Part shown: positions 1-64,000 of the stretch, one piece after another
How the letters are laid out: each line of letters begins with the position of its first letter
Position numbering within the stretch: position 1 is the first letter of the stretch
Source: Bacteriovoracaceae bacterium
GTDB taxonomy: Bacteria; Bdellovibrionota; Bacteriovoracia; Bacteriovoracales; Bacteriovoracaceae
Assembly: GCA_016784965.1 (NCBI GenBank)
Contig: JADHTQ010000011.1
Location: 1-64,000, forward strand
Length of the DNA: 64,000 nt
Direction of reading: 5' to 3'
Program-made: the position numbers and the translations under genes
Notes under the pieces: model-generated
Seen by the model: the letters and a program-made list of their open reading frames with translations, nothing else
Databases searched by the model: none
Told to the model about the DNA's origin: nothing

Positions 1-1
1 A

Positions 2-124
2 TACTTTTCTTTGTATAATAGGCCAACATTTATTGTTTGCAGACTGCTTAAGGAAAAATATCGTAAAAATGACCATGTCAATGACCAGGACAGGTATTTG
101 AAGATCAGATCAAGTTTAGGATGA
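2..124 (+). CDS. C-terminal tail of a gene entering from the left edge (unknown product)
   Basis: A frame open from base 2 runs to a TGA at 122-124 and gives about 40 residues with normal protein composition, ending in a basic stretch (KEKYRKND, DRYLKIRSSLG). No start is visible, so the gene begins left of the window. The tail is too short to assign a family. It could be a chance open frame, but the codon use looks coding. Confidence 0.45.
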   Translation, partial: YFSLYNRPTFIVCRLLKEKYRKNDHVNDQDRYLKIRSSLG

Positions 125-332
125 AAAATTCAGGTTAAAGTATGAGCATATAATTTCATACAACAGGCATATCACACAAGCATGACTGCATGCGTCAATA
201 GTTGCTTACTGACTACATTTTATAGTGCAGCGTGTAGTTTTTACAATCCGCTCCTATTACATTTAGAAGTTTGTAGCAATTTGCTAAAAAGCAATATAAC
301 TCAAATACTTATGCCCATTGGAAACTAAGGTT

Positions 333-1211
333 ATGCTCAAACTGTTTTTGTACCTGCTACTTTCTCTTTTGGTATTGTTTCCCTCGGGTGCGTATCTACA
401 AGATTGTCTCTTTTCATCTTCCCAATTTATACATCACGCCACCTACGACCACGCTTTAAAGGGACAAAAGTTTAACCCCCAAAGAACGGTTGATTTTGAA
501 AACCATTTGGCCCACTCACAATTACTTGATACTCCACTAATCCGTTTGGGAAATATAAAAAAGCTCCCCATAGAAGAGAAATTAGAGACGATGGAAATTG
601 TAGAGTCGACTCCAATAGAAATGGGGGCTACCAAAAGTTTCAAAGTCACCTTTGAAGATGGAAGTGCCGGAATTTTCAAACCACACCTAGGGCATTGGGG
701 CGAAAACTACCGAGCCGAAGTATTGGCATATCAAATTGACCGCTATTTTGGATTTAACCTAGTCCCCCCCACGGTCGCTCGAGTTGTAGATGGACAAGTT
801 GGGTCCCTACAAAAATTTATCACAAATACCAATCCCGGTTGGGATGGCCAAAGAATGCAAAGCCAGCTCGTCGCTAAACAGACCTTTTTAGATTTCATAA
901 TTGATAACGGCGACCGCCATGAGGATAACTTTTTAGTAGATATCATCGGAGGGATCTTCTCTATCGACAATGGAATGTCGTTTACGGGTCGCGGATACAA
1001 CTACAGACCATTTGAAGTAATTGAATATCCCATTTTAGATTTTGCTGAATCAAGAGAAGGAAGAAGAATTGTGGCAATGCTCGCAGACCTCGATCCCGTG
1101 GCATTTAAAAAAGAGCTAGTTGAATTTTTGGGAGAGGATGATGCCAAACGAATGATTAAACGAATTGCCTATCTTCTAGGATACTTAGATCGCATATACA
1201 GACTACCTTAG
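333..1211 (+). CDS. secreted Fam20/VLK-like kinase-fold protein
   Basis: The product is 292 residues with an N-terminal signal peptide (MLKLFLYLLLSLLVLFPSG), so it acts outside the cytoplasm. The body carries the marks of the Fam20/HipA-related atypical kinase fold: a lysine after a beta strand (GIFKPH, about residue 116), a glutamate in the following helix (NYRAEVLAYQ), the VPPTV segment, a catalytic-loop-like NGDRHEDNF (about 193-201) and a metal-binding IDNG (about 211-214). Fam20 enzymes phosphorylate secreted proteins or glycans with ATP; the substrate here is unknown. I chose ATG 333 over the in-frame TTG at 318, which has no ribosome site. The gene stands alone. The fold call is fairly sure; kinase activity is inferred. 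Confidence 0.7.
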   Translation: MLKLFLYLLLSLLVLFPSGAYLQDCLFSSSQFIHHATYDHALKGQKFNPQRTVDFENHLAHSQLLDTPLIRLGNIKKLPIEEKLETMEIVESTPIEMGATKSFKVTFEDGSAGIFKPHLGHWGENYRAEVLAYQIDRYFGFNLVPPTVARVVDGQVGSLQKFITNTNPGWDGQRMQSQLVAKQTFLDFIIDNGDRHEDNFLVDIIGGIFSIDNGMSFTGRGYNYRPFEVIEYPILDFAESREGRRIVAMLADLDPVAFKKELVEFLGEDDAKRMIKRIAYLLGYLDRIYRLP

Positions 1212-1554
1212 TTTTTAAGTTGTAAAGAAAGCGTTGCTGTTTCTGTTGCTGTTGCTGTTTCTCGTTTCATACCTAATAGTAAATAACTTAGAACATTACT
1301 TTTCCAGACAAAGTGATTTTTTTATAATTTTTTTAGTAATTTCTTTATCGGATCATTTAAGCCTCTCTAACAGAACTTGCAACAAAAATGTTACATACAT
1401 CACTTACAAGGAAGTGTCGTAGGCGAAACGCACGCTCCATTACACACCACGAACCCTCACCAACCCCACCACCAGGACCTGTGGACAGTCGTGCTGTTTA
1501 TAAAAGCAATGCGAACGTGTTATAAACTCGTTATCTAACAACGAGGGGAAAGAC
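1212..1554. other. non-coding stretch between kinase and HNH genes
   Basis: There is no convincing gene. It holds a short imperfect repeat (the 12-mer GTTGCTGTTTCT at 1233-1244 and again at 1251-1262, separated by GTTGCT) and a C/A-rich run near 1450-1480. A frame starting at TTG 1234 encodes only a leucine/phenylalanine run created by the repeat and lacks a ribosome site. Confidence 0.6.
1233..1262. repeat. short direct repeat GTTGCTGTTTCT x2
   Basis: GTTGCTGTTTCT occurs at 1233-1244 and 1251-1262 with one extra GTTGCT between them. It is a low-complexity tract of no known function, of the kind that can change length by slippage. Confidence 0.6.
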
Positions 1555-1575
1555 CATGAGATATCTGTAAAAGTT

Positions 1576-2385
1576 TTGGATCACCTGGCAGAGATTGAGC
1601 GGCGTAAGCTTTATTGTGATTTGAAGTATTCATCTTTGTTTGCTTATTGCCAAGGGGAGTTGGGGTTTTCTGAACAAGAGGCCTATCGCAGGATAGATGC
1701 TATGAGGCTTGGGAGGCAGTTGCCTGAAGTTAAGAAGAGTTTGGATAGTGGGAGCTTGAGTTTAACTAATGCTAATATGATCAGTTCTCTTTTTAAAAAG
1801 TGTGATCTAGGGGATGATAAAAAGGTGCAAATTGTAAGCGATGTAAAAGGGATGACAAAAAAGCAGTGTGAAGTGAAATTGGATAAAGTTAAAGTTGAAC
1901 TTGGGATTATTGATGCACCAAAAGCTGAGCGTAATCACAAGCAAGCAGATGGTGGAGTTAGGCTGCATCTATCTATAAAAAAAGAAACGTTTGCTAAGCT
2001 TGAAAAATTAAAAGGGCTGCTTGCTCATAAAAAGGATCACTCTACAGAGGATTTATTGGACATAATGCTGGATAATATGATCGTGGCTACCGAGAAGAAA
2101 AAGTTTAAATCACTTAAGGCCACCAAGGCACATAAGCAACAAAAACAAACTCGTTACATTCCAAAGGCCACTCGGCAAGTTGTTTATGAGAAGGCAAATG
2201 GAAAATGTCAAAACTGTGGATCAATATATGCTTTAGAAATTGATCACCTCGAAAGTTATGCAAAAAGTGGCAGCAATGACACCACCAACCTCCAATTACT
2301 ATGCAGGCAATGTAATGCTCGAAAAAATATAAAGGTGTTTGGCATTGCAAAAATTGCAAGCTACACTTTGCCTGGAAAATGTTAA
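1576..2385 (+). CDS. HNH endonuclease domain protein with damaged 5' end
   Basis: The product is 269 residues from the in-frame TTG. The C-terminus has a clear HNH nuclease module: CxxC (CQNCG), EIDHLESYAKSGSNDTTNL, then CRQCNARK, a zinc-ribbon-supported HNH. The N-terminal part (DHLAEIERRKLYCDLKYSSLFAYC) matches the helical region of a family that is often multicopy in Bdellovibrionota (from memory). The same frame continues upstream to about 1504 and still resembles the family (INSLSNNE, EISVKVLDHL), but contains no ATG or GTG. A good ribosome site (GAGGGG, 1543-1548) precedes ATG 1556, which is one frame off and stops after four codons. The 5' end therefore looks frameshifted or decayed. 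The nuclease call is firm; whether the gene is functional is uncertain. Confidence 0.75.
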   Translation: MDHLAEIERRKLYCDLKYSSLFAYCQGELGFSEQEAYRRIDAMRLGRQLPEVKKSLDSGSLSLTNANMISSLFKKCDLGDDKKVQIVSDVKGMTKKQCEVKLDKVKVELGIIDAPKAERNHKQADGGVRLHLSIKKETFAKLEKLKGLLAHKKDHSTEDLLDIMLDNMIVATEKKKFKSLKATKAHKQQKQTRYIPKATRQVVYEKANGKCQNCGSIYALEIDHLESYAKSGSNDTTNLQLLCRQCNARKNIKVFGIAKIASYTLPGKC

Positions 2386-2438
2386 ACGAGGCTTAAGCAA
2401 TATGAGCTGTTTTAACTTTCCTTGGTATCTTTGATGGT

Positions 2439-2465
2439 GTTTGCTGCCAGGCACAGTAAACTTTT
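2439..2465 (+). terminator. probable intrinsic terminator after the HNH gene
   Basis: GTTTGCTG (2439-2446) pairs with CAGTAAAC (2454-2461) as an 8-bp stem with one G-U pair and a 7-base loop, followed by TTTT. It lies about 55 bases after the HNH stop. Confidence 0.45.
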
Positions 2466-2520
2466 CCTTTCAAAGTGCATTTTTCTATTTTAATATATGC
2501 CCTACACAAGGGAGTTATTT

Positions 2521-3651
2521 ATGAACAAATTACTATTAATTATTGCTGCTTTACTTTTTACTGCTAACGCCTACGCTTCACCAAAAATCTATGGAAAGGT
2601 TAATGTTGAAACTCGCTATGTCGATCAAGATGTTGCTGGATATCGAAAAATGGTTCCGGTCAATACGGTTGAAAACTTACCCTCAAGATTGGGTATACTT
2701 GGTTTATATAATGTTAAAAACCTAGGTTTGAATATTATGTATTTTGGAGAGCTAGGACTTGCTCCGAGAGCGACAACAACAAACGTTGGAGGAATACTGA
2801 AGCTTCGAATGGTTGGACTGAAGTTTCAACACAGGTATGGTGAAATTAAAATCGGTAAGGCCTATACTGCAGCTGCCTTGGTAGGTGCTTTAATTGATCC
2901 TTTGGTAGACACCGGTGCAGCAGGCATTGGTTATGATCAAGCAAAAGACATTTCTGGTGTCCAAAACGGGAACACTACTGGTTCAGGTATTGGTTACTCT
3001 TCAAGACAATTTCTTAATGTCCTTGGATACAAGTCACCAAAATTTTATGGATTTCAACTATCAGTATCTCTTGATAATAATTACAGTGATGAGTTAAAAC
3101 AAAGTTCAGGTTTAAATTCAGCATACTCTGCCACATACGTCGAGTCACTACTTACTTATGACCTTGAACTAGGAGCATCTAAATCAAACCTCTCTCTAGG
3201 CTACATTTCAGGACACGGAACAAACATGCTTACTCTAGATTTTTGGGGTAAAACCATCGATCAAGAAAACCGCTTAATTGTTGCCTTAAAAACTAAGCTT
3301 AGTAGTTTCACCTTAGCTGGAAGCTATATGGACACGCAAACTGAAGAATCTACTACCACTAATGAACCAAACATATCTAAACTTTTCTTGGCATTGCAAT
3401 ACGATTTAGGAAAACACAGTCTGATTGGGACCTTTTCTCAAGCAAAATATGACCTAGACACTGCAAAGACAGATGCTGACACAAAAACCCAGACTCAATT
3501 TGCGTTTGGGTATAAGTATCGCTTCAACGATAAGGTTACTTTCAATACAACTGTTGCTACCTTTGAAAATGCTGAGGATAATGCTGCTTTGGCAGCGACA
3601 CTTGATAACAAAGCAACTAGTGCTATGATTGGGGCTTCTTTGAACTTTTAA
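2521..3651 (+). CDS. outer-membrane porin (Gram-negative general porin type)
   Basis: The product is 376 residues: a signal peptide (MNKLLLIIAALLFTANAYA) followed at once by PKIYGKVNVETRY, the usual first strand of OmpC-type porins. The rest alternates beta-strand-like segments, and the chain ends in phenylalanine (SLNF), the signature read by the BAM assembly machine. It should form a trimeric diffusion pore in the outer membrane; its selectivity cannot be read from the sequence. ATG 2521 is chosen over an in-frame start 24 bases upstream because AAGGGAG sits at the right distance before it. The gene is monocistronic by spacing. Confidence 0.85.
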   Translation: MNKLLLIIAALLFTANAYASPKIYGKVNVETRYVDQDVAGYRKMVPVNTVENLPSRLGILGLYNVKNLGLNIMYFGELGLAPRATTTNVGGILKLRMVGLKFQHRYGEIKIGKAYTAAALVGALIDPLVDTGAAGIGYDQAKDISGVQNGNTTGSGIGYSSRQFLNVLGYKSPKFYGFQLSVSLDNNYSDELKQSSGLNSAYSATYVESLLTYDLELGASKSNLSLGYISGHGTNMLTLDFWGKTIDQENRLIVALKTKLSSFTLAGSYMDTQTEESTTTNEPNISKLFLALQYDLGKHSLIGTFSQAKYDLDTAKTDADTKTQTQFAFGYKYRFNDKVTFNTTVATFENAEDNAALAATLDNKATSAMIGASLNF

Positions 3652-3826
3652 GAAAACTCAATAAAAAATGTCTTGGCTTGGCTGCCGCAATGTGTTATGT
3701 TGTGGCGGCTAACTTAATTAAACGAGATATTATTATGCTAATTCGGCACAAATTCGACCCCATATTGTAACTCATTGTAATTTAACACGGTTTTTCACTC
3801 ACTTACTTTAACCAGAGACATTTTCT

Positions 3827-4732
3827 ATGAAAGATAGATATATTTATTATGCTTTTTTTATCATTTTTCTCTTTATGGCATCGGCAATATTTCAGGCATT
3901 TGGGGGGATTATTGGGGAGACTGATGATCGGGTAGATTTTTTGGAGTTGACCGATGAGTTGCATATAAAGGTTGCAAGGGCCACGGCTGCCATGATTCCT
4001 CTGTCTAACTTTGAGAGTCCGATTCCTGATAGGGATGGAAACTACACTTTAAAGAAAAAATATTTACATGAGAAGTTTCCTAATTTTGCCAGTTCTGCTC
4101 CAATGTGTAGTGATGAGCCATTTTATGACCAGCAGGTTGGGGCGACTTGTAGCAGTTTTTTGGTGGCACCTGATATTTTGGTTACGGCCGGGCATTGCGT
4201 GCGCGCAGAAAAGAAGTGTCGTGAAGTTTTATGGGTTTTTGATTTTAACTCCCAAGATCTTCATAGTGATAGAAAAATTCCACAGCAGAAAGTTTATACA
4301 TGCACGCTTATTGACTCCCATATTGGAGAATATATTGATGCTTCTATTTTAAGATTAAATAGAGTTGTTATTGATCGCTCTTATCTGCAAGTTAGGACTC
4401 ATGGTAAGTTAGAAGATGGGGCCGAGGTTTTTACCAGTGGATTTCCTCTGGGGTTGCCTTTAAAGATTACTACTAATGCAAAAGTTTTTAGAAATTTTCA
4501 TGACGAATTTTTTACTGCACCTTTGGATATTTACGAAATTAACTCTGGTGGGCCGGTGGTTAATGCTAACTCTGGTCTGGTAGAAGGAATTGCTGTAAAA
4601 AGGCCTTATGGTGATTTTATAAAAGATGAGAGGAGGCAATGCATGCGATCTTTTAAAAAGGAGGAGGGGGACAACTTTCCTGCAATAACAAAAATAACTG
4701 CCCCTCCAACTTTAAAGAACTTTTTAAATTAA
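3827..4732 (+). CDS. secreted trypsin-like (S1 family) serine protease
   Basis: The product is 301 residues with a hydrophobic N-terminal export segment (about 5-25). The chymotrypsin-fold triad is visible: TAGHC with His123, DASILRL with Asp171, and NSGGPVV with Ser240. Several cysteines (C94, C108, C124, C131, C159) suggest disulfides outside the cytoplasm. It should cleave peptide bonds in the periplasm or medium; specificity is unknown. It resembles V8/trypsin-like secreted proteases in length. It converges with the next gene, five bases apart, and no terminator is visible between them. Confidence 0.88.
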   Translation: MKDRYIYYAFFIIFLFMASAIFQAFGGIIGETDDRVDFLELTDELHIKVARATAAMIPLSNFESPIPDRDGNYTLKKKYLHEKFPNFASSAPMCSDEPFYDQQVGATCSSFLVAPDILVTAGHCVRAEKKCREVLWVFDFNSQDLHSDRKIPQQKVYTCTLIDSHIGEYIDASILRLNRVVIDRSYLQVRTHGKLEDGAEVFTSGFPLGLPLKITTNAKVFRNFHDEFFTAPLDIYEINSGGPVVNANSGLVEGIAVKRPYGDFIKDERRQCMRSFKKEEGDNFPAITKITAPPTLKNFLN

Positions 4733-4737
4733 CTCCT

Positions 4738-6030
4738 TTATCTTGAAGTTGTTGGTATTATGGGAGTATTGTCTTTTTCTCCCAATGACTGATTTAATTT
4801 TTTAAGTAATTTTCCTCCATTTATGGCACCAAAGCGAGTTACAGGGGTTACACCTGTTCTTTTGCTGCTGGCCCCATCAATGCATTGATTAATGTTGTCA
4901 CACATTGTGGCCTGAGATCGCTTGATCTGGTTGTTGATGTGCTTGCCAAGAAGAGTGTTGTTGAATCCTTTAGTAGATCCAAGAAGCTGGGTGTACATAT
5001 CTACCGTATCATTTTGAAGTTGCAAATTATCCAAGTCACTGGTCAACAGCTTCATATTAAATCGCTGCTCATCAAGTGACTTTAAAGCTTTCATGGCACT
5101 GGCTTCTTTTTTCTGAAAATCCTCTATAAGCTTCTTCAACTGACTAAACTCATTACCTCTTTCAGTTTGGGCCAATATCGCAATTCTGTTCTCACTGAAA
5201 TTTCTAAATCCGGGATGTTTTTTTATGATCTCTTGGTGAGCAACTGACATTAAATTGCCATAAGCATCTTTTAATTTTTTCCAGCGCTGCTTTAGATCAC
5301 TTTCCACTACATCCATTTGAGCAGGCATGCGACCTGCTCGTGCTTTTGTTCTTTTAATGTCTGTTCTTGCCCTATCTCGTCCCTGCCTGTGTTGAGTGGC
5401 GTTTGCATAAGTCCGGTCTAAAGCTGCTTGATCCTCATCTCCAGTACTACCACTAAGGGCCTGTGTTGCAACTTGCAAACCTACTCTGTGTCTTTGTACA
5501 TCTTGTTGCAATCCCGCTACCTGACCAGGCACTGCCTGTACTGTAGCCAGTGATTGATTGAAGTGCCCGCCAGCGGTGTTATAGGCAGCTCTGGCACTTC
5601 TAAATGGTTTTGCCTTGGCAAATCCTAGCCTGTCCAGTTTTGCATCAGTAAAAAGATCTGGGCGACTTCTGTATAATTGAGGGTCTGTTTTGGAGGCATT
5701 TTGAATCCATTCTCCAAGACGCTTAGCATTTTCTGCTTTCACTCTTCTTATTTCTTCATCGTCACAATTTCCAAATAAGCTGGAGGGGCAGTGTTTTAAC
5801 TCCACGGGTGGACCACATACCTCAACCTCTTGCGAACTATCACTAGTTGGATCTTCTTCCTCCATATGACACTTTAATGAGGCATACTGGCTGTATTCAT
5901 CATCTTGAGTGAAGTTATACTGTTGATTGCCAAAAAAACTTTTATAAACTCCATCACCAGCAAAGGCACTTGAAGCAAAAAAGCTGATCAAAAGAAAGAA
6001 AACAAAACACACTACTTTCATTAAATTCAT
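4738..6030 (-). CDS. secreted coiled-coil protein of unknown function
   Basis: The product is 430 residues with a signal peptide ending SSAFA. After it comes an acidic, cysteine-containing segment (CHMEEE, CGPPVELKHC, FGNC) of about 90 residues, then long Gln/Arg/Lys-rich helices likely to form coiled coil (about 150-370). A cysteine pair (MCDNINQC) lies near the C-terminus. I do not recognise a family. ATG 6030 is backed by GGGAGG seven bases upstream. The cysteines fit a protein of the periplasm or outside. Confidence 0.75.
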   Translation of the reverse strand: MNLMKVVCFVFFLLISFFASSAFAGDGVYKSFFGNQQYNFTQDDEYSQYASLKCHMEEEDPTSDSSQEVEVCGPPVELKHCPSSLFGNCDDEEIRRVKAENAKRLGEWIQNASKTDPQLYRSRPDLFTDAKLDRLGFAKAKPFRSARAAYNTAGGHFNQSLATVQAVPGQVAGLQQDVQRHRVGLQVATQALSGSTGDEDQAALDRTYANATQHRQGRDRARTDIKRTKARAGRMPAQMDVVESDLKQRWKKLKDAYGNLMSVAHQEIIKKHPGFRNFSENRIAILAQTERGNEFSQLKKLIEDFQKKEASAMKALKSLDEQRFNMKLLTSDLDNLQLQNDTVDMYTQLLGSTKGFNNTLLGKHINNQIKRSQATMCDNINQCIDGASSKRTGVTPVTRFGAINGGKLLKKLNQSLGEKDNTPIIPTTSR

Positions 6031-6170
6031 ACTTAACCTCCCAAAATATAAATGTACCTAATTAGTTCATCCTCTCTTAGATTGTCTCATCGGTTACTGC
6101 TGTCTTAACCTTGAATATTTTAATATCCTATCACCTTAAGTTGGCCCACATAAAAAAAATTTACGAAATT

Positions 6171-6200
6171 TTGACTTAAAGCTAAAACAATTATTAAAAT
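6171..6200 (+). promoter_or_regulatory. sigma-70-type promoter for the small gene at 6220
   Basis: A -35 TTGACT (6171-6176) and a -10 TAAAAT (6195-6200) are 18 bases apart. Transcription would start near 6207, only about 13 bases before ATG 6220. This rules out the upstream in-frame GTG at 6202 and fits the missing ribosome site. Confidence 0.5.
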
Positions 6201-6219
6201 TGTGATACTGTCTTGTGCT

Positions 6220-6465
6220 ATGAAAGAAATATTAAAATCCGGCCATGGAAGCGATTTAGAAATTTCTGCAAATAAAAATGATGAATGCATACGCGTCCAA
6301 CTGACCAGGAATACTGGTTTTTTTTATCTCAATTCTGAACAAATCTCGAACTTACAAACAATTTTAGACAACGCCCAAAAAAAAATTATCCGAGCAAAAG
6401 CAATGAATCAAAAGTTGCTACGACTTAGAAAATCTAAAAAAAATCAACTGGAACTGTTCGGTTAA
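6220..6465 (+). CDS. small basic protein of unknown function
   Basis: The product is 81 residues. The N-terminal half looks like a small beta-rich domain (VQLTRNTGFFYLNSEQI) and the C-terminal half is a charged basic helix (KKIIRAKAMNQKLLRLRKSKK). It has no signal peptide or cysteines beyond one. The basic helix could bind nucleic acid, but nothing proves it. A promoter directly upstream supports a real, near-leaderless gene. An alternative GTG start at 6202 lies upstream of the predicted transcription start. Confidence 0.5.
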   Translation: MKEILKSGHGSDLEISANKNDECIRVQLTRNTGFFYLNSEQISNLQTILDNAQKKIIRAKAMNQKLLRLRKSKKNQLELFG

Positions 6466-6528
6466 CGCCTACCGTCACGGGTTTTTGACGCAAAAAACAC
6501 CTGAGTGAAAAAATAATGTATTTTCTAG

Positions 6529-6559
6529 TTGACAAACCATTATATTAATATATTATAAT
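6529..6559 (+). promoter_or_regulatory. strong sigma-70 promoter for the Met-rich protein operon
   Basis: A perfect -35 TTGACA (6529-6534) is followed by overlapping -10 candidates TATTAT (6551-6556, spacer 16) and TATAAT (6554-6559, spacer 19) in a very AT-rich spacer. It is the best consensus promoter in this part of the window. Confidence 0.7.
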
Positions 6560-6572
6560 TTCATAATATGAG

Positions 6573-6610
6573 GCCCGGACATCTGATTTCGGGCACTTAG
6601 GAGGGGAGGG
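6573..6610 (+). promoter_or_regulatory. leader hairpin next to an extended ribosome binding site
   Basis: GCCCGGA (6573-6579) can pair with TTTCGGGC (6588-6594), giving a 7-bp stem. Five bases later comes AGGAGGGGAGGG (6599-6610), an unusually long Shine-Dalgarno tract three bases before ATG 6614. The arrangement suggests strong, possibly structure-tuned translation. Confidence 0.4.
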
Positions 6611-6613
6611 CCT

Positions 6614-7591
6614 ATGGTAAAAATCAAAACTTGGACACTAATCATCGCAAGCACACTTCTTATCACCAATGAGTCACATGCATTTTTTGGCATGATGATG
6701 AATATGATGAAAATGCCCATGCAAATGATGCAGGGGATGAATCCCATGGGGGGTGGAAATCAAAATGGTAAAGAAGGCGGAATGTTCGGTCTAATGAACA
6801 ACATGGTCAATGGAATGACGGACGGAATGAAACTAGGATTTCAAGGAATTGATTGTTTCGGAGACAAAATCGGCTTAATGAGTAATAGAATTACCTCTTT
6901 TGCCGGAAGAGGTAGAACGACGCCCACGCAAGGATATGGAGCACAGTGTGATTTCGATCGAATCCCCTTGGCGACAGGACAGACAAGCCAAAGTGAGATA
7001 GCTCAACAAACTGGTTCGCGGGGTGAGCAAATTACCACGCGACCAAGAAGAGGTAACCCCGGGCCAAGGCGACCAAGAAGAAGACTACGAACCAGACTGG
7101 CAATAAATGACCCCAATGATACCACTACACCAGCTCCTAGAAAACGCGCCAGACTTAGACTAAGCAGACAAACCTTAACAGCAGCAAACAAACCCGTAAT
7201 ATTGGTTAAACCATTTACAGGTCAACAGCTTGACCTTGAGCAAGCACCAGAACTTTTAACTGATAACAATGCCAAAAAGATGTACATACACATCATTTTA
7301 CCTGAGCTTCTACCAGAGCTTATAGGCGCTCAAGGCATTAATGCCTCCTTTGATACTAAAAGAATGGCCCATGTATTCATTTATGATACACAACAAGATT
7401 GGAGCACCATTTGGACCACAGGTCTAAAGTATCTGGCCCAAGAGAATCTCCTACAAAGTGATAAAGTAATTTTATCTGTGACAACATTTTCAAAAAATAG
7501 TCAGTTGGGTAAATACCCAGACACTAACTATGTTCCAGTAACCGTTGCAGGCCTTAAGGGTTACTCACAACAAATTAATAGTCAGCAATAA
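6614..7591 (+). CDS. exported Met-rich protein with one copy of an unrecognised repeat domain
   Basis: The product is 325 residues: a signal peptide (to A23), then a Met-rich segment (24-72, 16 Met in 49 residues, with clusters such as MMMNMM), an Arg/Pro-rich linker (about 140-185, PRRPRRR), and a C-terminal domain (about 211-321). That domain contains QDWSTIW and ends VPVTVAGLKGY. The domain lines up with both repeats of the next protein (DWNADW then GLKNKY; NWDEDW then GLKELY). I do not recognise the family. Met clusters outside the cytoplasm can bind Cu(I) or be oxidant sinks; that is speculation here. It is the first gene of a two-gene unit with a consensus promoter and a very strong ribosome site. 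Confidence 0.7.
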   Translation: MVKIKTWTLIIASTLLITNESHAFFGMMMNMMKMPMQMMQGMNPMGGGNQNGKEGGMFGLMNNMVNGMTDGMKLGFQGIDCFGDKIGLMSNRITSFAGRGRTTPTQGYGAQCDFDRIPLATGQTSQSEIAQQTGSRGEQITTRPRRGNPGPRRPRRRLRTRLAINDPNDTTTPAPRKRARLRLSRQTLTAANKPVILVKPFTGQQLDLEQAPELLTDNNAKKMYIHIILPELLPELIGAQGINASFDTKRMAHVFIYDTQQDWSTIWTTGLKYLAQENLLQSDKVILSVTTFSKNSQLGKYPDTNYVPVTVAGLKGYSQQINSQQ

Positions 7592-7623
7592 TTAATATTA
7601 CTTTAAATAAAAAAGAGAGATAT

Positions 7624-8622
7624 ATGAAAATCAAAATAGTAAAATTTGTAGCAATAACTATTATTTTAACTCAAACAATGCTTTCTCCAAATGCCCACGC
7701 CATGATGGGTATGATGAATATGATGAGTAATATGATGGGTGGTATGATGCCTGGGATGGGGCAAAATCAAGCACAAGGACCAAGACAAGGTGGATATAGA
7801 GGTCAAGGACCTGCATATGGAAGGCCCGTATATGGCGGAAGACCTAATTACCCCCAAAGACCTCAGGTACAAATTACTCGCGATAGAGAGCACAAAGTTA
7901 CCACAACGGTAGCACCAAAGTTAACTCTTTCAAATAAAGCAAATTGGGCAAAGATTGTTGTAAGTGACAAAGATGATTTTGCGGCAGAGACTACAGTTGA
8001 CGTTAACATCTCCGACTTAGAAGCTGACTGGAATGCTGACTGGGAAGACCTTACGGCAACTTTTATAACTACATTGATAGAAACTAATGTCAAAATATTA
8101 TCTGATTATGTCTATTTAAAGGCTACTCCATTTACTAGCGGCCAACAGGCCTATGGACAGATGGAGTCAAACTACATTCGCATCAAAGTTTTGGGTCTAA
8201 AGAACAAATATAATAGAATTTTAGGTAAACCAAGTGTTCGACTAACTCGAAATAAGCGCATTGCAGTTACAACCACCTCTGCCCCTAAACTAAAGCTTAG
8301 CAATGGTGCAACTAGTGTTAGGCTTTTAGTAAGTGATAAGGATGATTTTAATCCAGAAATAGCCGTGGAGCTTGATGTTTTTGATATCGAAGAAAATTGG
8401 GATGAAGATTGGGCACTTCTTCTAGAAGATATGGTTATTGTCTTGATCGAAAACGATATTGACTTGAGGTTTAACTTGGTCCACATCAAGGTACAAAGCA
8501 CTATTGGTGAAGAAGATGATGAGGCACCAGTATTTGAATCACAATCACTACGAGTTAAAATTGGCGGTTTAAAGGAACTCTACTCTAATACATTACAAGA
8601 GCTAATGGGTGAGGCGATCTAA
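7624..8622 (+). CDS. exported Met-rich protein with two copies of the same repeat domain
   Basis: The product is 332 residues: a signal peptide (to A26), a Met-rich stretch directly after it (MMGMMNMM to about residue 45), a Gly/Arg/Tyr/Pro segment (50-80), then two tandem repeats (about 84-200 and 206-325). Both repeats share the order V-TTT--APKL-LSN, VSDKDDF, [DN]W--DW, a hydrophobic helix, and a closing strand [YS]-R[IV]KV-GLK--Y. The last motif is also in the protein encoded upstream. The genes are 32 bases apart on one strand and probably co-transcribed. Function is unknown; the acidic, beta-rich repeats suggest a binding or assembly domain outside the inner membrane. Confidence 0.72.
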   Translation: MKIKIVKFVAITIILTQTMLSPNAHAMMGMMNMMSNMMGGMMPGMGQNQAQGPRQGGYRGQGPAYGRPVYGGRPNYPQRPQVQITRDREHKVTTTVAPKLTLSNKANWAKIVVSDKDDFAAETTVDVNISDLEADWNADWEDLTATFITTLIETNVKILSDYVYLKATPFTSGQQAYGQMESNYIRIKVLGLKNKYNRILGKPSVRLTRNKRIAVTTTSAPKLKLSNGATSVRLLVSDKDDFNPEIAVELDVFDIEENWDEDWALLLEDMVIVLIENDIDLRFNLVHIKVQSTIGEEDDEAPVFESQSLRVKIGGLKELYSNTLQELMGEAI

Positions 8623-8774
8623 AAAAGCTAACATATAGATTTTAAAACAAGATCAATATTTTCTATTCAGTTATAGAGACAACCAATTGTATAAATATCT
8701 AAAATGGGAATATATTAGTATTAATAGTAATAAAACTTGATGTTTATTATTGAATTTTTCTCAAGGAGTACGCT

Positions 8775-9005
8775 ATGAATACCACAATTGTTTTTAATGA
8801 ATATGTTGCAAACAATATCAGAACTGCAAGGCACGCAAAACGAATTACTCAGACCTCACTGGCCCATCGAATTGGAGTCAACCAATCTACCATTTCTAAA
8901 ATTGAAGCTGGTAAACTTGGTGTCTCTGCGTTTCAATGGGTCCAAATATGCAGCTTTCTCGATATTAATGTGAGTATCATTTCTGAATTTGGTGGCCCAG
9001 AGTAA
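8775..9005 (+). CDS. small XRE/Cro-type helix-turn-helix regulator
   Basis: The product is 76 residues, essentially one HTH domain: IRTARHAKRITQTSLAHRIGV, then NQSTISKIEAGKLGVS, the standard HTH_3 pattern with the recognition helix around NQSTISKIE. It should bind DNA as a dimer in the cytoplasm. AAGGAG lies before ATG. The upstream 150 bases are AT-rich without a clear operator. It converges with prpC. No toxin partner is adjacent, so it is not an obvious antitoxin. Its target is unknown. Confidence 0.85.
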   Translation: MNTTIVFNEYVANNIRTARHAKRITQTSLAHRIGVNQSTISKIEAGKLGVSAFQWVQICSFLDINVSIISEFGGPE

Positions 9006-9032
9006 GTGATTTCAAATGCAAGGTGCCGCTTT

Positions 9033-10247
9033 TTATTTGATTAACCGATCAGATAATGGGCGGTACTTTTTAAGGTTTTCAAACTTACCGTTAATGGCAA
9101 TTTGGGATGGCCGATACAAAGGCCCCTTACTTAGTCTTTGCTCAATCATATGTGCTACCCAACCAAAATGTCTGCTCGATTGAAAAATGGGAGTATTCCA
9201 CTCTGTTGGAATATTGAGTGCACTATAAATTACTGCAACAGGAAGATCTAAATTTGGTGCCCTTCTTTTTCTTTCTGGGATATTCTCACTCATCATGACG
9301 GCCTTAAGGCGATCATAAATCTCCATTAAGTCCCCTCGACCATTTTTTTTCGTTAACCTTCTGGCAACATCTTCAGCTATTTTGACCCTTGATTCTACAC
9401 CAGTTTTATAGTGACTCAGCCTGTGACCAAAACCAAAAATTACTCCTCCCCTATTTAACTTATCCAAGACATATTTTTCGGTATTATCAGGTGAGCCTAT
9501 TTCATCAAACATCTGTCGGGCCATTTCGTTTGCCCCGCCATGTAAGACTCCTTTTAGTCCGACTGAAGCCGCGATAAATGGTCCATAAGGATCTGTTCGA
9601 GACGACTCTGCAACTCGGGCCAAAAAGGTAGAGTTGTTAAGTGTGTGATCCAGATAAAGCGTAAGGGTTGTATCCAAGGCCTTTGCCTCCTCGTCACTTA
9701 CATCCTTGCCCATCATATGTAAAAAATTTCTCGAACCAGAAAGGTTGTCATCGGGAGCTATGGTTGCTAAATCGTTAAAGATTCTCTCACCGTAGGCAAT
9801 AATGGTAGGAATTTTTGCTCCCATTGAAATGGCCACTTTTTTGGTCAAGCTTGCTAGCTCTTCTGGTTTTGCTTTAGAATCTTTCCAAATGGGGTTATAG
9901 TAATCCTCATCAAACATCCGAGCATAAGACAAAGTAGTCATTAAGTAGTCCATGCGATGAACATTTTTTGGATAGGTCATAATGTGATCAACCACTTCAG
10001 GGGGCAGCTGTCTTTTGCTTTTTAACTCCTCATTAAAGACCTTAAGTTGTGCTTTATTAGGCAAAGTACTATTTAAAAGTAAATAAACTGACTCCTCAAA
10101 TGAATCTTGAACCAAATCATAAATGCTATAATTTTTATACATTAAGATTGGATTTGACTCATCATCCACGGTAGTAGCAGACACAGCAGATTTACAAACT
10201 GGAATTTTGTTTAAGCCGGTGTTAACCGTTTCAATTGTTTCTAACAT
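9033..10247 (-). CDS. prpC: 2-methylcitrate synthase (citrate synthase family)
   Basis: The product is 404 residues. It condenses propionyl-CoA with oxaloacetate to 2-methylcitrate. The citrate-synthase catalytic triad is present: His236 (GVLHGGANE), His275 (GFGHRLSHY) and Asp334 (RRAPNLDL). The N-terminus (about 16-45) has the short form of the PrpC type, without the long citrate-synthase extension. Position as the last gene of prpD-prpB-prpC, nine bases after prpB, supports methylcitrate rather than plain citrate synthase; the family overlaps in activity. Confidence 0.93.
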   Translation of the reverse strand: MLETIETVNTGLNKIPVCKSAVSATTVDDESNPILMYKNYSIYDLVQDSFEESVYLLLNSTLPNKAQLKVFNEELKSKRQLPPEVVDHIMTYPKNVHRMDYLMTTLSYARMFDEDYYNPIWKDSKAKPEELASLTKKVAISMGAKIPTIIAYGERIFNDLATIAPDDNLSGSRNFLHMMGKDVSDEEAKALDTTLTLYLDHTLNNSTFLARVAESSRTDPYGPFIAASVGLKGVLHGGANEMARQMFDEIGSPDNTEKYVLDKLNRGGVIFGFGHRLSHYKTGVESRVKIAEDVARRLTKKNGRGDLMEIYDRLKAVMMSENIPERKRRAPNLDLPVAVIYSALNIPTEWNTPIFQSSRHFGWVAHMIEQRLSKGPLYRPSQIAINGKFENLKKYRPLSDRLIK

Positions 10248-10256
10248 TTTGTACTC

Positions 10257-11108
10257 CTAATTTTTAGGGTCATATTTTAAAATTTTATTCACTTCTAACC
10301 TATTCATCATTGCATCTATTAAGTTTCTTTGATTTCCATCTTGCATAATGGCCTCTAATGCACCATCAACTTGCCCTGCCAAATATCTAAAAATAGTTAC
10401 CGGAAAGATAACGATTTGATACCCCATTTTGGCAAAATCTTGATGGGCGATGAAGGGGGACTTTCCAAACTCGGTCATATTGGCAAGAAGAAAAGAATCG
10501 ACACCAGCTCTATACTGCCGAAATTCATCTTCTGTGCGCATGGATTCGGGAAAAATAATATCGGCACCTGCTTGCAGGTACTGCTTTCCACGATCTAGAG
10601 ATTCACTAAATTGTTGGTCTGATTCAACATTAGTAGCACCACGAGCATCGGTTCTGGCAATTATTAAAAAATCTTTGGATAGTTTATCGCGCACAGAAGT
10701 TGCTTTTTGGATCTTTTGACACATAAGCTTGGCGTCTATAACCTCTTTGCCATCTAAGTGGCCGCACCGCTTGGGAAAGACCTGGTCTTCAATATGTAGT
10801 GCTGAAAGTCCTGCTTTTATATACTGCTCAACAGTTGCCTCAATATCATCAAAGCCAGTATCTGCATCGCATATTACAGGAAGCGAGGTGGCCTTTGTGA
10901 TATGTTTGGCCATATAGACAAAATCATCGAGCTTTAAAATGCCGGTATCTGGAAGCCCTAAGCTATTCGACAGACCCGCTCCAGAAATATAGACACCTCC
11001 AAAGCCTGCTCTTTCTACCAGTTTAGCGATAAATGGGTTATGTGAGCCTATAAAGGTTAAGCTTTGTTTGGCCTTTAACATTATTTTTAAATTTTTACTT
11101 TCTTGCAT
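10257..11108 (-). CDS. prpB: 2-methylisocitrate lyase
   Basis: The product is 283 residues. It splits 2-methylisocitrate into pyruvate and succinate. The isocitrate-lyase superfamily signature KRCGH is at 113-117 (catalytic Cys116), with the Mg-binding region DADTGFD around 81-87 and the substrate-loop ISGAGLSNSLGLPD near 41-54. Length matches PrpB (about 290), not the longer isocitrate lyase. It is the middle gene of the prp operon, 15 bases after prpD. Confidence 0.95.
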   Translation of the reverse strand: MQESKNLKIMLKAKQSLTFIGSHNPFIAKLVERAGFGGVYISGAGLSNSLGLPDTGILKLDDFVYMAKHITKATSLPVICDADTGFDDIEATVEQYIKAGLSALHIEDQVFPKRCGHLDGKEVIDAKLMCQKIQKATSVRDKLSKDFLIIARTDARGATNVESDQQFSESLDRGKQYLQAGADIIFPESMRTEDEFRQYRAGVDSFLLANMTEFGKSPFIAHQDFAKMGYQIVIFPVTIFRYLAGQVDGALEAIMQDGNQRNLIDAMMNRLEVNKILKYDPKN

Positions 11109-11123
11109 AAGTCCTTCTTTTAT

Positions 11124-12632
11124 TTAAAAGATGCCTTCGTTATTTTTTACAGCACCTTCTAGCAGACCATTTTTTATTACAACATTTAATGCCAACAACT
11201 GCTTGTGATCCAGTTTAGGCAAGCTACCTACTAACTCCAAAAACAACTCTACTTCACTTGACTCCACAAGACCTTCAGAGAGTACTTGGAATTTATTTAT
11301 GTATCCAGATCTACCAAATGGTGCTGCTCCATTTGCGTGGGCGTTGGCATTATCTAGTCTCTCACAAATTGTTGTGCCGTCTTCCATTTTCACTTCAACC
11401 TCAGCGCCAAATTTTTTCTTGGCCGGATCTGTTGAGTGATAGGCATCGGTCCACTCTTTTGCCTCAACTGTTTTAATCTTGTTCCATAACTCTATTGTTG
11501 ATGGTCTATTTGTTCGCTCTTTTGTATAGCTACGCTCGTGATGCCAACAACCATCTTCCCAACTAGTTGCCAAAATATACATAACACTGTGATCTAGGGT
11601 CTCTCTGGTAGCATTTGGATCAAACTTTTGGGGATCATTTGAGCCGGTTCCAATTACATAATGGGTATGGTGACTGGTATGAATTATCACCTCTTTTACT
11701 TTGGATAGATCGATATTTTTTTTGTTAAGGGAAATCCCAATGTCAATCAAAGCTTGCGCTTGATACTCAGCCGAATGCTCCTTAGTATATGAATCTAAAA
11801 TCCCCAAACAAGGCATACCTTTTTCTGGCAGCTGAATTTCATACTCTTTATTGTTGCCACCCAACATCCAAGCAATAACACTGTCTTCACCTTCATATAT
11901 TGGAGTTGGCGCCTTTTCACCGCGCATAGCTCTATCTACTGCTTCAATCGCAAGCTTGCCGGCATGAGCTGGAGCATAGGCCTTCCAACTAGAGATCTCT
12001 CCTTTTCTAGATTGACGAGTAGAAAATGCCAAATGCACGCTCTGGTTAATGGCATGAAAAATGGTTTCGGTATCAAGCTTTAACATGGTACCAATTCCTG
12101 CTGCCACGGCAGGTGCCAGGTGAGCGATATGATCTTTTTTGTGCTCGTGCAAACAAATTCCTTTTACTAAGTCGATTTGCACTTCATAGGCCGTCAAGAT
12201 CCCTTTTACAAGATCAAGTCCACTGATACCTTTTTGTTGAGCTACCGCCAAAATTGCAGGGATATTATCTCCTGGATGGGAGTAGTCTGCGGCCAAAAAT
12301 GTATCGTGCATATCTAGTTCTCTAACGGCAACATTGTTGGCCCAAGCTGCCCAGTGACAATCAAATCGCTGCTTGCTTGGCAAACCAAAGACTGTGGCCC
12401 CATATGATTTAGGATGGGCCAGTGCCTGCTGTCTCGCTACTTGCACTGGCCTGCGATTAATTGCAGCTATGGCAACTGACGCATTATCGATAATTCTATT
12501 GCCCACCATTTCTGCTGCTGCCCCATCTATCTCCACATTATTTACGGCAAGCTGGGCAAGCTTATAAGCGAGCTGATCTTCCTTTTTTAGCAGTTTCTTG
12601 GAGGGGTAGGTTTTTACTAAATGGCGTTTCAT
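11124..12632 (-). CDS. prpD: 2-methylcitrate dehydratase
   Basis: The product is 502 residues, the full MmgE/PrpD length. It dehydrates 2-methylcitrate toward 2-methylaconitate. Family hallmarks include the N-terminal helical region (LAVNNVEIDGAAAEMVGNRI), FDCHWAAWANN, the LAADYSHPGDN loop and SVHLAFSTRQSRKGEISSWK. ATG 12632 has an AAGGAAG ribosome site. No separate AcnD or prpE is in the window; PrpD enzymes can work with a general aconitase. It lies only 37 bases after oppC. Confidence 0.95.
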   Translation of the reverse strand: MKRHLVKTYPSKKLLKKEDQLAYKLAQLAVNNVEIDGAAAEMVGNRIIDNASVAIAAINRRPVQVARQQALAHPKSYGATVFGLPSKQRFDCHWAAWANNVAVRELDMHDTFLAADYSHPGDNIPAILAVAQQKGISGLDLVKGILTAYEVQIDLVKGICLHEHKKDHIAHLAPAVAAGIGTMLKLDTETIFHAINQSVHLAFSTRQSRKGEISSWKAYAPAHAGKLAIEAVDRAMRGEKAPTPIYEGEDSVIAWMLGGNNKEYEIQLPEKGMPCLGILDSYTKEHSAEYQAQALIDIGISLNKKNIDLSKVKEVIIHTSHHTHYVIGTGSNDPQKFDPNATRETLDHSVMYILATSWEDGCWHHERSYTKERTNRPSTIELWNKIKTVEAKEWTDAYHSTDPAKKKFGAEVEVKMEDGTTICERLDNANAHANGAAPFGRSGYINKFQVLSEGLVESSEVELFLELVGSLPKLDHKQLLALNVVIKNGLLEGAVKNNEGIF

Positions 12633-12669
12633 TTTTTCTTCCTTTTTTTTGACTATTTGCTTTCAGTCA

Positions 12670-13830
12670 TTACCGTTTTATTGCTTTGGGATCTATGGCA
12701 TCTTGTAGTCCATCACCTATAAAGTTAAAGCTCACAACCGCAAGTAATATCAGTATCCCTGGTGCTATCGCTAAAATGGGATTTTGATTAATGGTCTCCA
12801 AAGCATTAAATAAAATATTTCCCCAACTGGGTGTTGGAGGCTGAATTCCTAGCCCTAAAAAGCTTAAGGCCGCTTCATTTAATATTGACTCACCAATATT
12901 TAAGCTAATTGCCACAATTAGTGGGGCAACTATATTGGGTATAATGTGAGTTATAATGATTGTTATGTCTTTGGCACCTAAGGTTTTTGCTGCCAAGATA
13001 AATTCATGCTCACGAATTGACAGGATACTTCCCCTTGCAAGCCTGGCCACTTTCATCCAAGAAAACAGCACTAATATAATAAAAAGTTTGACGATACTTT
13101 CGTTGTCTCCGCTAATTAGGGAGTGCAAAAATGGAATATTTTTTAGATCTACTGCCGCTAACACGATCATCAAGGGCAAAAGAGGAAGGGATAAAAGAGA
13201 GTCGATAATTCTTGAAAGTACAATGTCCACCACACCACCGTAGTAACCAGCAATACTGCCGATAATAAGCCCAATGAACATGGCCGCAAGTGCTACCACA
13301 ATGCCGATACCAATTGATACCCTCGTTCCATAAATCAACCTAATTAATAAGTCTCGTCCCAACTCATCAGTGCCCAAGAGGTGGGTTTTAGAGAAACTAC
13401 CTACAATCTGTCTAAATTTAGCGGCTTCCTCTTGATCAATGTTTGAAATCTGGTTGATCTGATCTGGTGTTATGGTGTGTAATAGCTCAAAGAGCTCATC
13501 TTCTCCACCAGTTATAATTTTGTGCTTATTAAAGGTAGCAATTATTTTTTTTACAAGTACTGGATTTGCATCTAATACTTTTTCTAAGGCCTCTTCTTTT
13601 GCATCTTGTGACAGGGTTACCCTCGAAAATGGTGGCAGATTGCGTCCGTAAATATTTTGCGCTTCCGGGTCATGCCCCGATAGTTTTGAAATAACAGGAG
13701 CACAAAGGGCGGTCACAATAAAAAGTACCACCACAATGGCCCCTAAAAGACCCAGGCGGTGCTCCATAAACTGACCTGCAATTATTTGAATCATTGTTTT
13801 TGATTCAACTCTACTCATTGACTGCTCCAT
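12670..13830 (-). CDS. oppC: oligopeptide ABC transporter permease, OppC type
   Basis: The product is 386 residues, an inner-membrane permease subunit. The binding-protein-dependent transport domain follows the motif HLLGTDELGRDLLIRLIYG (about 154-172), with the EAA loop (EFILAAKTLGAKD) that contacts the ATPases. It is longer than the usual OppC of about 300. The extra is a mostly charged segment between the first membrane helix and the LGTDELGRD motif (about 55-145), predicted on the periplasmic side. It starts inside the oppB stop codon (TAATG). It is the last opp gene before prpD. Confidence 0.92.
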   Translation of the reverse strand: MEQSMSRVESKTMIQIIAGQFMEHRLGLLGAIVVVLFIVTALCAPVISKLSGHDPEAQNIYGRNLPPFSRVTLSQDAKEEALEKVLDANPVLVKKIIATFNKHKIITGGEDELFELLHTITPDQINQISNIDQEEAAKFRQIVGSFSKTHLLGTDELGRDLLIRLIYGTRVSIGIGIVVALAAMFIGLIIGSIAGYYGGVVDIVLSRIIDSLLSLPLLPLMIVLAAVDLKNIPFLHSLISGDNESIVKLFIILVLFSWMKVARLARGSILSIREHEFILAAKTLGAKDITIIITHIIPNIVAPLIVAISLNIGESILNEAALSFLGLGIQPPTPSWGNILFNALETINQNPILAIAPGILILLAVVSFNFIGDGLQDAIDPKAIKR

Positions 13831-14801
13831 TACTTGTAACTAATCCGTGGATCCACCACGCCATATAATATATCTGCCAACAGATTCATCGTGAGAATCA
13901 TGGCCACTGAGATCATAAAAGAGACCATGGCCACATTAAAATCATTCCCAATAATGGAATCATAGACTAACTTGCCAACCCCTTGGTAGGAGAAGACAGT
14001 TTCAGTGATTATCGCTCCGGAAAAAATACCAGAAAGACTCAACGTCACCACTGTAATCAGCGGAATCAATGCATTTCTAAAAGCGTGATTCCACAGTATT
14101 CGAGACGGCCCAAGCCCCTTGGCCTTGGCAGTCCTTATATAATCATTTCCTAAAGCTTCAATCATCGCCGACCTGGCGTAACGTACAAAGATACCAAGCT
14201 GCAAGGAGGCAAGAGAAAGTGCTGGCAATATCAGATATCTTATTCGATCAAGTATCGAGGTAAGGCCCACAATTGAATTGTCACCAACAGTTCTGGTTCC
14301 CCCGGCAGGCAGGATTGGTATCCAGATGGAAAATATCATAATCAAAACAATGGCAAGCCAAAAAGATGGCATGGAGATGAGCCCATAGGAGATAAAGTTT
14401 ACAATATAATCAAACTTCGATCCCTTTTTCATCCCGGCATAAACTCCAATTGCAATCCCAATAGTAACTGCCATGACTAAAGAGCAAACCGATAAAATAA
14501 AAGTGTTAATGAGGCGCTCCCCGAGCAGCTTTTCCACTTTTATCTTATAAACGCGAGAGTACCCCAAATCGCCAGATAGCGCTGAGGTAAGCCAATTAAA
14601 GTAGCGCACATAATTTGGTTTATCTAGGCCATAGAGTTTTTTAAGGCGAGTGATATCCTCTTTTGTTATTTTGGGGTTAGAAGTAATCATTACATCAACA
14701 GGATCTCCCGGCATTAGCGAGAGAATTGAAAAGCACAAATAGGATAGAATAATCAGCACAAAAAATGCCTGGATTAAACGCCTGATGATGTAGTTTGACA
14801 T
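13830..14801 (-). CDS. oppB: oligopeptide ABC transporter permease, OppB type
   Basis: The product is 323 residues with six predicted membrane helices. The N-terminus (MSNYIIRRLIQAFFVLIILS) and the LMPGDPVD motif are standard for OppB/DppB, as is the EAA loop (EALGNDYIRTAKAKGLG). I chose ATG 14801, two bases after the oppA stop. An in-frame ATG 18 bases earlier would lie inside oppA, and GGAG sits just upstream of 14801. It pairs with OppC to form the channel. Confidence 0.93.
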   Translation of the reverse strand: MSNYIIRRLIQAFFVLIILSYLCFSILSLMPGDPVDVMITSNPKITKEDITRLKKLYGLDKPNYVRYFNWLTSALSGDLGYSRVYKIKVEKLLGERLINTFILSVCSLVMAVTIGIAIGVYAGMKKGSKFDYIVNFISYGLISMPSFWLAIVLIMIFSIWIPILPAGGTRTVGDNSIVGLTSILDRIRYLILPALSLASLQLGIFVRYARSAMIEALGNDYIRTAKAKGLGPSRILWNHAFRNALIPLITVVTLSLSGIFSGAIITETVFSYQGVGKLVYDSIIGNDFNVAMVSFMISVAMILTMNLLADILYGVVDPRISYK

Positions 14802-14803
14802 AC

Positions 14804-16498
14804 CTACTCCACACTCCAATTTTCTACATGATTGGTAGACAGCTGAGAGTGACCAGTAAGTCTGTAGCCCGATAGTTTTTTGGGAACTACTGAAACATCG
14901 GCCCTAAAATATAGTGGAATTACAGGGATCTCATCAGTATAGAAATTAATGATCTGGTGAGCGAGCTTGATTCTTTTGTTTTGGTCAAACTCTCCGTCAA
15001 GCTCTTCTAAAATGGCGTCGACCTTTTTATTTTTCCAATTCATACTGTTGTTGCCAGTAAAGCTATTGCTTTTTGTCGGGATAAACTCACTATGAAAGGT
15101 GGTTTTAGGTGATTCTTCAGGTAAACTAGTCCAGGCATACATAATCATGGCCTTATACTTTGACTTTCTAAATGTTTCACCAAATAAAATTCTTGCAGGC
15201 TCATTTTTAATTTGTACATCTACACCAATTTTTTTCCACTGATCTTTGAGGTAAACCTGCACCAACTCGCGCACTTTATTTCCAGAGGTAGTCATGATGG
15301 TAAATGCTAGTTTTTGGCCATTTTTGTAGCGAAAACCGTCTGCAGATAACTTCCAGCCGGCTTTATCCAGCATCTTCTTGGCAGATCGTCTTGAATATTT
15401 ATACTTTACAACGACCTTAGAGTTATCTGTATACCAAGGGTCAATGGGAGCAAAGGAATGATGGGCGACATACTGTTTACCTTCAAAAAGTGCATCTACC
15501 AGGCCCTTTTTATCAATTCCAATTGATAAGGCTTTTCTGACTTGGATATCTTGTAAGATTTTGTTTTTTAGTTGTAAGTCTATGTGTTCGTAAGTTAATG
15601 ACTGCTTAAACTTAACATCAAAACCCATGTCCGTTTTTTTAACCTTTTTGTCCAAGGCAAGTGCTTGATCAAAGCTAAGCCCCAGTGAGGAGATCATATC
15701 AATGTTGCCTGAGCGCAAGTTGGCCTCTAAAGTGTTTGTGTTAGGAATTAACTTCAAGACAATTTTTTTAATTTTGGGGGCCTTTCCGTAAAAGTGCTTG
15801 TTTTGAGTAACCACAACGTGGCTTCCAAGCTTTACCTCATTAATTACATATGGCCCATTATACAACCCTGGGTGTGTTGGTTTTGAGACATACATTGAGT
15901 TTTTTTCATAGGCACCAGGCTTGCTTTTATACTTTTTATAAATGGCCTCTTCCAAGTGTTTGGGAAGAGCATAGAATGCAAAACGTCTATTGAAATTCCA
16001 CTTAGGTGACTTATAAATAATGGAAAACTTCTTAGGATTTGCTTTATTGACCACAATATCTAAAATATTTTCATAGGCGTCTCGGCTGGAAATTGAGATC
16101 GTATCGGTCATCGCCACTTTCCATGTAAATTTATAATCATGGCCAGTAACTGGCTTTCCATCACCCCAAGAGGCGTTCTTTTTTATCTCCCAATCCACTT
16201 TGAGAGTTCTGTTTTTGCCCTTTCCATCAAATTTTGCCATGGAATTTTCAAGTGTTGGAGTAGTCACAGCAAGCTGATGAGAAGTCTTCCCATCGGCATC
16301 CATTCCCACTAAACTTCTGCCCACTAAACTATAAATGTAGCTGGTGGCAGACATCTGTTTCACTAACGGGTTTAAGTTTTCAAACTCTTGACTGATACCT
16401 ATTGTTAACTGCTTATTGCTAAGCTTTTTGGCACAAAGCCCCTGATTTACAAATAGTAACATGAAGCCAACAAGCCAAACTGAAATTATTTTAGACAT
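14804..16498 (-). CDS. oppA: periplasmic oligopeptide-binding protein (SBP family 5)
   Basis: The product is 564 residues: a Sec signal peptide (to about residue 23, GLCAKK; the cysteine is not in a good lipobox), then the SBP_bac_5 fold (LTIGISQEFENLNPL, SWGDGKPVTGHDYKFTWK, ALSIGIDKKGLV). It captures peptides in the periplasm and hands them to OppBC. It sits in the middle of the oppDFABC operon, 12 bases after oppF. Peptide length preference cannot be read from sequence. Confidence 0.94.
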   Translation of the reverse strand: MSKIISVWLVGFMLLFVNQGLCAKKLSNKQLTIGISQEFENLNPLVKQMSATSYIYSLVGRSLVGMDADGKTSHQLAVTTPTLENSMAKFDGKGKNRTLKVDWEIKKNASWGDGKPVTGHDYKFTWKVAMTDTISISSRDAYENILDIVVNKANPKKFSIIYKSPKWNFNRRFAFYALPKHLEEAIYKKYKSKPGAYEKNSMYVSKPTHPGLYNGPYVINEVKLGSHVVVTQNKHFYGKAPKIKKIVLKLIPNTNTLEANLRSGNIDMISSLGLSFDQALALDKKVKKTDMGFDVKFKQSLTYEHIDLQLKNKILQDIQVRKALSIGIDKKGLVDALFEGKQYVAHHSFAPIDPWYTDNSKVVVKYKYSRRSAKKMLDKAGWKLSADGFRYKNGQKLAFTIMTTSGNKVRELVQVYLKDQWKKIGVDVQIKNEPARILFGETFRKSKYKAMIMYAWTSLPEESPKTTFHSEFIPTKSNSFTGNNSMNWKNKKVDAILEELDGEFDQNKRIKLAHQIINFYTDEIPVIPLYFRADVSVVPKKLSGYRLTGHSQLSTNHVENWSVE

Positions 16499-16510
16499 GA
16501 TAAGTTCCCC

Positions 16511-17488
16511 CTATTGTTCCAGGTAGCAAGCTACTTGGTGATCGTTATTGTTATTAGTTGTTATAAGACTAGGTGTTTGCTGTGAACACTTTGGCATTTT
16601 ATGTTTGCATCGCGGATGAAAAGTACATCCACTTGGTGGATTAATGGGACTTGGAACCTCACCAGTTAAAAAGACCCTCTTTGTTTTCTTTCCCTGTCCA
16701 ATCTTAGGAATAGACTCCATTAGGGCCTGAGTATATGGGTGCTTGGGATTAGTAAAAAGCTCGTCCCGCGGGCCTATCTCGACAATTTTGCCTAAATACA
16801 TAACTGCAATTTTGTTGCAAAGATACTCAACAACAGTTAGATCGTGAGAGATAAAAATATAGGTCAATCCCATTTTCTCTCCCAAATCTTTAAGCAAATT
16901 TAAAATCTGGGCCTGAATGGAGGCATCCAGGGCACTAACTGGCTCGTCAGCAATAATTAATCCTGGATTTAGTGCAATTGATCGAGCGATGGCGATTCTT
17001 TGTCTTTGCCCGCCCGAAAACTCGTGGGGATAGCGATTTACATAGACCGGATCTAAGCCTGTAGTTTTAAGCAGCTCCATTACCCGATCCTTAATCTCTT
17101 GCTTATTACCCATTTTATGAATTTTAAACGGCTGGGCCAAGATGTGCCCAACTGTTCTTCTTGGATCTAAAGACGCATAGGGATCCTGAAAAATCATCTG
17201 GATCTGCTTTCTTTTTGCCCGCAGCTGCTCACCTGTAAGACTGGTAAAATCTTCGCCGTCAAACATGACTTTTCCCGAGGTGGGTGGGTATAAGCGAATA
17301 ATGGTCCGACCTAAGGTCGACTTTCCACAACCACTTTCGCCGACGACACCAAGGATGTCACCTTTTTGTACTTCAAAAGACACATCATCGACGGCCTTTA
17401 TATCTGCTACATGACGATTTAAGAGCCCTTTTTTCAAAGGAAAATACTTACAAATATTTTGGGCCTTTAAAATGATCTCTTGTTCCAT
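16511..17488 (-). CDS. oppF: oligopeptide ABC transporter ATPase, OppF type
   Basis: The product is 325 residues. It has Walker A GESGCGKS (50-57), Q-loop (MIFQDPY), signature FSGGQRQ (about 157-163), Walker B LIIADEP (about 177-183) and a C-terminal oligo_HPY domain with clustered cysteines (GCTFHPRCKHKMPKC). It powers peptide import at the inner face of the membrane together with OppD. Its start overlaps the oppD stop by one base, implying coupled translation. Confidence 0.95.
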   Translation of the reverse strand: MEQEIILKAQNICKYFPLKKGLLNRHVADIKAVDDVSFEVQKGDILGVVGESGCGKSTLGRTIIRLYPPTSGKVMFDGEDFTSLTGEQLRAKRKQIQMIFQDPYASLDPRRTVGHILAQPFKIHKMGNKQEIKDRVMELLKTTGLDPVYVNRYPHEFSGGQRQRIAIARSIALNPGLIIADEPVSALDASIQAQILNLLKDLGEKMGLTYIFISHDLTVVEYLCNKIAVMYLGKIVEIGPRDELFTNPKHPYTQALMESIPKIGQGKKTKRVFLTGEVPSPINPPSGCTFHPRCKHKMPKCSQQTPSLITTNNNNDHQVACYLEQ

Positions 17489-18468
17489 TAATTTTCTAAA
17501 TGACAGGCAACCATGTGCTCATCATCTCCTTTTACACTTTTTAAACTTGCTACCTCCAGCTCACAGCTTGGAGTGGCCACTTGGCAACGATTACTAAAAG
17601 CACAGCCCTTTGGTAAATTTAAAGGAGTGGGTACTGTACCTCGGATTGTTTTTAATCTATCAACTCTTGTGCGAAATTTTGGAATTGACGAAAGCAGTGC
17701 CTGAGTATACGGGTGCTTGGGATTATTCATAATCGTGTCGGTTTTTCCGGTTTCGCATACCTTGCCGGCGTACATTACAAGAATCTCATCGGCCAACTCA
17801 GAAATGACACCCAGGTCATGGGTTATAAACTGAACCGACATACCGCTTTCTTCTTGAAGGGTTTGAAGCAGGTCCAAAATTTGGGCCTGAATAGTGACAT
17901 CTAAAGCAGTTGTCGGTTCGTCTGCAATAAGTAGTTCTGGATCACAACTAAGTGCCATAGCGATCATTGCTCGCTGTCTCATGCCACCTGATAGTTGGTG
18001 AGGATAGTTGCTATATCTTTGAGCAGGTGAAGGGATTCCAACCCGGGACAAAAGCCCTATCCCTCTTTCTGTAGATTCTTTTTTGCTCAGTTTGAGATGT
18101 CTAATAATCTGCTCATCAATCTGATCTCCAATGGTAATCACTGGATTTAGTGCTGTCATTGGTTCTTGAAAGATCATAGCAATTTTGTCGCCTCGCAGAT
18201 CTTCCATCTGAGTGTCGCTATACTTTAAGATATCCTCGCCGCCTAATAGGATCTCGCCAGATACAATTTTACCCGGAGGATCAATCAGCCCCATAATTGA
18301 GCGAGACATGATTGATTTCCCACAACCACTCTCCCCAACAATGCCTAGGATCTCTCCCTTTTTGATTTGATAGGAGATATCATTGACCGCTTTGACCTCT
18401 CCCTGCTTTGTAAAAAAGCTTGTGCGTAGATTATTGACTGCTATGTGTACACTGTTATTATTTGAAAT
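17488..18468 (-). CDS. oppD: oligopeptide ABC transporter ATPase, OppD type, probable ATT start
   Basis: The first in-frame ATG (18309) would give a 273-residue protein lacking the P-loop. Reading upstream in the same frame gives canonical OppD sequence: [17 protein letters not shown], then [17 protein letters not shown], with Walker A at residues 45-52 when counted from 18468. The frame stops at 18490-18492. Between the stop and the homology there is no ATG, GTG or TTG. An ATT at 18466-18468 has AGGGGA seven bases upstream and starts exactly where OppD proteins begin. This gives 326 residues, close to OppF. Signature LSGGM (about 159-163), Walker B ADEP and the cysteine-rich C-terminal oligo_HPY domain are intact. 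The frame extension is near certain; the ATT start is the best reading. Confidence 0.9.
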
Positions 18469-18666
18469 ACTAAATCCCCTGATATAACATTAACATAATA
18501 TAATACTATGATAATATTATACTATATTAATCTGCTATATTTATCTCGATAGCGCAAACTATTTTTTTTGATATATATAGTGGTAATTAATGTTTTACAT
18601 CTATCAAATTTTGTGTTCTATGGGGGGCATCTTTTTTTAACACATAAATTATGTAGGGCAAAAACC

Positions 18667-18948
18667 ATGAAAAACACCATCTTAATCCTAGCAATTTTAT
18701 TATCAACATCTGCTGCAGTATGTGCTGACAGCTCTTCATTTACTGTATCGGGATCACTCACTTCCCAAATGGCACTAGGTGAGGAAGTCGATTCTTACTC
18801 CTCGGTAATTGTGGACGATAATAATAATGAGTACCTAATTTTAGACAACACCTCTAATTATTATTACTGTGAAGAGGGACTATACCGCATTGCAAAAGCA
18901 ACAAATTATAGTTACGTTATTATAGATGTAGAATACTGCTCCCGATAA
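18667..18948 (+). CDS. small secreted protein of unknown function
   Basis: The product is 93 residues: a signal peptide (MKNTILILAILLSTSAAVCA), then a Ser/Asp/Asn/Tyr-rich acidic mature part of about 73 residues. It has two cysteines (YYCEEG and EYCSR) that could form one disulfide. I chose ATG 18667, preceded by GTAGGG and starting a proper signal peptide. A TTG 99 bases upstream in frame gives an unnatural N-terminus. It diverges from the opp operon across about 200 very AT-rich bases. No family is recognised. Confidence 0.65.
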   Translation: MKNTILILAILLSTSAAVCADSSSFTVSGSLTSQMALGEEVDSYSSVIVDDNNNEYLILDNTSNYYYCEEGLYRIAKATNYSYVIIDVEYCSR

Positions 18949-18963
18949 ATGCTATAATTATCT

Positions 18964-20094
18964 ATGGATAATTCCGATCAAGACCAGATTGTCACCCAGC
19001 TAGTATTTTTAACTGAAAGGCTTGTTGAGTTTAAAACTACCGCATCCAATCTAGAACAGCTGCATTTGGTCAAAGATTTTGTCATAAATTATTTTAAACA
19101 TAGCGGTTTGCATATCGCAAGACATCAATTCAACTCTCTGCCGGCCTTAGTAATTACAACTAAAAAAACTAAAACTCCGAAGGTTTTGCTGCAGGCCCAC
19201 TTGGATGTCGTTGATGGTGACCAGTCACAGTTTATCCCAACAATTATAAATGATCGACTCTATGGGCGCGGGACCTCTGATATGAAAGGATTTGCCGCAA
19301 TTTCCATGCACTTATTAAAGGAGATTGCTGCTTCTAAAGATGATCTCGACATAGGCCTTATGTTAACTTTTGATGAAGAGGTTGGAAGCCTAAACGGGGC
19401 TTTGAAACTGGCAGAACTTGGCTATAGCGCAGATATTATTATTAATGGGGATGGAGGTCACAACCATTCAGTTATATACGCAGAAAAGGGCATTTTAAAA
19501 TTCAAACTAGAGGCCAGTGCCAATCCTGGTCGTCATCCCTATGTGTGGGAAGGTGAGAATGCTTTTGATATTTTGATGGGTAGTTATTGCAAAATCAAGG
19601 AATTATGCGACAATCAGCACAGGGCGTCAGCGCTAGATAATTGGTATAGTACTCACTCAGTTTACGATATTAATGTAAAAAATGAGAACCACTACCCTCC
19701 CCACTTTGCTGAATTAAAAATGAATATATATTATACTTGGGCCTTAACCATTAACGAGGTCAAGAAGAAGATTGAAGCGCTGCTACACAAAAGGGTAACA
19801 TTCACTCCATTAACCGAAAGTGAGCGCGTTTACCTTGACCCAGCGTGTCATTACATTGCTAAGCTTCAAGAAATTATGACCAAACACTTCAACAGACAAA
19901 TCCATATAAAAGCGGAAAACGGCTCCTCTGATGCCCGTTATTTCGCCAACTTAGACATACCAATTCTGATTTTAAAGGTTGTTGGTGAGGATCATCATGG
20001 GTCAAATGAGCACCTTTGTATTCCTTCACTGTTGCCACTGTACCTGTCAGTTAAAGAATTTATTTACAATACAAATTTCTCCTTGTTAGTATAA
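18964..20094 (+). CDS. M20-family metallopeptidase (ArgE/DapE/carboxypeptidase type)
   Basis: The product is 376 residues and cytoplasmic (no signal). The M20 di-zinc site is visible: His79 and Asp81 (LLQAHLDVV), bridging Asp106 (GRGTSDMKG), general base Glu138/139 (TFDEEVG), Asp163 (NGDGG) and a late His region (GEDHHGSNEH). The family hydrolyses N-acyl amino acids or small peptides; the exact substrate cannot be told. It starts 15 bases after the small secreted-protein gene, so the two may be co-transcribed, and 26 bases separate it from the next gene. It would suit the final breakdown of imported peptides (inference). Confidence 0.88.
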   Translation: MDNSDQDQIVTQLVFLTERLVEFKTTASNLEQLHLVKDFVINYFKHSGLHIARHQFNSLPALVITTKKTKTPKVLLQAHLDVVDGDQSQFIPTIINDRLYGRGTSDMKGFAAISMHLLKEIAASKDDLDIGLMLTFDEEVGSLNGALKLAELGYSADIIINGDGGHNHSVIYAEKGILKFKLEASANPGRHPYVWEGENAFDILMGSYCKIKELCDNQHRASALDNWYSTHSVYDINVKNENHYPPHFAELKMNIYYTWALTINEVKKKIEALLHKRVTFTPLTESERVYLDPACHYIAKLQEIMTKHFNRQIHIKAENGSSDARYFANLDIPILILKVVGEDHHGSNEHLCIPSLLPLYLSVKEFIYNTNFSLLV

Positions 20095-20120
20095 ATTACT
20101 AGAGGGGAAATTTTTTAAAA

Positions 20121-22058
20121 ATGCCAATTATTTTACTGCTTTGCTTCATTCAAAATCTATATGCTGATCATCTCGAGTATGATGAAACGAGATATAGCTA
20201 TCGTGCAGTTTATACTAAGCCCCCTGCCAACTCCAGGCAACTTGGTCCGGCCATTTTTTTACCTAAAAAAATTATTGGCAGGATTGGTATTTCTGAGGGT
20301 GATCCCATTTATGTCGCATTGGGCACTAAGAGGATGCAACTTAGAGTGTATAGCAAATTGACCAGCTCTACCGTTTTTGGACTACATAAATATTTGGCCA
20401 GAAAGCTAGGAGTAAAAAAGGGCAAAAATACTCTAATCTTTAGTTATGTCCCCCCAGATTTGATCACTTTACCGCCAAAACCTGTGGGTCTTTCCATTAA
20501 GCAATATAAAGGAATCCCCACTTTATGGCCCAGGATAGTTTTTAGCGCCCCTCATGGAGATGGTGATTGGGAAACTGGAGCCATTTTAGAGGTACTTGCT
20601 AGTGAATTTAAGATTCCAAGTGTTGCCTATTATGGTTGCAGACTTACATACAGAGGTTTTTGGTATGACTGCAATAGACCCCTTATGAAGCTACCCAAGC
20701 CCGTTACCGGTGTTTATAAAACGCGCGTTTGGAATCAAGATGCAATTTCCGTTTATGAAAAATACCAAAATAGTTTATGGCAAACTGCCCGTATTGAAAA
20801 AGATAAACGGTTTAAATTTTTTGTAAGTTTCCACGGACACGATCTAACCTATAAGGGCCAAAATGGATCGACCTTGCCACGTCCAGTTATAGAAGGGGTC
20901 GGTGTTGGTTTTTCAAAGACGCAACTTAAAAAAATTAAAGCGTTTTATAAAGCAAATGGAACCAAGTACTTTAAAAATCCCCCTGCTTTATATTTTGGAA
21001 ACCTAGGAAGTGATCAAACCTATACCATCAAGGGGGTCTCGGTGCCGTTTTATTATTCGGCCCTGGGAACTAGAACTTATGGCACTCTTAGAAGTGACCT
21101 AGTAGAATATGCTCTTCACCTAGAAACTCCAAATTCTATCCGCTTGGGAGAAGGTGCGAAGCTGCAAACAGCTAGCTTTTTAAAGGACTTAACTAACTAT
21201 ATTGTTGATGAACTATTGGCGGAAAATGAAAGAACCATCACTATTAGAAGACAATTAGCAAGAAATAGGGTGCTTGATAAAAAAGTCTATATTGCCAAAA
21301 ATAAGTTTCCCATGGGAGCGAAAGAAGGTGCTGGATGGGACAGTGAGCACCCCAGACATCAATCAACAGCAGGCCCCATTTTGATGAGCTTGTATGAAGT
21401 TACCAATAAACAATACGTAAAATTTTTAAATAGCGCACATATTGCAGGTGTGATTGTTGTAATTGATGGCGTGGTCTTTGATGCAAATGACCTCTCCCAT
21501 ACTCTTTTTAAAACAAAAAAGGCGGCCAAATTTGGCCAAATTGCATTCGTAGGAGATAAGTTTGTAGTAGATGAAGGTAAAGAGGATTTTCCCGTGGTTT
21601 ACGTCTCCTATTATGGAGCAAAGTTTTATGCCAACTTTTGTGGAGAACGCCTTCCCCTGGAAACCGAGTGGGAAATGGCCGCCAGCTGGGATCCAGTTGC
21701 AAACAAAAAGTACCGATACGGTACCTCTTCTGATGAACTTCAAATGAGTTGGGCCAATACAGAAAATAGTGGCGACTCCTATGAAGTGAAACCGTCTGCA
21801 TTACAAACAACCCCCGTTGGCCTTTATTCTAGGACCTCTCCATCGGGCCTATATGATATGAGTGGAAATGTTTGGGAGTGGTGTGATGACTATTTTAAAA
21901 GTAGTTACGGAAGCTCAACTGCCAATGAAACCATGAGAGTGATCAGAGGTGGTGCCTGGAACACAGAGGCGATAATGACCAGAACTACTTTAAAATTAGG
22001 CATCAATCCCAACAGTACACTGATTAATGTTGGGTTTCGTACGGTTTTGGATCCATAG
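20121..22058 (+). CDS. exported fusion: amidohydrolase-like domain plus SUMF1/FGE-fold domain
   Basis: The product is 645 residues with a short signal peptide (to about A15). Residues about 35-115 form an unrecognised beta-rich domain. Residues about 135-365 resemble the N-formylglutamate amidohydrolase family: APHGDGDWETG (His145, Glu151), CNRP (Asn185/Arg186) and SFHGHD (His238/His240). Residues about 390-643 are a SUMF1/FGE fold: CGERLPLETEWEMAA, GLYDMSGNVWEW and RVIRGGAW. The two cysteines used by true formylglycine-generating enzymes near the C-terminus are missing, so the domain is probably a binding or structural module. The ribosome site AGAGGGG is clear. The substrate is unknown; cell-wall or peptide amides are possible. 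Confidence 0.75.
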   Translation: MPIILLLCFIQNLYADHLEYDETRYSYRAVYTKPPANSRQLGPAIFLPKKIIGRIGISEGDPIYVALGTKRMQLRVYSKLTSSTVFGLHKYLARKLGVKKGKNTLIFSYVPPDLITLPPKPVGLSIKQYKGIPTLWPRIVFSAPHGDGDWETGAILEVLASEFKIPSVAYYGCRLTYRGFWYDCNRPLMKLPKPVTGVYKTRVWNQDAISVYEKYQNSLWQTARIEKDKRFKFFVSFHGHDLTYKGQNGSTLPRPVIEGVGVGFSKTQLKKIKAFYKANGTKYFKNPPALYFGNLGSDQTYTIKGVSVPFYYSALGTRTYGTLRSDLVEYALHLETPNSIRLGEGAKLQTASFLKDLTNYIVDELLAENERTITIRRQLARNRVLDKKVYIAKNKFPMGAKEGAGWDSEHPRHQSTAGPILMSLYEVTNKQYVKFLNSAHIAGVIVVIDGVVFDANDLSHTLFKTKKAAKFGQIAFVGDKFVVDEGKEDFPVVYVSYYGAKFYANFCGERLPLETEWEMAASWDPVANKKYRYGTSSDELQMSWANTENSGDSYEVKPSALQTTPVGLYSRTSPSGLYDMSGNVWEWCDDYFKSSYGSSTANETMRVIRGGAWNTEAIMTRTTLKLGINPNSTLINVGFRTVLDP

Positions 22059-22250
22059 CAATTCTCCTAGATTCTGGAGCACTTTGTCTGGAAAAGGTGA
22101 ACAATGTCTTACTTGTAAATGGGTGGGTTTGTTGATGAGTATCGAACAGCTTTGAGGCTACGGGGAGTCTATAAATATGGCCGGAGCGCGAAAATCTGCT
22201 AAATCCCCCCTCATTCTTGACTCTTGCTATCAAATATTTACGGGCCATCT
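22059..22250. other. non-coding stretch before the Fic gene
   Basis: I see no gene or clear terminator here. A minus-strand frame (22024-22248) overlaps the end of the upstream gene, has no ribosome site and shows no recognisable domain. The regulatory sites of the Fic gene begin at 22255. Confidence 0.5.
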
Positions 22251-22254
22251 TTTT

Positions 22255-22317
22255 TACATATAGAATCTCTTATGTAAAAATGTTGACCAATTCTTACATA
22301 AGAAATATCTTATGTAA
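22255..22317 (+). promoter_or_regulatory. two palindromic operators embracing the Fic promoter
   Basis: The 10-mer TCTTATGTAA occurs at 22268-22277 and 22308-22317, and its complement TTACATAAGA at 22294-22303; a degenerate TTACATATAGA lies at 22255-22265. They form two dyads: 22255-22277 (one extra base in the left arm, 2-3 base spacer) and 22294-22317 (perfect 10-bp arms, spacer AATA). A promoter lies between and over them: -35 TTGACC (22283-22288), 17-base spacer, -10 TATCTT (22306-22311). The second dyad covers the spacer and -10, the layout of a repressor operator. The Fic protein's own C-terminal HTH is the likely reader (inference). Confidence 0.7.
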
Positions 22318-22369
22318 GGATACCTCTCTTTGAAACATGTAACTATTTAAAACTAGGTGGGATAAAATC

Positions 22370-23497
22370 ATGGTTAGCAAATTCAATTCAGGTAAATTTG
22401 TTGAACAACTTGAATACAAGAGCTTTCGCCCAGGATTTATAAATAGGCATTTTAAATTGAATGATGCAGACATAAACCTTGTCTTGTCTGAGGCAAATAG
22501 AATGGTAGGAGAGCTAAATGCTTACTCAAAGCTAGTACCAGACGTAGACTTCTTTATTAAAATGCACGTTTTAAAAGAAGCTACAGAATCATCGAAAATT
22601 GAGGGAACAAGCACAGAGTTCGATGAAGCACTTTTAAAAGAAAGTGACGTAGACCCAGAAAGAAGAGATGATTGGCTAGAGGTTATCAACTATACGAAGG
22701 CAATGAATTATGCCATTAATGAGTTATCTAACCTTCCCATTTCAATGAGATTGCTAAAAGACACACATAGAATATTATTATCTGGAGCAAGAGGTGAAAA
22801 AAAATATCCCGGAGAAATAAGAACATCTCAAAACTGGATAGGAGGAACCGGCCTTAAAGACGCTTTCTTCATACCTCCACATAAAGACGAATTACCTCAT
22901 TTACTAACAGACATTGAACGATTCTGGCATAACGACAAAATAAAAGTTCCCGAACTAATAAAGGCCGCCATTGGTCATTACCAGTTTGAAACAATTCATC
23001 CTTTTTTAGATGGCAATGGAAGAATTGGCAGACTTTTAATTACCCTTTATTTAATCGACAAAAATATCCTGTCAAAACCTACGCTATACTTATCTGATTT
23101 TTTTGCGAGAAATAAAGGTCAGTATTTTGATGCTCTAACAGTAGTAAGGCATTCTCATGATCTAAAGCAATGGTTAATGTTCTTTTTGAGTGGTGTAATC
23201 GAAACGGCAACAAAAAGTAAGGAAACATTCGAGCAAATTATTGCGATTAGAAATGATTGTGACTCAAAAATACTTGGTCTAGGACAAAGAGCTGAAAAGG
23301 CAAAAGAGCTTATAAAATATATGTATTCCGAACCGATACTGGACATTAATCAAATTAAGGATGTCCTAAACACTTCACATCAAACAGCAAGTAGTCTTAC
23401 CAAAAAGCTTGAAGAGCTTGGAATACTGAGGGAATCAACTGGTTTCAAGCGGAACAAACACTATTGCTTTGATTCATATATTCGATTATTTATGTAA
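22370..23497 (+). CDS. Fic-domain protein (class II) with C-terminal winged-helix DNA-binding domain
   Basis: The product is 375 residues. The Fic core motif HPFLDGNGRIGR (210-221) is complete, so AMP transfer to a target hydroxyl is plausible. The inhibitory motif [ST]xxxE[GN] is present as SSKIEG (74-79) on the N-terminal side, defining class II, self-inhibited Fic. The C-terminus (about 300-370, LDINQIKDVLNTSHQTASSLTKKLEELGIL) is a winged-helix HTH. AGGTGGG precedes ATG. The promoter is embedded in palindromes, suggesting autoregulation. The gene ends three bases from the 3' end of tRNA-His, a classic insertion site. The target protein is unknown. Confidence 0.9.
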   Translation: MVSKFNSGKFVEQLEYKSFRPGFINRHFKLNDADINLVLSEANRMVGELNAYSKLVPDVDFFIKMHVLKEATESSKIEGTSTEFDEALLKESDVDPERRDDWLEVINYTKAMNYAINELSNLPISMRLLKDTHRILLSGARGEKKYPGEIRTSQNWIGGTGLKDAFFIPPHKDELPHLLTDIERFWHNDKIKVPELIKAAIGHYQFETIHPFLDGNGRIGRLLITLYLIDKNILSKPTLYLSDFFARNKGQYFDALTVVRHSHDLKQWLMFFLSGVIETATKSKETFEQIIAIRNDCDSKILGLGQRAEKAKELIKYMYSEPILDINQIKDVLNTSHQTASSLTKKLEELGILRESTGFKRNKHYCFDSYIRLFM

Positions 23498-23500
23498 AAA

Positions 23501-23577
23501 TGGGGTGAGCGATGGGACTCGAACCCACGACAACCAGAATCACAATCTGGCGCTCTACCAACTGAACTACGCTCACC
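23501..23577 (-). tRNA. tRNA-His (anticodon GTG)
   Basis: On the minus strand GGTGAGCG opens the acceptor stem and CGCTCAC-C-CCA closes it, with CCA encoded (23501-23503). The extra G at position -1 (23577) opposite C73 is the identity mark of histidine tRNA. The D arm (TTCAGTTGGTAGAG), anticodon stem CCAGA/TCTGG with loop TTGTGAT (anticodon GTG), and T arm (GTGGGTTCGAGTCCCAT) are all standard. Confidence 0.97.
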
Positions 23578-23606
23578 ATAAATCAGTGGGTTAAGATAAT
23601 AACCTA

Positions 23607-23635
23607 TTTATAGATGTTACAGGTCAAATCGTCAA
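23607..23635 (-). promoter_or_regulatory. sigma-70 promoter of tRNA-His
   Basis: On the minus strand: TTGACG (23635-23630), 17-base spacer, TATAAA (23612-23607). The predicted start near 23600 leaves a short 5' leader of about 20-25 bases before the tRNA. Confidence 0.65.
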
Positions 23636-23671
23636 TTAGAATGAATAAATTTTATACCAGGATTTTGGATT

Positions 23672-23968
23672 CTAAAGATTATTAATACTTGTTGCCGTGG
23701 CGGCCTCTATCCCAGAAGGAGTAGATTCAACACCTTCTGGTGGTAAGTGTGGCTTGAATTTCGCACTTTGATCGTTATGGGTATTTAAAGCGCAATCAGC
23801 AGGCCCAAGCTGCCCTAGCCCACTTCTCTCTATGGCACCATCAGTGCTGCTAGCTGTGGTATATAGTTGGTAACCATTGATGTTTACTGGTTGCTTTGGG
23901 CCCACGATAGCATATGATAACGAAATTAAACAAATGAACATAAATAGTGTGATCAATGTAGTTTTCAT
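23672..23968 (-). CDS. small secreted protein, paralogue A
   Basis: The product is 98 residues: a signal peptide (to about A20, LISLSYA), then NINGYQLYTTASS, DCALNTHNDQ, and the C-terminal ATATSINNL. The neighbour at 24229 has the same order (NIGGYNLYVAS, DCALATQND, TATSANI), so the two are paralogues. The mature part is only about 78 residues with one cysteine. A GGAGG ribosome site precedes ATG. A sigma-54-type promoter lies about 60 bases upstream. No family is recognised; surface or secreted effector, pheromone or structural roles are all possible. Confidence 0.72.
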   Translation of the reverse strand: MKTTLITLFMFICLISLSYAIVGPKQPVNINGYQLYTTASSTDGAIERSGLGQLGPADCALNTHNDQSAKFKPHLPPEGVESTPSGIEAATATSINNL

Positions 23969-24028
23969 AATTGCCTCCAGGCCTCATTTATTCTTTAATG
24001 CTTTTGATTAACTTTTACTTATGAATAT

Positions 24029-24044
24029 TGCACGATGCGTGCCA
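24029..24044 (-). promoter_or_regulatory. sigma-54 promoter of paralogue A
   Basis: On the minus strand TGGCACGCATCGTGCA matches the sigma-54 consensus TGGCACG-N4-TTGCA with one mismatch and the required 10 bases between GG (-24) and GC (-12). The predicted start is near 24018, about 50 bases before the ATG. Confidence 0.75.
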
Positions 24045-24082
24045 TGAGCTAGATACTAAAATTTCAATAGGTTGAGATATAA

Positions 24083-24108
24083 GGGGCCGTTTAAAAATAT
24101 AACTTGTG
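24083..24108 (-). promoter_or_regulatory. conserved upstream element of paralogue A
   Basis: Plus-strand GGGGCCGT (24083-24090) and AACTTGTG (24101-24108) recur with nearly the same spacing upstream of paralogue B. Both lie 38 bases from the end of the sigma-54 site, centred about -77, where activator sites of sigma-54 promoters usually lie. They could also be unselected remains of the duplication. Confidence 0.5.
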
Positions 24109-24141
24109 CCAAATATTTACACAATTTCTGAAGGCATTTAA

Positions 24142-24177
24142 AAAAAGCTCCCCACAGTAAGTTATGAGAAGCTTTTT
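24142..24177 (-). terminator. intrinsic terminator of paralogue B
   Basis: The minus-strand RNA forms AAAAAGCUUCUC / GGGGAGCUUUUU (arms 24166-24177 and 24142-24153) around a 12-base loop, followed by more U. Several pairs are G-U only in the minus-strand RNA, which fixes the orientation. It lies about 50 bases after the stop of the gene at 24229. Confidence 0.6.
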
Positions 24178-24228
24178 ATATTACATCGAAGGTGGGGAAA
24201 CGATGCATGTCTTTTAAATGCGGTCTTT

Positions 24229-24492
24229 TTAAATGTTTGCCGATGTTGCAGTTTCTGGCTTTTGCTTAGCATCTCTTTGCCCAACTTTAGCTTTAGCTAT
24301 ACTCTGGTGATCATTTTGAGTTGCCAGAGCACAATCTTCACCAGACTGTCCAGGTACCTTACCATCAACATGTGCATCAGCACTTGCTACGTATAGGTTG
24401 TAACCCCCAATATTTTGTACTGAGTGAGTACGACCATAAGCAAAAGGCATTAGCACTCCAAACGCGATAAACACAACTATTAACTTTTTCAT
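24229..24492 (-). CDS. small secreted protein, paralogue B
   Basis: The product is 87 residues from ATG 24492, preceded by GGGAGG; an in-frame TTG 18 bases earlier would overlap that ribosome site. It has a signal peptide (to about G20, PFAYG), then NIGGYNLYVAS, GEDCALATQND, a charged stretch and a C-terminal TATSANI. It is a paralogue of the product at 23672 with the same order of motifs and a single cysteine. The gene has its own sigma-54 promoter and terminator, so it is expressed as a single-gene unit. Function unknown. Confidence 0.75.
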   Translation of the reverse strand: MKKLIVVFIAFGVLMPFAYGRTHSVQNIGGYNLYVASADAHVDGKVPGQSGEDCALATQNDHQSIAKAKVGQRDAKQKPETATSANI

Positions 24493-24533
24493 ACTTTCCT
24501 CCCGGATCAATTTATTTGTACTACTATTTATAA

Positions 24534-24549
24534 TGCAGGATGCATGCCA
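24534..24549 (-). promoter_or_regulatory. sigma-54 promoter of paralogue B
   Basis: On the minus strand TGGCATGCATCCTGCA has GG and GC exactly 10 bases apart and two mismatches to TGGCACG-N4-TTGCA. The predicted start is near 24523, about 30 bases before the ATG. Confidence 0.65.
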
Positions 24550-24587
24550 ATTTGAGTGAATTGCAATATTAGTTAGTTGGATCTAAT

Positions 24588-24612
24588 GGGGCCGTCAATT
24601 GTCTAACTTGTG
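24588..24612 (-). promoter_or_regulatory. conserved upstream element of paralogue B
   Basis: GGGGCCGT (24588-24595) and AACTTGTG (24605-24612) on the plus strand match the boxes upstream of paralogue A. The distance to the sigma-54 site is also 38 bases. See the entry at 24083. Confidence 0.5.
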
Positions 24613-24699
24613 TTAAAAGATTTTACACGTTTGGTGGAAACGATTGGCAAAAACCTGGGTAATGCGGGTAGTCCCACATGTCTGCTGGCACCTACCTGC

Positions 24700-25083
24700 C
24701 TATCTGGGGGCCGAGCCTGCTGGGGTAGCGTCTGTTTTCTGGTCTACGACTGGGGCGCCGGTTGTGCCAGAAGAATCGTTATTAGCAGGACAAGGGGTAG
24801 CCGTTACGGTTGAAGGTGCTGTATTTTGGCAGCAAAAGTCCAAAATTGGCTTAAGGGTGGCTTCTGTGCCATCTGGATACTCTGGTGTTTCTTTTAAAAC
24901 GCCAATACAGGTAGCTGTATTTGCTCTGGAGTTACCAGCTTCGCTCATTACAGTTTTTTCTGCAGATAAGAATTTAATTTTAGCGCAATCAGCTTCAGTA
25001 GGTCCCGCAGCATGTGCCGTTGTCACATAACTCATTGAGATTGCTACCATGAGTACAAATATGGAAGCGGATAATATTTTCAT
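24700..25083 (-). CDS. small secreted cysteine-containing protein
   Basis: The product is 127 residues: a signal peptide (to about A26, VTTAHAA), then a short mature chain with cysteines in ADCAKI, ATCIGV, DFCCQN and TPCPAN, and a Thr/Ala/Pro/Gly-rich tail. Disulfides outside the cytoplasm are likely. An AAGGAG ribosome site precedes ATG. It lies 52 bases after the YD-repeat gene on the same strand and may be read with it. It is not clearly related to the two small proteins downstream, apart from size and export. Confidence 0.68.
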   Translation of the reverse strand: MKILSASIFVLMVAISMSYVTTAHAAGPTEADCAKIKFLSAEKTVMSEAGNSRANTATCIGVLKETPEYPDGTEATLKPILDFCCQNTAPSTVTATPCPANNDSSGTTGAPVVDQKTDATPAGSAPR

Positions 25084-25135
25084 TTTGAGGTCTCCTTATT
25101 TAATGCTTACTTTATAAACACTTATTTAAATAAGC

Positions 25136-26767
25136 TTACATATTTAAATTCACACCAGCAGGCTTCACAATTGCTAGAAGTGACTGAAATGCTTGGGTTA
25201 CCTGTAATGCCATTTTATGTCCTGCTTTTGACTCAACCTTTTTAATTTCTCCATAGTTATCGTATGCTACATTGATTTTTCCCACTTTGCTCATTGCAAT
25301 TTCAACTGGTTTTCCTAGAGCATTGTAGGTAAAAGAGAGAGTTCTCTTTTTCTTGGCAGCTTTTGCATAATCTACCATTTTAGTGATTCTTCCTCTTCGA
25401 TCATAAATAAGTAAGACTGATTTACCACCGCTATTTACTGCTTTTGATAAATTTCCTTTTTTGTCGTAGCTAAAGCTGGTCCAACCATCATTATTTACCA
25501 CTTTTGTAATCTTGTTTAACTTCTTGTGGTAATCGAGCTGTACAAAGGTACCTTTGGTAGACGTTTTCTTGGTCAAAAGACCTTTGCTGTTGTACTCAAA
25601 GTTAGTTACGTGTTTTCCACGGGTTATCTTTAGGGGAAGCCCACAACATTCTGAATAGATAGTTTCTGTATTAATCTCATTTACTTGCGTAGCAATTCGA
25701 TATGTGTATTGCGAGCCATCTGGCCTGGTTTTAATTTCATACTCATATCTATTTGAAGAGACTGCCTTACCGTCTTTGGTTTTTTTGGTAACTTTGGTCC
25801 AGTAGTGAAATTCAGGGTTTTTGGGGTTTTGATCATATTTGTATTCCGTTGATTCCCCATTTCTTGAAGTAACCTTCTCCACAAACTGAGTTTTGCGCGT
25901 ATACTTAATGCTCATTTTGGAGTAATCCGTATAGGCGATTTGAGTCATATTGTGGTTGTTGTCGTATGTATATTTAAAGATATTGCCTGCAACGTCCTTG
26001 GACTGAACTAGGTTGTGTCCTTTGTAGGTGTAAAAAGTTTTCTTATCACCAGCTGACCATATCTCTTTAACTTTTTTATCTGGATACCATGAAAAAAACA
26101 ACTGCTTGGATTGCGAATCTTTGATGGCCTTTAAGTTGCCATCTTTATTGTATACAAATTTAAGAGTATATCCGTTTTTGTCTTTGATCTTTGTAAGTTT
26201 GCCAACCTTGCTGAAATACTCCTCTTTGCCATCATTGTATACGCGTTTATAACCGCTTTTTACAACATGTAGCTGTTGGAGACCTCTGGTATTTGAGTAT
26301 AAAACTGTTCCTGCGGCCAAGCGAGCTTTTACCTCAAACCTTCTAGCATATGCTTGCCTAAGTTCAGCATCATTTTTTAGTTTTTTAATGAGATCATTGG
26401 CCGCTTTTTGTGAAAGAGCGGATCTTTTTCTCATGGCATCGACAATTTTTTTAGCGGCAGCTTCGGCGTTAACTGCTACCTTCGGCGTAAATCTGGTCAG
26501 GGCCCCTGCTCCGTTTTCATGAACCACAACCGAGCCATCTGCGGCCGGCACTAGATATGTTTCATAAGCTGTTCCCCAGCCGATTCCAAAAAAGCCATTA
26601 TCTGTTGACTTTGAATTGTAGGTTCTAACGATCTCGAGATCGTGCCCCCCTCCTGGAACCACAATATCCGTGTAGGATATATAAAAATTACCGTTTTTCA
26701 AATTAACACCAGCATACGTGTTAAAAGACAGCAACACCAAAATTAAAAACATTTTAAAAAAGTTCAT
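25136..26767 (-). CDS. short exported RHS/YD-repeat protein
   Basis: The product is 543 residues with a signal peptide (to about A19, SFNTYA). It opens with the domain found at the front of RHS proteins (VNLKNGNFYISYTDIVVPGGG, LEIVRTYNSKS, GFFGIGWGTAYE), followed by many YD repeats (YKYDQNP, FEYNSKGLLTKK, SYDKKGNLSKAV, IYDRRGRITKMV). It ends without the core RHS sequence or a toxin domain, so it may be a carrier or adhesin shell rather than a full toxin. ATG 26767 is preferred because AAGGA precedes it. It follows the Tad genes on the same strand and may use their transcript. Confidence 0.82.
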   Translation of the reverse strand: MNFFKMFLILVLLSFNTYAGVNLKNGNFYISYTDIVVPGGGHDLEIVRTYNSKSTDNGFFGIGWGTAYETYLVPAADGSVVVHENGAGALTRFTPKVAVNAEAAAKKIVDAMRKRSALSQKAANDLIKKLKNDAELRQAYARRFEVKARLAAGTVLYSNTRGLQQLHVVKSGYKRVYNDGKEEYFSKVGKLTKIKDKNGYTLKFVYNKDGNLKAIKDSQSKQLFFSWYPDKKVKEIWSAGDKKTFYTYKGHNLVQSKDVAGNIFKYTYDNNHNMTQIAYTDYSKMSIKYTRKTQFVEKVTSRNGESTEYKYDQNPKNPEFHYWTKVTKKTKDGKAVSSNRYEYEIKTRPDGSQYTYRIATQVNEINTETIYSECCGLPLKITRGKHVTNFEYNSKGLLTKKTSTKGTFVQLDYHKKLNKITKVVNNDGWTSFSYDKKGNLSKAVNSGGKSVLLIYDRRGRITKMVDYAKAAKKKRTLSFTYNALGKPVEIAMSKVGKINVAYDNYGEIKKVESKAGHKMALQVTQAFQSLLAIVKPAGVNLNM

Positions 26768-26855
26768 TGCTAAATCCTTGGTTTGATCGAAGTCCAATTA
26801 TTCCCTAACCTCAATAAGCCTAATCGACCTTTAGTTACTATTCTTTAATCTTTTT

Positions 26856-27749
26856 TCATATTTTAATCTGTACCACCTTTAACATAACATAGCCTCCCGT
26901 TATATCCAACACCAGGGCAGCAATTAACATCATGATCCCAAGAGGACTTTCAAATACGCGAATCATCGATTTTGGCTCCATAAAAAAATAGATGGCACCA
27001 ATTGCCCACGGCATAGCAAAAATCGTAGCACCTTGAAACATCCCTTGTGCTACAAAAGTATCGATTTTTTGCTGCAGCCTAACTCTCTCACGTATAATAC
27101 CAACGATTGTATCGAACGTTTCGGCAAGATTACCACCTGTTTCCCTGAGAATATTAACAGCAGAAACAAACATTTCATTGTCTTCAGTAGGGATTCTAAT
27201 GGCCAAAGCGGTAAAACATTCCTCTAGGGGAGCACCAATTCTGTTGTGTTGAAGTAGCGTATTGAATTCCTCGGATATCGGGGCCGGCATTTCATCTACA
27301 ATCATACCACAGGCCTGAGGAAGAGAAAGGCCTGCACGTATCCCGTTTGAAAGTAGCGTCAGGGCATCAACCATTTGCAACTGAAATGCCTTAATCCTTC
27401 TGGCCACTAAAAAATTAATAACCGGTTTTGGAAGTTTCCAACCAAGAAATGACAGTATTAGCGCCAGTACAGATCCTAACATCCATTGATGCAAAAATAG
27501 GCCGACAATTAGCAATGTTACAGATCCCAACCCAAAAGACAAAAACAAAAGACCGTATGTGATGTAGTTTGAGTTTATTTCTATGTGTAAAAAGTCTAGT
27601 TTATCTAAAATATAGTTTCTGGTCCCATATGTTTGATTTTCAATCCAATAAAAGATCTTGCCACTGTAAATATAAATAAATGTAAACACCAAAAGGCCTA
27701 TCGCACCAATAATGCCATTTCGTCCAAGCAGAGCAACTATCATATCCAT
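26856..27749 (-). CDS. Tad pilus inner-membrane platform protein (TadB/TadC, T2SSF domain)
   Basis: The product is 297 residues with membrane helices at both ends and a cytoplasmic T2SSF domain (about 120-250: FQLQMVDALTLLSNGIRAGLSLPQA, then NILRETGGNLAETFDTI). It anchors pilus assembly in the inner membrane and contacts the TadA ATPase. Tad systems usually have two such proteins (TadB and TadC); only one is in this cluster. A GGAG ribosome site precedes it. It is the last clear tad gene of the run. Confidence 0.88.
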   Translation of the reverse strand: MDMIVALLGRNGIIGAIGLLVFTFIYIYSGKIFYWIENQTYGTRNYILDKLDFLHIEINSNYITYGLLFLSFGLGSVTLLIVGLFLHQWMLGSVLALILSFLGWKLPKPVINFLVARRIKAFQLQMVDALTLLSNGIRAGLSLPQACGMIVDEMPAPISEEFNTLLQHNRIGAPLEECFTALAIRIPTEDNEMFVSAVNILRETGGNLAETFDTIVGIIRERVRLQQKIDTFVAQGMFQGATIFAMPWAIGAIYFFMEPKSMIRVFESPLGIMMLIAALVLDITGGYVMLKVVQIKI

Positions 27750-27781
27750 TTTTTATGCTCCTTCTATCCCTTTAAAGAGTA

Positions 27782-29887
27782 TTACCCCGTTTGAAAAATA
27801 CCTCTTGGTATGTTGTACCCCTGACGTTCAAGCTTTTCAATGAACTTGGGTATAAATCCGCTGGCCTGAAACTTACCAATTATTTTACCCTTTTTATCCA
27901 TACCTTCTTGATTAAAAGCAAAAATATCCTGCAAAGTAACGATATCACCTTGCATGCCACCAATTTCAGTTATATTTAAAACTTTTCTCGAACCATCATC
28001 TAACCTGGATTGCTGAATTATAAGGTGTACAGCACCTGCTATCATCTCCTTGATGGCCTTGGGAGTAATTGAGGTTCCAGCATACTGAACAAGAGTTTCA
28101 AGACGCCCTATGCATTCACGTGGGTTGTTGGAGTGAACAGTAGTCATAGAACCATCATGGCCTGTGCCCATTGCTTGCAACATATCCAAAGTCTCTCCGC
28201 CACGACACTCCCCCACTACAATTCTATCTGGTCTCATTCTCAGAGTCTGCTTCACAAGGCATCTAATATCAATTGCGCCATCGCCTTCAAGCGACGGTGG
28301 TCTCGTTTCTAGACGCACAATATGCTCTTGGGGAAAACTTAACTCAGCTGAATCTTCACAAGTAATGATTCTTTCATTTGCTTGTATAAATGATCCTAAA
28401 ATATTAATAAGAGTTGTTTTACCAGAGCCCGTACCACCGCTTACAACAATATTTCGATGTGCCTCTACCGCAATTCTCATAAAGTCAGCCATCGGTTCCG
28501 TGATGGAGCCAAACTTTATTAGATCTTTGTAAGTTAAACGCTCTTCTGGAAATTTTCTGATGGTAATGGTGCAACCATCGATGGATGAAGGTGGAATGAT
28601 TGCATGAACCCTCGATCCGTCTCGAAGACGGGCATCCACGTATGGAGTTTTCTCGTCAATTCTTCTACCAATGGGGGCAACAATTCTCTCAATCACATTT
28701 AAAACTTGGCGATCGTTGGTAAAAGTTACTTTTGATAACTTAATTTTTCCAGAGTGTTCATAGTATATTTTATATGGGCCAACGACCATAATCTCAGAAC
28801 ATTGCCCATCTGCCAGTAGGTCTTCCAGCGGACCAAGTCCCAAGGCCTCATCTAAAATTTCTTTCACAATTTGGGTCATATCCTCTCTGGTATTTAGCAC
28901 GCCCTTTGTGTCCTCTTTGCCAAGTAACTCTACAACTAGTTTTTTTGTTTGCTCCCGTAAAATAATTATTGCTTGTGGGTCATTGGCATCCGATGGATCA
29001 TTGCCCTCCATCTCTTCTACAAGCCCTTTGTGAATTCTAGACTTCAAGTCAGTCCAAGGTGTATTACCCTTTTTCTTAGCACCGTCTTGCTCCACCTCCT
29101 TGGCGGTCTTGGAAGTATCAGGCTTAGACAGTTTGGACAATGCTTTGAGGATACTTTTTTGTATCATCTTCTTAGCACAATCTATAACAGCTTTAGCAAA
29201 AGCACTATTTTTGGCAAGCACCATGATAGGGCGCGACTTGTTTAAGGCCATAATGCAGGTTTGATCATCTTTTGGAATGTTGTAAAAAATTGGTTTACCT
29301 ATTTGCTTACCGACCGTTTCAGATGTTACGGGATGCCCGCGATCATGCTTATTAAAAATAATCTGCATCATATCTTTGGGAAATAAATGGGTAATCAACT
29401 CTTGATAAATTCTAATGGTTTGATTGACTGCTAAAATATCTGGAGTAACCACTAAAAAAATTAGCGTTGAATACTCCAAGGCCTTCATCGCCAAGGGAGA
29501 AAGCTCACTTCCTACATCAATAATAGTAATGGGAAAAATATTTGGGATAGCCTTAAGACTTTTTCCCAAGCCATTAACGTTGATGGTTCTAACTGCAGTC
29601 GAATCCAAAGGTAGTCCAATAAAAGAAACGTTTTGGGCAACGTTAGTCAAAAATGGCTGTAAGCTTCTTGGGTCGATGGCACCTGGAAAATCAGATAGCT
29701 CTTTTATATTCTTTTTTGGCTTGGCACCAGTTATTAAGTTTTGATCACCACCAGCCGCTTGATCAAAGTCTAGCAGCAATACTTTGCCACGAGACTCTCC
29801 GGCGTAGGCGTAGGCCAAATTGGCAGCAAACTGTGATTTGCCAACGCCACCTTTGCCCCCCAATATACTTATTATAAATCCTACCAA
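27782..29887 (-). CDS. fusion of TadZ/CpaE-type ParA ATPase with TadA/CpaF pilus ATPase
   Basis: The product is 701 residues. The N-terminal half (1-245) is a MinD/ParA-like domain with the deviant Walker A GGKGGVGKS (10-18) and the region IIDVGSELS (about 122-130). A charged linker follows (245-305). The C-terminal half is a complete secretion ATPase: Walker A GGTGSGKT (484-491), Walker B RIVVGE (555-560), the GATE segment IIPPSSIDG and the HSNN box (585-588). In most Tad loci these are two genes: TadZ localises the system and TadA drives pilin polymerisation. The start is TTG with AAGG upstream, one base after the secretin stop. No frameshift is seen, so the fusion looks real. Confidence 0.92.
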   Translation of the reverse strand: MVGFIISILGGKGGVGKSQFAANLAYAYAGESRGKVLLLDFDQAAGGDQNLITGAKPKKNIKELSDFPGAIDPRSLQPFLTNVAQNVSFIGLPLDSTAVRTINVNGLGKSLKAIPNIFPITIIDVGSELSPLAMKALEYSTLIFLVVTPDILAVNQTIRIYQELITHLFPKDMMQIIFNKHDRGHPVTSETVGKQIGKPIFYNIPKDDQTCIMALNKSRPIMVLAKNSAFAKAVIDCAKKMIQKSILKALSKLSKPDTSKTAKEVEQDGAKKKGNTPWTDLKSRIHKGLVEEMEGNDPSDANDPQAIIILREQTKKLVVELLGKEDTKGVLNTREDMTQIVKEILDEALGLGPLEDLLADGQCSEIMVVGPYKIYYEHSGKIKLSKVTFTNDRQVLNVIERIVAPIGRRIDEKTPYVDARLRDGSRVHAIIPPSSIDGCTITIRKFPEERLTYKDLIKFGSITEPMADFMRIAVEAHRNIVVSGGTGSGKTTLINILGSFIQANERIITCEDSAELSFPQEHIVRLETRPPSLEGDGAIDIRCLVKQTLRMRPDRIVVGECRGGETLDMLQAMGTGHDGSMTTVHSNNPRECIGRLETLVQYAGTSITPKAIKEMIAGAVHLIIQQSRLDDGSRKVLNITEIGGMQGDIVTLQDIFAFNQEGMDKKGKIIGKFQASGFIPKFIEKLERQGYNIPRGIFQTG

Positions 29888-29888
29888 C

Positions 29889-31400
29889 TTACCTTCTCCT
29901 CTTTCTAAATTTACGTCTTATCTTATCTGTTCCCTCTGAAGCCGATGTCACGATTTCTGGTGTAATAAAGACCACATATTGACTTTTGGTCGTTTCGTAG
30001 GACTTGGACCTTAAAAAAGAAAATAGGGGCATACCTGTCCCCTCTTGGGCGGTTGCGTTTTCTTGAAATGGTGGATTTTTATCAAATTCTGTACGAGAAC
30101 TATTAATAGAAATTCCTCCCACTACCGCAGACTCTTTTGATTTTACTACAATTTGTGTTGAAATCTCATTTTTGACTTGTGAGGGCAGATCCCCTTCTGC
30201 CACAGAACTTATCGTCACTTTAATTGGTGAAAGTAAAATCTTTTCTTTGGCTATAATATCTGGCTTGACAGATACTTTGAAAGTAGATTTCGCTTGTGCA
30301 CCTTTTTCAAACTCTCCTCCACCTATAGTGAAATTAGTAGTAATCTCTTTAAAAACTGTTCCTTCTTTTTTATCTTGAGTTAAAAACATACCAGACTGTA
30401 CAATGCGTGCATATCCTGCACTCTTAGCAGATGCTAGTTTGGGAAAGAGGTTAGTAATGATTCCAGACAAAGTTCCTTTAGAATTTGTTTTTACTCCTCC
30501 GCTAGAGTTCTTACCAAACTCAATATATCCGCCGTCGGTGCCTAATATCGGATTCCAACGAAAGCCAAACACCCGCTTATAGCCCTTAGCAAGCTCAACA
30601 AATTGTGCTGTAACTTTAATCATTTTAGGTACTTCTTTAGGTTGCTCTTTAGCTGGTATTAGGGTAATAAAGTTCATAATTGCAGGCTTGCCTTTTACTG
30701 ATTTTCTTCTGCTACTTTTTGCAAACAAACTCGAAATACTATCTGGTAAAAAGGCACCGGCAATTCTTTCAGCATTACTTTTTTGGCCAGCGTTTTCTAC
30801 ACTACCTTCCAACCAGTAAATTTTATTTACAATTCGAACAGTTACATTACCTAAACCCGCGCCATTGTTTATCTCATCTTGCATTCTCTTGGCAATGATT
30901 CTTTGTGTTTGGGGAGAAAGCTCTATGAGGCGAATCACGCTTTTATATTTGGGGTCTGAAAGAATAATACCCACTCTGGCAATATCGCTTGGAACTACAA
31001 TGTGTCCACCGATATATGCAGTATCTCCTTTTATTCCAAACTCTAAGCCCTCAACATCGCCCAAGTAAAGCTTCATTTGCTGAATCATGGCAGATAACTT
31101 ATTGGAGGTAACTCTAACTTCATAAATCATTCGTGGAGAGCCGGTGGTATCTCTTAGAGTAATTCGTGCTTTTCCTGCTTTAATGCCGTAAAACTTAATC
31201 TCTCTTAGTTGCGGATAAAAATCAACTCGCACCACAGAGGGAGCACCATTATCGATAACTTTCGAAGCGGCAAAATCAAGGGTAAAGCTCTCGGGCATTC
31301 CTAGCACTACTTCAATTTTCTTAGTCGCTGTAGTGGGTGCGGACCAGACTGCTGGTACAGATGAAATTATAAATAGTAATATTAAATAAATTTTCACCAC
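29889..31400 (-). CDS. cpaC: Tad outer-membrane secretin (CpaC/RcpA)
   Basis: The product is 503 residues with a signal peptide (to about A21). The N-terminal pilus/secretin domain (FTLDFAASKVI to MIYEVRV), a BON-like region (about 165-230) and the C-terminal secretin channel domain (GFRWNPILG through PEIVTSA) are in the usual order. It forms the outer-membrane ring through which the Flp pilus emerges. The start is GTG. The C-terminus is strongly basic (RRKFRKRRR), which is unusual after a secretin core. One base separates it from the ATPase gene. Confidence 0.9.
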   Translation of the reverse strand: MVKIYLILLFIISSVPAVWSAPTTATKKIEVVLGMPESFTLDFAASKVIDNGAPSVVRVDFYPQLREIKFYGIKAGKARITLRDTTGSPRMIYEVRVTSNKLSAMIQQMKLYLGDVEGLEFGIKGDTAYIGGHIVVPSDIARVGIILSDPKYKSVIRLIELSPQTQRIIAKRMQDEINNGAGLGNVTVRIVNKIYWLEGSVENAGQKSNAERIAGAFLPDSISSLFAKSSRRKSVKGKPAIMNFITLIPAKEQPKEVPKMIKVTAQFVELAKGYKRVFGFRWNPILGTDGGYIEFGKNSSGGVKTNSKGTLSGIITNLFPKLASAKSAGYARIVQSGMFLTQDKKEGTVFKEITTNFTIGGGEFEKGAQAKSTFKVSVKPDIIAKEKILLSPIKVTISSVAEGDLPSQVKNEISTQIVVKSKESAVVGGISINSSRTEFDKNPPFQENATAQEGTGMPLFSFLRSKSYETTKSQYVVFITPEIVTSASEGTDKIRRKFRKRRR

Positions 31401-31421
31401 ATGCCTTTTTATAAAACTTAA

Positions 31422-32237
31422 CTACTTTTTCCTTTTATACTTATCTGCAAAGAACCGCTTGGCCTCCTGTCTCTCAACATTATTCCCCAACAGATCAAAA
31501 ATTTTAGTCGCCCCTAGGTCGACTTGCTCTTTATCACTGTTGTTGCGCAAACTTAAATATGGCCTTGCATTAGCAAAGGTTTTTAAATAAACGATTTTTT
31601 GTACATCAAAAGGAGACAACTCTAGTGTTACTGTATTGTACTGAGTATAGATACTCGCATTCATCTTCCTAATCACCTTTGGTGTTTTCATTCCATATAT
31701 GGGAATTGAATTGGTCATATTGTAACCGGTAGATAGCACCAAGACATCCTGTAAAACCGTTTTAGTTTCCTGCTTATCCTTTCTACCCGCTGTATAATCT
31801 ATCGCTGCAAGAAGATCAACTCTATCACCTGGCTTAATTAGTTTACTTACTCCGTGTTCTGCATTTATATTTATAGACATCGCACGTTTTCCGACACTCA
31901 CTTGTCTTGACAGACCAGTCTTTGCCCCGGGATATGTTACTCTGGGTTTAGTAATCTGCTCCCCCTTTAAAATTGGAACTGTTGCCACTGTGTTTTGTAG
32001 GGCCTTCATATTTTTAAAATGCCCTGGTGATAAAAAGTTTTGGGGAACAGTTTTTGTAGTAATTTTCGAATCATCAATTAATTCGAGTTCTTTTATATCC
32101 ATTTTGGCAATTACCACCGTACTTGGGACACCATAATCTCGAATCAAGGAACTTTTTTGATCCTCAATGTAAGTATGTACCATAAACATAGCAGCTATTG
32201 CGATCACTAAGGCCAAGGTAAAAGCTCTGGTATTCAT
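31422..32237 (-). CDS. cpaB: Tad pilus assembly protein CpaB/RcpC
   Basis: The product is 271 residues with one N-terminal membrane helix, then a SAF domain (STVVIAKMDIKELELI, LKGEQITKPRV) and the RcpC/CpaB region (ISININAEHGVSKLIKPGDRVDLLA). CpaB sits in the periplasm with the secretin and is needed for pore assembly. An AAGGA ribosome site is present. It is 21 bases upstream of the secretin gene, the conserved cpaB-cpaC order. Confidence 0.92.
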   Translation of the reverse strand: MNTRAFTLALVIAIAAMFMVHTYIEDQKSSLIRDYGVPSTVVIAKMDIKELELIDDSKITTKTVPQNFLSPGHFKNMKALQNTVATVPILKGEQITKPRVTYPGAKTGLSRQVSVGKRAMSININAEHGVSKLIKPGDRVDLLAAIDYTAGRKDKQETKTVLQDVLVLSTGYNMTNSIPIYGMKTPKVIRKMNASIYTQYNTVTLELSPFDVQKIVYLKTFANARPYLSLRNNSDKEQVDLGATKIFDLLGNNVERQEAKRFFADKYKRKK

Positions 32238-32321
32238 ACAATTTTTCCTTTATCAAATTTAATATCTTCTATTTTATAAAACTTTCCCTCTATAGGCCCC
32301 TTGGGCAAAAACATCCATCTC

Positions 32322-32801
32322 TCACAACAGAGCGCAAGTACCAATTTTCGTCGGAGACTTGAAATTTAAAAAAAACTTATCTCGTCTGATAGTATACCTG
32401 CCAGTACAAACTCCATACATGGTATATAGCTTTATATGTCTGCTTTCGTTTCCGGTTGCCTTGCTTTCACAATTGTCACCGGGAAGATCTTTAGAGATAA
32501 CAGTTTTCAATGAATAACATGGAGCAAGTGGACTTCGTCCCTGTGTCTTTTCTTTCCACCCCACTGCATCTAAGCCAACACTTCTTACTTTTCCCTTTAA
32601 CCTCGTTAGTACTGCTATATTTGGCAACATTGAATTACCCTTGGTCAGAAAGTAAAAATATCTCCTCGTTGCTTTTTGCTGGTTTATGGAACCATTGATA
32701 GCGCTTCCCAATGTTATTAGGATAAAGGCAAGAGAGATCATAAATGGTAAAAATACCACAAACTCAAATATGGCCTGACCTTCCTCTGCACGATACTTCA
32801 T
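32322..32801 (-). CDS. TadE-like pseudopilin
   Basis: The product is 159 residues from ATG 32801, two bases after the preceding stop. The N-terminus has the TadE prepilin pattern: a short charged leader (MKYRAEEG), cleavage after Gly, then QAIFEF with Glu at +5 and a long hydrophobic helix. Four cysteines in the C-terminal part suggest disulfides. It should be processed by the prepilin peptidase at 33614 and act as a minor pilin. Confidence 0.82.
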   Translation of the reverse strand: MKYRAEEGQAIFEFVVFLPFMISLAFILITLGSAINGSINQQKATRRYFYFLTKGNSMLPNIAVLTRLKGKVRSVGLDAVGWKEKTQGRSPLAPCYSLKTVISKDLPGDNCESKATGNESRHIKLYTMYGVCTGRYTIRRDKFFLNFKSPTKIGTCALL

Positions 32802-32803
32802 AA

Positions 32804-33346
32804 TCAACAACCGTTATCAAAAAACGTTGAATGATTTCTACAACTGCTATATCCATCAATTTGTTTAAAAGCATTACATATTCCATCCAAACATTCTTGT
32901 CTGGATGGCTCTCGCCCTAAAAATGATTCAGAGACAAGCTCCACTGGAGTCGTTCCGCCAACTAAGGGCATCGGAGAAAAATTTTGCTTGAAGCTGTGAT
33001 AAACTCCAACGAGCAGTTTATGTCCTCCTGCGCCTGGAGATCTCACTTCAAGCTTGCCCGAGCTTTGAGGTATCAATTCAGTTACCTTATATTTTTTAAA
33101 TACTGCTTTAGCATGGGCCTCTGCTCTTTGATCATCGATAGTGGCAGAACTGTTGTTTTCATCGTGCACCAGATAGGCCCTAGATGCCATAAAGGTAGCA
33201 TAATGAACCAAGTAGCCATTTGTAGTATTTACTGCGACCCTGATAAACATGGCCAAAAGACCAAAAATATAGATAAAGGACATTAAAAACTCCATTGTTG
33301 ATTGTCCGCTGGAGCTTGTAAATGTATCACGGATAGGCTTCGTCAT
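32804..33346 (-). CDS. TadE/TadF-like pseudopilin
   Basis: The product is about 180 residues. After a 15-17 residue leader comes SSG|QSTMEF with Glu at +5, then a membrane helix. The rest is periplasmic with four cysteines near the end (CLDGIC, SSC, NGC). It overlaps the end of the gene before it by about 20 bases, and a TTG at 33352 is an alternative start. It is a second minor pilin, co-transcribed with its neighbours. Confidence 0.8.
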   Translation of the reverse strand: MTKPIRDTFTSSSGQSTMEFLMSFIYIFGLLAMFIRVAVNTTNGYLVHYATFMASRAYLVHDENNSSATIDDQRAEAHAKAVFKKYKVTELIPQSSGKLEVRSPGAGGHKLLVGVYHSFKQNFSPMPLVGGTTPVELVSESFLGREPSRQECLDGICNAFKQIDGYSSCRNHSTFFDNGC

Positions 33347-33656
33347 TTCCAAAAAATCTCGTTTGGTTATTTTTCATAAAAGTATCATGTTTACCGGTGT
33401 TTAAATTGATATTGGATGGCCCAGAACCTCCTAAACCATGTCGATAGGAGTACTCCATAAAAGCTCGATACTTTGCAAACAACTCACCATCTTCGCCCAT
33501 AAATTTTTGAAATGGAGCGCTTTTTATTACAGCTAGAGAAATAACTCCAAGCATAGCAAGCAACATGATATATTCAACCAAACTTTGGCCGTCACTTGTG
33601 CGGGTGAAAGTTTTTAGTACATTGTGTTTTTGTATAGCCATCCAATACCCATCCAT
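33327..33656 (-). CDS. Flp/TadE-like prepilin
   Basis: The product is 109 residues with the Flp motif SDG|QSLVEY (Glu +5, Tyr +6) followed by a hydrophobic helix (IMLLAMLGVISLAVI), then about 65 hydrophilic residues. It is longer than a major Flp pilin (50-80). Its start overlaps the end of the prepilin peptidase gene; an internal ATG at 33641 is equally possible. Confidence 0.78.
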   Translation of the reverse strand: MDGYWMAIQKHNVLKTFTRTSDGQSLVEYIMLLAMLGVISLAVIKSAPFQKFMGEDGELFAKYRAFMEYSYRHGLGGSGPSNINLNTGKHDTFMKNNQTRFFGNDEAYP

Positions 33657-34132
33657 GCCAGTAAAATTACCGGAGCGTATGAAAATTTTTTCCCATAAAA
33701 TTGCCCTACTAATCTCCAGTTATTTCCCCTTATTAATGATACTATCTCATGGAAATTTTTTATAGTGTTATTAACTATCATCAAAAGACCCACTAAAATT
33801 GTCGAATATAGTATCTGGAGCAAGAATGTAGAGTGAAGGCCATGAGGAGTAAGCAGAAATACTGTACTCAAATACTTTGCATCTCCGCCTCCTGCAATAT
33901 GTACTCCAGCTTTTTTCATTAAAAAAAACAAAAAGCCAAAAACAAAAATTAATATAGGGTATAGCAGCCCTTCTAATGAAAAAACATAATACGTAGGTAG
34001 CAAAAAGCACAGGGTAAAGTACAGGCCAAGATTTAGAAGTGGCCACCACTTGTAAATCTTTTTCTCTCTTAGATCATAATAAGATACTATCAACAATTGC
34101 AGGATTAAAAATATATAGATTGAAATTGGCAT
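33614..34132 (-). CDS. cpaA: prepilin peptidase, A24 family (TadV/CpaA)
   Basis: The product is 172 residues, almost all membrane helices. The two catalytic aspartates of A24 peptidases are present: YDLREKKI (about residue 20) and GGGDAK (about residues 80-85). It cleaves leader peptides of the Flp and TadE-like prepilins encoded around it. The size suits the short TadV/CpaA form lacking the methylase domain. It lies between the flp gene and the minor pilin genes. Confidence 0.92.
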   Translation of the reverse strand: MPISIYIFLILQLLIVSYYDLREKKIYKWWPLLNLGLYFTLCFLLPTYYVFSLEGLLYPILIFVFGFLFFLMKKAGVHIAGGGDAKYLSTVFLLTPHGLHSTFLLQILYSTILVGLLMIVNNTIKNFHEIVSLIRGNNWRLVGQFYGKKFSYAPVILLAWMGIGWLYKNTMY

Positions 34133-34134
34133 AC

Positions 34135-34341
34135 TTAATTTTTATAGCCTTTATAATAACATGCTTTTTCACACACTCCAACTGTTAGCTGGTTGGTAAG
34201 GGCTACACCGAGTCCTCCTACTGTTTTTCCCATATACGAACTAAACCCTTTGACCATATTTATTGAAATAAAGGCAATAAGTCCAAAAAGGAGAATATAC
34301 TCTATGACTGCTTGTCCCCTAATATTTTTATTCACTTGCAT
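34135..34341 (-). CDS. Flp-type pilin
   Basis: The product is 68 residues from ATG 34341: leader MQVNKNIRG, cleavage before QAVIEY (Glu +5, Tyr +6) and the hydrophobic helix ILLFGLIAFISINMV, then a Gly-rich tail with two cysteines (VCEKACYYKGY). An in-frame TTG at 34383 would add 14 residues; neither start has a clear ribosome site. The size and EY motif fit a major Flp pilin. It is two bases from the peptidase gene. Confidence 0.85.
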   Translation of the reverse strand: MQVNKNIRGQAVIEYILLFGLIAFISINMVKGFSSYMGKTVGGLGVALTNQLTVGVCEKACYYKGYKN

Positions 34342-34401
34342 AATACAATGATAACTGCAATTGGGGTAAAGCTCAACGGACAAAAGGCTTATGGTTAAAA
34401 G

Positions 34402-35856
34402 TTAGTGTGCTTTATCTGACCTTTTTGCTAAAAAAAATCTCTTACCCTTTGATAATGTTTGCCAGCTTGAAGAGCGCTGAATGCTTTGGATGAACCTCGC
34501 TGTTTTTTTCTCCTGCCGCATTAAAATATAGTCTACAAAATAGTGATTAAGCTTGTCTTCCATCCCTTTTTTACCACTTAATATCATATTGTAATTGTCA
34601 CTGTCTTGCTTGTGATAAATTATGTTTCTAGTATCCATAAAAATTTTATTCTTTAGGTTAAAGATTAAATAACTCCCTAGCTCATACTGATTAAAAATCC
34701 TGGCCTTTGCATGAGGGTCTAGTTTTTTAATCATTGCTATCTCAGCCTCAGGTTGCCCTAGATAGTACAAGGAGCGCTTACTCTCTGGAAGAAAAAAGCT
34801 GACTTTCTCCTTCCAAAACGGAAGCATCATGGTTGTTAATAGCACTAAGGCAAATAGTACTAATTGATTTATTTTGTTAGTCAATTTATTAGTTTTAGTC
34901 ATAGATTCAGAGCACTTTGTAAGTGCTAATTGGTTATTGCAAAGAAAGGGAAATAAAAATAAAAAAGCAAGTGCTACATGTCTGTAGGTCATCACCCCCA
35001 TGATTACAAGTGGTATATATGGCGAAGTGAGAAAACTAATTAACCGGCTTTTATTTCTTACAATTTCAAATCCTAGGTATAACAATAAGATTAAATAAAC
35101 TAAAGATTGTTCGTCAAAAATTGGATAAAAGGTTGGTAGCCACTCACTTAGAAGCCTTTGCTTTGACACACTTCTTGTTTCCAAAGCATAACCCCAGACT
35201 TTAAAAAAGAAAGGATTTATGTTCAAAGCACAAGTGGTCAAAATTAGGGCCCAAATATATGAATATTCAATTTTTTTTAAAACTACAGATGTCGCGGTAA
35301 TTTTCCAGGCAAGCAGAATCAGTATTATAAATGCTGAGCCATGGAGATTAATCCAAAGAGTTGTCCACAAAAATAACTCCAAAAGGTCTTTAGGACAAAG
35401 CTTTGACTTTAAGTCTATCTTTTTGTAAACAAAAAACATTGGGATAATAACAAGCATGGCAGGCCGATCACAGTATAGAGAAGATGCACCATAGGTAGCA
35501 AAGATCAGCAGTACAATGTTTTTATTAGAATATCCTATTTGGTGTGGTTTGAGGTATGTCCTGACAACCAATAGAGAAAATGTAAGCAGGGCCAGTTTGT
35601 GGATTAAGCTTACGGCTTCAATGTTAGTAAGCTTATATAATAAGGCATATAAAATAGAGGTACCCCATGCGGGGTAAACCATCTCTTTGGTTGGAAGATA
35701 GCTATAGGTATCATGTGTTATTAGCTTCCCTGAAAAGATTGTGTCTATCCCAATCTGTACCCAAATAAAAAAATCACTATCTATAATAGAATGACTAAAA
35801 AAAACCATTATAGGCACTAAGACAAAAAGATAGGTGAAAAATTTATCGCGAGTCAT
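34402..35856 (-). CDS. multi-pass membrane protein, GT-C glycosyltransferase-like
   Basis: The product is 484 residues with about ten membrane helices. The N-terminal loop after helix 1 (SDFFIWVQIGIDTIFSGKLI, then THDTYSY and PAWGTSIL) resembles the D-D/E-W motif region of GT-C membrane glycosyltransferases or their relatives. The C-terminus is a soluble domain of about 90 residues. It lies at the head of the Tad operon. A role in glycosylating pilins or other surface molecules is possible but unproven. Confidence 0.6.
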   Translation of the reverse strand: MTRDKFFTYLFVLVPIMVFFSHSIIDSDFFIWVQIGIDTIFSGKLITHDTYSYLPTKEMVYPAWGTSILYALLYKLTNIEAVSLIHKLALLTFSLLVVRTYLKPHQIGYSNKNIVLLIFATYGASSLYCDRPAMLVIIPMFFVYKKIDLKSKLCPKDLLELFLWTTLWINLHGSAFIILILLAWKITATSVVLKKIEYSYIWALILTTCALNINPFFFKVWGYALETRSVSKQRLLSEWLPTFYPIFDEQSLVYLILLLYLGFEIVRNKSRLISFLTSPYIPLVIMGVMTYRHVALAFLFLFPFLCNNQLALTKCSESMTKTNKLTNKINQLVLFALVLLTTMMLPFWKEKVSFFLPESKRSLYYLGQPEAEIAMIKKLDPHAKARIFNQYELGSYLIFNLKNKIFMDTRNIIYHKQDSDNYNMILSGKKGMEDKLNHYFVDYILMRQEKKTARFIQSIQRSSSWQTLSKGKRFFLAKRSDKAH

Positions 35857-35949
35857 TTAATGAGTAAGTATACCATTTCCTTGAAGTCGCCACAAATTTT
35901 TGCCAATTTGGGAGATTATATATTTTTAAATATATTTCATTTTATGTGA

Positions 35950-35976
35950 TTACGGTCAATTACAAGAAAAACTTTA
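35950..35976 (-). promoter_or_regulatory. sigma-28-like promoter candidate for the Tad operon
   Basis: On the minus strand TAAAGTTT (35976-35969) is identical to the FliA -35 box. Eleven bases later GACCGTAA (35957-35950) partly matches GCCGATAA when shifted by one base. Start would be near 35943, about 87 bases before the first gene. Confidence 0.3.
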
Positions 35977-36044
35977 TTAATATAACTCGGTGTGTTAAAA
36001 TTAAAGAGCGGTTAGCTGTATGTAGCTTTTAATCAGTAATTAAC

Positions 36045-36072
36045 TAAAGTTTTGTTGATTTCTGCCCGACTA
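36045..36072 (+). promoter_or_regulatory. sigma-28-like promoter candidate for the second Flp gene
   Basis: TAAAGTTT (36045-36052), again identical to the FliA -35 box, is followed after 12 bases by CCCGACTA (36065-36072; five of eight to GCCGATAA). The start would be near 36079, 26 bases before ATG 36105. Confidence 0.3.
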
Positions 36073-36104
36073 GAAAAGAAAGAGTTTAAACAAGGTAGGC
36101 CGTT

Positions 36105-36314
36105 ATGATTTACTTTATACTAAAAGAGACATTTAAAAGTTTTGGAGAATATCTAAAAGATGATGAGGGTCAAACGTCAACAGAGTATATTCTGCTGGTT
36201 GCCGTTGTTGCCTTAATTGTCTTTAAATTCAAGGACATTGCCTATACCCGTCTGATGGGCCTTACCCAGGGTGTTTTTAGCAAAGCTGATGGCTTTGTAC
36301 AACAAATGGACTAA
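36105..36314 (+). CDS. second Flp-type pilin, divergent from the Tad operon
   Basis: The product is 69 residues: a 21-residue leader ending DDEG, cleavage before QTSTEY (Glu +5, Tyr +6), then ILLVAVVALIVF and a short hydrophilic tail. These are the marks of a major Flp pilin. It stands alone on the opposite strand to the pilus machinery, which allows separate control of pilin supply. The leader is longer than that of the other Flp. Confidence 0.85.
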   Translation: MIYFILKETFKSFGEYLKDDEGQTSTEYILLVAVVALIVFKFKDIAYTRLMGLTQGVFSKADGFVQQMD

Positions 36315-36328
36315 TTCTCCCAAAATCC

Positions 36329-36356
36329 TTGATAATAATTTTCTTTACAGTATAAT
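36329..36356 (+). promoter_or_regulatory. sigma-70 promoter of the 6S RNA candidate
   Basis: TTGATA (36329-36334), 16-base spacer, perfect TATAAT (36351-36356). Start near 36363, just before the closing stem of the RNA. Confidence 0.65.
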
Positions 36357-36363
36357 AACTTTG

Positions 36364-36552
36364 GGTCTTGAAAATACAGACACTCACCAAAATGTTCGTC
36401 CTACAAGCAAAGAATTCGGGAGTGGTCCCTGGTCATGGTGAGCGAGCCGGTACTATGTTTTTTCATAGGTAGCTGGAGGCCTAAAGTGATTATTAATCGC
36501 GCCCACTTTATTTAAAAGTGGTCGATCTTGCAAAGTGAGTGTCTGTCAAGGC
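36364..36552 (+). ncRNA. ssrS: probable 6S RNA
   Basis: The two ends form a perfect 12-bp stem: ACAGACACTCAC (36376-36387) with GTGAGTGTCTGT (36535-36546), enclosing about 147 bases without coding potential. Inside are an interrupted apical helix around TACTATG / CATAGGTA and a hairpin CCACTTT / AAAGTGG on the 3' side, the topology of 6S RNA (closing stem, central bubble, apical stem, 3' hairpin). Short stretches recall the E. coli molecule: ATGTTCG and CAAGC after the closing stem, and GCCTAAA where E. coli has GCCUUAAAAC. 6S RNA binds housekeeping RNA polymerase in stationary phase. The exact ends are estimated. A consensus promoter precedes it. Confidence 0.68.
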
Positions 36553-36608
36553 CCCCCTAATTGCTGATTATTATTGACAGCTTCTAATCCTCCTATCATG
36601 ATATAGAT

Positions 36609-37145
36609 ATGGACTTACTAACACACCCAAATGAATTATCAACGACTTGGATTGAAAACTTGGCCCTTGAGGAACTCAACATGGAGGAGTCAGGAGTCGT
36701 AAGTTTCAATGAACACCTAAACCCTGTTCATTATCTTGAAGAGTCTTCAGTTGATTACATGAACACCATTAGAGACCGCTTTGAAATCTATGTTTCAAAA
36801 TTCAATGAGTTTCGCAGTAATAATAAAAATGAAGCTCAGATTAAAATTTTTAAAATTTCTAATACTGTTAACGATTTTATGCTCTATCGTCACTCCTTGA
36901 GATTAATTTTTGCTCGCAAGGCCCATGATCTTATCACAATTGGCTTTTTATCAAGCAATGGTGAGCTTTTTGCTGCAAGAGTAAATAACTCAAACCGCGA
37001 GGAAACAAAACGCTCTCCCCATAAGATTAAGGCACATGTTGGCCCCTTTAATCGCATTTCATGGCGTTTTGAGGGTGAAATTATCGATATTGATTCACTT
37101 ACCAGGCACTACTTGTCTGAGTTCATACGCTGCTCAGCTAGATAA
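36609..37145 (+). CDS. protein of unknown function (178 residues)
   Basis: The product has no signal peptide or membrane helix. The N-terminal third is acidic (ENLALEELNMEESGVV). The middle contains a helix pair (VDYMNTIRDRFEIYVSKFNEFRSNN). The C-terminal part looks alpha/beta (KAHDLITIGFLSSNGELFAARVNN). I recognise no family. Its 3' end overlaps the convergent SDR gene by eight bases. It could share the upstream 6S transcript or have its own start near 36590. Confidence 0.6.
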   Translation: MDLLTHPNELSTTWIENLALEELNMEESGVVSFNEHLNPVHYLEESSVDYMNTIRDRFEIYVSKFNEFRSNNKNEAQIKIFKISNTVNDFMLYRHSLRLIFARKAHDLITIGFLSSNGELFAARVNNSNREETKRSPHKIKAHVGPFNRISWRFEGEIIDIDSLTRHYLSEFIRCSAR

Positions 37146-38106
37146 ACTTTATATCACTACTATTTGCTTTTACTTTGGACTTAGATTTTATTCCAAACAT
37201 TCTAGTAAAGGTAAATTGCAGTGACTCCTCTAAAGTTGGCATAGTCATATCCATGAGGCTTTCAACGTTTGAGATATTTAACTTAAAGTATAAACCAGTA
37301 CCATCGTTGTCTGGAGTGTTAATATCTAGTTGTGGAAATTGCCAACGCCCCTTGTGTATGAGATCTTGAGTCTCTCCAAAAATTTTGCAATATTTGCTAG
37401 CAAAATCAAAATGAGTTAAATAATCAGCAGAACTTATTTGCAAAAGTCTATTACTTAGCTCTATATCAATCGCAAGCTTTACTATCATGGCAAAATAATA
37501 AACATCTAAAAACCCATCGTGCACAAAGTTGTCACATACCATATTACCCCTGTTTAAAAATGTTCTTTGTAACTGTTCAAACCAGGTGTAATGGTTGGCC
37601 CTATAGGATCTTCCATATAAATTACAACAACGAAAAATCATGTAATTTAGTGACGACTTTTGTAAAAAAAACTCCGCAAATGACTTGGTCCTTCCATAGA
37701 CTGTATCGGCATTTGGAGTGTCTAATTCCAGGTAATCTCTATTTTCTCCACTAAAGACATATGAAGAAGAGATATAGCAAACTTGAGATTTATATCTTTG
37801 ACAGTATTCAGATACATTAAAAAGTCCAAGGGTATTGAGGGCATCAGCTATGGCGGGAGCTTCATCACATTCACTAATAGAAGTAAGCCCTACTGCATAA
37901 ATAGTTACATCAGGCTTTACAGTGAAAATAACTAACTGTACTTCTTCTTTGGCCAGAACATCGCACGGTAGAGTTAACACCCGAGGTATCTTCGTTTTGG
38001 TCTTATGGTAGGTTCCAACTACTTTATAGTCAGCACTTAGAAACTCTGCCAAGTTTGAGCCAACAAACGAAGAGATACCAAATATGAGTATTGTTTTTTT
38101 CTTCAT
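37138..38106 (-). CDS. NAD(P)-dependent sugar epimerase/dehydratase-like SDR
   Basis: The product is 322 residues, extended SDR (RmlD/GalE-like). The nucleotide loop is GISSFVGSN near residue 10 (a variant of GxxGxxG), followed by CDV and AVGLTSISECDE. The catalytic Ser region is ISSSYVFSG, and the YxxxK motif is YGRTK. Such enzymes modify nucleotide sugars for surface polysaccharide or glycoprotein. Next to flagellin genes a role in flagellin glycosylation is conceivable, but its promoter is its own and the substrate cannot be read. Confidence 0.8.
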   Translation of the reverse strand: MKKKTILIFGISSFVGSNLAEFLSADYKVVGTYHKTKTKIPRVLTLPCDVLAKEEVQLVIFTVKPDVTIYAVGLTSISECDEAPAIADALNTLGLFNVSEYCQRYKSQVCYISSSYVFSGENRDYLELDTPNADTVYGRTKSFAEFFLQKSSLNYMIFRCCNLYGRSYRANHYTWFEQLQRTFLNRGNMVCDNFVHDGFLDVYYFAMIVKLAIDIELSNRLLQISSADYLTHFDFASKYCKIFGETQDLIHKGRWQFPQLDINTPDNDGTGLYFKLNISNVESLMDMTMPTLEESLQFTFTRMFGIKSKSKVKANSSDIKFI

Positions 38107-38155
38107 AGTTTCATCATCTCAAATCTATTTAAATTCATACAGTGTTTTTTAAATA

Positions 38156-38191
38156 AAAAATGCCCTTGCTTTATTCAAAGCAAAGGGCATT
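38156..38191 (-). terminator. intrinsic terminator of the first flagellin gene
   Basis: AATGCCCTT-GCTTT and AAAGC-AAAGGGCATT (38159-38191) form a long stem with a four-base loop and one bulge. On the minus strand it is followed by TTTTTTATTT. It begins six bases after the flagellin stop. Confidence 0.85.
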
Positions 38192-38196
38192 AACAA

Positions 38197-39030
38197 TTAT
38201 CCAAGTAATTTTAAAGCAATTGACGGAAATTCATTTGCCTGACCCAATACTGATGTACCCGCCTGTACCAGTATTCTGTTTTTGGCCAACTCAGCAGTTT
38301 CTGCTGCAATATCTGCATCTCTAATTCGTGAATTAGCAGCACTAAAGTTCTCAGTTTTTGTCCCCAGATTGCTAATGGTTGAAGACAATCTGTTTTGAAT
38401 CGCACCGAGATTCGCTCTAGTACCGTTGATATGCACGAGTGCATCATCAAGTTTCTTAAGAGATAGTTGTGCACCTTCTTTTGTATTAACGCTTTCAGAC
38501 ATAATACCCAAAGCAGTAAGTGTTGCATCCCCCGACGTACTATCATATGTAAGTCTATCCAAAAGGGGGTCATTTTTTGTGCCCACTTGAAAGTCCAGCC
38601 TGCCTCCAGTTCCATCCAACAATTTAATGCCGTTGAATTCACTAGACTTGGCAATCCTTTCGATCTCATCTTTGAGTTGTTGATACTCAATGTCTGTAAA
38701 ACGCCTCTCATCGTTACCAATGGTATCTGAAGCCGCTTGCACTGCCAGCTCTCGTAATCTAATGACGATATTTGATATCTCACCTAGACCTCCTTCAGCT
38801 GTTTGCACTAAAGAAATGGCATCCCCTGCATTTCTTTTGGCCTGCCCAATACCCCTGATTTCTGCACGCAACTTCTCGCTAATTGCAAGTCCTGCAGCAT
38901 CATCAGCCGCCCTCGTTATCCGCTGCCCTGAGGACAATCTCCTCAAGTTGTTTTTCATCTGTGACGTTCTTTTGCTCAAAGACGACAACGCAGATATCGA
39001 AGCAACATTTGTGTTAATTCTTAAACCCAT
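38197..39030 (-). CDS. fliC: flagellin
   Basis: The product is 277 residues with the conserved flagellin ends: N-terminal MGLRINTNVASISA, SSGQRITRAADDAAGLAISEK; C-terminal ANSRIRDADIAAETAELAK, then QAGTSVLGQAN. It is short, with almost no variable D2/D3 domain, and close in size and sequence to the second flagellin. It polymerises into the filament after export. AGAGGGAG precedes ATG. I saw no sigma-28 box directly upstream. Confidence 0.96.
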   Translation of the reverse strand: MGLRINTNVASISALSSLSKRTSQMKNNLRRLSSGQRITRAADDAAGLAISEKLRAEIRGIGQAKRNAGDAISLVQTAEGGLGEISNIVIRLRELAVQAASDTIGNDERRFTDIEYQQLKDEIERIAKSSEFNGIKLLDGTGGRLDFQVGTKNDPLLDRLTYDSTSGDATLTALGIMSESVNTKEGAQLSLKKLDDALVHINGTRANLGAIQNRLSSTISNLGTKTENFSAANSRIRDADIAAETAELAKNRILVQAGTSVLGQANEFPSIALKLLG

Positions 39031-39261
39031 ATTTAACTCCCTCTAAACATCGCATACCTCCTGTACTGTATAAGGCCCTTCTGGCCAAATAAGGTTAATA
39101 TTAAGTAACTAAAATCCTTCTAACAAATAAAAGTTATTCTTGAATAATTGCTTTTATAAATGCTTTCTCTACAACCAAAGTCTTGCAGTTGAATCAGTTA
39201 TAGGACAGCCATCTTTAACCACTCAAAACATACATCACTTCCCTCCTGGAAAATTTTTCAC

Positions 39262-40110
39262 CTACACTTGCGAAGCAGAGTTAATTAACTGCAATGCATT
39301 TCTAGTGGAAGCGTTGGCCTGTGACAACACTGAAGTACCGGCTTGTGACAGAATGTTGTTTTTTGTCAAAGCAGCAGTCTCTGCAGCAATGTCCGCATCT
39401 CTTACGCGAGAATTTGCAGCAGACAGATTTTCAACACTCACAGCAACATTGTTGATCGTCGATTGTAGTCTGTTTTGGAGAGCACCAAAGTCTGCTCTAA
39501 TACCCGAAACTGACACAATTGCCTGATCAAGTGATGACAATGTGTTTTGTGCTGAAATTTTGTCAGCTACTGACGCTAAATTCAATCCGAGGGCCGCAAT
39601 GTTTACATCCGCACTGGATGCATCAAATGACAAGCGATCTGTAATGGGGTCATTTCTTGTGCCTATTTGAATGTCAAATACAGCACCAGTTCCATTTAAC
39701 AGAGATACCCTGTTGAACTCGGTTGAGTTAGCGATACGATCCACTTCTGAAGTCAGTTGTTCAAATTCAACATTTAAAAACTTCCGTTCCGTGGGGCCAA
39801 TAGTGTCTGAAGCTGCTTGAACTGAAAGTTCCCTCAGCCTAATTAAAATGTTGGACACTTCCGACAAGCCACCTTCAGCAATCTGAACCAGAGATACCCC
39901 ATCAGCGGCATTTCTACCCGCTTGAGACAGACCTCTAATCTGTGCTTTGAGATTCTCTGAGATGGCCAAACCAGCTGCATCGTCACCTGCCCGGTTGATC
40001 CTTTGTCCTGAAGACAATTTCTCAAGAGTACGATCCATCGCATATCGAGTCTTCCCCAAATTTCTTTGGGCATTTATCGATGCAACGTTCGTGTTAATTC
40101 GAAGTCCCAT
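39262..40110 (-). CDS. fliC: flagellin (second copy)
   Basis: The product is 282 residues with the same short flagellin layout: MGLRINTNVASINAQ, SSGQRINRAGDDAAGLAISEN and ANSRVRDADIAAETAALTK. It is clearly a paralogue of the flagellin downstream, with many changes in the middle. AAGGAGG precedes ATG. A sigma-28-type promoter lies about 100 bases upstream. The two genes are 231 bases apart without a clear terminator between them, so some readthrough into the other is possible. Confidence 0.96.
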   Translation of the reverse strand: MGLRINTNVASINAQRNLGKTRYAMDRTLEKLSSGQRINRAGDDAAGLAISENLKAQIRGLSQAGRNAADGVSLVQIAEGGLSEVSNILIRLRELSVQAASDTIGPTERKFLNVEFEQLTSEVDRIANSTEFNRVSLLNGTGAVFDIQIGTRNDPITDRLSFDASSADVNIAALGLNLASVADKISAQNTLSSLDQAIVSVSGIRADFGALQNRLQSTINNVAVSVENLSAANSRVRDADIAAETAALTKNNILSQAGTSVLSQANASTRNALQLINSASQV

Positions 40111-40207
40111 GACATCCTCCTTGATATTCTGGGCCTAGCAAGACTCCTTCTTGCCAGAGCGGTATGAGTAACAAAAAGAACTCACTACTCACAACGCGTT
40201 CAACACT

Positions 40208-40234
40208 TTATCGAACAATTAATAGATAACTTTA
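40208..40234 (-). promoter_or_regulatory. sigma-28 (FliA) promoter of flagellin
   Basis: On the minus strand TAAAGTTA (40234-40227), 11-base spacer, TTCGATAA (40215-40208): seven of eight and six of eight to the consensus TAAAGTTT-N11-GCCGATAA. Start near 40200, about 90 bases before the ATG. Confidence 0.7.
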
Positions 40235-40296
40235 ATAAAATTTGTAAAAAAAATAGTCAATTTTTCTCCGTTGACTTAAAATAGACCTTAATATCT

Positions 40297-41379
40297 ATGA
40301 AAACATCACCTGAATACACTTTTTCTACACTCAAGGACAAGCCCGAGCTTTTTGATCAGGTTTTAAGGGTTGTTGAAAGCTCTTTTAACTATCCAAGTTC
40401 ACAGCAGTTTGCAGTCGATTTTTACCCACTAGTCAACCCATCTAATTTTGCAAATAATCATATAATTATTTGCAACAAGACCAAAGAAGTTGTAGGCCAT
40501 ATCGGCTTAACACTCAGGCAGCTGGGAAATAATACTCATTCAATGCCCGTGGCATTTATAGGCGGAATTGCCATTGATACTTTACACCGAGGCATAGGAC
40601 TCTATAAAGATCTGATGCAAAAAGTAATTACTATGTATCAAAATGACATTTGTTTATTTTTTTTATGGAGCGATCTACAGGACCTTTACAGTAAATTTAA
40701 GTTCTTTCCAGCAGGAGGCCAACTCCAAACAGCTCAAGCTACATTTAATGAAGAACTCTTTATCAAGCAGTATGGTTTTAAAAAAGTCTCTCTTAATTCC
40801 CTCAGTGAAAGTGATTTCAGGCAGCTTAAATCTATCTATGAAAAATCCACACTAAAGCGCTACACAACTGTTCTTAGAAGTTTTGATGACTGGCAAATAC
40901 TTGTAAAAATTCACTCAACAAGCTTGTATATTAAAAAAGATAACAACCAAAACATTGTAGGGTATTTCTTTGTAGGAAAGGGGCATGATTTAGAAAATGT
41001 TATCCATGAGTTTGGGGCATCTGCTGCCTTCAAAGATGAATTTTACAGGCAACTTGTACCCTATAAATTGTGGGTTCCAGACCAAGAGCTTGATTATGTA
41101 AATGGATTAGGCCAAAAATTAGATGATTTACAAATAATGAGCATGGCGCTCATTAGGATTGCTTCCGTTGAGCGATTTAATAACTACTTAGAAAAAATAG
41201 GCAATGGAGTACTTAAAATAAATGCGCTAGATGATTTGATGGTTACTTTCATCCATAAAGATATTGAGTATAAAGTCTCGATGGCCGATTTTTTACAATA
41301 CATACTTGGACCTAATAAATTGCTTGATTTTAAAGAATATGGCCTGCCTCTTTACCTATCTGGCTTAGATAGTATCTAG
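40297..41379 (+). CDS. GNAT-family acetyltransferase-like protein
   Basis: The product is 360 residues. The N-terminal 140 residues hold a GNAT fold with the acetyl-CoA loop region VAFIGGIAIDTLHRGIG (Q/RxxGxG/A-like). The second half (about 185-355) may be a second, divergent GNAT-like domain. No signal peptide. It diverges from the flagellin gene across 186 bases. The substrate is unknown; modification of flagellar or surface parts is only a guess from position. Confidence 0.68.
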   Translation: MKTSPEYTFSTLKDKPELFDQVLRVVESSFNYPSSQQFAVDFYPLVNPSNFANNHIIICNKTKEVVGHIGLTLRQLGNNTHSMPVAFIGGIAIDTLHRGIGLYKDLMQKVITMYQNDICLFFLWSDLQDLYSKFKFFPAGGQLQTAQATFNEELFIKQYGFKKVSLNSLSESDFRQLKSIYEKSTLKRYTTVLRSFDDWQILVKIHSTSLYIKKDNNQNIVGYFFVGKGHDLENVIHEFGASAAFKDEFYRQLVPYKLWVPDQELDYVNGLGQKLDDLQIMSMALIRIASVERFNNYLEKIGNGVLKINALDDLMVTFIHKDIEYKVSMADFLQYILGPNKLLDFKEYGLPLYLSGLDSI

Positions 41380-41616
41380 GATAAAGATTAGCTCTTCTGG
41401 AAACTTAGGTTTAGACATATTTTTCTGAGCTTGCCCCAGATTTAACTCTTTAGCTAGTTTTACAGCGCTGTCTTCACTCGTTAGTCCATCCATCCACAGG
41501 GAGTATTTTATAGACTTAAATGTTTTACTTTTAACTCCACCAAAGCAACAATTGCTAAATAAAACAAACGTGCTTAGTAAAATCAATACCTTTACAACTG
41601 ACAAATTTTTTGACAC
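41365..41616 (-). CDS. small exported protein or lipoprotein
   Basis: The product is 83 residues from GTG 41616, chosen because AAGGAG lies six to seven bases before it and the signal peptide (KVLILLSTFVLFSNCCFGG) then starts properly. The CC pair could be a weak lipobox (FSNC), so it may be lipid-anchored. The mature part is about 60 residues, helical, with no known domain. Its 3' end overlaps the convergent GNAT gene by 15 bases. It lies upstream of no gene on its strand. Confidence 0.55.
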   Translation of the reverse strand: MSKNLSVVKVLILLSTFVLFSNCCFGGVKSKTFKSIKYSLWMDGLTSEDSAVKLAKELNLGQAQKNMSKPKFPEELIFILDTI

Positions 41617-41708
41617 TTTTTTCTCCTTTATCTTCCCTTGTAATCGTGGAAAGAGGCCATCTTGCTTATAAATATGCAAGTTCAATGCCAGAATTAAACA
41701 ATATTATC

Positions 41709-42821
41709 TTAGAAAAATTTTCTAGAATTGCTAATCGATGTGACGATACCAATGCAAATACCAAAGGTTAAAAGCCCCGATCCCCCATAAGACATATATG
41801 GAAGCGGCAGCCCCACAATTGGTAAAACTCCCATCACCATCCCCATATTTATGAAAGTATGCCAGAAAAAAAGCGACATCACCCCAACACAGATAATTGA
41901 ATCAAAAAAGCTATTTACTGCCGTTGCCAGCCAAATGAGCCTCAACATTAACACTAAATACAGACAAATTAAAAAGAATGATCCAATAAATCCATGCTCC
42001 TCATTAAATATAGAAAAGACAAAGTCTGTATGTTTTTCTGGTAAATAATTAAATGATGCCTGAGAAGACTTCATGAAACCTTTGCCTGATGCTTTCCCTG
42101 AACCAATTGCAATCTTTGATTGAATGGCATTGTAGCCTGATCCTCTGGTGTCTGCATCGGGGTTTAAAAAGGTTAAAATTCTTCTTCTTTGATAGGCCTT
42201 TAAACCAAACTTATACATTACACTACCGCTTACAATGGTAATGAGACCTATAATAAATATGGTTTTCCATTTTAACTTTCTATAAAAAGAGATCACCCCA
42301 AAAATTAACATTAAAATGAGCCCTGTTCCTAAATCTGGCTCCATAATGATCAAAATAGTAGGCAGAAATACCATTATAAAGGGAACAATTAGCTCTTTTA
42401 ATCCCAGTTCATTTACAGGTCCATGCTTTGCGTACCACTTGGCCAACATTAAAATTATCGATATCTTCATCAATTCTGATGGTTGAATTCTTGCTGGACC
42501 AATCACTAACCACCTTTGTGCCCCCATTCCCTTATGTCCGAGAATGAGTACTGCCACTAATAATAAAGTATTAACTAGGTACGCTGGCAATGCTAACTTA
42601 AAGAAAATTTTTGGTGATATAAAGCTAACCATTGCTGCCACAAAAACTGAAAACAAAAAGAACAAAATTTGAACTTTGTAAACTCCCTGAAGCCAACTTA
42701 CAGTAGTAGTATGAGTAGCAGAGTATAAATTTAAAATTCCCACTAAAAAAATTAAGATACTGATGATAAAAAAGCTAAAATCATATCTTTGTAATATTCC
42801 GAGTATACCAGATGTTTTCAC
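41709..42821 (-). CDS. rodA: rod-shape SEDS peptidoglycan polymerase RodA
   Basis: The product is 370 residues with about ten membrane helices and SEDS motifs: GAQRWLVIGPARIQPSELMK, PDLGTG, and PLPYMSYGGSGLL. RodA polymerises glycan strands for cell elongation with PBP2 at the inner membrane. Its start overlaps the mrdA stop by four bases (ATGA), implying coupled translation. The pair is the normal partner set. It is the last gene of mreC-mreD-mrdA-rodA. Confidence 0.95.
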   Translation of the reverse strand: MKTSGILGILQRYDFSFFIISILIFLVGILNLYSATHTTTVSWLQGVYKVQILFFLFSVFVAAMVSFISPKIFFKLALPAYLVNTLLLVAVLILGHKGMGAQRWLVIGPARIQPSELMKISIILMLAKWYAKHGPVNELGLKELIVPFIMVFLPTILIIMEPDLGTGLILMLIFGVISFYRKLKWKTIFIIGLITIVSGSVMYKFGLKAYQRRRILTFLNPDADTRGSGYNAIQSKIAIGSGKASGKGFMKSSQASFNYLPEKHTDFVFSIFNEEHGFIGSFFLICLYLVLMLRLIWLATAVNSFFDSIICVGVMSLFFWHTFINMGMVMGVLPIVGLPLPYMSYGGSGLLTFGICIGIVTSISNSRKFF

Positions 42822-44833
42822 GGCTCCCCCTCAGCTTGTTCTTGTTGTGTCTCCTGGTCTGGATTGTTTGGATCTTGATTACGCCTTTCTAGCTCCTTTT
42901 TGCGCAACTGTTCTTCTTTTAGAAATTTTAAATATGCTATTTTATCTTCTTTTTTATATTTTTCTTTTAAACTTGGCAGGTACTTATCCATGAAGGTTGT
43001 AATAACACTTTTTGCGATGGGGGCAGCTGCTGATGATCCATGACAACCGTGCTCCACAATCGCAGCGACTGCTATGCGGGGATTAACTCTTGGCGCATAA
43101 GCCGCAAATAGCCCATGGTTTCTATGCTTGTACTCATTTTCCTCACACTTTTCAAAAAGTTTTTCACTACTCAATCTAACGACTTGAGCGGTTCCTGTCT
43201 TTCCAGACATTCTAATTCCCATACCTCTGTGCCACCAAGCTGTTCCTTTTCTTCTATTGACAACTTGGAACAATCCTTCGCGCACCAACTCTAAGGTTCT
43301 GGGACTCAACTTAACTTCTGACACCAGTTCTGGTTGCATTTTTTTGCGTACTTCTCCCGCATTTGAAAAAATTTCTTTGACCAAAAATGGTCTAAACAGT
43401 TTGCCACCATTTGCGATGATTGAATAAGAAATGGCCAATTGTAGGGGGGTAACCAAAACAAAAGATTGGCCAATAACACACGAAAGTGTTTCTCCTGCTT
43501 GCCAATCCTCCCCGTTTCTTTTTTTCTTCCACTCTCTTGTTGGAAATAGGCCCGATGTTTCTCTTGGAAGCTTGATCTGGGTTTTTGTACCAAAACCAAA
43601 CATCCTAGCATATTTTGCCAATACATCGATGTCTAATTTGGTGGCAATTTTATAAAAATAGACATCACAAGACTCCCGCAGCGCCTTAATAAAGCTTACT
43701 TTTCCATGCCCCCATTGCTTCCAACAGTGATAAGTTCTTCTTCCCAAACGAAATTTTCCAGTGCAAGTAACCGAAGTATTTTCATCAACGATACCTTCTT
43801 CAAGTGCTGCAATGGCAGGTATTATTTTAAACGTCGATCCAGGCGGATAGTGGTTTTGAATACTTCTGGCCCTTAGAGGATTAAATTTGTTATTTATTAA
43901 TTCCTTCCAATAATCAGAACTTATCCCACGCCCAAATTGGGATGGGTCAAAAGAAGGCCTTGATACCATCGCTAGGATTTCACCAGTTTTAATATCCAGG
44001 GCCACAGCACTGCCAGTTTTTCCCTCTAATGCTTTGTAGGCGCTCATTTGCAGGTCCTGATCAATAGTCAAACGTATATTATTGCCGGGCCTTGCTGGTT
44101 TATTACTTATCATATTAAATAATTCAGCAGACAAAATTCTTCTTTTTAGTCTCCCAAAAGCATCAACCTCAACAAATTTATACCCATCTGTTCCTCTTAG
44201 CTCAAAGTCATGTTGTTCTTCAAGACCTGCTTGACCAATAAATGCCCCCAAACGGTAGTCAACGTTGTCTCTTTTGCGGTATTTTGGTAATTGGGATTGG
44301 GAAATTTCTGAAATGTAACCCAGAAGATGCCCCCCAATTTCTCGATCATTGTATTTGCGACTAATGAAGGTATTAACACTAATTCCGGGCATTTTATATT
44401 GCTCAGTCTCAATTATTGCAACCTCTTTTCTAGAGATATTTTTCTTGATGATGACTGGTTGATATCTTGCTTGATGAGTCCTTTTAGAAGATAGAATTTT
44501 TTGGATTTTTTTTACTGGGAGGCTTAAAATTTTTGAAAGTTTATTAATAGATCCCTTTTCCTCTTTGAGGTATTGGGGGATAATTACAGCATCAAATCTT
44601 GGGGTGTTATGCACTAGTAACTTATTATCCCTACTAAAGACCATTCCTCTAGGGGCCCGAATCAAGTCTTTGCGCAACTTATTTTCTATTGAGTACTGAT
44701 AAAGTGTGTCACCTTTATAAATTTGCAGGTACCACAGTCTGGCAAGAATTATGCCAAAAGATATTAATACAATGTTGGCCATTGCTTCTGCTCTATTTTT
44801 GTGAGCTTTAACTAAATCATAATCACTATGCAT
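42818..44833 (-). CDS. mrdA: penicillin-binding protein 2 (elongasome transpeptidase)
   Basis: The product is 671 residues: one N-terminal membrane helix (about 18-35), the PBP dimerisation domain (about 60-230) and the transpeptidase domain with STFK (Ser333), SCD (388-390) and KTGT (545-548). It cross-links peptidoglycan during elongation. The C-terminal tail (about 635-671) is rich in Glu, Gln and Lys and extends past the usual domain end. Its start overlaps the mreD stop by one base. Confidence 0.95.
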   Translation of the reverse strand: MHSDYDLVKAHKNRAEAMANIVLISFGIILARLWYLQIYKGDTLYQYSIENKLRKDLIRAPRGMVFSRDNKLLVHNTPRFDAVIIPQYLKEEKGSINKLSKILSLPVKKIQKILSSKRTHQARYQPVIIKKNISRKEVAIIETEQYKMPGISVNTFISRKYNDREIGGHLLGYISEISQSQLPKYRKRDNVDYRLGAFIGQAGLEEQHDFELRGTDGYKFVEVDAFGRLKRRILSAELFNMISNKPARPGNNIRLTIDQDLQMSAYKALEGKTGSAVALDIKTGEILAMVSRPSFDPSQFGRGISSDYWKELINNKFNPLRARSIQNHYPPGSTFKIIPAIAALEEGIVDENTSVTCTGKFRLGRRTYHCWKQWGHGKVSFIKALRESCDVYFYKIATKLDIDVLAKYARMFGFGTKTQIKLPRETSGLFPTREWKKKRNGEDWQAGETLSCVIGQSFVLVTPLQLAISYSIIANGGKLFRPFLVKEIFSNAGEVRKKMQPELVSEVKLSPRTLELVREGLFQVVNRRKGTAWWHRGMGIRMSGKTGTAQVVRLSSEKLFEKCEENEYKHRNHGLFAAYAPRVNPRIAVAAIVEHGCHGSSAAAPIAKSVITTFMDKYLPSLKEKYKKEDKIAYLKFLKEEQLRKKELERRNQDPNNPDQETQQEQAEGEP

Positions 44834-45366
44834 TAAGCTTCTTCTCCAAAGGCCTCAGAAAGAGTGCCCTTCCAGATTCGATCTAGAACATAAAATATTA
44901 TCGGGGCCAGTAGTGAAACAGTAATCGACTCTGGAATAAAGCGCCAAAATTTTTCCAAAATGTAATTCCAATCTCCCCATCTCAAATAAATTAGAAGAGA
45001 CAATATTACAAACCAGACCATTTGAAATAGCATGGTCAAAAGAATAGTCAGTGTGGCTGACGTCAAATGCATCAAATCGCGCAAATAGGAGATAATAATA
45101 CAAATTAAAACACCAGCAAAGGTGCCCATTCCCCATCCCTCAATTGTAAAAAATGAATGAAAATATTGAACCACTAAAATCATCACCGCCATAGCAGGGG
45201 TTTCAAGCTTAAAGCCGATGTATAAAACGATCAAAATATTAAAGGGTAAGCGATACTGGGAAACACCAAACATAGGTAACACGGTGGTGGCAACAATCTC
45301 AAGTGCCAACAGAACCAACAAAGTAAGCCCTAGCGGAAATAATGTATCTAATAATTTTAATTTCAA
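44833..45366 (-). CDS. mreD: rod-shape protein MreD
   Basis: The product is 177 residues, about five membrane helices, the size and position of MreD, which links MreC with PBP2/RodA. Sequence identity of this family is low, so the call rests strongly on context (mreC before, mrdA after). The start is TTG at 45366 with GGAG eight bases upstream. No ATG exists in frame. Two mini-ORFs precede it. Confidence 0.85.
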   Translation of the reverse strand: MKLKLLDTLFPLGLTLLVLLALEIVATTVLPMFGVSQYRLPFNILIVLYIGFKLETPAMAVMILVVQYFHSFFTIEGWGMGTFAGVLICIIISYLRDLMHLTSATLTILLTMLFQMVWFVILSLLIYLRWGDWNYILEKFWRFIPESITVSLLAPIIFYVLDRIWKGTLSEAFGEEA

Positions 45367-45374
45367 CCTATTGT

Positions 45375-45408
45375 CTCCTTCATGACCTCTCTTTCATGAC
45401 CTCTCTTT
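45375..45408 (-). promoter_or_regulatory. tandem 14-bp repeat making two start-stop coupled mini-ORFs before mreD
   Basis: On the minus strand AAAGAGAGGTCATG is present twice in a row. Each copy carries a purine-rich stretch and an ATG. The first mini-ORF (ATG AAA GAG AGG TCA TGA) stops on the ATG of the second. The second (ATG AAG GAG ACA ATA GGT TGA) stops on the TTG start of mreD. The overlaps would let one ribosome pass through all three. Confidence 0.4.
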
Positions 45409-45421
45409 TTGCTCGAGCCAG

Positions 45422-46291
45422 CTACTTGGGATTATCCAACACATCCCATTCAACTTTATGTAACTCATTTCGTTTAAAGAATAATATAATTACTTCTTCT
45501 AAGCGGTTAAAGTTTACGCTTGGAGTTATCTCGATGTGCTGAGTAATACCATAACTTTCGCGGTCGATACGGGAGATTGTTCCGATTTTGATCCCCTTGG
45601 GATAGATGTTGCCAAGTCCCGAAGTAATGACAACGTCGTTAATAATAACTGGCTCAATTCTCGTCACATACTTCATCAGACATTTATCATTGGAGAGCCC
45701 CTCTATGATTCCGTGAGACCTAGTGCGCTCCACAATGGCATCAACTCTATTTTTGGTATCAAGGATTGTTAAGATATCGGCAAAATGGTCCGTCAAACGA
45801 TACACATAGCCAACAATGCCCTCTGCAGTCACGGCAGTAGATTGTAACTTAATCCCGTCTCGTGCTCCTTTATTGATCCGAATTACTTTATAATCACTTG
45901 AAGCATCCCATGCTACAATTTGCGCTAAAACTTGTTGGGCCTTTATTTCTTCGCCAAACTTAAGCAGATCTTTCAGGCGTTTGTTCTCTTTTGCCAGCTC
46001 CTCGTATTTAAAGATTTTATTCTTTAAATTAGAGATCTCCTTTTTGAAGCTTCGATTATTTTTACTCGCTGCTACATTATTAAAATAATCCTCAAATAAT
46101 AGTGACACCCACTGTTTTGACTGCATAATGCTTTTTTGGAGGGGAGCAACTGAATCTACCATCAGTCTTTCAAATGCAGAGCTTTTACTAAGCTTCACAT
46201 CAGTTTTTGACACACCAAACAGTGCTACACATAGCACTATTACATTAACGATAATTTTTGGACGCTGTCGGTCCTCAGATAAAACCTTCAA
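45422..46291 (-). CDS. mreC: rod-shape protein MreC
   Basis: The product is 289 residues: a membrane helix near the N-terminus (IIVNVIVLCVALFGV), a coiled coil (about 75-110, FKKEISNLKNKIFKYEELAKENKRL) and the MreC beta-barrel domain (VLAQIVAWDASSDYKVIRINKG, SAVTAEGIVGYVYRL). It organises the elongasome in the periplasm. The start is TTG; no in-frame ATG exists upstream and the ribosome site is weak. mreB is not adjacent, unlike many genomes, and must lie elsewhere. Confidence 0.92.
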   Translation of the reverse strand: MKVLSEDRQRPKIIVNVIVLCVALFGVSKTDVKLSKSSAFERLMVDSVAPLQKSIMQSKQWVSLLFEDYFNNVAASKNNRSFKKEISNLKNKIFKYEELAKENKRLKDLLKFGEEIKAQQVLAQIVAWDASSDYKVIRINKGARDGIKLQSTAVTAEGIVGYVYRLTDHFADILTILDTKNRVDAIVERTRSHGIIEGLSNDKCLMKYVTRIEPVIINDVVITSGLGNIYPKGIKIGTISRIDRESYGITQHIEITPSVNFNRLEEVIILFFKRNELHKVEWDVLDNPK

Positions 46292-46434
46292 TTTATACCC
46301 ATGGTATTAACTATTATAAGTAATTGCAATGATAACTAAATTCTCATTAACTGCCAATAATCTTTACGAATTAAGTTGCAGGGTTTAATCTTTTACATTA
46401 TGCAATTTTATACTACGTGAAGAGGGTATTTCTT

Positions 46435-47925
46435 ATGGTTGGGACATTTCAAAAAAAGACTTCCAGTTTCTTGGTTACAATTCTAATTGGGCTAATTGTT
46501 ATTTCATTTATGTTTGGTGGGTACAATACTATGCAAGGCACACCTGACACTATAGCTAGAGTAGGAGACAAGCTGATTAAAATCGAAGAGTTTAGAACCG
46601 AATATAGCCGCCAGTTAACTTTTTACAACCAAATGTTTGGTCGAGGCAAAAGCTTAACTTCAAAGCAAATCGAACGCTTTAAAATTAGAGAAAACACTCT
46701 AAGGCTGCTTATTGATCGCAAACTACTTCTGCTTTTTAGTGAAAAAATGGGAGTCACTCCCAGCGCTTCTGAGATAAAAGAGGAGATCAAAAACCTTCCA
46801 TATTTTAAAACAAACGACCAATTTGACATAAGCCGCTACAAACAACTACTTACAGCAAATAGGCTAACTCCAGCACGTTTTGAAGCCGATATCGCTCAAG
46901 GTTTGCAAAATACAAAAGCGCGAACCCTTGCCCAAAATATACCCCTTTCTAGTAAATACATCGAAGATCTGGGGATTTTTAAAAAACAAAAGCGCCAGAT
47001 AGACATTGTGAAGTTTTCCAAGGATTCTTTGAAAGAATTTATACCTATAACAGATAAGGAATTAACTGCTTATTTGAGCAAAAAAGAAAATTTAACAAAA
47101 GTCCAAGCAATTTTTAATGGACAAAGGCCTAGCTTAGATCAAAAAGAAAGCATAGAGGCCAGGCATATCTTACTATCGACAACTCCAGAGACAGAAAGTG
47201 AGGTAAAACAAAAAATTGAAAAACTAGCAAAATCTGTAACCATCAAGAATTTTAACAAACTAGCAAACAAAAACACCACTGATCCATCGGGGAAAGAAAA
47301 CGGAGGGTATCTTGGTTGGTTTAGTAGAGGAAAAATGGTACCTGAATTTGAAAAAGTAGCTTTTGCCCAAAAAGTTGGGACAATCTCCAAGCCAGTTAAA
47401 ACGGAATTTGGTTACCACATTATTTATGTAGTAAATAAAAAAGAAAAAAAAGATGCAGACTTTAAAGACCACAAGGATAAAATTGCCAAGGATCAAATCA
47501 GAAAAAATAAAGGTGCCGAAATTAAAAAGCTTTCCCAAAAGCTAAGTAAAAATATTAAAGGCTACTTAACTGATAATAAATGGAAGGCCCTTGATAAATA
47601 TCAAAAAAAATATAAACTTACCTACGAAAAAGAGGTAGTTATAAATCTACTCGAAGGTGCAAGCGGCACTGTAACTCTCACCAGCGAACAATTAGATAAA
47701 CTCTTTACTCAACAACTTTCAAGTCCTAAAGTCCTTGTTTTTGACGATCTGCTAAGTACAACTATATTGAGAATATCCAAACACCAAGAATCCAAAGAGG
47801 GTGAAAAATTTAACCCTAAAACTGAAAAAGAAAAAAGACAAAGTGCACTGTCTAAAAACCTTTATTCAGATCTTATAAGTGCTATGAAAAAATCAGTTAG
47901 CATTAAAACTTTTAATGTCTTTTAA
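46435..47925 (+). CDS. ppiD: PpiD/SurA-type membrane-anchored peptidyl-prolyl isomerase
   Basis: The product is 496 residues from ATG 46435, which has AGAGGG seven bases before it (a GTG 18 bases upstream is in frame). One membrane helix (FLVTILIGLIVISFMFGGY) is followed by a SurA/PpiD N-terminal chaperone domain (about 45-200), a parvulin domain (about 240-340: EARHILLST, GGYLGWFSRGKMVPEFEKVAF, EFGYHIIYV) and a C-terminal helical part. It would help newly exported proteins fold in the periplasm. It diverges from mreC and starts a three-gene unit with the ferredoxin and LysR genes. Confidence 0.88.
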   Translation: MVGTFQKKTSSFLVTILIGLIVISFMFGGYNTMQGTPDTIARVGDKLIKIEEFRTEYSRQLTFYNQMFGRGKSLTSKQIERFKIRENTLRLLIDRKLLLLFSEKMGVTPSASEIKEEIKNLPYFKTNDQFDISRYKQLLTANRLTPARFEADIAQGLQNTKARTLAQNIPLSSKYIEDLGIFKKQKRQIDIVKFSKDSLKEFIPITDKELTAYLSKKENLTKVQAIFNGQRPSLDQKESIEARHILLSTTPETESEVKQKIEKLAKSVTIKNFNKLANKNTTDPSGKENGGYLGWFSRGKMVPEFEKVAFAQKVGTISKPVKTEFGYHIIYVVNKKEKKDADFKDHKDKIAKDQIRKNKGAEIKKLSQKLSKNIKGYLTDNKWKALDKYQKKYKLTYEKEVVINLLEGASGTVTLTSEQLDKLFTQQLSSPKVLVFDDLLSTTILRISKHQESKEGEKFNPKTEKEKRQSALSKNLYSDLISAMKKSVSIKTFNVF

Positions 47926-47949
47926 AACGACTCTCAAGGAGTAGCACAA

Positions 47950-48177
47950 ATGGCAAGCAAATCAGAAAAAACTGAAAAAAATGTCGATGGTAAATATTTT
48001 GTCGACAGCCAGTGCATAGCTTGTGGAGCTTGCATTACGGAGGCTTCTGAGTTTTTTGAGATGGACGACGATTCGGGGTTTGCATATGTTAAAGCACAAC
48101 CTGAATTTGAAGTAGAAGAAGAGGTTTGCGTTAATGCGATGAACGTCTGTCCGGTTGATGCTATCGGGGAAGATTAG
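47950..48177 (+). CDS. small single-cluster ferredoxin
   Basis: The product is 75 residues. CIACGAC gives three cluster cysteines (CxxCxxC), and the fourth is in NVCPVDAI, the usual CP pair. This is a 4Fe-4S (or 3Fe-4S) ferredoxin of the Thermotoga/Bacillus single-cluster type. Another cysteine (EEVCVNAM) may form a disulfide. It is an electron carrier in the cytoplasm; its partner enzyme is not in the window. AAGGAG precedes ATG. It is 24 bases after ppiD and three bases before the LysR gene. Confidence 0.9.
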   Translation: MASKSEKTEKNVDGKYFVDSQCIACGACITEASEFFEMDDDSGFAYVKAQPEFEVEEEVCVNAMNVCPVDAIGED

Positions 48178-48180
48178 CAT

Positions 48181-48993
48181 ATGATTGACTATCGTTATTT
48201 AAAAGCATTTATTCTCACCGCCGAATACTCAAGTTTTTCTAAAGCAGCTGATAAATTAAAGATCGCCCAATCTGCAGTAAGCAGACAAATAAAGTTACTA
48301 GAAGAAAGTTTGGGACTAGAACTTTTAATTCGCTCATCTAAAAAAATAATTTTGACCAACAAAGGCAAACAACTCTACTTAACTGCCTCTACCTTTGATC
48401 AGGCAGCAAATGACATTTTTTTTGCAGAAGACACAAGGCCTTTAAAAATTGGTGTCTTGCATGGTCTGTTAGAAAACTGGCTAACTCCAATAACTATCAA
48501 GTTTTACAAAAAATATACAAGAAATATGACCATAAAAGTTGATACACCCGCGAATCTTAAAACGGGAATTGAAAATGGCCATTTTGATATCGCCTTTACC
48601 ACTGAAAATATTCAATCGGAGCTAGTATCGTCTCTTTCAATACTCAAAGAAAAATTGATTCTTGTTAGTAAAAAAGAGATTGATATCAAAAAAATTCATG
48701 ATTATAGATGGATAATCTACAATCAAGACGACAACCTTTATAGGGTCAGCAAAAAAATTAGCTCATCAATTGTAGAAGTAAACTCGATCACTACCATTTT
48801 GAATTTAGTTAGAAATAATGTGGGCATCGCCGTCGTGCCAGATCATCAACTCATGCCGAATGATTCACTGAAATGCTATGAACTGCCGGGGATTAAGCAA
48901 TCCCCGGTGTATATGGCAACTTTAAACTATAAAAAACTTCCGTCTTACATTAAAGAATTAACTGAATTCTTTACAACGTCCCGGTGCTCATAA
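48181..48993 (+). CDS. LysR-family transcription regulator
   Basis: The product is 270 residues. The N-terminal winged HTH is typical (YLKAFILTAEYSSFSKAADKLKIAQSAVSRQIKLLEE), followed by a substrate-binding domain (about 90-265) that is shorter than the usual LysR length of 290-300. LysR proteins usually control a neighbouring gene or regulon on binding a small ligand, which is unknown here. It is translationally close to the ferredoxin gene. Its 3' end overlaps the microprotein frame on the other strand by 23 bases. Confidence 0.9.
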   Translation: MIDYRYLKAFILTAEYSSFSKAADKLKIAQSAVSRQIKLLEESLGLELLIRSSKKIILTNKGKQLYLTASTFDQAANDIFFAEDTRPLKIGVLHGLLENWLTPITIKFYKKYTRNMTIKVDTPANLKTGIENGHFDIAFTTENIQSELVSSLSILKEKLILVSKKEIDIKKIHDYRWIIYNQDDNLYRVSKKISSSIVEVNSITTILNLVRNNVGIAVVPDHQLMPNDSLKCYELPGIKQSPVYMATLNYKKLPSYIKELTEFFTTSRCS

Positions 48994-49060
48994 TTTGATA
49001 ATAGACCGCAACAATACAAATTATAATTATAACAGCAGCACCTAACAATAGTTTCCACAT
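48971..49060 (-). CDS. 29-residue single-pass membrane microprotein downstream of flgE
   Basis: ATG 49060 opens a frame MWKLLLGAAVIIIICIVAVY followed by YQIMSTGTL and TAA. It is one hydrophobic helix with a short polar tail. AGAGG lies seven bases before the ATG, and the frame begins 17 bases after the flgE stop on the same strand, so the flagellar transcript would cover it. It overlaps the end of the LysR gene. No homologue is known to me; such short frames can arise by chance, but the ribosome site, spacing and perfect helix argue for a gene. Confidence 0.45.
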   Translation of the reverse strand: MWKLLLGAAVIIIICIVAVYYQIMSTGTL

Positions 49061-49077
49061 TTTAAAAACCTCTAGCT

Positions 49078-50364
49078 TTATCTTTTAATATTCATAATCT
49101 CTTGTAACATTTGATCCGCAGTTGTAATCGTCTTAGTATTTGCCTGGAAGTTTCGCTGAGCGGCCATTAAGTTGATGAACTCACCGGCGATATCAACATT
49201 GGATAGCTCTACCGACTTAGATAGAACCTCCCCTCTTCCTGCTTCTCTAGGCTTACCTAGGGCCGCTTGGCCTGACGATTTACTCTCCTTTAAAATATTT
49301 TTACCAATTTTAAATAGTCCCTCGTTGTTTTCAAATTTGGCAATGGCAATTTGGGATATATCTCTAGTTTCTCCGTTATTGTATACCGCTGTCAAGATAC
49401 CCTCATCATTAAATGATAAACTGGTGAGGGTTGCAGCAGATGATCCATCTTGAGTGTTTCGGGCAATTGCCGAATCAGATCCATATTGGGTAGAGGCCTG
49501 TAGTCCAGATCCGCCCTCTTTTATTGATTCTCCAAAGTCGAATTCAATCTTTTGTCCGGGTTCTGCCCCCTTACTAAAATCAAAGGAGTTTGAAATTTCT
49601 ATCTCTTCTTCTAAAACCCCCTTACCACTAAATCTCAACTGTCCCGAAGCCATCTCATACAACTTCCCATGTTCACCACCTACTGCATCTGTTCCATCAA
49701 CTGCTGCGTGATACTCCCAAACATTCTTTTCGACTTTATTAAAAAACAAGCTAATTAGCCTGGCAGTACCAACATTATCGTAAACGGTTAAGGTACTATT
49801 AAAGCTAGAGGATTTTGCGGGTTTTTCAATATTGAAATTTTTAATATCTTCTCGTGAATCTAAATTCATGGATAATTTAGATGTTTTGGTTGCTTCTGCT
49901 GGAATGGTGGTGTTACCTAGCCTTATGGGTCCCACTTTATTAGTCATCTTGCCGAGCTCATCGGCTTCAAAACCTAAAACTTTGTGGCCATCACCATTTA
50001 TTAATTGTCCATCTTTATTGAAATTAAAAGATCCATCTCTGGTATAACCAACACCAAAACGTCCTTTTAAAGTGAAAAACCCGTTACCAGAAATGGCCAT
50101 ATCGGTAATGCTATCAGTTCTGGCGATATTTCCTTGTGTAAAAACAGGTTTAATATGGGCCAACTTGGTACCGGCCCCGAATTGATCTCCACCTTCAATT
50201 CCTTTTAAAGAAGTGGCAAGCACATCTTGAAATTCGGCCCTTGAGGCCTTATAGCCATTGGTCGCAGCATTGGCAAGATTATCACCTACAATTGTGAGAT
50301 GACCACCAGCTGCCGCTAGGCCTGAAATCCCAATATTAAATGAACCTAGTATTCCACCACCCAT
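49078..50364 (-). CDS. flgE: flagellar hook protein FlgE
   Basis: The product is 428 residues. The N-terminus has the rod/hook signature (LGSFNIGISGLAAAGGHLTIVGDNLANAATNGYKA), then FQDVLATSLKG, and the C-terminus the matching helix (VELSNVDIAGEFINLMAAQRNFQANTKTI). It forms the universal joint between motor and filament and is exported by the flagellar type III apparatus. An AGGAGG ribosome site is present. It is separated by 88 bases from the preceding flg_new gene, so it may have an extra promoter, though none was recognised. Confidence 0.96.
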   Translation of the reverse strand: MGGGILGSFNIGISGLAAAGGHLTIVGDNLANAATNGYKASRAEFQDVLATSLKGIEGGDQFGAGTKLAHIKPVFTQGNIARTDSITDMAISGNGFFTLKGRFGVGYTRDGSFNFNKDGQLINGDGHKVLGFEADELGKMTNKVGPIRLGNTTIPAEATKTSKLSMNLDSREDIKNFNIEKPAKSSSFNSTLTVYDNVGTARLISLFFNKVEKNVWEYHAAVDGTDAVGGEHGKLYEMASGQLRFSGKGVLEEEIEISNSFDFSKGAEPGQKIEFDFGESIKEGGSGLQASTQYGSDSAIARNTQDGSSAATLTSLSFNDEGILTAVYNNGETRDISQIAIAKFENNEGLFKIGKNILKESKSSGQAALGKPREAGRGEVLSKSVELSNVDIAGEFINLMAAQRNFQANTKTITTADQMLQEIMNIKR

Positions 50365-50452
50365 GTATCCCTCCTGGATTGTCGCGCTGAATACCCTTGC
50401 TAAAAGAACAAAAGTTTGGCCTCCAAAAAGGACCGGCCACTTATCAGCTTAT

Positions 50453-50869
50453 TTAATCTACAAAAACAGTTGAATCAATTTTTGTAAATATATTCTCAGT
50501 TATACTATTTTTGTCAACTGCCGTTACAATCTTTCCATTGTTAACATCAATAATATAAGCAGCATTCTTTGTTACTACTAAAGACTCTTTTCCTCCTTTA
50601 TTTTTTAGTTTATCTACTGCATTTTGTAATTTTAAATATTCAGAGCCATCTAAGGCAATATTTCTTTCTTGTAATCTCTTGGCAGCATGCCCTGAAACTT
50701 GCAGTTTGGGTAAGCCTGACTTCTTGCCAAGTTTTTCTGAAAGTAATTTATCAAACTCACCTGGCTTGCTTTTATCTAATGGCCCCTTATCAAGGTCCAC
50801 CTGCTTGCGCTTATTAATCTCTTTAAGCGCTGGTATCAGGAGTCCATCAATTTTTTTGTTATTAACCAT
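50453..50869 (-). CDS. flagellar operon protein (flg_new / TIGR02530 type)
   Basis: The product is 138 residues. The conserved core is present: SGHAAKRLQERNIAL, LKLQNAVDKLKNKGGKESLVV, AYIIDVNNGKIVTAVD, ENIFTKIDSTVFV. The family is found between flgD and flgE in many flagellar operons, and its role is not settled. The N-terminal 55 residues are charged and variable. It is six bases after flgD. Confidence 0.85.
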   Translation of the reverse strand: MVNNKKIDGLLIPALKEINKRKQVDLDKGPLDKSKPGEFDKLLSEKLGKKSGLPKLQVSGHAAKRLQERNIALDGSEYLKLQNAVDKLKNKGGKESLVVTKNAAYIIDVNNGKIVTAVDKNSITENIFTKIDSTVFVD

Positions 50870-50875
50870 TAAAAC

Positions 50876-51730
50876 CTACTGTGCAATGCCTTTATATTTA
50901 TCTACTGCCAGTTGTTTGGCCATTTCTTTGCCCTTATGCCCATTATGCCACGGAAGTCTAAAAGTTTCAACATCTCGCAAAAAGACACTTTTTTTCCCAT
51001 CTATCTGCAAAACGGCTTCTCCATCTTTAAATTGAACACTGGTGACAATGCCTTTGGATTTGGTTTGCCCATCAAATTGTGCGGCCGATTCATCCCATGC
51101 CTTAACCTGTACCGTATAAGTTCCCTTTGCCGCGTCTACTTTGTCCGCCCTTTTGCCATCCCAGATGATTGATTGACTTCCTTTGAACATATTTGCTTTT
51201 TCAATTTGTTTTACTAGCTGTCCTTTATTATCAAAAATTCTAACCAGCAAGTTTTTGGCATTTTTTGGTAGAAAAAATGGAATGTCTACCCTATCGCCTC
51301 TGCCTTTATAATCTACAGTGGTACCTGCTGTTGTTACCTCTTTACCTAAAAAACTTGCTCCATAATACTTGCGCTCAACACCAACATTTTCTCCCTGCTG
51401 GGTCATCTTGGTATTGATATTTGCAAGTTGTTCTAATTGGGAGAACTGGGCCAACTCGGAAGCAAACTTTCGTTGATCCATGGGGTTTGAGGGATCCTGA
51501 TTTTTTAATTGAGTAGCAAGCAGCTTCATAAAATCATCTTTACCCATTTTATTATGGGTCTTTTGATCTACATATTTAAAACCTTCAGTATTTTTACCGG
51601 TTAACCTATTTAATAGCTGTTGCTTACTCTCTTTTTTGCTGAGCTGTTTGGCGGACTTTTGTCCTTTATGTAAGGCAACTTTAGAAAAGGGATTTGCCTT
51701 GAAATTTTTTGGAACACCAATACCTGGCAT
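50876..51730 (-). CDS. flgD: flagellar hook-capping/assembly protein FlgD
   Basis: The product is 284 residues. FlgD core: GKDDFMKLLATQLKNQDPSN, EFASELAQFSQLEQL-like segment (KFASELAQFSQLEQLANI), then the FLN-like domain (VRIFDNKGQLVKQIE, SIIWDGKRADKVDAAKGTYTV). It caps the growing hook. An N-terminal basic extension of about 60 residues precedes the core. Its start directly follows the fliK stop without a gap. Confidence 0.93.
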   Translation of the reverse strand: MPGIGVPKNFKANPFSKVALHKGQKSAKQLSKKESKQQLLNRLTGKNTEGFKYVDQKTHNKMGKDDFMKLLATQLKNQDPSNPMDQRKFASELAQFSQLEQLANINTKMTQQGENVGVERKYYGASFLGKEVTTAGTTVDYKGRGDRVDIPFFLPKNAKNLLVRIFDNKGQLVKQIEKANMFKGSQSIIWDGKRADKVDAAKGTYTVQVKAWDESAAQFDGQTKSKGIVTSVQFKDGEAVLQIDGKKSVFLRDVETFRLPWHNGHKGKEMAKQLAVDKYKGIAQ

Positions 51731-53467
51731 CTATGCTCCCATTTTTTCTTTGTAATATTCCCACATTGCATTTCTTCTTCTGGAATCTGCATCTTGATGG
51801 AAATCATTTTTATTTTGGAAATGTCCTGCTTCTTTTTCCATAAATTGACTATTTTCATTTTGCTGCTTAGAACTGTTTTTGAAACTATCGCTAAAGTCTA
51901 AGACATTCGTCGCACTTGTTAGCTTAAGATCACTTACTTTAACACCAGTATTTGCTAAACTGTTTAAAAGTTCTCCATTATTTTCTCTAAAAAATACCGC
52001 CCCCTCTTTCGAGGTAGTGGTAATTTCAATATCTACTAAATTGTTTATATTATGTTTTGTTACATTAATTTTTATATGACCTAAATCATCATGTTTTACA
52101 ATTAGATCAATTGCATCGGAATTTTCAATATTGTTTTGTTCTATAAACTTTGAAACCCGGCTAATCATTTCATTGCGATTAAGCTGCCCTACACTTGATA
52201 AGTCCAGTACTTTGGTTGGGGCAAAAGCTTCACTTTTTATAGGTGTGTCTGTTTGCTGCTTAATGGCTGCTGCAAAATTCACTACATTGGACCTGCCATT
52301 AGTAGTATTCACAGACTCTTTGACCTTACTTTCAATATTCTCACTCATAACCAGCTTGGAATTTTTGGCGTTTTTCATGATATCCATTAAGTTTACAGGT
52401 CGTTTGTTTCGTTTGATCCCTGCAACCTTTGTAGTCGCTTTTGTCGGTGCTTTTTTATTAAACTTCTTTAACAAAGATATGGCATCTGGATTTTTTTGCA
52501 TCTGCTTTGCTTTTTTGAACATATCTTTTTTTACATATGGATTCTCAACTTGTGAAGCTGTCTGTTTTGCATCACTAGGTAATTTAAATATCGAGCTACG
52601 CTCATTTGCTTGAGCTTTTTGTGCTATTAACTCTGCAGGCAATTCCTGTTTGACTTGGGACTTTCGCCCGCCCATATCTTTAGATGGTCCCACTTTGTTT
52701 AATTTTCTAGGACCTTGATTTGCTATGGTTTCATTTTTATTAGTTTTAAAGAGGAGTACTTTAGCGCTAGGATCTGCTACTTTCTTTTGGTTTTTAATTT
52801 TGGCGCCAGCAATTTTTATATCAGAAACATTTGCTTCTTCTTTTGCTAGTGCTGGTTTTGTTTGCTCTTTTGTAGCCACTTCTTGGGCAATCTTAGGTGC
52901 AGTCTGTACCTTGGTCGTAGCTTCAGTCTTGCCCTCTTGTGAATTTTTACCTATTAGCTGCTTAGTGTCTACTTTTACAACGCTTACACTATCTAGTTTT
53001 ACTTTGTCATTATTGGCAACATCTATAGTCTTGTTGCCCTTAAGCAACGGTACTTGTGCTTCAGGTTTTTTTGCATTAACCACTTGCTTGACAATCTTTT
53101 TATTACTTTCCAAAAGGAGCTGGTTGAGTTTTTCACTCTCCTTGGGGTCAATCATTTTAAGTTGAGTAGTTTTACTTTGATCAAGGTTTTGTGCTTTTGG
53201 ACCTGTAATGCTTTGCTTATCATCCGTTGTATCGGCAACTTGAAGATTCTCACCCAAAGTTTTTATCAGTTGGGGATCAATGTTTTTTTCATTTTTAACA
53301 GGTGTTTTTAATGCCTCTTTAGGATCTTGCATGTTGGATAAAATCTCCATAAACGACTTGTTTATCTCCCCATCAACACTCTGATCGATGACTTGAGGGC
53401 CTTCACCAACTTGATTATTTTCAGTTAAGGCACCTATAAATAAATCATTTAAGCCAACACTTTGCAT
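51731..53467 (-). CDS. fliK: flagellar hook-length control protein FliK
   Basis: The product is 578 residues. The long N-terminal part is Lys/Gln/Ala/Thr-rich and low in order, as expected of the molecular ruler. The C-terminal Flg_hook domain (about 450-545) has the typical hydrophobic pattern (DLIVKHDDLGHIKINVTKHN, NLVDIEITTTSKEG). It sets hook length and switches export specificity. Context (between motE-like and flgD) fits. Sequence conservation is weak outside the C-terminal domain. Confidence 0.85.
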   Translation of the reverse strand: MQSVGLNDLFIGALTENNQVGEGPQVIDQSVDGEINKSFMEILSNMQDPKEALKTPVKNEKNIDPQLIKTLGENLQVADTTDDKQSITGPKAQNLDQSKTTQLKMIDPKESEKLNQLLLESNKKIVKQVVNAKKPEAQVPLLKGNKTIDVANNDKVKLDSVSVVKVDTKQLIGKNSQEGKTEATTKVQTAPKIAQEVATKEQTKPALAKEEANVSDIKIAGAKIKNQKKVADPSAKVLLFKTNKNETIANQGPRKLNKVGPSKDMGGRKSQVKQELPAELIAQKAQANERSSIFKLPSDAKQTASQVENPYVKKDMFKKAKQMQKNPDAISLLKKFNKKAPTKATTKVAGIKRNKRPVNLMDIMKNAKNSKLVMSENIESKVKESVNTTNGRSNVVNFAAAIKQQTDTPIKSEAFAPTKVLDLSSVGQLNRNEMISRVSKFIEQNNIENSDAIDLIVKHDDLGHIKINVTKHNINNLVDIEITTTSKEGAVFFRENNGELLNSLANTGVKVSDLKLTSATNVLDFSDSFKNSSKQQNENSQFMEKEAGHFQNKNDFHQDADSRRRNAMWEYYKEKMGA

Positions 53468-53486
53468 ACTACTCCTATTCTCTTCT

Positions 53487-54050
53487 TTATTTTTGCATAT
53501 TCAGGTAGTGTTTTTGAAGCCTGGCAGAAATTTCCTTATCCATCTTGTTGAATATTTTTGAAGCCTTTTCCGAAGAGAGCTTGTCAAGTATTATTACTGC
53601 AATTTCAACATCTTGCTCTGACAATACCGCTGCTGCTACGTTTGGTCTCATACCCGAAATAGTGGCCACCGTATGTGAAATTCTTTTATTTTTTTCTTCT
53701 TGATGCTTGTCGATACACCCAATTAATTTATTCTGTTTTTCATCCAGCTCATTGAGTTGCGCTTCAAATTTTTTGCGATTAACCTTGAGTTGTGCCTCTT
53801 TATTGGCAATTTTTAGCTCCTTTAACCTTAACTGTTCCTCCTTGTCTAGTAACTCCTTAGAAAAATCTACAATATTGATTTGTCCAAGACGTATTAAATT
53901 TTTTGCCACCTCTTTTTTTACAGCTTCCAAGAACTCTTTATGTGAGTAACTCTTGGCCTTTTTTGCCTGTTCACCTTTATCAGTTTTGTCGGCAGCAAAT
54001 CCATTAAAAGAAGTATATGTCATAATTACAAATAATATTATCTTTATCAT
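53487..54050 (-). CDS. exported MotE-like flagellar protein
   Basis: The product is 187 residues: a signal peptide (to about A19), a coiled coil (about 55-115: LDKEEQLRLKELKIANKEAQ) and a C-terminal MgtE-N-like domain (MRPNVAAAVLSEQDVEIAVIILDKLS, KASKIFNKMDKE). MotE-type proteins help stator function in the periplasm and lie after fliJ, as here. Its start overlaps the fliJ stop by four bases. Confidence 0.8.
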   Translation of the reverse strand: MIKIILFVIMTYTSFNGFAADKTDKGEQAKKAKSYSHKEFLEAVKKEVAKNLIRLGQINIVDFSKELLDKEEQLRLKELKIANKEAQLKVNRKKFEAQLNELDEKQNKLIGCIDKHQEEKNKRISHTVATISGMRPNVAAAVLSEQDVEIAVIILDKLSSEKASKIFNKMDKEISARLQKHYLNMQK

Positions 54051-54484
54051 AAGTTACCACGCATTCTGATCAAATCTTCAATCGTCATCAGTTCTTTTTT
54101 CTTTGATTCTTTTTTATAGTGAGCAAACTCTTTTTCCTCAAACCTTTCTAATACTTTAACTTTACCTCTGGCCTGCTTTAACTGTTCTACCTTTAGCTCA
54201 TACTCTTTTTCAAGCAGCGAGAGTTCATCATTTTTGGTCTTGATTTTCGCTTTGATACCCTCGATATAAAGTGGATAAAAGCCAATAAATCTGGCCCCCA
54301 CAGTTTTGGTGACCAGTCCCTCTTGTGACTCATAACCAATTTCAATATCTCTTTCTAGCTTTTGTATTTCAACTTTAACATCATAGGTTTGTTTGACAAT
54401 TTTACCAAGCTCGATTTTAATTTGCTTTTCTTTTAGTTCTCGCATTTTTTTCAAGCTTTCTAGCTTGAATTTAAATTTTTTCAT
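54047..54484 (-). CDS. fliJ: flagellar export protein FliJ
   Basis: The product is 145 residues, nearly all antiparallel coiled coil (KFKLESLKKMRELKEKQIKI at the N-terminus), the size and position of FliJ. It couples the FliI ATPase to the export gate. Its start overlaps the fliI stop by four bases (ATGA). Confidence 0.9.
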   Translation of the reverse strand: MKKFKFKLESLKKMRELKEKQIKIELGKIVKQTYDVKVEIQKLERDIEIGYESQEGLVTKTVGARFIGFYPLYIEGIKAKIKTKNDELSLLEKEYELKVEQLKQARGKVKVLERFEEKEFAHYKKESKKKELMTIEDLIRMRGNL

Positions 54485-55866
54485 TCTTCTTGCTCTTCAC
54501 TTTCAAACAGATGTGGGTTTACTTCCTTTTCTGCCTTTTTGGCCAACTCCACTAATGCTTCATACAAGTCATCAAACTGAACTACCTGCTCCATATACTG
54601 CTCTTGTTTAAGTAGCTTATATAGCTCGTCATGGATTACTAAAGCTTTATCAACTTTTTCATTTGACCCCTTGGCATAAGCACCAACATTGATCAAATCT
54701 TCACTATCATAATAAGCACCCAATAGGTCTCTAATATGCGATGCCACGACTCTATGTTCAGGCGTTACTACTTTATTCATAACTCTAGATAGTGACTGTA
54801 AAATATCAACTGCAGGAAATTGATTTCTAGCAACAAGCTGCCTGCTAAGGATAATATGCCCATCAGCAATGGCACGGATTGCATCGGAAATGGGCTCATC
54901 CATGTCATCACCTTCTACTAAAATTGTATAAATGCCGGTAATAGTACCGCAATCTTTTTTAGTTCCTGCCCGTTCTAAGAGCTTGGGTAGTTTTGAAAAT
55001 ACTGAAGGTGGGTAACCTTTTTGTCCAGGAGGCTCACCTGCACCTAGCCCTACTTCCCTATTGGCCATTGCAAAACGTGTAATGGAATCCATCATTAATA
55101 GTACATCATTATTTTTATCTCTAAAGTATTCTGCAATTGTTGTTGCTGTATATGCTGCCTTTAATCTTATTAGTGGAGATAACTCTGAAGTGGCGACAAC
55201 TACTACTGACTTTTTAAGTCCCTCCTCACCCAAGTCATTTTCAATAAATTCTAGCACTTCTCTACCACGTTCACCGACAAGACCTATCACATTCACGTCG
55301 GCAGTAGTATTTTTTGCCATCATACCGAGCAAGACTGACTTACCCACACCTGAGCCGGCAAAAATACCTATCCTTTGCCCTTTACCCGCCGTCATAAAGG
55401 CGTTTATGGCATTGATTCCAACATCTAAAGGCTCCATGATCGGAGGTCTATCAAGAGGATTTAGTTGTTTTCCGAAGATACTTCTTGATTCGTGAGGTGG
55501 CTCAATTGGTCCTTTGTTATCGATTGGATTTCCACGATAATCTACAACCCGACCAAGCATAGCATCAGATATTTTAATTGTTGTTGTTAGGTCTTTTAAA
55601 TAAACTTTAGTATCAGAGTTTATGCCACCTACATCCCTGTAAGGCATTACTAGGCATCCATTTTCTTTAATACCTATTACTTCACCATCGACACAATCAC
55701 CAAAATCAGTTACAAATTCAACATTACTGCCAATTACTGCTTTTGGGAGATTTACTTCATAAATCATACCCTTATTACCACATATCTTTCCAATTCTTTG
55801 ATATGGCAAAGAGTACTCATATGCTTTGTAGATTGGTTGAAGTTGTATTGATCTATCCATCATCAT
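54481..55866 (-). CDS. fliI: flagellar export ATPase FliI
   Basis: The product is 461 residues, F1-beta-like. Walker A is GSGVGKS (171-177), followed by VGERGREVLEFI, Walker B LLMMDSITRFA and the family motif VGLGAGEPPGQKGYPPSVF. It hydrolyses ATP to energise export of rod, hook and filament proteins. It overlaps fliH by 14 bases; three Met codons lie in a row at the start, so the exact first residue is open. Confidence 0.96.
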   Translation of the reverse strand: MMMDRSIQLQPIYKAYEYSLPYQRIGKICGNKGMIYEVNLPKAVIGSNVEFVTDFGDCVDGEVIGIKENGCLVMPYRDVGGINSDTKVYLKDLTTTIKISDAMLGRVVDYRGNPIDNKGPIEPPHESRSIFGKQLNPLDRPPIMEPLDVGINAINAFMTAGKGQRIGIFAGSGVGKSVLLGMMAKNTTADVNVIGLVGERGREVLEFIENDLGEEGLKKSVVVVATSELSPLIRLKAAYTATTIAEYFRDKNNDVLLMMDSITRFAMANREVGLGAGEPPGQKGYPPSVFSKLPKLLERAGTKKDCGTITGIYTILVEGDDMDEPISDAIRAIADGHIILSRQLVARNQFPAVDILQSLSRVMNKVVTPEHRVVASHIRDLLGAYYDSEDLINVGAYAKGSNEKVDKALVIHDELYKLLKQEQYMEQVVQFDDLYEALVELAKKAEKEVNPHLFESEEQEE

Positions 55867-56692
55867 CTACCAGCTCTGGCCCCACTTCATAGATGCCTAC
55901 TGACTCAAATAATTTTTCAAGATATTGAAACTGCATCGGCAAACTGGCATCTATAATTCCATTTTCAGACTCTAAAATTATCCCATGTTTGTCCATATCA
56001 TGGTCAACCTCAACTCTGACATTTGGGATTTGCCCAATTTTTTCTTTTATTACACGTAACACTTCAGACATATTTTCAAACTCATCAGCATTAACTTTCA
56101 ACAAGAGGTTTGATTTCACCTTAATCTCTTCAATTAGCTTCTCTAACAGCCGTGACAAGTATTCACCATCTTGTTCTAGCTCACGAAGGATAACCCATCG
56201 GCAAAGATTTTTGATTAGCTCAAATATTTCTTTTTTTTGTTTTTGCATGATCTCTTCTTTTAATGAGACCACCTCTAAAATGTAGTCAGAAAGCCTTTCA
56301 ATCTTTTCCTCAGCTTCAACCTTAGTTTGATTATAAACATCTTCTCTTCCTTGCTTCACCCCTTCTTCATAGCCCTGCTTTCTGGCTTCTTCTTTGATTC
56401 TATCAATTTGCCTCTCAACGTCTTTTTTAATTCTCGTTTCTCTAACTTTTTCTTCTTGCTTGAAAAACCCTCTGTGCTCTTTAACTATTGGATTGATTTT
56501 AAATGAGTTACTTATGGCACGCTCTCGTTCTTCTAGAACACGATCTTTTTCTACTTCACCGGAAAAACTTGAGATATCTTCTAAATCTCTGAAGTTATAA
56601 TCTTCTGCACCCTCTACATCTACACTCATAACCTTGGTAAAAGATTTTAACTTATAGTCTTTAATATTCATGTTTTCAGTATTGGTTCCCAT
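55853..56692 (-). CDS. fliH: flagellar export regulator FliH
   Basis: The product is 279 residues: a charged N-terminal region (about 1-115), a Glu/Arg helix with the GxxxG-like repeats (QGYEEGVKQGREDVY), and a C-terminal domain (about 150-270: LCRWVILRELEQDGEYLSRLLEKLI). FliH holds and inhibits FliI at the export gate. CGGAG seven bases before ATG supports the start. Position between fliG and fliI is diagnostic. Confidence 0.9.
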   Translation of the reverse strand: MGTNTENMNIKDYKLKSFTKVMSVDVEGAEDYNFRDLEDISSFSGEVEKDRVLEERERAISNSFKINPIVKEHRGFFKQEEKVRETRIKKDVERQIDRIKEEARKQGYEEGVKQGREDVYNQTKVEAEEKIERLSDYILEVVSLKEEIMQKQKKEIFELIKNLCRWVILRELEQDGEYLSRLLEKLIEEIKVKSNLLLKVNADEFENMSEVLRVIKEKIGQIPNVRVEVDHDMDKHGIILESENGIIDASLPMQFQYLEKLFESVGIYEVGPELVDDDG

Positions 56693-56710
56693 AAAGTATC
56701 TCCGTACTTA

Positions 56711-57742
56711 TTAAACCATCGTATCACCTTCTCCACCTCTAGAAATAAAGACTTTACCTTGTGACTCCAAGTCTTTTGCTTTTTGTACGATTTCAGACTG
56801 AGCTTTTTCCACATCAGATAGTTTTGTTGGCCCAAGCGCATCAAGATCTTCTTTGAGCAGTGTTGAGGCCCTATTAGACATGTTTTTAAATAGCTTAATC
56901 TTGATCTCTTCTGGAGCTGTTTTAAGTGCAATAACAAGTTTTTGATTATCAACTTCTTTAAGTAGATTTTGAATACCACGATCATCGATGTATTTGAGGT
57001 CTTCAAATACGAACATAAGTTTTCTAATCTCTTCGGCAAGTTCTGGATCTTTTTCCTCAACTCTGATCATAATGTTTTTCTCATTATTTTTATCCATTAC
57101 ATTGAGCATCTCAGCGATCGGCTCTACACCACCTAGTTGGTTTGTATCAATAGAGCCAAGAGTTGACAGCTCAGTCTTTAAGACATCGTCTAACTGGGCA
57201 ATTAGCTCAGGTGAAACATAGTCTAGGTTTGCAACTCTTAAGACCACCTCTGCCTGCAAGCCTTCAGGAAGCCTTCTTAAAACATCTACCTTGCGGTCAG
57301 CTGCAAGGTGAGCTACGATTAAAGCAATTGTTTGGGGATGTTCATTTATTAAAAAGTTAGCCAGGGTTCTTGTATCTACTAATTCTAAAGATTCTAAAGT
57401 ATTACTATGGGCCACATCAATAATTTGGCCTAACAATTGTTTGGCACGTTCTTCACCGAGAGCATTAACGATAAAATCTTTTCCTCTATTTTCTGAAAAC
57501 AACAAGTCAGCATCCTCATTGATTGCCGAGTAAAAATCTTCTAAGATTCGCTTAACCATCCAGATCGGTGCTTTATTTAAGTTAGACATGATGTTTATCA
57601 TTCGTTTTACATCGTTGTCCTTCATGTGTTGGAAAATTAGTTGAGTGGTACTAACCCCTAGGGAGCTCAAAAGAAGCCCTGCTCGATCTCGTCCGGAAAG
57701 CAGTGCATACTCTACATCTGGATCTAATTTTTTATCTTCCAC
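56711..57742 (-). CDS. fliG: flagellar motor switch protein FliG
   Basis: The product is 343 residues with the three FliG domains. The middle carries EHPQTIALIVAHL; the C-terminal torque domain has IRKLMFVFEDLKYIDDRGIQNLLKEVD and LFKNMSNRASTLLKEDLDALGP, with the conserved charged residues that face the stator. It sits on the MS ring and transmits torque. It lies 18 bases after fliF. Confidence 0.97.
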   Translation of the reverse strand: MEDKKLDPDVEYALLSGRDRAGLLLSSLGVSTTQLIFQHMKDNDVKRMINIMSNLNKAPIWMVKRILEDFYSAINEDADLLFSENRGKDFIVNALGEERAKQLLGQIIDVAHSNTLESLELVDTRTLANFLINEHPQTIALIVAHLAADRKVDVLRRLPEGLQAEVVLRVANLDYVSPELIAQLDDVLKTELSTLGSIDTNQLGGVEPIAEMLNVMDKNNEKNIMIRVEEKDPELAEEIRKLMFVFEDLKYIDDRGIQNLLKEVDNQKLVIALKTAPEEIKIKLFKNMSNRASTLLKEDLDALGPTKLSDVEKAQSEIVQKAKDLESQGKVFISRGGEGDTMV

Positions 57743-57760
57743 TGCCCTATCTCTCCTTTT

Positions 57761-59449
57761 TTAAGCTATCTGCTTATCTGACTCACCCGCGTGAATCATT
57801 TCAGATATTATCTGCGCCGCTTTGGATGGATTATTTTCGACAATTGAAATAATTTTTTCCTTAAGCATATTACCTTCAATCTTTTCGGGATTTAGTTTTT
57901 CTTCAATTTGTGGTAGAGCTTCCTCAAGACCTGGAAGCTTCTGGTTAGTCTGAACTTTCTCCAACTCTTCTAGTGTTTTTGGTAAAAAGTCCTCTACTGA
58001 CTCAACAGTATTATCAGTAACCCATTGAATAAATGGCCTAGCTACCATGAAGAAAAATAGCGCAATAACAAAACCAATTGCCAAATATTTAACAATGTTT
58101 TTAATCAATTCTCTATTTTCTCGCTCGCGCATAATGGCCTCAATTGTCGCCATATCCTCTTGAGCAAATTCCATATTTTTAATCACAATGGTATCACCTC
58201 TTTTTTCATTAATTCCAAGAGATGACATAACTATCGCCTTAAAATTAGCGACATCTGCATCGGACCACTTCTCATATTGCATCTTGGGCTTTCCATCTTC
58301 GCCTATCACTGCTTTCCCATTTTCACCAATCATGGGCACATGTCTTCCATCAATCATAACTGCTACATTGACCCTTTTTATACCTGCTGATGGCTGCCTA
58401 GATTTTGTCACTATTTTTGGTACATTGTAGTTGGTCGTAGTTAGGGCCTTATCCACATTGTTTTTTGTTTCAGGTATTCCAGGTTGAGGCTTCTCACCAG
58501 GGAGATTGCTTCTGGCACCAGGAATCCCTTGAGGAGACGGTCGGCTGCCCACTAGTTTCTGGGAATTTTTTACTTCAGATAGCACCGCTGCATTTTCACC
58601 ATCATACGAAGTTTCAGTAGATACGGATTCGGTATAATTTAGTGCAACAGATACTTTTGCGATCACTTTGCCTTCACCAACTACTCTTGCTAAAATTTCT
58701 TCTACTTGCTTCTCAAATGATCTGTTCATTTTTGATTCAAGTGCGATCCTATTGGCCGTATAAACAGTCATGGGATCACCAACATTTTCTGATAATTTCT
58801 TACCGCGATCATCCAAGATCACAACATATTCGTTTCTCATCCCTTCAACAGCGGCTGACACCAAAGATCCGATTCCTTTAATTTCTGTGGAAGTCAAGCT
58901 AACTCCTCTTTCTAACTCTAAAACCACCGACGCTCCAGGTGGTTTTTTCTCTGCTATAAAGGGAGATGACTCTGGAATGGATAAGTGTACTCTTGCTCTT
59001 TTTATTCCTCTAATATAAGAGATGGTTTTAATTAACTCTCCCTCCAGGGCCCTTTGCTTATTCACTCTTTGCACAAAGCTAGTGGTACCAAAGGTCTGCT
59101 TATCAAAAACTTCGTAGCCAACTGTACCGCTCAACTGCACTCCCAAAGTGGCAATTTTAACACGCCAAATTTCTTTCATCTCTTTTGGCACCTGTATGCT
59201 TTTGCCATCTTTTGATGTTTGATAGGGAACCTTGTTTTCTTCTAATAAAATCGTAATCTTTTTAACATCTTCTTTATTGAGGTCATTATAAAGCGTCTCA
59301 TATCTTGTATGCGAGGCCCAAATAATGATTCCCGCCATCACCGCGATGATAATACCAGTTATAGCTACAACACCAATCTTTCTTGCTATACTTAACGCTT
59401 CGAAGAAGTTCATGAAATTACGGTAAATTTTTTCTAGAAAATCTTGCAA
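57761..59449 (-). CDS. fliF: flagellar MS-ring protein FliF
   Basis: The product is 562 residues with two membrane helices (about 25-45 and 460-480). Ring-building motifs between them include YNDLNKEDVKKI, TSKDGKSIQVP, VGYEVFDKQTFGTTSFVQ and RARVHLSIPESSPF. A C-terminal FliG-binding tail follows. It is the base on which the flagellum is built. The start is a TTG with AGGAGG five bases upstream, a strong ribosome site for a rare start codon. Confidence 0.96.
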   Translation of the reverse strand: MQDFLEKIYRNFMNFFEALSIARKIGVVAITGIIIAVMAGIIIWASHTRYETLYNDLNKEDVKKITILLEENKVPYQTSKDGKSIQVPKEMKEIWRVKIATLGVQLSGTVGYEVFDKQTFGTTSFVQRVNKQRALEGELIKTISYIRGIKRARVHLSIPESSPFIAEKKPPGASVVLELERGVSLTSTEIKGIGSLVSAAVEGMRNEYVVILDDRGKKLSENVGDPMTVYTANRIALESKMNRSFEKQVEEILARVVGEGKVIAKVSVALNYTESVSTETSYDGENAAVLSEVKNSQKLVGSRPSPQGIPGARSNLPGEKPQPGIPETKNNVDKALTTTNYNVPKIVTKSRQPSAGIKRVNVAVMIDGRHVPMIGENGKAVIGEDGKPKMQYEKWSDADVANFKAIVMSSLGINEKRGDTIVIKNMEFAQEDMATIEAIMRERENRELIKNIVKYLAIGFVIALFFFMVARPFIQWVTDNTVESVEDFLPKTLEELEKVQTNQKLPGLEEALPQIEEKLNPEKIEGNMLKEKIISIVENNPSKAAQIISEMIHAGESDKQIA

Positions 59450-59487
59450 TGGATCCTCCTAATATTTATACAGATAAATTCTTAAAT

Positions 59488-59844
59488 TTACATTTGCATC
59501 CTCATAATTTCCTTGTATGCATCTATTACCTTAATTCTAACCTGATTCATTGCTCTAAAGGCGATATCAGCTTTTTCTACCGCCAACAGTGTCTCATGAA
59601 TATTTTTTGTCTTTCCAGTCGCCAGTTTTTGAATTGCTAGATTGGCATCTTTTTGCAACTTATTAACATCCATAATTGAATCTAGTAACATTTCGTTAAA
59701 GCTAACATCGTTACTCGGATTCAGTTTGGTCGCATCATCGAGTGTGAACGGATCTTTTAACTTTAAATCGGCACTCTTAGTCCAAGTTTTTGTATCGCCT
59801 GTTTTTAAAATGTTACTCATTGAGCCTAATGTTTCTATTGCCAT
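59488..59844 (-). CDS. fliE: flagellar hook-basal body protein FliE
   Basis: The product is 118 residues. FliE core: SFNEMLLDSIMDVNKLQKDA, LATGKTKNIHETLLAVEKADIAFRAMNQVRIKVIDAYKEIMRMQ. It links the MS ring to the rod. It is one base after flgC. Confidence 0.94.
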   Translation of the reverse strand: MAIETLGSMSNILKTGDTKTWTKSADLKLKDPFTLDDATKLNPSNDVSFNEMLLDSIMDVNKLQKDANLAIQKLATGKTKNIHETLLAVEKADIAFRAMNQVRIKVIDAYKEIMRMQM

Positions 59845-59845
59845 A

Positions 59846-60283
59846 TCATCTTCCTATTTCAAGGGTTTTCATTGCCATTTTTTTCGCAGTATTCATTGCT
59901 GCAATATTTGCTTCATAACTTCTAGAAGCTGCAATCATATTTGCCATTTCTTCCATGACATTAATATTTGGATACATTACATATCCCTTATCATTAGCAT
60001 CAGGGTGTCCCGGTTCATACTTAGGTATTGGAGGTCGATCAGTAGAAAGAACTTCTGTGGCATGCACCGATTTTGCGTTGGCATCCAGCTCACCTGCCAA
60101 GATGTCTGAAAAGCTTTCTCTGGCCGGCTCTGATCCAAAAACAACCTCTTTTCGTCGATATGGACCACCTTCTACCGTCCTTGTAGTTTGGGCATTGGCG
60201 ATATTAGAAGATATCGCTGCCATCCTTTTTTTGTTGGAGGCAAGTCCCGAGGAGCTAATTTTAATACTGGTAAGTAAATCCAT
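59846..60283 (-). CDS. flgC: flagellar rod protein FlgC
   Basis: The product is 145 residues. Rod signature MDLLTSIKISSSGL, NKKRMAAISSNIANAQTT, GGPYRRKEVVF, and the C-terminal VMEEMANMIAASRSYEANI helix. It forms the proximal rod with FlgB. It is the second rod gene of the flgB-flgC-fliE set. Confidence 0.96.
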   Translation of the reverse strand: MDLLTSIKISSSGLASNKKRMAAISSNIANAQTTRTVEGGPYRRKEVVFGSEPARESFSDILAGELDANAKSVHATEVLSTDRPPIPKYEPGHPDANDKGYVMYPNINVMEEMANMIAASRSYEANIAAMNTAKKMAMKTLEIGR

Positions 60284-60306
60284 ACGCTTTTTCCTTCTAT
60301 GTCAAG

Positions 60307-60714
60307 TTACCTCTCCGCTGAAACAGAATACTTTAGTATACCTAATTTCTTATTTAGCAACTGAACTGCAGCACTTAACATAATTTCATTTTCTGCCATT
60401 AGGGCCAACTCTTTGTCCCTATCAACATTGTTACCATTTTCAGTAACCATCCCATTTGTATCTTCATAAATTTCAGGCTTCAAATTTTTAAAACTGCCTC
60501 CGCCGACGCCAAAGTGTTCTGAGTCATCGGTACGCATACTCTGAAGTTTATCAAGGTCAATTGCTCGGGCCAAGGCTTCCTCGAAATCTATTCGCTTTGC
60601 CTTATATCCTGGCGTCTCTGCGTTTGCGATATTTGCTGAAATAAGCTCTTGTCGCATTTGTCTCATATTTAGAGCAGTGGTCAATGTTTTTATGGTCAAG
60701 TCTTCTATTTTCAT
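60307..60714 (-). CDS. flgB: flagellar rod protein FlgB
   Basis: The product is 135 residues from ATG 60714, which has AGAGG six bases before it; an in-frame GTG at 60735 would overlap the preceding gene by four bases. Rod motif LTTALNMRQMRQELISANIANAETPGYKAKRID and the C-terminal ELALMAENEIMLSAAVQLL are clear. Confidence 0.95.
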   Translation of the reverse strand: MKIEDLTIKTLTTALNMRQMRQELISANIANAETPGYKAKRIDFEEALARAIDLDKLQSMRTDDSEHFGVGGGSFKNLKPEIYEDTNGMVTENGNNVDRDKELALMAENEIMLSAAVQLLNKKLGILKYSVSAER

Positions 60715-60731
60715 AAGTATCCTCTTTGCTT

Positions 60732-61670
60732 TCACCTAAGGTTTATAAAGTAAGGACTTCCTATGTTGCGATATTCATTAATCTTGTTTCTTAATGTTCT
60801 AATTGATACTCCTAAAATCTTAGCTGCTTGCGTACGATTTTCACTGGTAAAAATTAGCGCCTTCTTGATAAGCAGTTTTTCTGCCTCTTTTAAGGACATT
60901 AACCTAATACCCTCATTTTCTTCATAACTTAGTGAGCTTTCACTCTTTTTCTCTCCAACCCCTAATATCTCTTCATTTAGAATATTAGTGGTGCAATTTT
61001 CAACTGCAGATTGTAGTACTGATTTTAATTCTTCTACATTGTGAGTCCAGTAATGACCTAGCATCTTGTTTATTGCACTTTTGTCGATTACTATCGTCTT
61101 GTTAAACTTCTCGTTATACTCATTTACGTAGTACCTAATAAGCATTTCCAAATCACCCTGTCGCTCTCTAAGAGAACACATCGTAATGGCATTTCTAGAA
61201 ATGTGAGTATATAGACCTCTGTAGAATCTTCCTGAGCCGACAAGCTTTGACAAATTCTTCGTAGTAGTCGCAATTATACGAATATCAATATCATAATCCT
61301 CAAGCTCATTTAATATTTTATGCAACTTTTTTTGTAGGACTTCATCCATAGAATCGATATTAGCAAGTACTACAGAGCCACCATTAGCGCTCTCCAAGGC
61401 ACCTTTATAAAATTTGCCAGTACTTTCTTCACGATGGCCCAAAAGTGCATTTTCAACATCTATCTTTTCAAGTGAACAATCAACGACTTCAAACGGACGA
61501 TCTTTTCGATTAGAATTTTGATGAATAAAGCGGCAAAGCGTTTTCTTGCCGATGCCTACCTCTCCAACTATCAAAACAGATGCTTTTGTCACAGAAACAT
61601 TTTTGGCAGTGTTGATGGCCTTTTGAATCCTCGGATCCTTTCCAAATAATTCGACATTTACTGTATCCAT
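60732..61670 (-). CDS. degenerate sigma-54-activator-like AAA+ protein with Fis HTH (FlbD/FlrC-like position)
   Basis: The product is 312 residues from ATG 61670, chosen for AGGAGG four bases upstream. It has no receiver domain. The AAA+ module keeps Walker A shape (GEVGIGKK, about 36-43) but other parts are worn: the sigma-54-contacting GAFTGA loop is replaced by HREESTGKFYK, the Walker B acidic pair (LDE) by LAN, and one arginine-finger region (YYR) by YTH. The C-terminal Fis-type HTH is intact (NRTQAAKILGVSIRTLRNKINEY). It probably binds DNA but may neither hydrolyse ATP nor touch sigma-54. Directly before flgB, it is the likely operon regulator (inference). Confidence 0.85.
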   Translation of the reverse strand: MDTVNVELFGKDPRIQKAINTAKNVSVTKASVLIVGEVGIGKKTLCRFIHQNSNRKDRPFEVVDCSLEKIDVENALLGHREESTGKFYKGALESANGGSVVLANIDSMDEVLQKKLHKILNELEDYDIDIRIIATTTKNLSKLVGSGRFYRGLYTHISRNAITMCSLRERQGDLEMLIRYYVNEYNEKFNKTIVIDKSAINKMLGHYWTHNVEELKSVLQSAVENCTTNILNEEILGVGEKKSESSLSYEENEGIRLMSLKEAEKLLIKKALIFTSENRTQAAKILGVSIRTLRNKINEYRNIGSPYFINLR

Positions 61671-61739
61671 TTGACCTCCTGTCATAAACCTCTTCCTAAG
61701 GTGATACTCTATGCTTAATTTTAATTTTTCTCTTTAACT

Positions 61740-64000
61740 TTAAATAGTTGTTGCCTCCCTGATTCTTATCATAGATAGTTCAAATCTTGCTAACTTCTTG
61801 ATATATGCATCAACTTTTATATCCTTCATTAATTTTTGCAATATCTCTTTGCCTTTTTCTATCTTCTCATTTGCGATTAAAGATAGAGCGTTTAGATACT
61901 CAATTCTTGGCAAGTGTATCGAGTTTTTAAAACGTTTTTTAAACTTATAGATCTTGGACAAAAACAAAGGAGCCTCATCCAAGTCCTTTTCAGAAGACAT
62001 TATCTCTATTTCCATATATGAGATATATTCTGCAACACTTTTCATTACGGGATGCTTACTATTAATATATACTTGGGTATCCTTTAGTAGTGCACTTGCC
62101 ACTAATTTGTATTTATCCAATAATCCTAGCTGATAAATGGAATCTAGATAAATTTTCATCAATGTCGCAGTTTGGCTGACATCATACATTGACTTTTTCT
62201 TGATGTCTGAAGCTAAAAAGACTTCAATGTGTTTAATTGCATCACTATATCTTTTCTCATTGTATGCAATTAGACCTTTGTAATATTTTGCCTTCGAAGC
62301 TCGAGGAAAGATCCGATCAAGCTTGCCTACTAATTTTTTTACGACCTTCCAGTTTTGCAACTTAATATTTCTTAGTATTTTCAGCTCAAACAGCATCTCC
62401 TTGGGACGATAGCGTCTGTCGTGCTTGTGCCAGATAGGATAGGTGCGCTCTGCGGCATCTTGTATTTTGGCAAAAGATTTATATAAACGATTAAACCCAT
62501 CATACAATCCTAAATTGATGTAAGCGTGGCCAACCATGAAATTCATATGAGGGTCCATTGCCACTTTGTCAACGTAGCGTTTTTTATATAACTCCCAAAT
62601 CTTAACAACCTTTGAGTAATTTGATTGTTTATAGTTATCCTCCAATAGTCCGTAAACAATAGAGGAGCCATCTCCTTTAAACACTCTCACATCCGCTGGC
62701 GCCAACGAATTAACAGGTACAGCTGTTAAATAGCTAAGGGCATCGTTCCACTTTTTATCAACAATAAAAGACCTAAGCCTTACAATCCATAGAAGTTTTT
62801 TTAGATCTCTATTTTTTAAAGAACTCTCCTTAAAGTTATTGTTAAAAAAACTTCTAACTTCTAAATCAGCAGGTTTTAGGTCAATTTTTCTAACACTCTT
62901 AAGTGCCACATACCTAATTTTGGCTTCATATGTGACTTCTTGATCTTGAGAGCGATTGATGGCATTTCTATAAAGTTCTTCTGTTTTTTTAATGCCCTTT
63001 TCTAAAATGTCATAACCCAGTGCGATTCTAAGCCTGGCATGAGAAGATTCAGTGAAATGGGAGTAGTGCTTTATAAATTTATCAAAGAGCTTACTGGCCT
63101 TTTCATACTGACCAATGCGAAAGTAAGCTTCTCCCACATTAAATAAAATCACCGGATGAATTGGTGCCAATAAAGATGACGCCTTAGATTCATACTCTCT
63201 TATAACTTCGTCGTTTCTGTCAACATCTAGAAGTGTGTATATTTTATAGGCCATACCAATTTGTACGGGCAACAACTTCTGGATAGTCTTATCTTGGATA
63301 ACCTCTCCTACAACCTTATGTTGCCTTAGCCTTGCAAGGCTATATAGCATAGCTTCTGCAGCATACTTAGATTCTTCTATATCAAATTTTTCTTTTGTAA
63401 TTACAAACAGCTTTTTTGCTCTTTTTAATGCCTGAATATATTCTTTACTTTCAATGAAGTAATTAAGTAGGTATTTGAGTGAGCCTTTTTGCAATTGGTA
63501 GTTACTTGTACTTTCTGAAATATTTATTAAAAGGTTAATGGCCATCTTGCCAGTAATCTTATCTTTTTTAACAAAGTTACTACGTAGAAGTGCATTTGCT
63601 TTTAAATATTCGTTTAAGTCACTAAAAGCAGTATCGCCATATTTTTTTCTAAAAACCTCAATAGATTTGTACATCAACCCCCACTTCTTTTTTCGAAATA
63701 GGTTTATTGATAATTGTAAGTGGGCCTCTTGGTCTCCTTTGTCGATGTCTCGATCCTCTATGGGGTAAAATAGCTCAGGAGTTTTGCTTCCCAAGTTTAC
63801 ACTTTTTGCAAATCGCGGTCTAAGTGGCTTATAGTCCCACACAAAGGGTGCCCCATATCTAAAATCACGGTACCCCTTAAACTTTTCTTTTAGTTTAATG
63901 CGACGACCTTTTGTATGCTTTGGAACAATGGTTTTAACTGTTTTAGTTAATTTAGTAGAATTAGTGGATTTTGGGATACTAATGAGCTTTATGGCCTTAG
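61740..64000 (-). CDS. large TPR-repeat protein, N-terminus beyond the window
   Basis: The frame reads from a stop at 61740 to the right edge without a break; a GTG at 63842 is only an internal candidate. The visible part has a basic, Thr/Lys-rich N-terminal region (about 63850-64000) and then TPR-like helix pairs throughout (VILFNVGEAYFRIGQYEKASKLFDKFI; KYYKGLIAYNEKRYSDAIKHIEVF). TPR arrays bind other proteins. It precedes the flagellar regulator by 69 bases on the same strand. No signal peptide can be judged because the start is outside. Confidence 0.82.
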   Translation of the reverse strand, partial: KAIKLISIPKSTNSTKLTKTVKTIVPKHTKGRRIKLKEKFKGYRDFRYGAPFVWDYKPLRPRFAKSVNLGSKTPELFYPIEDRDIDKGDQEAHLQLSINLFRKKKWGLMYKSIEVFRKKYGDTAFSDLNEYLKANALLRSNFVKKDKITGKMAINLLINISESTSNYQLQKGSLKYLLNYFIESKEYIQALKRAKKLFVITKEKFDIEESKYAAEAMLYSLARLRQHKVVGEVIQDKTIQKLLPVQIGMAYKIYTLLDVDRNDEVIREYESKASSLLAPIHPVILFNVGEAYFRIGQYEKASKLFDKFIKHYSHFTESSHARLRIALGYDILEKGIKKTEELYRNAINRSQDQEVTYEAKIRYVALKSVRKIDLKPADLEVRSFFNNNFKESSLKNRDLKKLLWIVRLRSFIVDKKWNDALSYLTAVPVNSLAPADVRVFKGDGSSIVYGLLEDNYKQSNYSKVVKIWELYKKRYVDKVAMDPHMNFMVGHAYINLGLYDGFNRLYKSFAKIQDAAERTYPIWHKHDRRYRPKEMLFELKILRNIKLQNWKVVKKLVGKLDRIFPRASKAKYYKGLIAYNEKRYSDAIKHIEVFLASDIKKKSMYDVSQTATLMKIYLDSIYQLGLLDKYKLVASALLKDTQVYINSKHPVMKSVAEYISYMEIEIMSSEKDLDEAPLFLSKIYKFKKRFKNSIHLPRIEYLNALSLIANEKIEKGKEILQKLMKDIKVDAYIKKLARFELSMIRIREATTI

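Follow-up and report, generated by a model that had tools for sequence, protein, structure and literature searches.

Two exported methionine-rich proteins of a Bacteriovoracaceae bacterium and the domain family they share

The P1 and P2 genes and their signals

The window analyzed here is a stretch of 64,000 nucleotides of contig JADHTQ010000011.1, and it carries, on the forward strand, two consecutive ORFs separated by 32 bases. P1 (6614-7591, 325 amino acids) and P2 (7624-8622, 332 amino acids) encode exported, Met-rich proteins and lie where a first-pass annotation had placed them. Both products begin with a signal peptide recognized from sequence and hydropathy (residues 1 to 23 of P1, 6614-6682; residues 1 to 26 of P2, 7624-7701). 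These peptides end in an A-x-A-like site, at which NESHA is followed by FFGMMM in P1 and PNAHA by MMGMM in P2; cleavage after SHA and AHA, respectively, was placed by eye. The order of signal peptide and then Met-rich segment had been noted before and is seen in both proteins, the Met stretch starting directly after the cleavage site. The mature chains open with FFGMMMNMMKMPMQMMQGM in P1 (residues 24 to 50, 6683-6763, with 11 Met and neither His nor Cys) and with MMGMMNMMSNMMGGMMPGM in P2 (residues 27 to 45, 7702-7758), so that about half of the first 19 to 23 mature residues are Met. These stretches hold 11 to 12 Met per 30 residues, and the runner-up among the window frames of at least 100 amino acids holds 6. 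Neither protein has a His among its first 60 mature residues. The Met segments are too polar to span a membrane (best 19-residue hydropathy, 0.14 to 0.52).

Beyond the Met-rich stretch, the two proteins are laid out differently. P1 continues with a two-Cys module (6776-6988; DGMKLGF..I.C ... C.xD.IP..xGQ, with Cys 81 and Cys 112), an Arg/Pro-rich basic linker around residues 139 to 182 (7028-7159), and one copy of a domain that it shares with P2 (7193-7576). Residues 121 to 205 have a net charge of +15, which places the basic character of P1 in the linker and not in the domain. In P2, a linker rich in Gly, Arg, Tyr, and Pro (7759-7860) leads into two copies of the domain (7861-8217 and 8230-8589).

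Upstream of P1 there is a promoter-like site (6529-6559, forward strand) in which TTGACA is followed by TATTAT at a spacer of 16 or by TATAAT at a spacer of 19. As a consensus match only, it scores 11/12 with the 16-nucleotide spacer and 12/12 with the long 19-nucleotide spacer, and it is the sole 12/12 site of the window at spacers of 15 to 19. The earlier description of this promoter as the best of the region thus stands for consensus matching across the 64 kb. The ribosome-binding site had been called extreme; this is true of P1, which has a strong TAGGAGG (6598-6604), and not of P2, where we read a weak GAGAG. It had also been proposed that the proteins are made in quantity, but codon usage gives no backing for this: when the two flagellins of the window are used to train a codon index, P1 ranks 32nd and P2 ranks 25th of 36 genes. 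High production is therefore not established, and the promoter-like site and the P1 ribosome-binding site are what speaks for it. An inverted repeat (ATATTAT-N6-ATAATAT, 6550-6569) spans the -10 region of P1 and is a possible operator; it is absent upstream of gene A of the second operon described below, and, being AT rich, it may have arisen by chance. On the same strand lie an 82-amino-acid ORF without a family upstream of P1 (6217-6462) and a 76-amino-acid HTH_3 regulator downstream of P2 (8775-9002). A further ORF of the window (20121-22058) has an exported N-terminal part and a C-terminal part that by eye resembles a formylglycine-generating-enzyme domain.

The paralogous operon and the shared domain

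The same genome contains a second operon, on contig C39 (locus L005:3514-6425), with three genes, A, B, and C, followed by a strong terminator-like hairpin. A search with P1 as the query finds A (E 2.5e-16, the value for the genome) and C (1.6e-9) there. A is P1-like over its full length at 27% identity; its start is most likely the GTG at L005:6401, behind a TAGGAGG. Both proteins have DGMKLGF-x(2)-I-x-C and C-x-x-D-x-I-P-x(3)-GQ and keep both Cys residues, which indicates that they are the same kind of protein. The Met part of A is weaker and acidic. B has a Met-rich mature N terminus and one diverged copy of the domain, which we regard as tentative because it rests on a BLAST match to P2 (E about 6e-4 to 7e-4 when five proteins were compared without correcting for composition) and on its position in the operon, whereas none of the left-out profiles recovers it. 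C has a signal peptide and two domain copies but no Met part; its second copy is recovered by a profile built from five other copies (2e-4). Met-rich mature N termini are thus present in P1, P2, A, and B, with 10 to 16 Met among the 60 N-terminal residues of the mature chain. Together, the five proteins hold six secure copies of the domain and one tentative copy, and each operon pairs a one-copy protein with a two-copy protein (P1 with P2, and A with C). The C39 operon is flanked by three exported proteins that are paralogous to one another and about 135 amino acids long (L005:3040-3453, 6684-7091, and 7362-7772). They have PGDW-type acidic/Trp segments, a conserved Cys-containing C terminus, and a weak resemblance to DUF4189; a weak match of one of them to Bd0108 covers the first 35 residues only, which are the signal peptide, and was discarded.

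The first-pass annotation had aligned one domain copy in P1 and two in P2, and this was confirmed with a profile that combined the domains of P1, A, and C1 and left out P2. This profile detects P2 with an E value of 7e-13 for the whole protein and of 1e-6 and 7e-4 for its two repeats taken singly; it was run against 258 real frames and against 7,000 shuffled sequences, the best of which reached 0.1. The alignment did not vanish in profile-profile comparison either: hhalign of {P1, A, C1} against {P2d1, P2d2} gave a probability of 96 and an E value of 5e-9 over 95 columns. A search with P2 alone reaches C at 7.6e-9 and P1 at a marginal 0.09. The link between P1 and P2 therefore leans partly on the paralogues, and it would have been hard to prove with the window sequence alone.

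All of the marks said to be shared by the three copies are present (APEL, APKL, and APKL; DWSTIW, DWNADW, and NWDEDW; VAGLKGY, VLGLKNKY, and IGGLKELY). The proposed repeat is real, but its length of about 110 residues has to be revised: two further short segments precede AP-L (VQITRDREHKVTTT-, VRLTRNKRIAVTTT-, and VILVKPFTGQQLDL-), so the unit starts about 15 to 20 residues earlier and is nearer 120 to 130 residues. Across the seven copies, with the tentative B copy included, only P, N, and W are invariant. There is no conserved polar cluster and no invariant His, Cys, Asp, Glu, or Lys, which speaks against a catalytic role for the domain and against its having a conserved metal site; the pattern of conservation suggests that the domain is probably a scaffold. 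A tree of the copies has long branches, and its clearest point is that the two copies of P2 are sisters (support, 0.83).

Predicted fold and distribution of the family

Folds were modeled for two of the seven copies, the P1 domain and the first repeat of P2. The AlphaFold2 model of P2 copy 1 (mean pLDDT, 86.7; pTM, 0.77) has strands at residues 12 to 18, 29 to 34, 66 to 74, and 89 to 92 and helices at 41 to 57 and 96 to 103. In the P1 domain, strands are predicted at 222 to 228, 251 to 256, 284 to 292, and 306 to 311 and helices at 264 to 277 and 314 to 324, with an extra helix at 230 to 238; the model of full-length P1 has low confidence outside the domain. The two models have the order E-E-H-E-E-H in common, and different folds, which would have spoken against a shared repeat, were not found; the P1 model is only partly independent, since P2 copies were in the alignment used for it. 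No match to a PDB fold reached an E value of 0.001, and no viral fold matched significantly. With a domain construct lacking the first two short segments, the best PDB match of any kind in Foldseek had an E value of 0.084, and matches to fibronectin type III (FN3) domains were at 0.7 or worse (TM about 0.4, 7 to 12% identity). The low-confidence model of full-length P1 likewise gave nothing significant, and its laccase matches (E 0.5, probability below 0.1) were set aside. The weak FN3 and Ig-like matches are to beta sandwiches of similar domain size from extracellular proteins, and a remote beta-sandwich relationship of the modeled domain may exist; however, the model has a central helix of 14 to 17 residues that FN3 domains lack.

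No relative was found outside this genome in 129 genomes of the family; the order- and class-level searches covered these same 129 genomes. There was none among 368 other genomes of the phylum, a set with no other genome of the same genus, and none in viral contigs or phage or plasmid records. Two pattern scans of 85,000 species, with short patterns that detect close relatives only, also returned no relative. Nothing in Pfam, NCBIfam, PHROGs, or PADLOC exceeded the curated cutoff, the best matches being chance-like (BNIP2 at E 0.011 for P2 and PaaE at 0.002 for B), and the PDB gave no sequence match at an E value below 1. The repeat had been called unrecognized, and these searches bear this out: as far as they reach, the P1/P2 domain is a previously undescribed, lineage-restricted family.

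Several candidates were rejected along the way. Matches to P1 alone at L010 and L011, in two genomes of the family, proved to be a Met/Gln-rich coiled-coil tail in one case and a chance match in the other. Three marginal matches in the phylum (G136, G225, and G267; E 0.02 to 0.08) were a stop-containing frame, an unrelated exported protein, and a purH-like gene. An excess of MMxMM codon patterns in this genome (35, whereas most relatives have single-figure counts) comes mostly from Asp-rich coding sequence read in another frame, and only about five of its proteins are truly Met rich. Other low-complexity proteins were seen as well. An exported protein at L087 (contig C78, about 5076-6830) has long Met/Gly-rich runs (GGMNPMMMMMMMGAMSGKGGGGGNNMMPMMMMMMMGGGGMGGG) and is by eye unrelated to P1 and P2. 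At L070 and L010 (genome G057), in two genera of the family, a Met/Gln-rich protein lies ahead of a recJ-like gene, and the Met-rich segment appears to be kept in synteny there. L078 (contig C46) encodes a protein with about 30 consecutive Asp.

Possible roles of the exported proteins

The reading that we tentatively favor, with odds that we put below even, is that P1 and P2 have a structural or adhesive role after export and co-assemble outside the inner membrane into an envelope or surface assembly. After cleavage of the Sec signal peptide, a flexible Met/Gly-rich N terminus would be exposed, and it may self-associate or stick to membranes and surfaces. The linker that follows, basic in P1 and rich in Gly, Arg, and Tyr in P2, would connect it to folded domains serving as protein-protein scaffolds. 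The net charges are +14 for P1 and -9 for P2 and are -8, +13, and +20 for A, B, and C, respectively, so each operon encodes an acidic product and at least one basic product; the P1-like member is basic in one operon and acidic in the other. Oppositely charged partners from each operon could thus co-assemble, and the charge swap is what co-variation of partners would produce; coming from only two operons, it is no more than suggestive. The operon would have been duplicated (P1/P2 on C15 and A/B/C on C39), after which the copies diverged, and such a duplicated, diverged operon is more in line with a surface or envelope layer specific to the lineage than with a housekeeping enzyme. Several observations count against an assembly. 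Neither operon has a partner of known function beside it, the flanking genes (methylcitrate cycle, peptide transporter, phospholipase D, and amidohydrolase) giving no functional hint; C has no Met part; and the codon usage does not point to a major structural protein.

The exported set is lineage restricted, fast diverging, and accompanied by paralogues, and Tad-type pilus and flagellar genes occur within the same 64-kb window. The gene content, including these genes, and the size of the phylum suggest that the bacterium may be a Bdellovibrio-like predator. The exported set and the pilus and flagellar genes are in keeping with a secreted factor for attachment to, or interaction with, prey or other surfaces. 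We nevertheless consider this unlikely, as we see no regulatory or physical link to the pilus, secretion, or flagellar genes and no similarity to known secreted enzymes.

Rather unlikely, in our judgment, is an envelope sponge for copper(I) or silver, in which N-terminal thioether clusters (MxxM, MM, and MxM) would hold soft metal ions and the domain would be a carrier. Sites made up of Met alone are able to bind Cu(I)/Ag(I), examples cited in PMC5008109 and PMC9302797 being Ag-M2/M3 sites and, in the latter paper, the Met-rich helix of CueO, and four of the proteins are rich in N-terminal Met. Like P1 and P2, the SilE and PcoE sponges are small, exported, Met rich, and probably partly disordered. 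Their motifs, however, pair His with Met (MxxHxxxxxHxxM), with ten conserved His (PMC5008109), whereas the Met segments of P1 and P2 have no His and are joined to a new folded domain. Metal binding, oxidant trapping, and a surface coat had been raised at the outset; of the three, metal binding of the SilE type (His/Met silver-copper) is not supported, because of the missing His, and the best fit is to an exported assembly. Moreover, among the neighbors of both operons we recognized no metal resistance or efflux gene and no SilE/PcoE-like operon with metal efflux genes, and the Met part is missing from C.

It is also conceivable, but quite improbable, that the Met segment has no special function and has drifted into a low-complexity tether following the signal peptide, so that only the domain matters. 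The absence of a Met part from C, the weaker, acidic one of A, and the occurrence of Met-rich low-complexity stretches in other exported proteins of this genome agree with such drift, but the segment is kept in four of the five proteins despite about 25% identity elsewhere. Very doubtful is that the Met residues, which make up such a share of the mature N termini, are a sacrificial antioxidant or redox switch whose oxidation shields the envelope or, as with yeast Pbp1, dissolves an assembly: Met-rich low-complexity segments do drive redox-sensitive condensates in eukaryotes (reviewed in PMC8394241), but bacterial exported examples are unproved, and no methionine sulfoxide reductase was recognized by eye among the ORFs of the window or in the roughly 45 kb around the C39 operon.

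The eukaryotic proteins (yeast Pbp1/ataxin-2 and Pab1) resemble P1 and P2 in carrying a Met-rich segment, also rich in Gly, Pro, Asn, or Gln, on folded domains and in their possible self-association. They differ in being intracellular RNA-binding proteins (PMC8394241), and there is no homology. A long shot beyond the favored co-assembly is that Met-rich N termini and opposite partner charges would together drive condensation in a lineage-specific extracellular or periplasmic assembly, a bacterial exported counterpart, with a new domain family, of the Met-rich low-complexity condensates.

If the co-assembly reading is wrong, P1 and P2 would be one among many lineage-restricted exported families, yet with a well-defined domain, a fold modeled at fair confidence, and an operon that has been duplicated. 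If it is true, they would represent an undescribed domain family and a compact case of Met-rich stickers acting outside the cytoplasm, present in two natural versions in one genome with the partner charges swapped.
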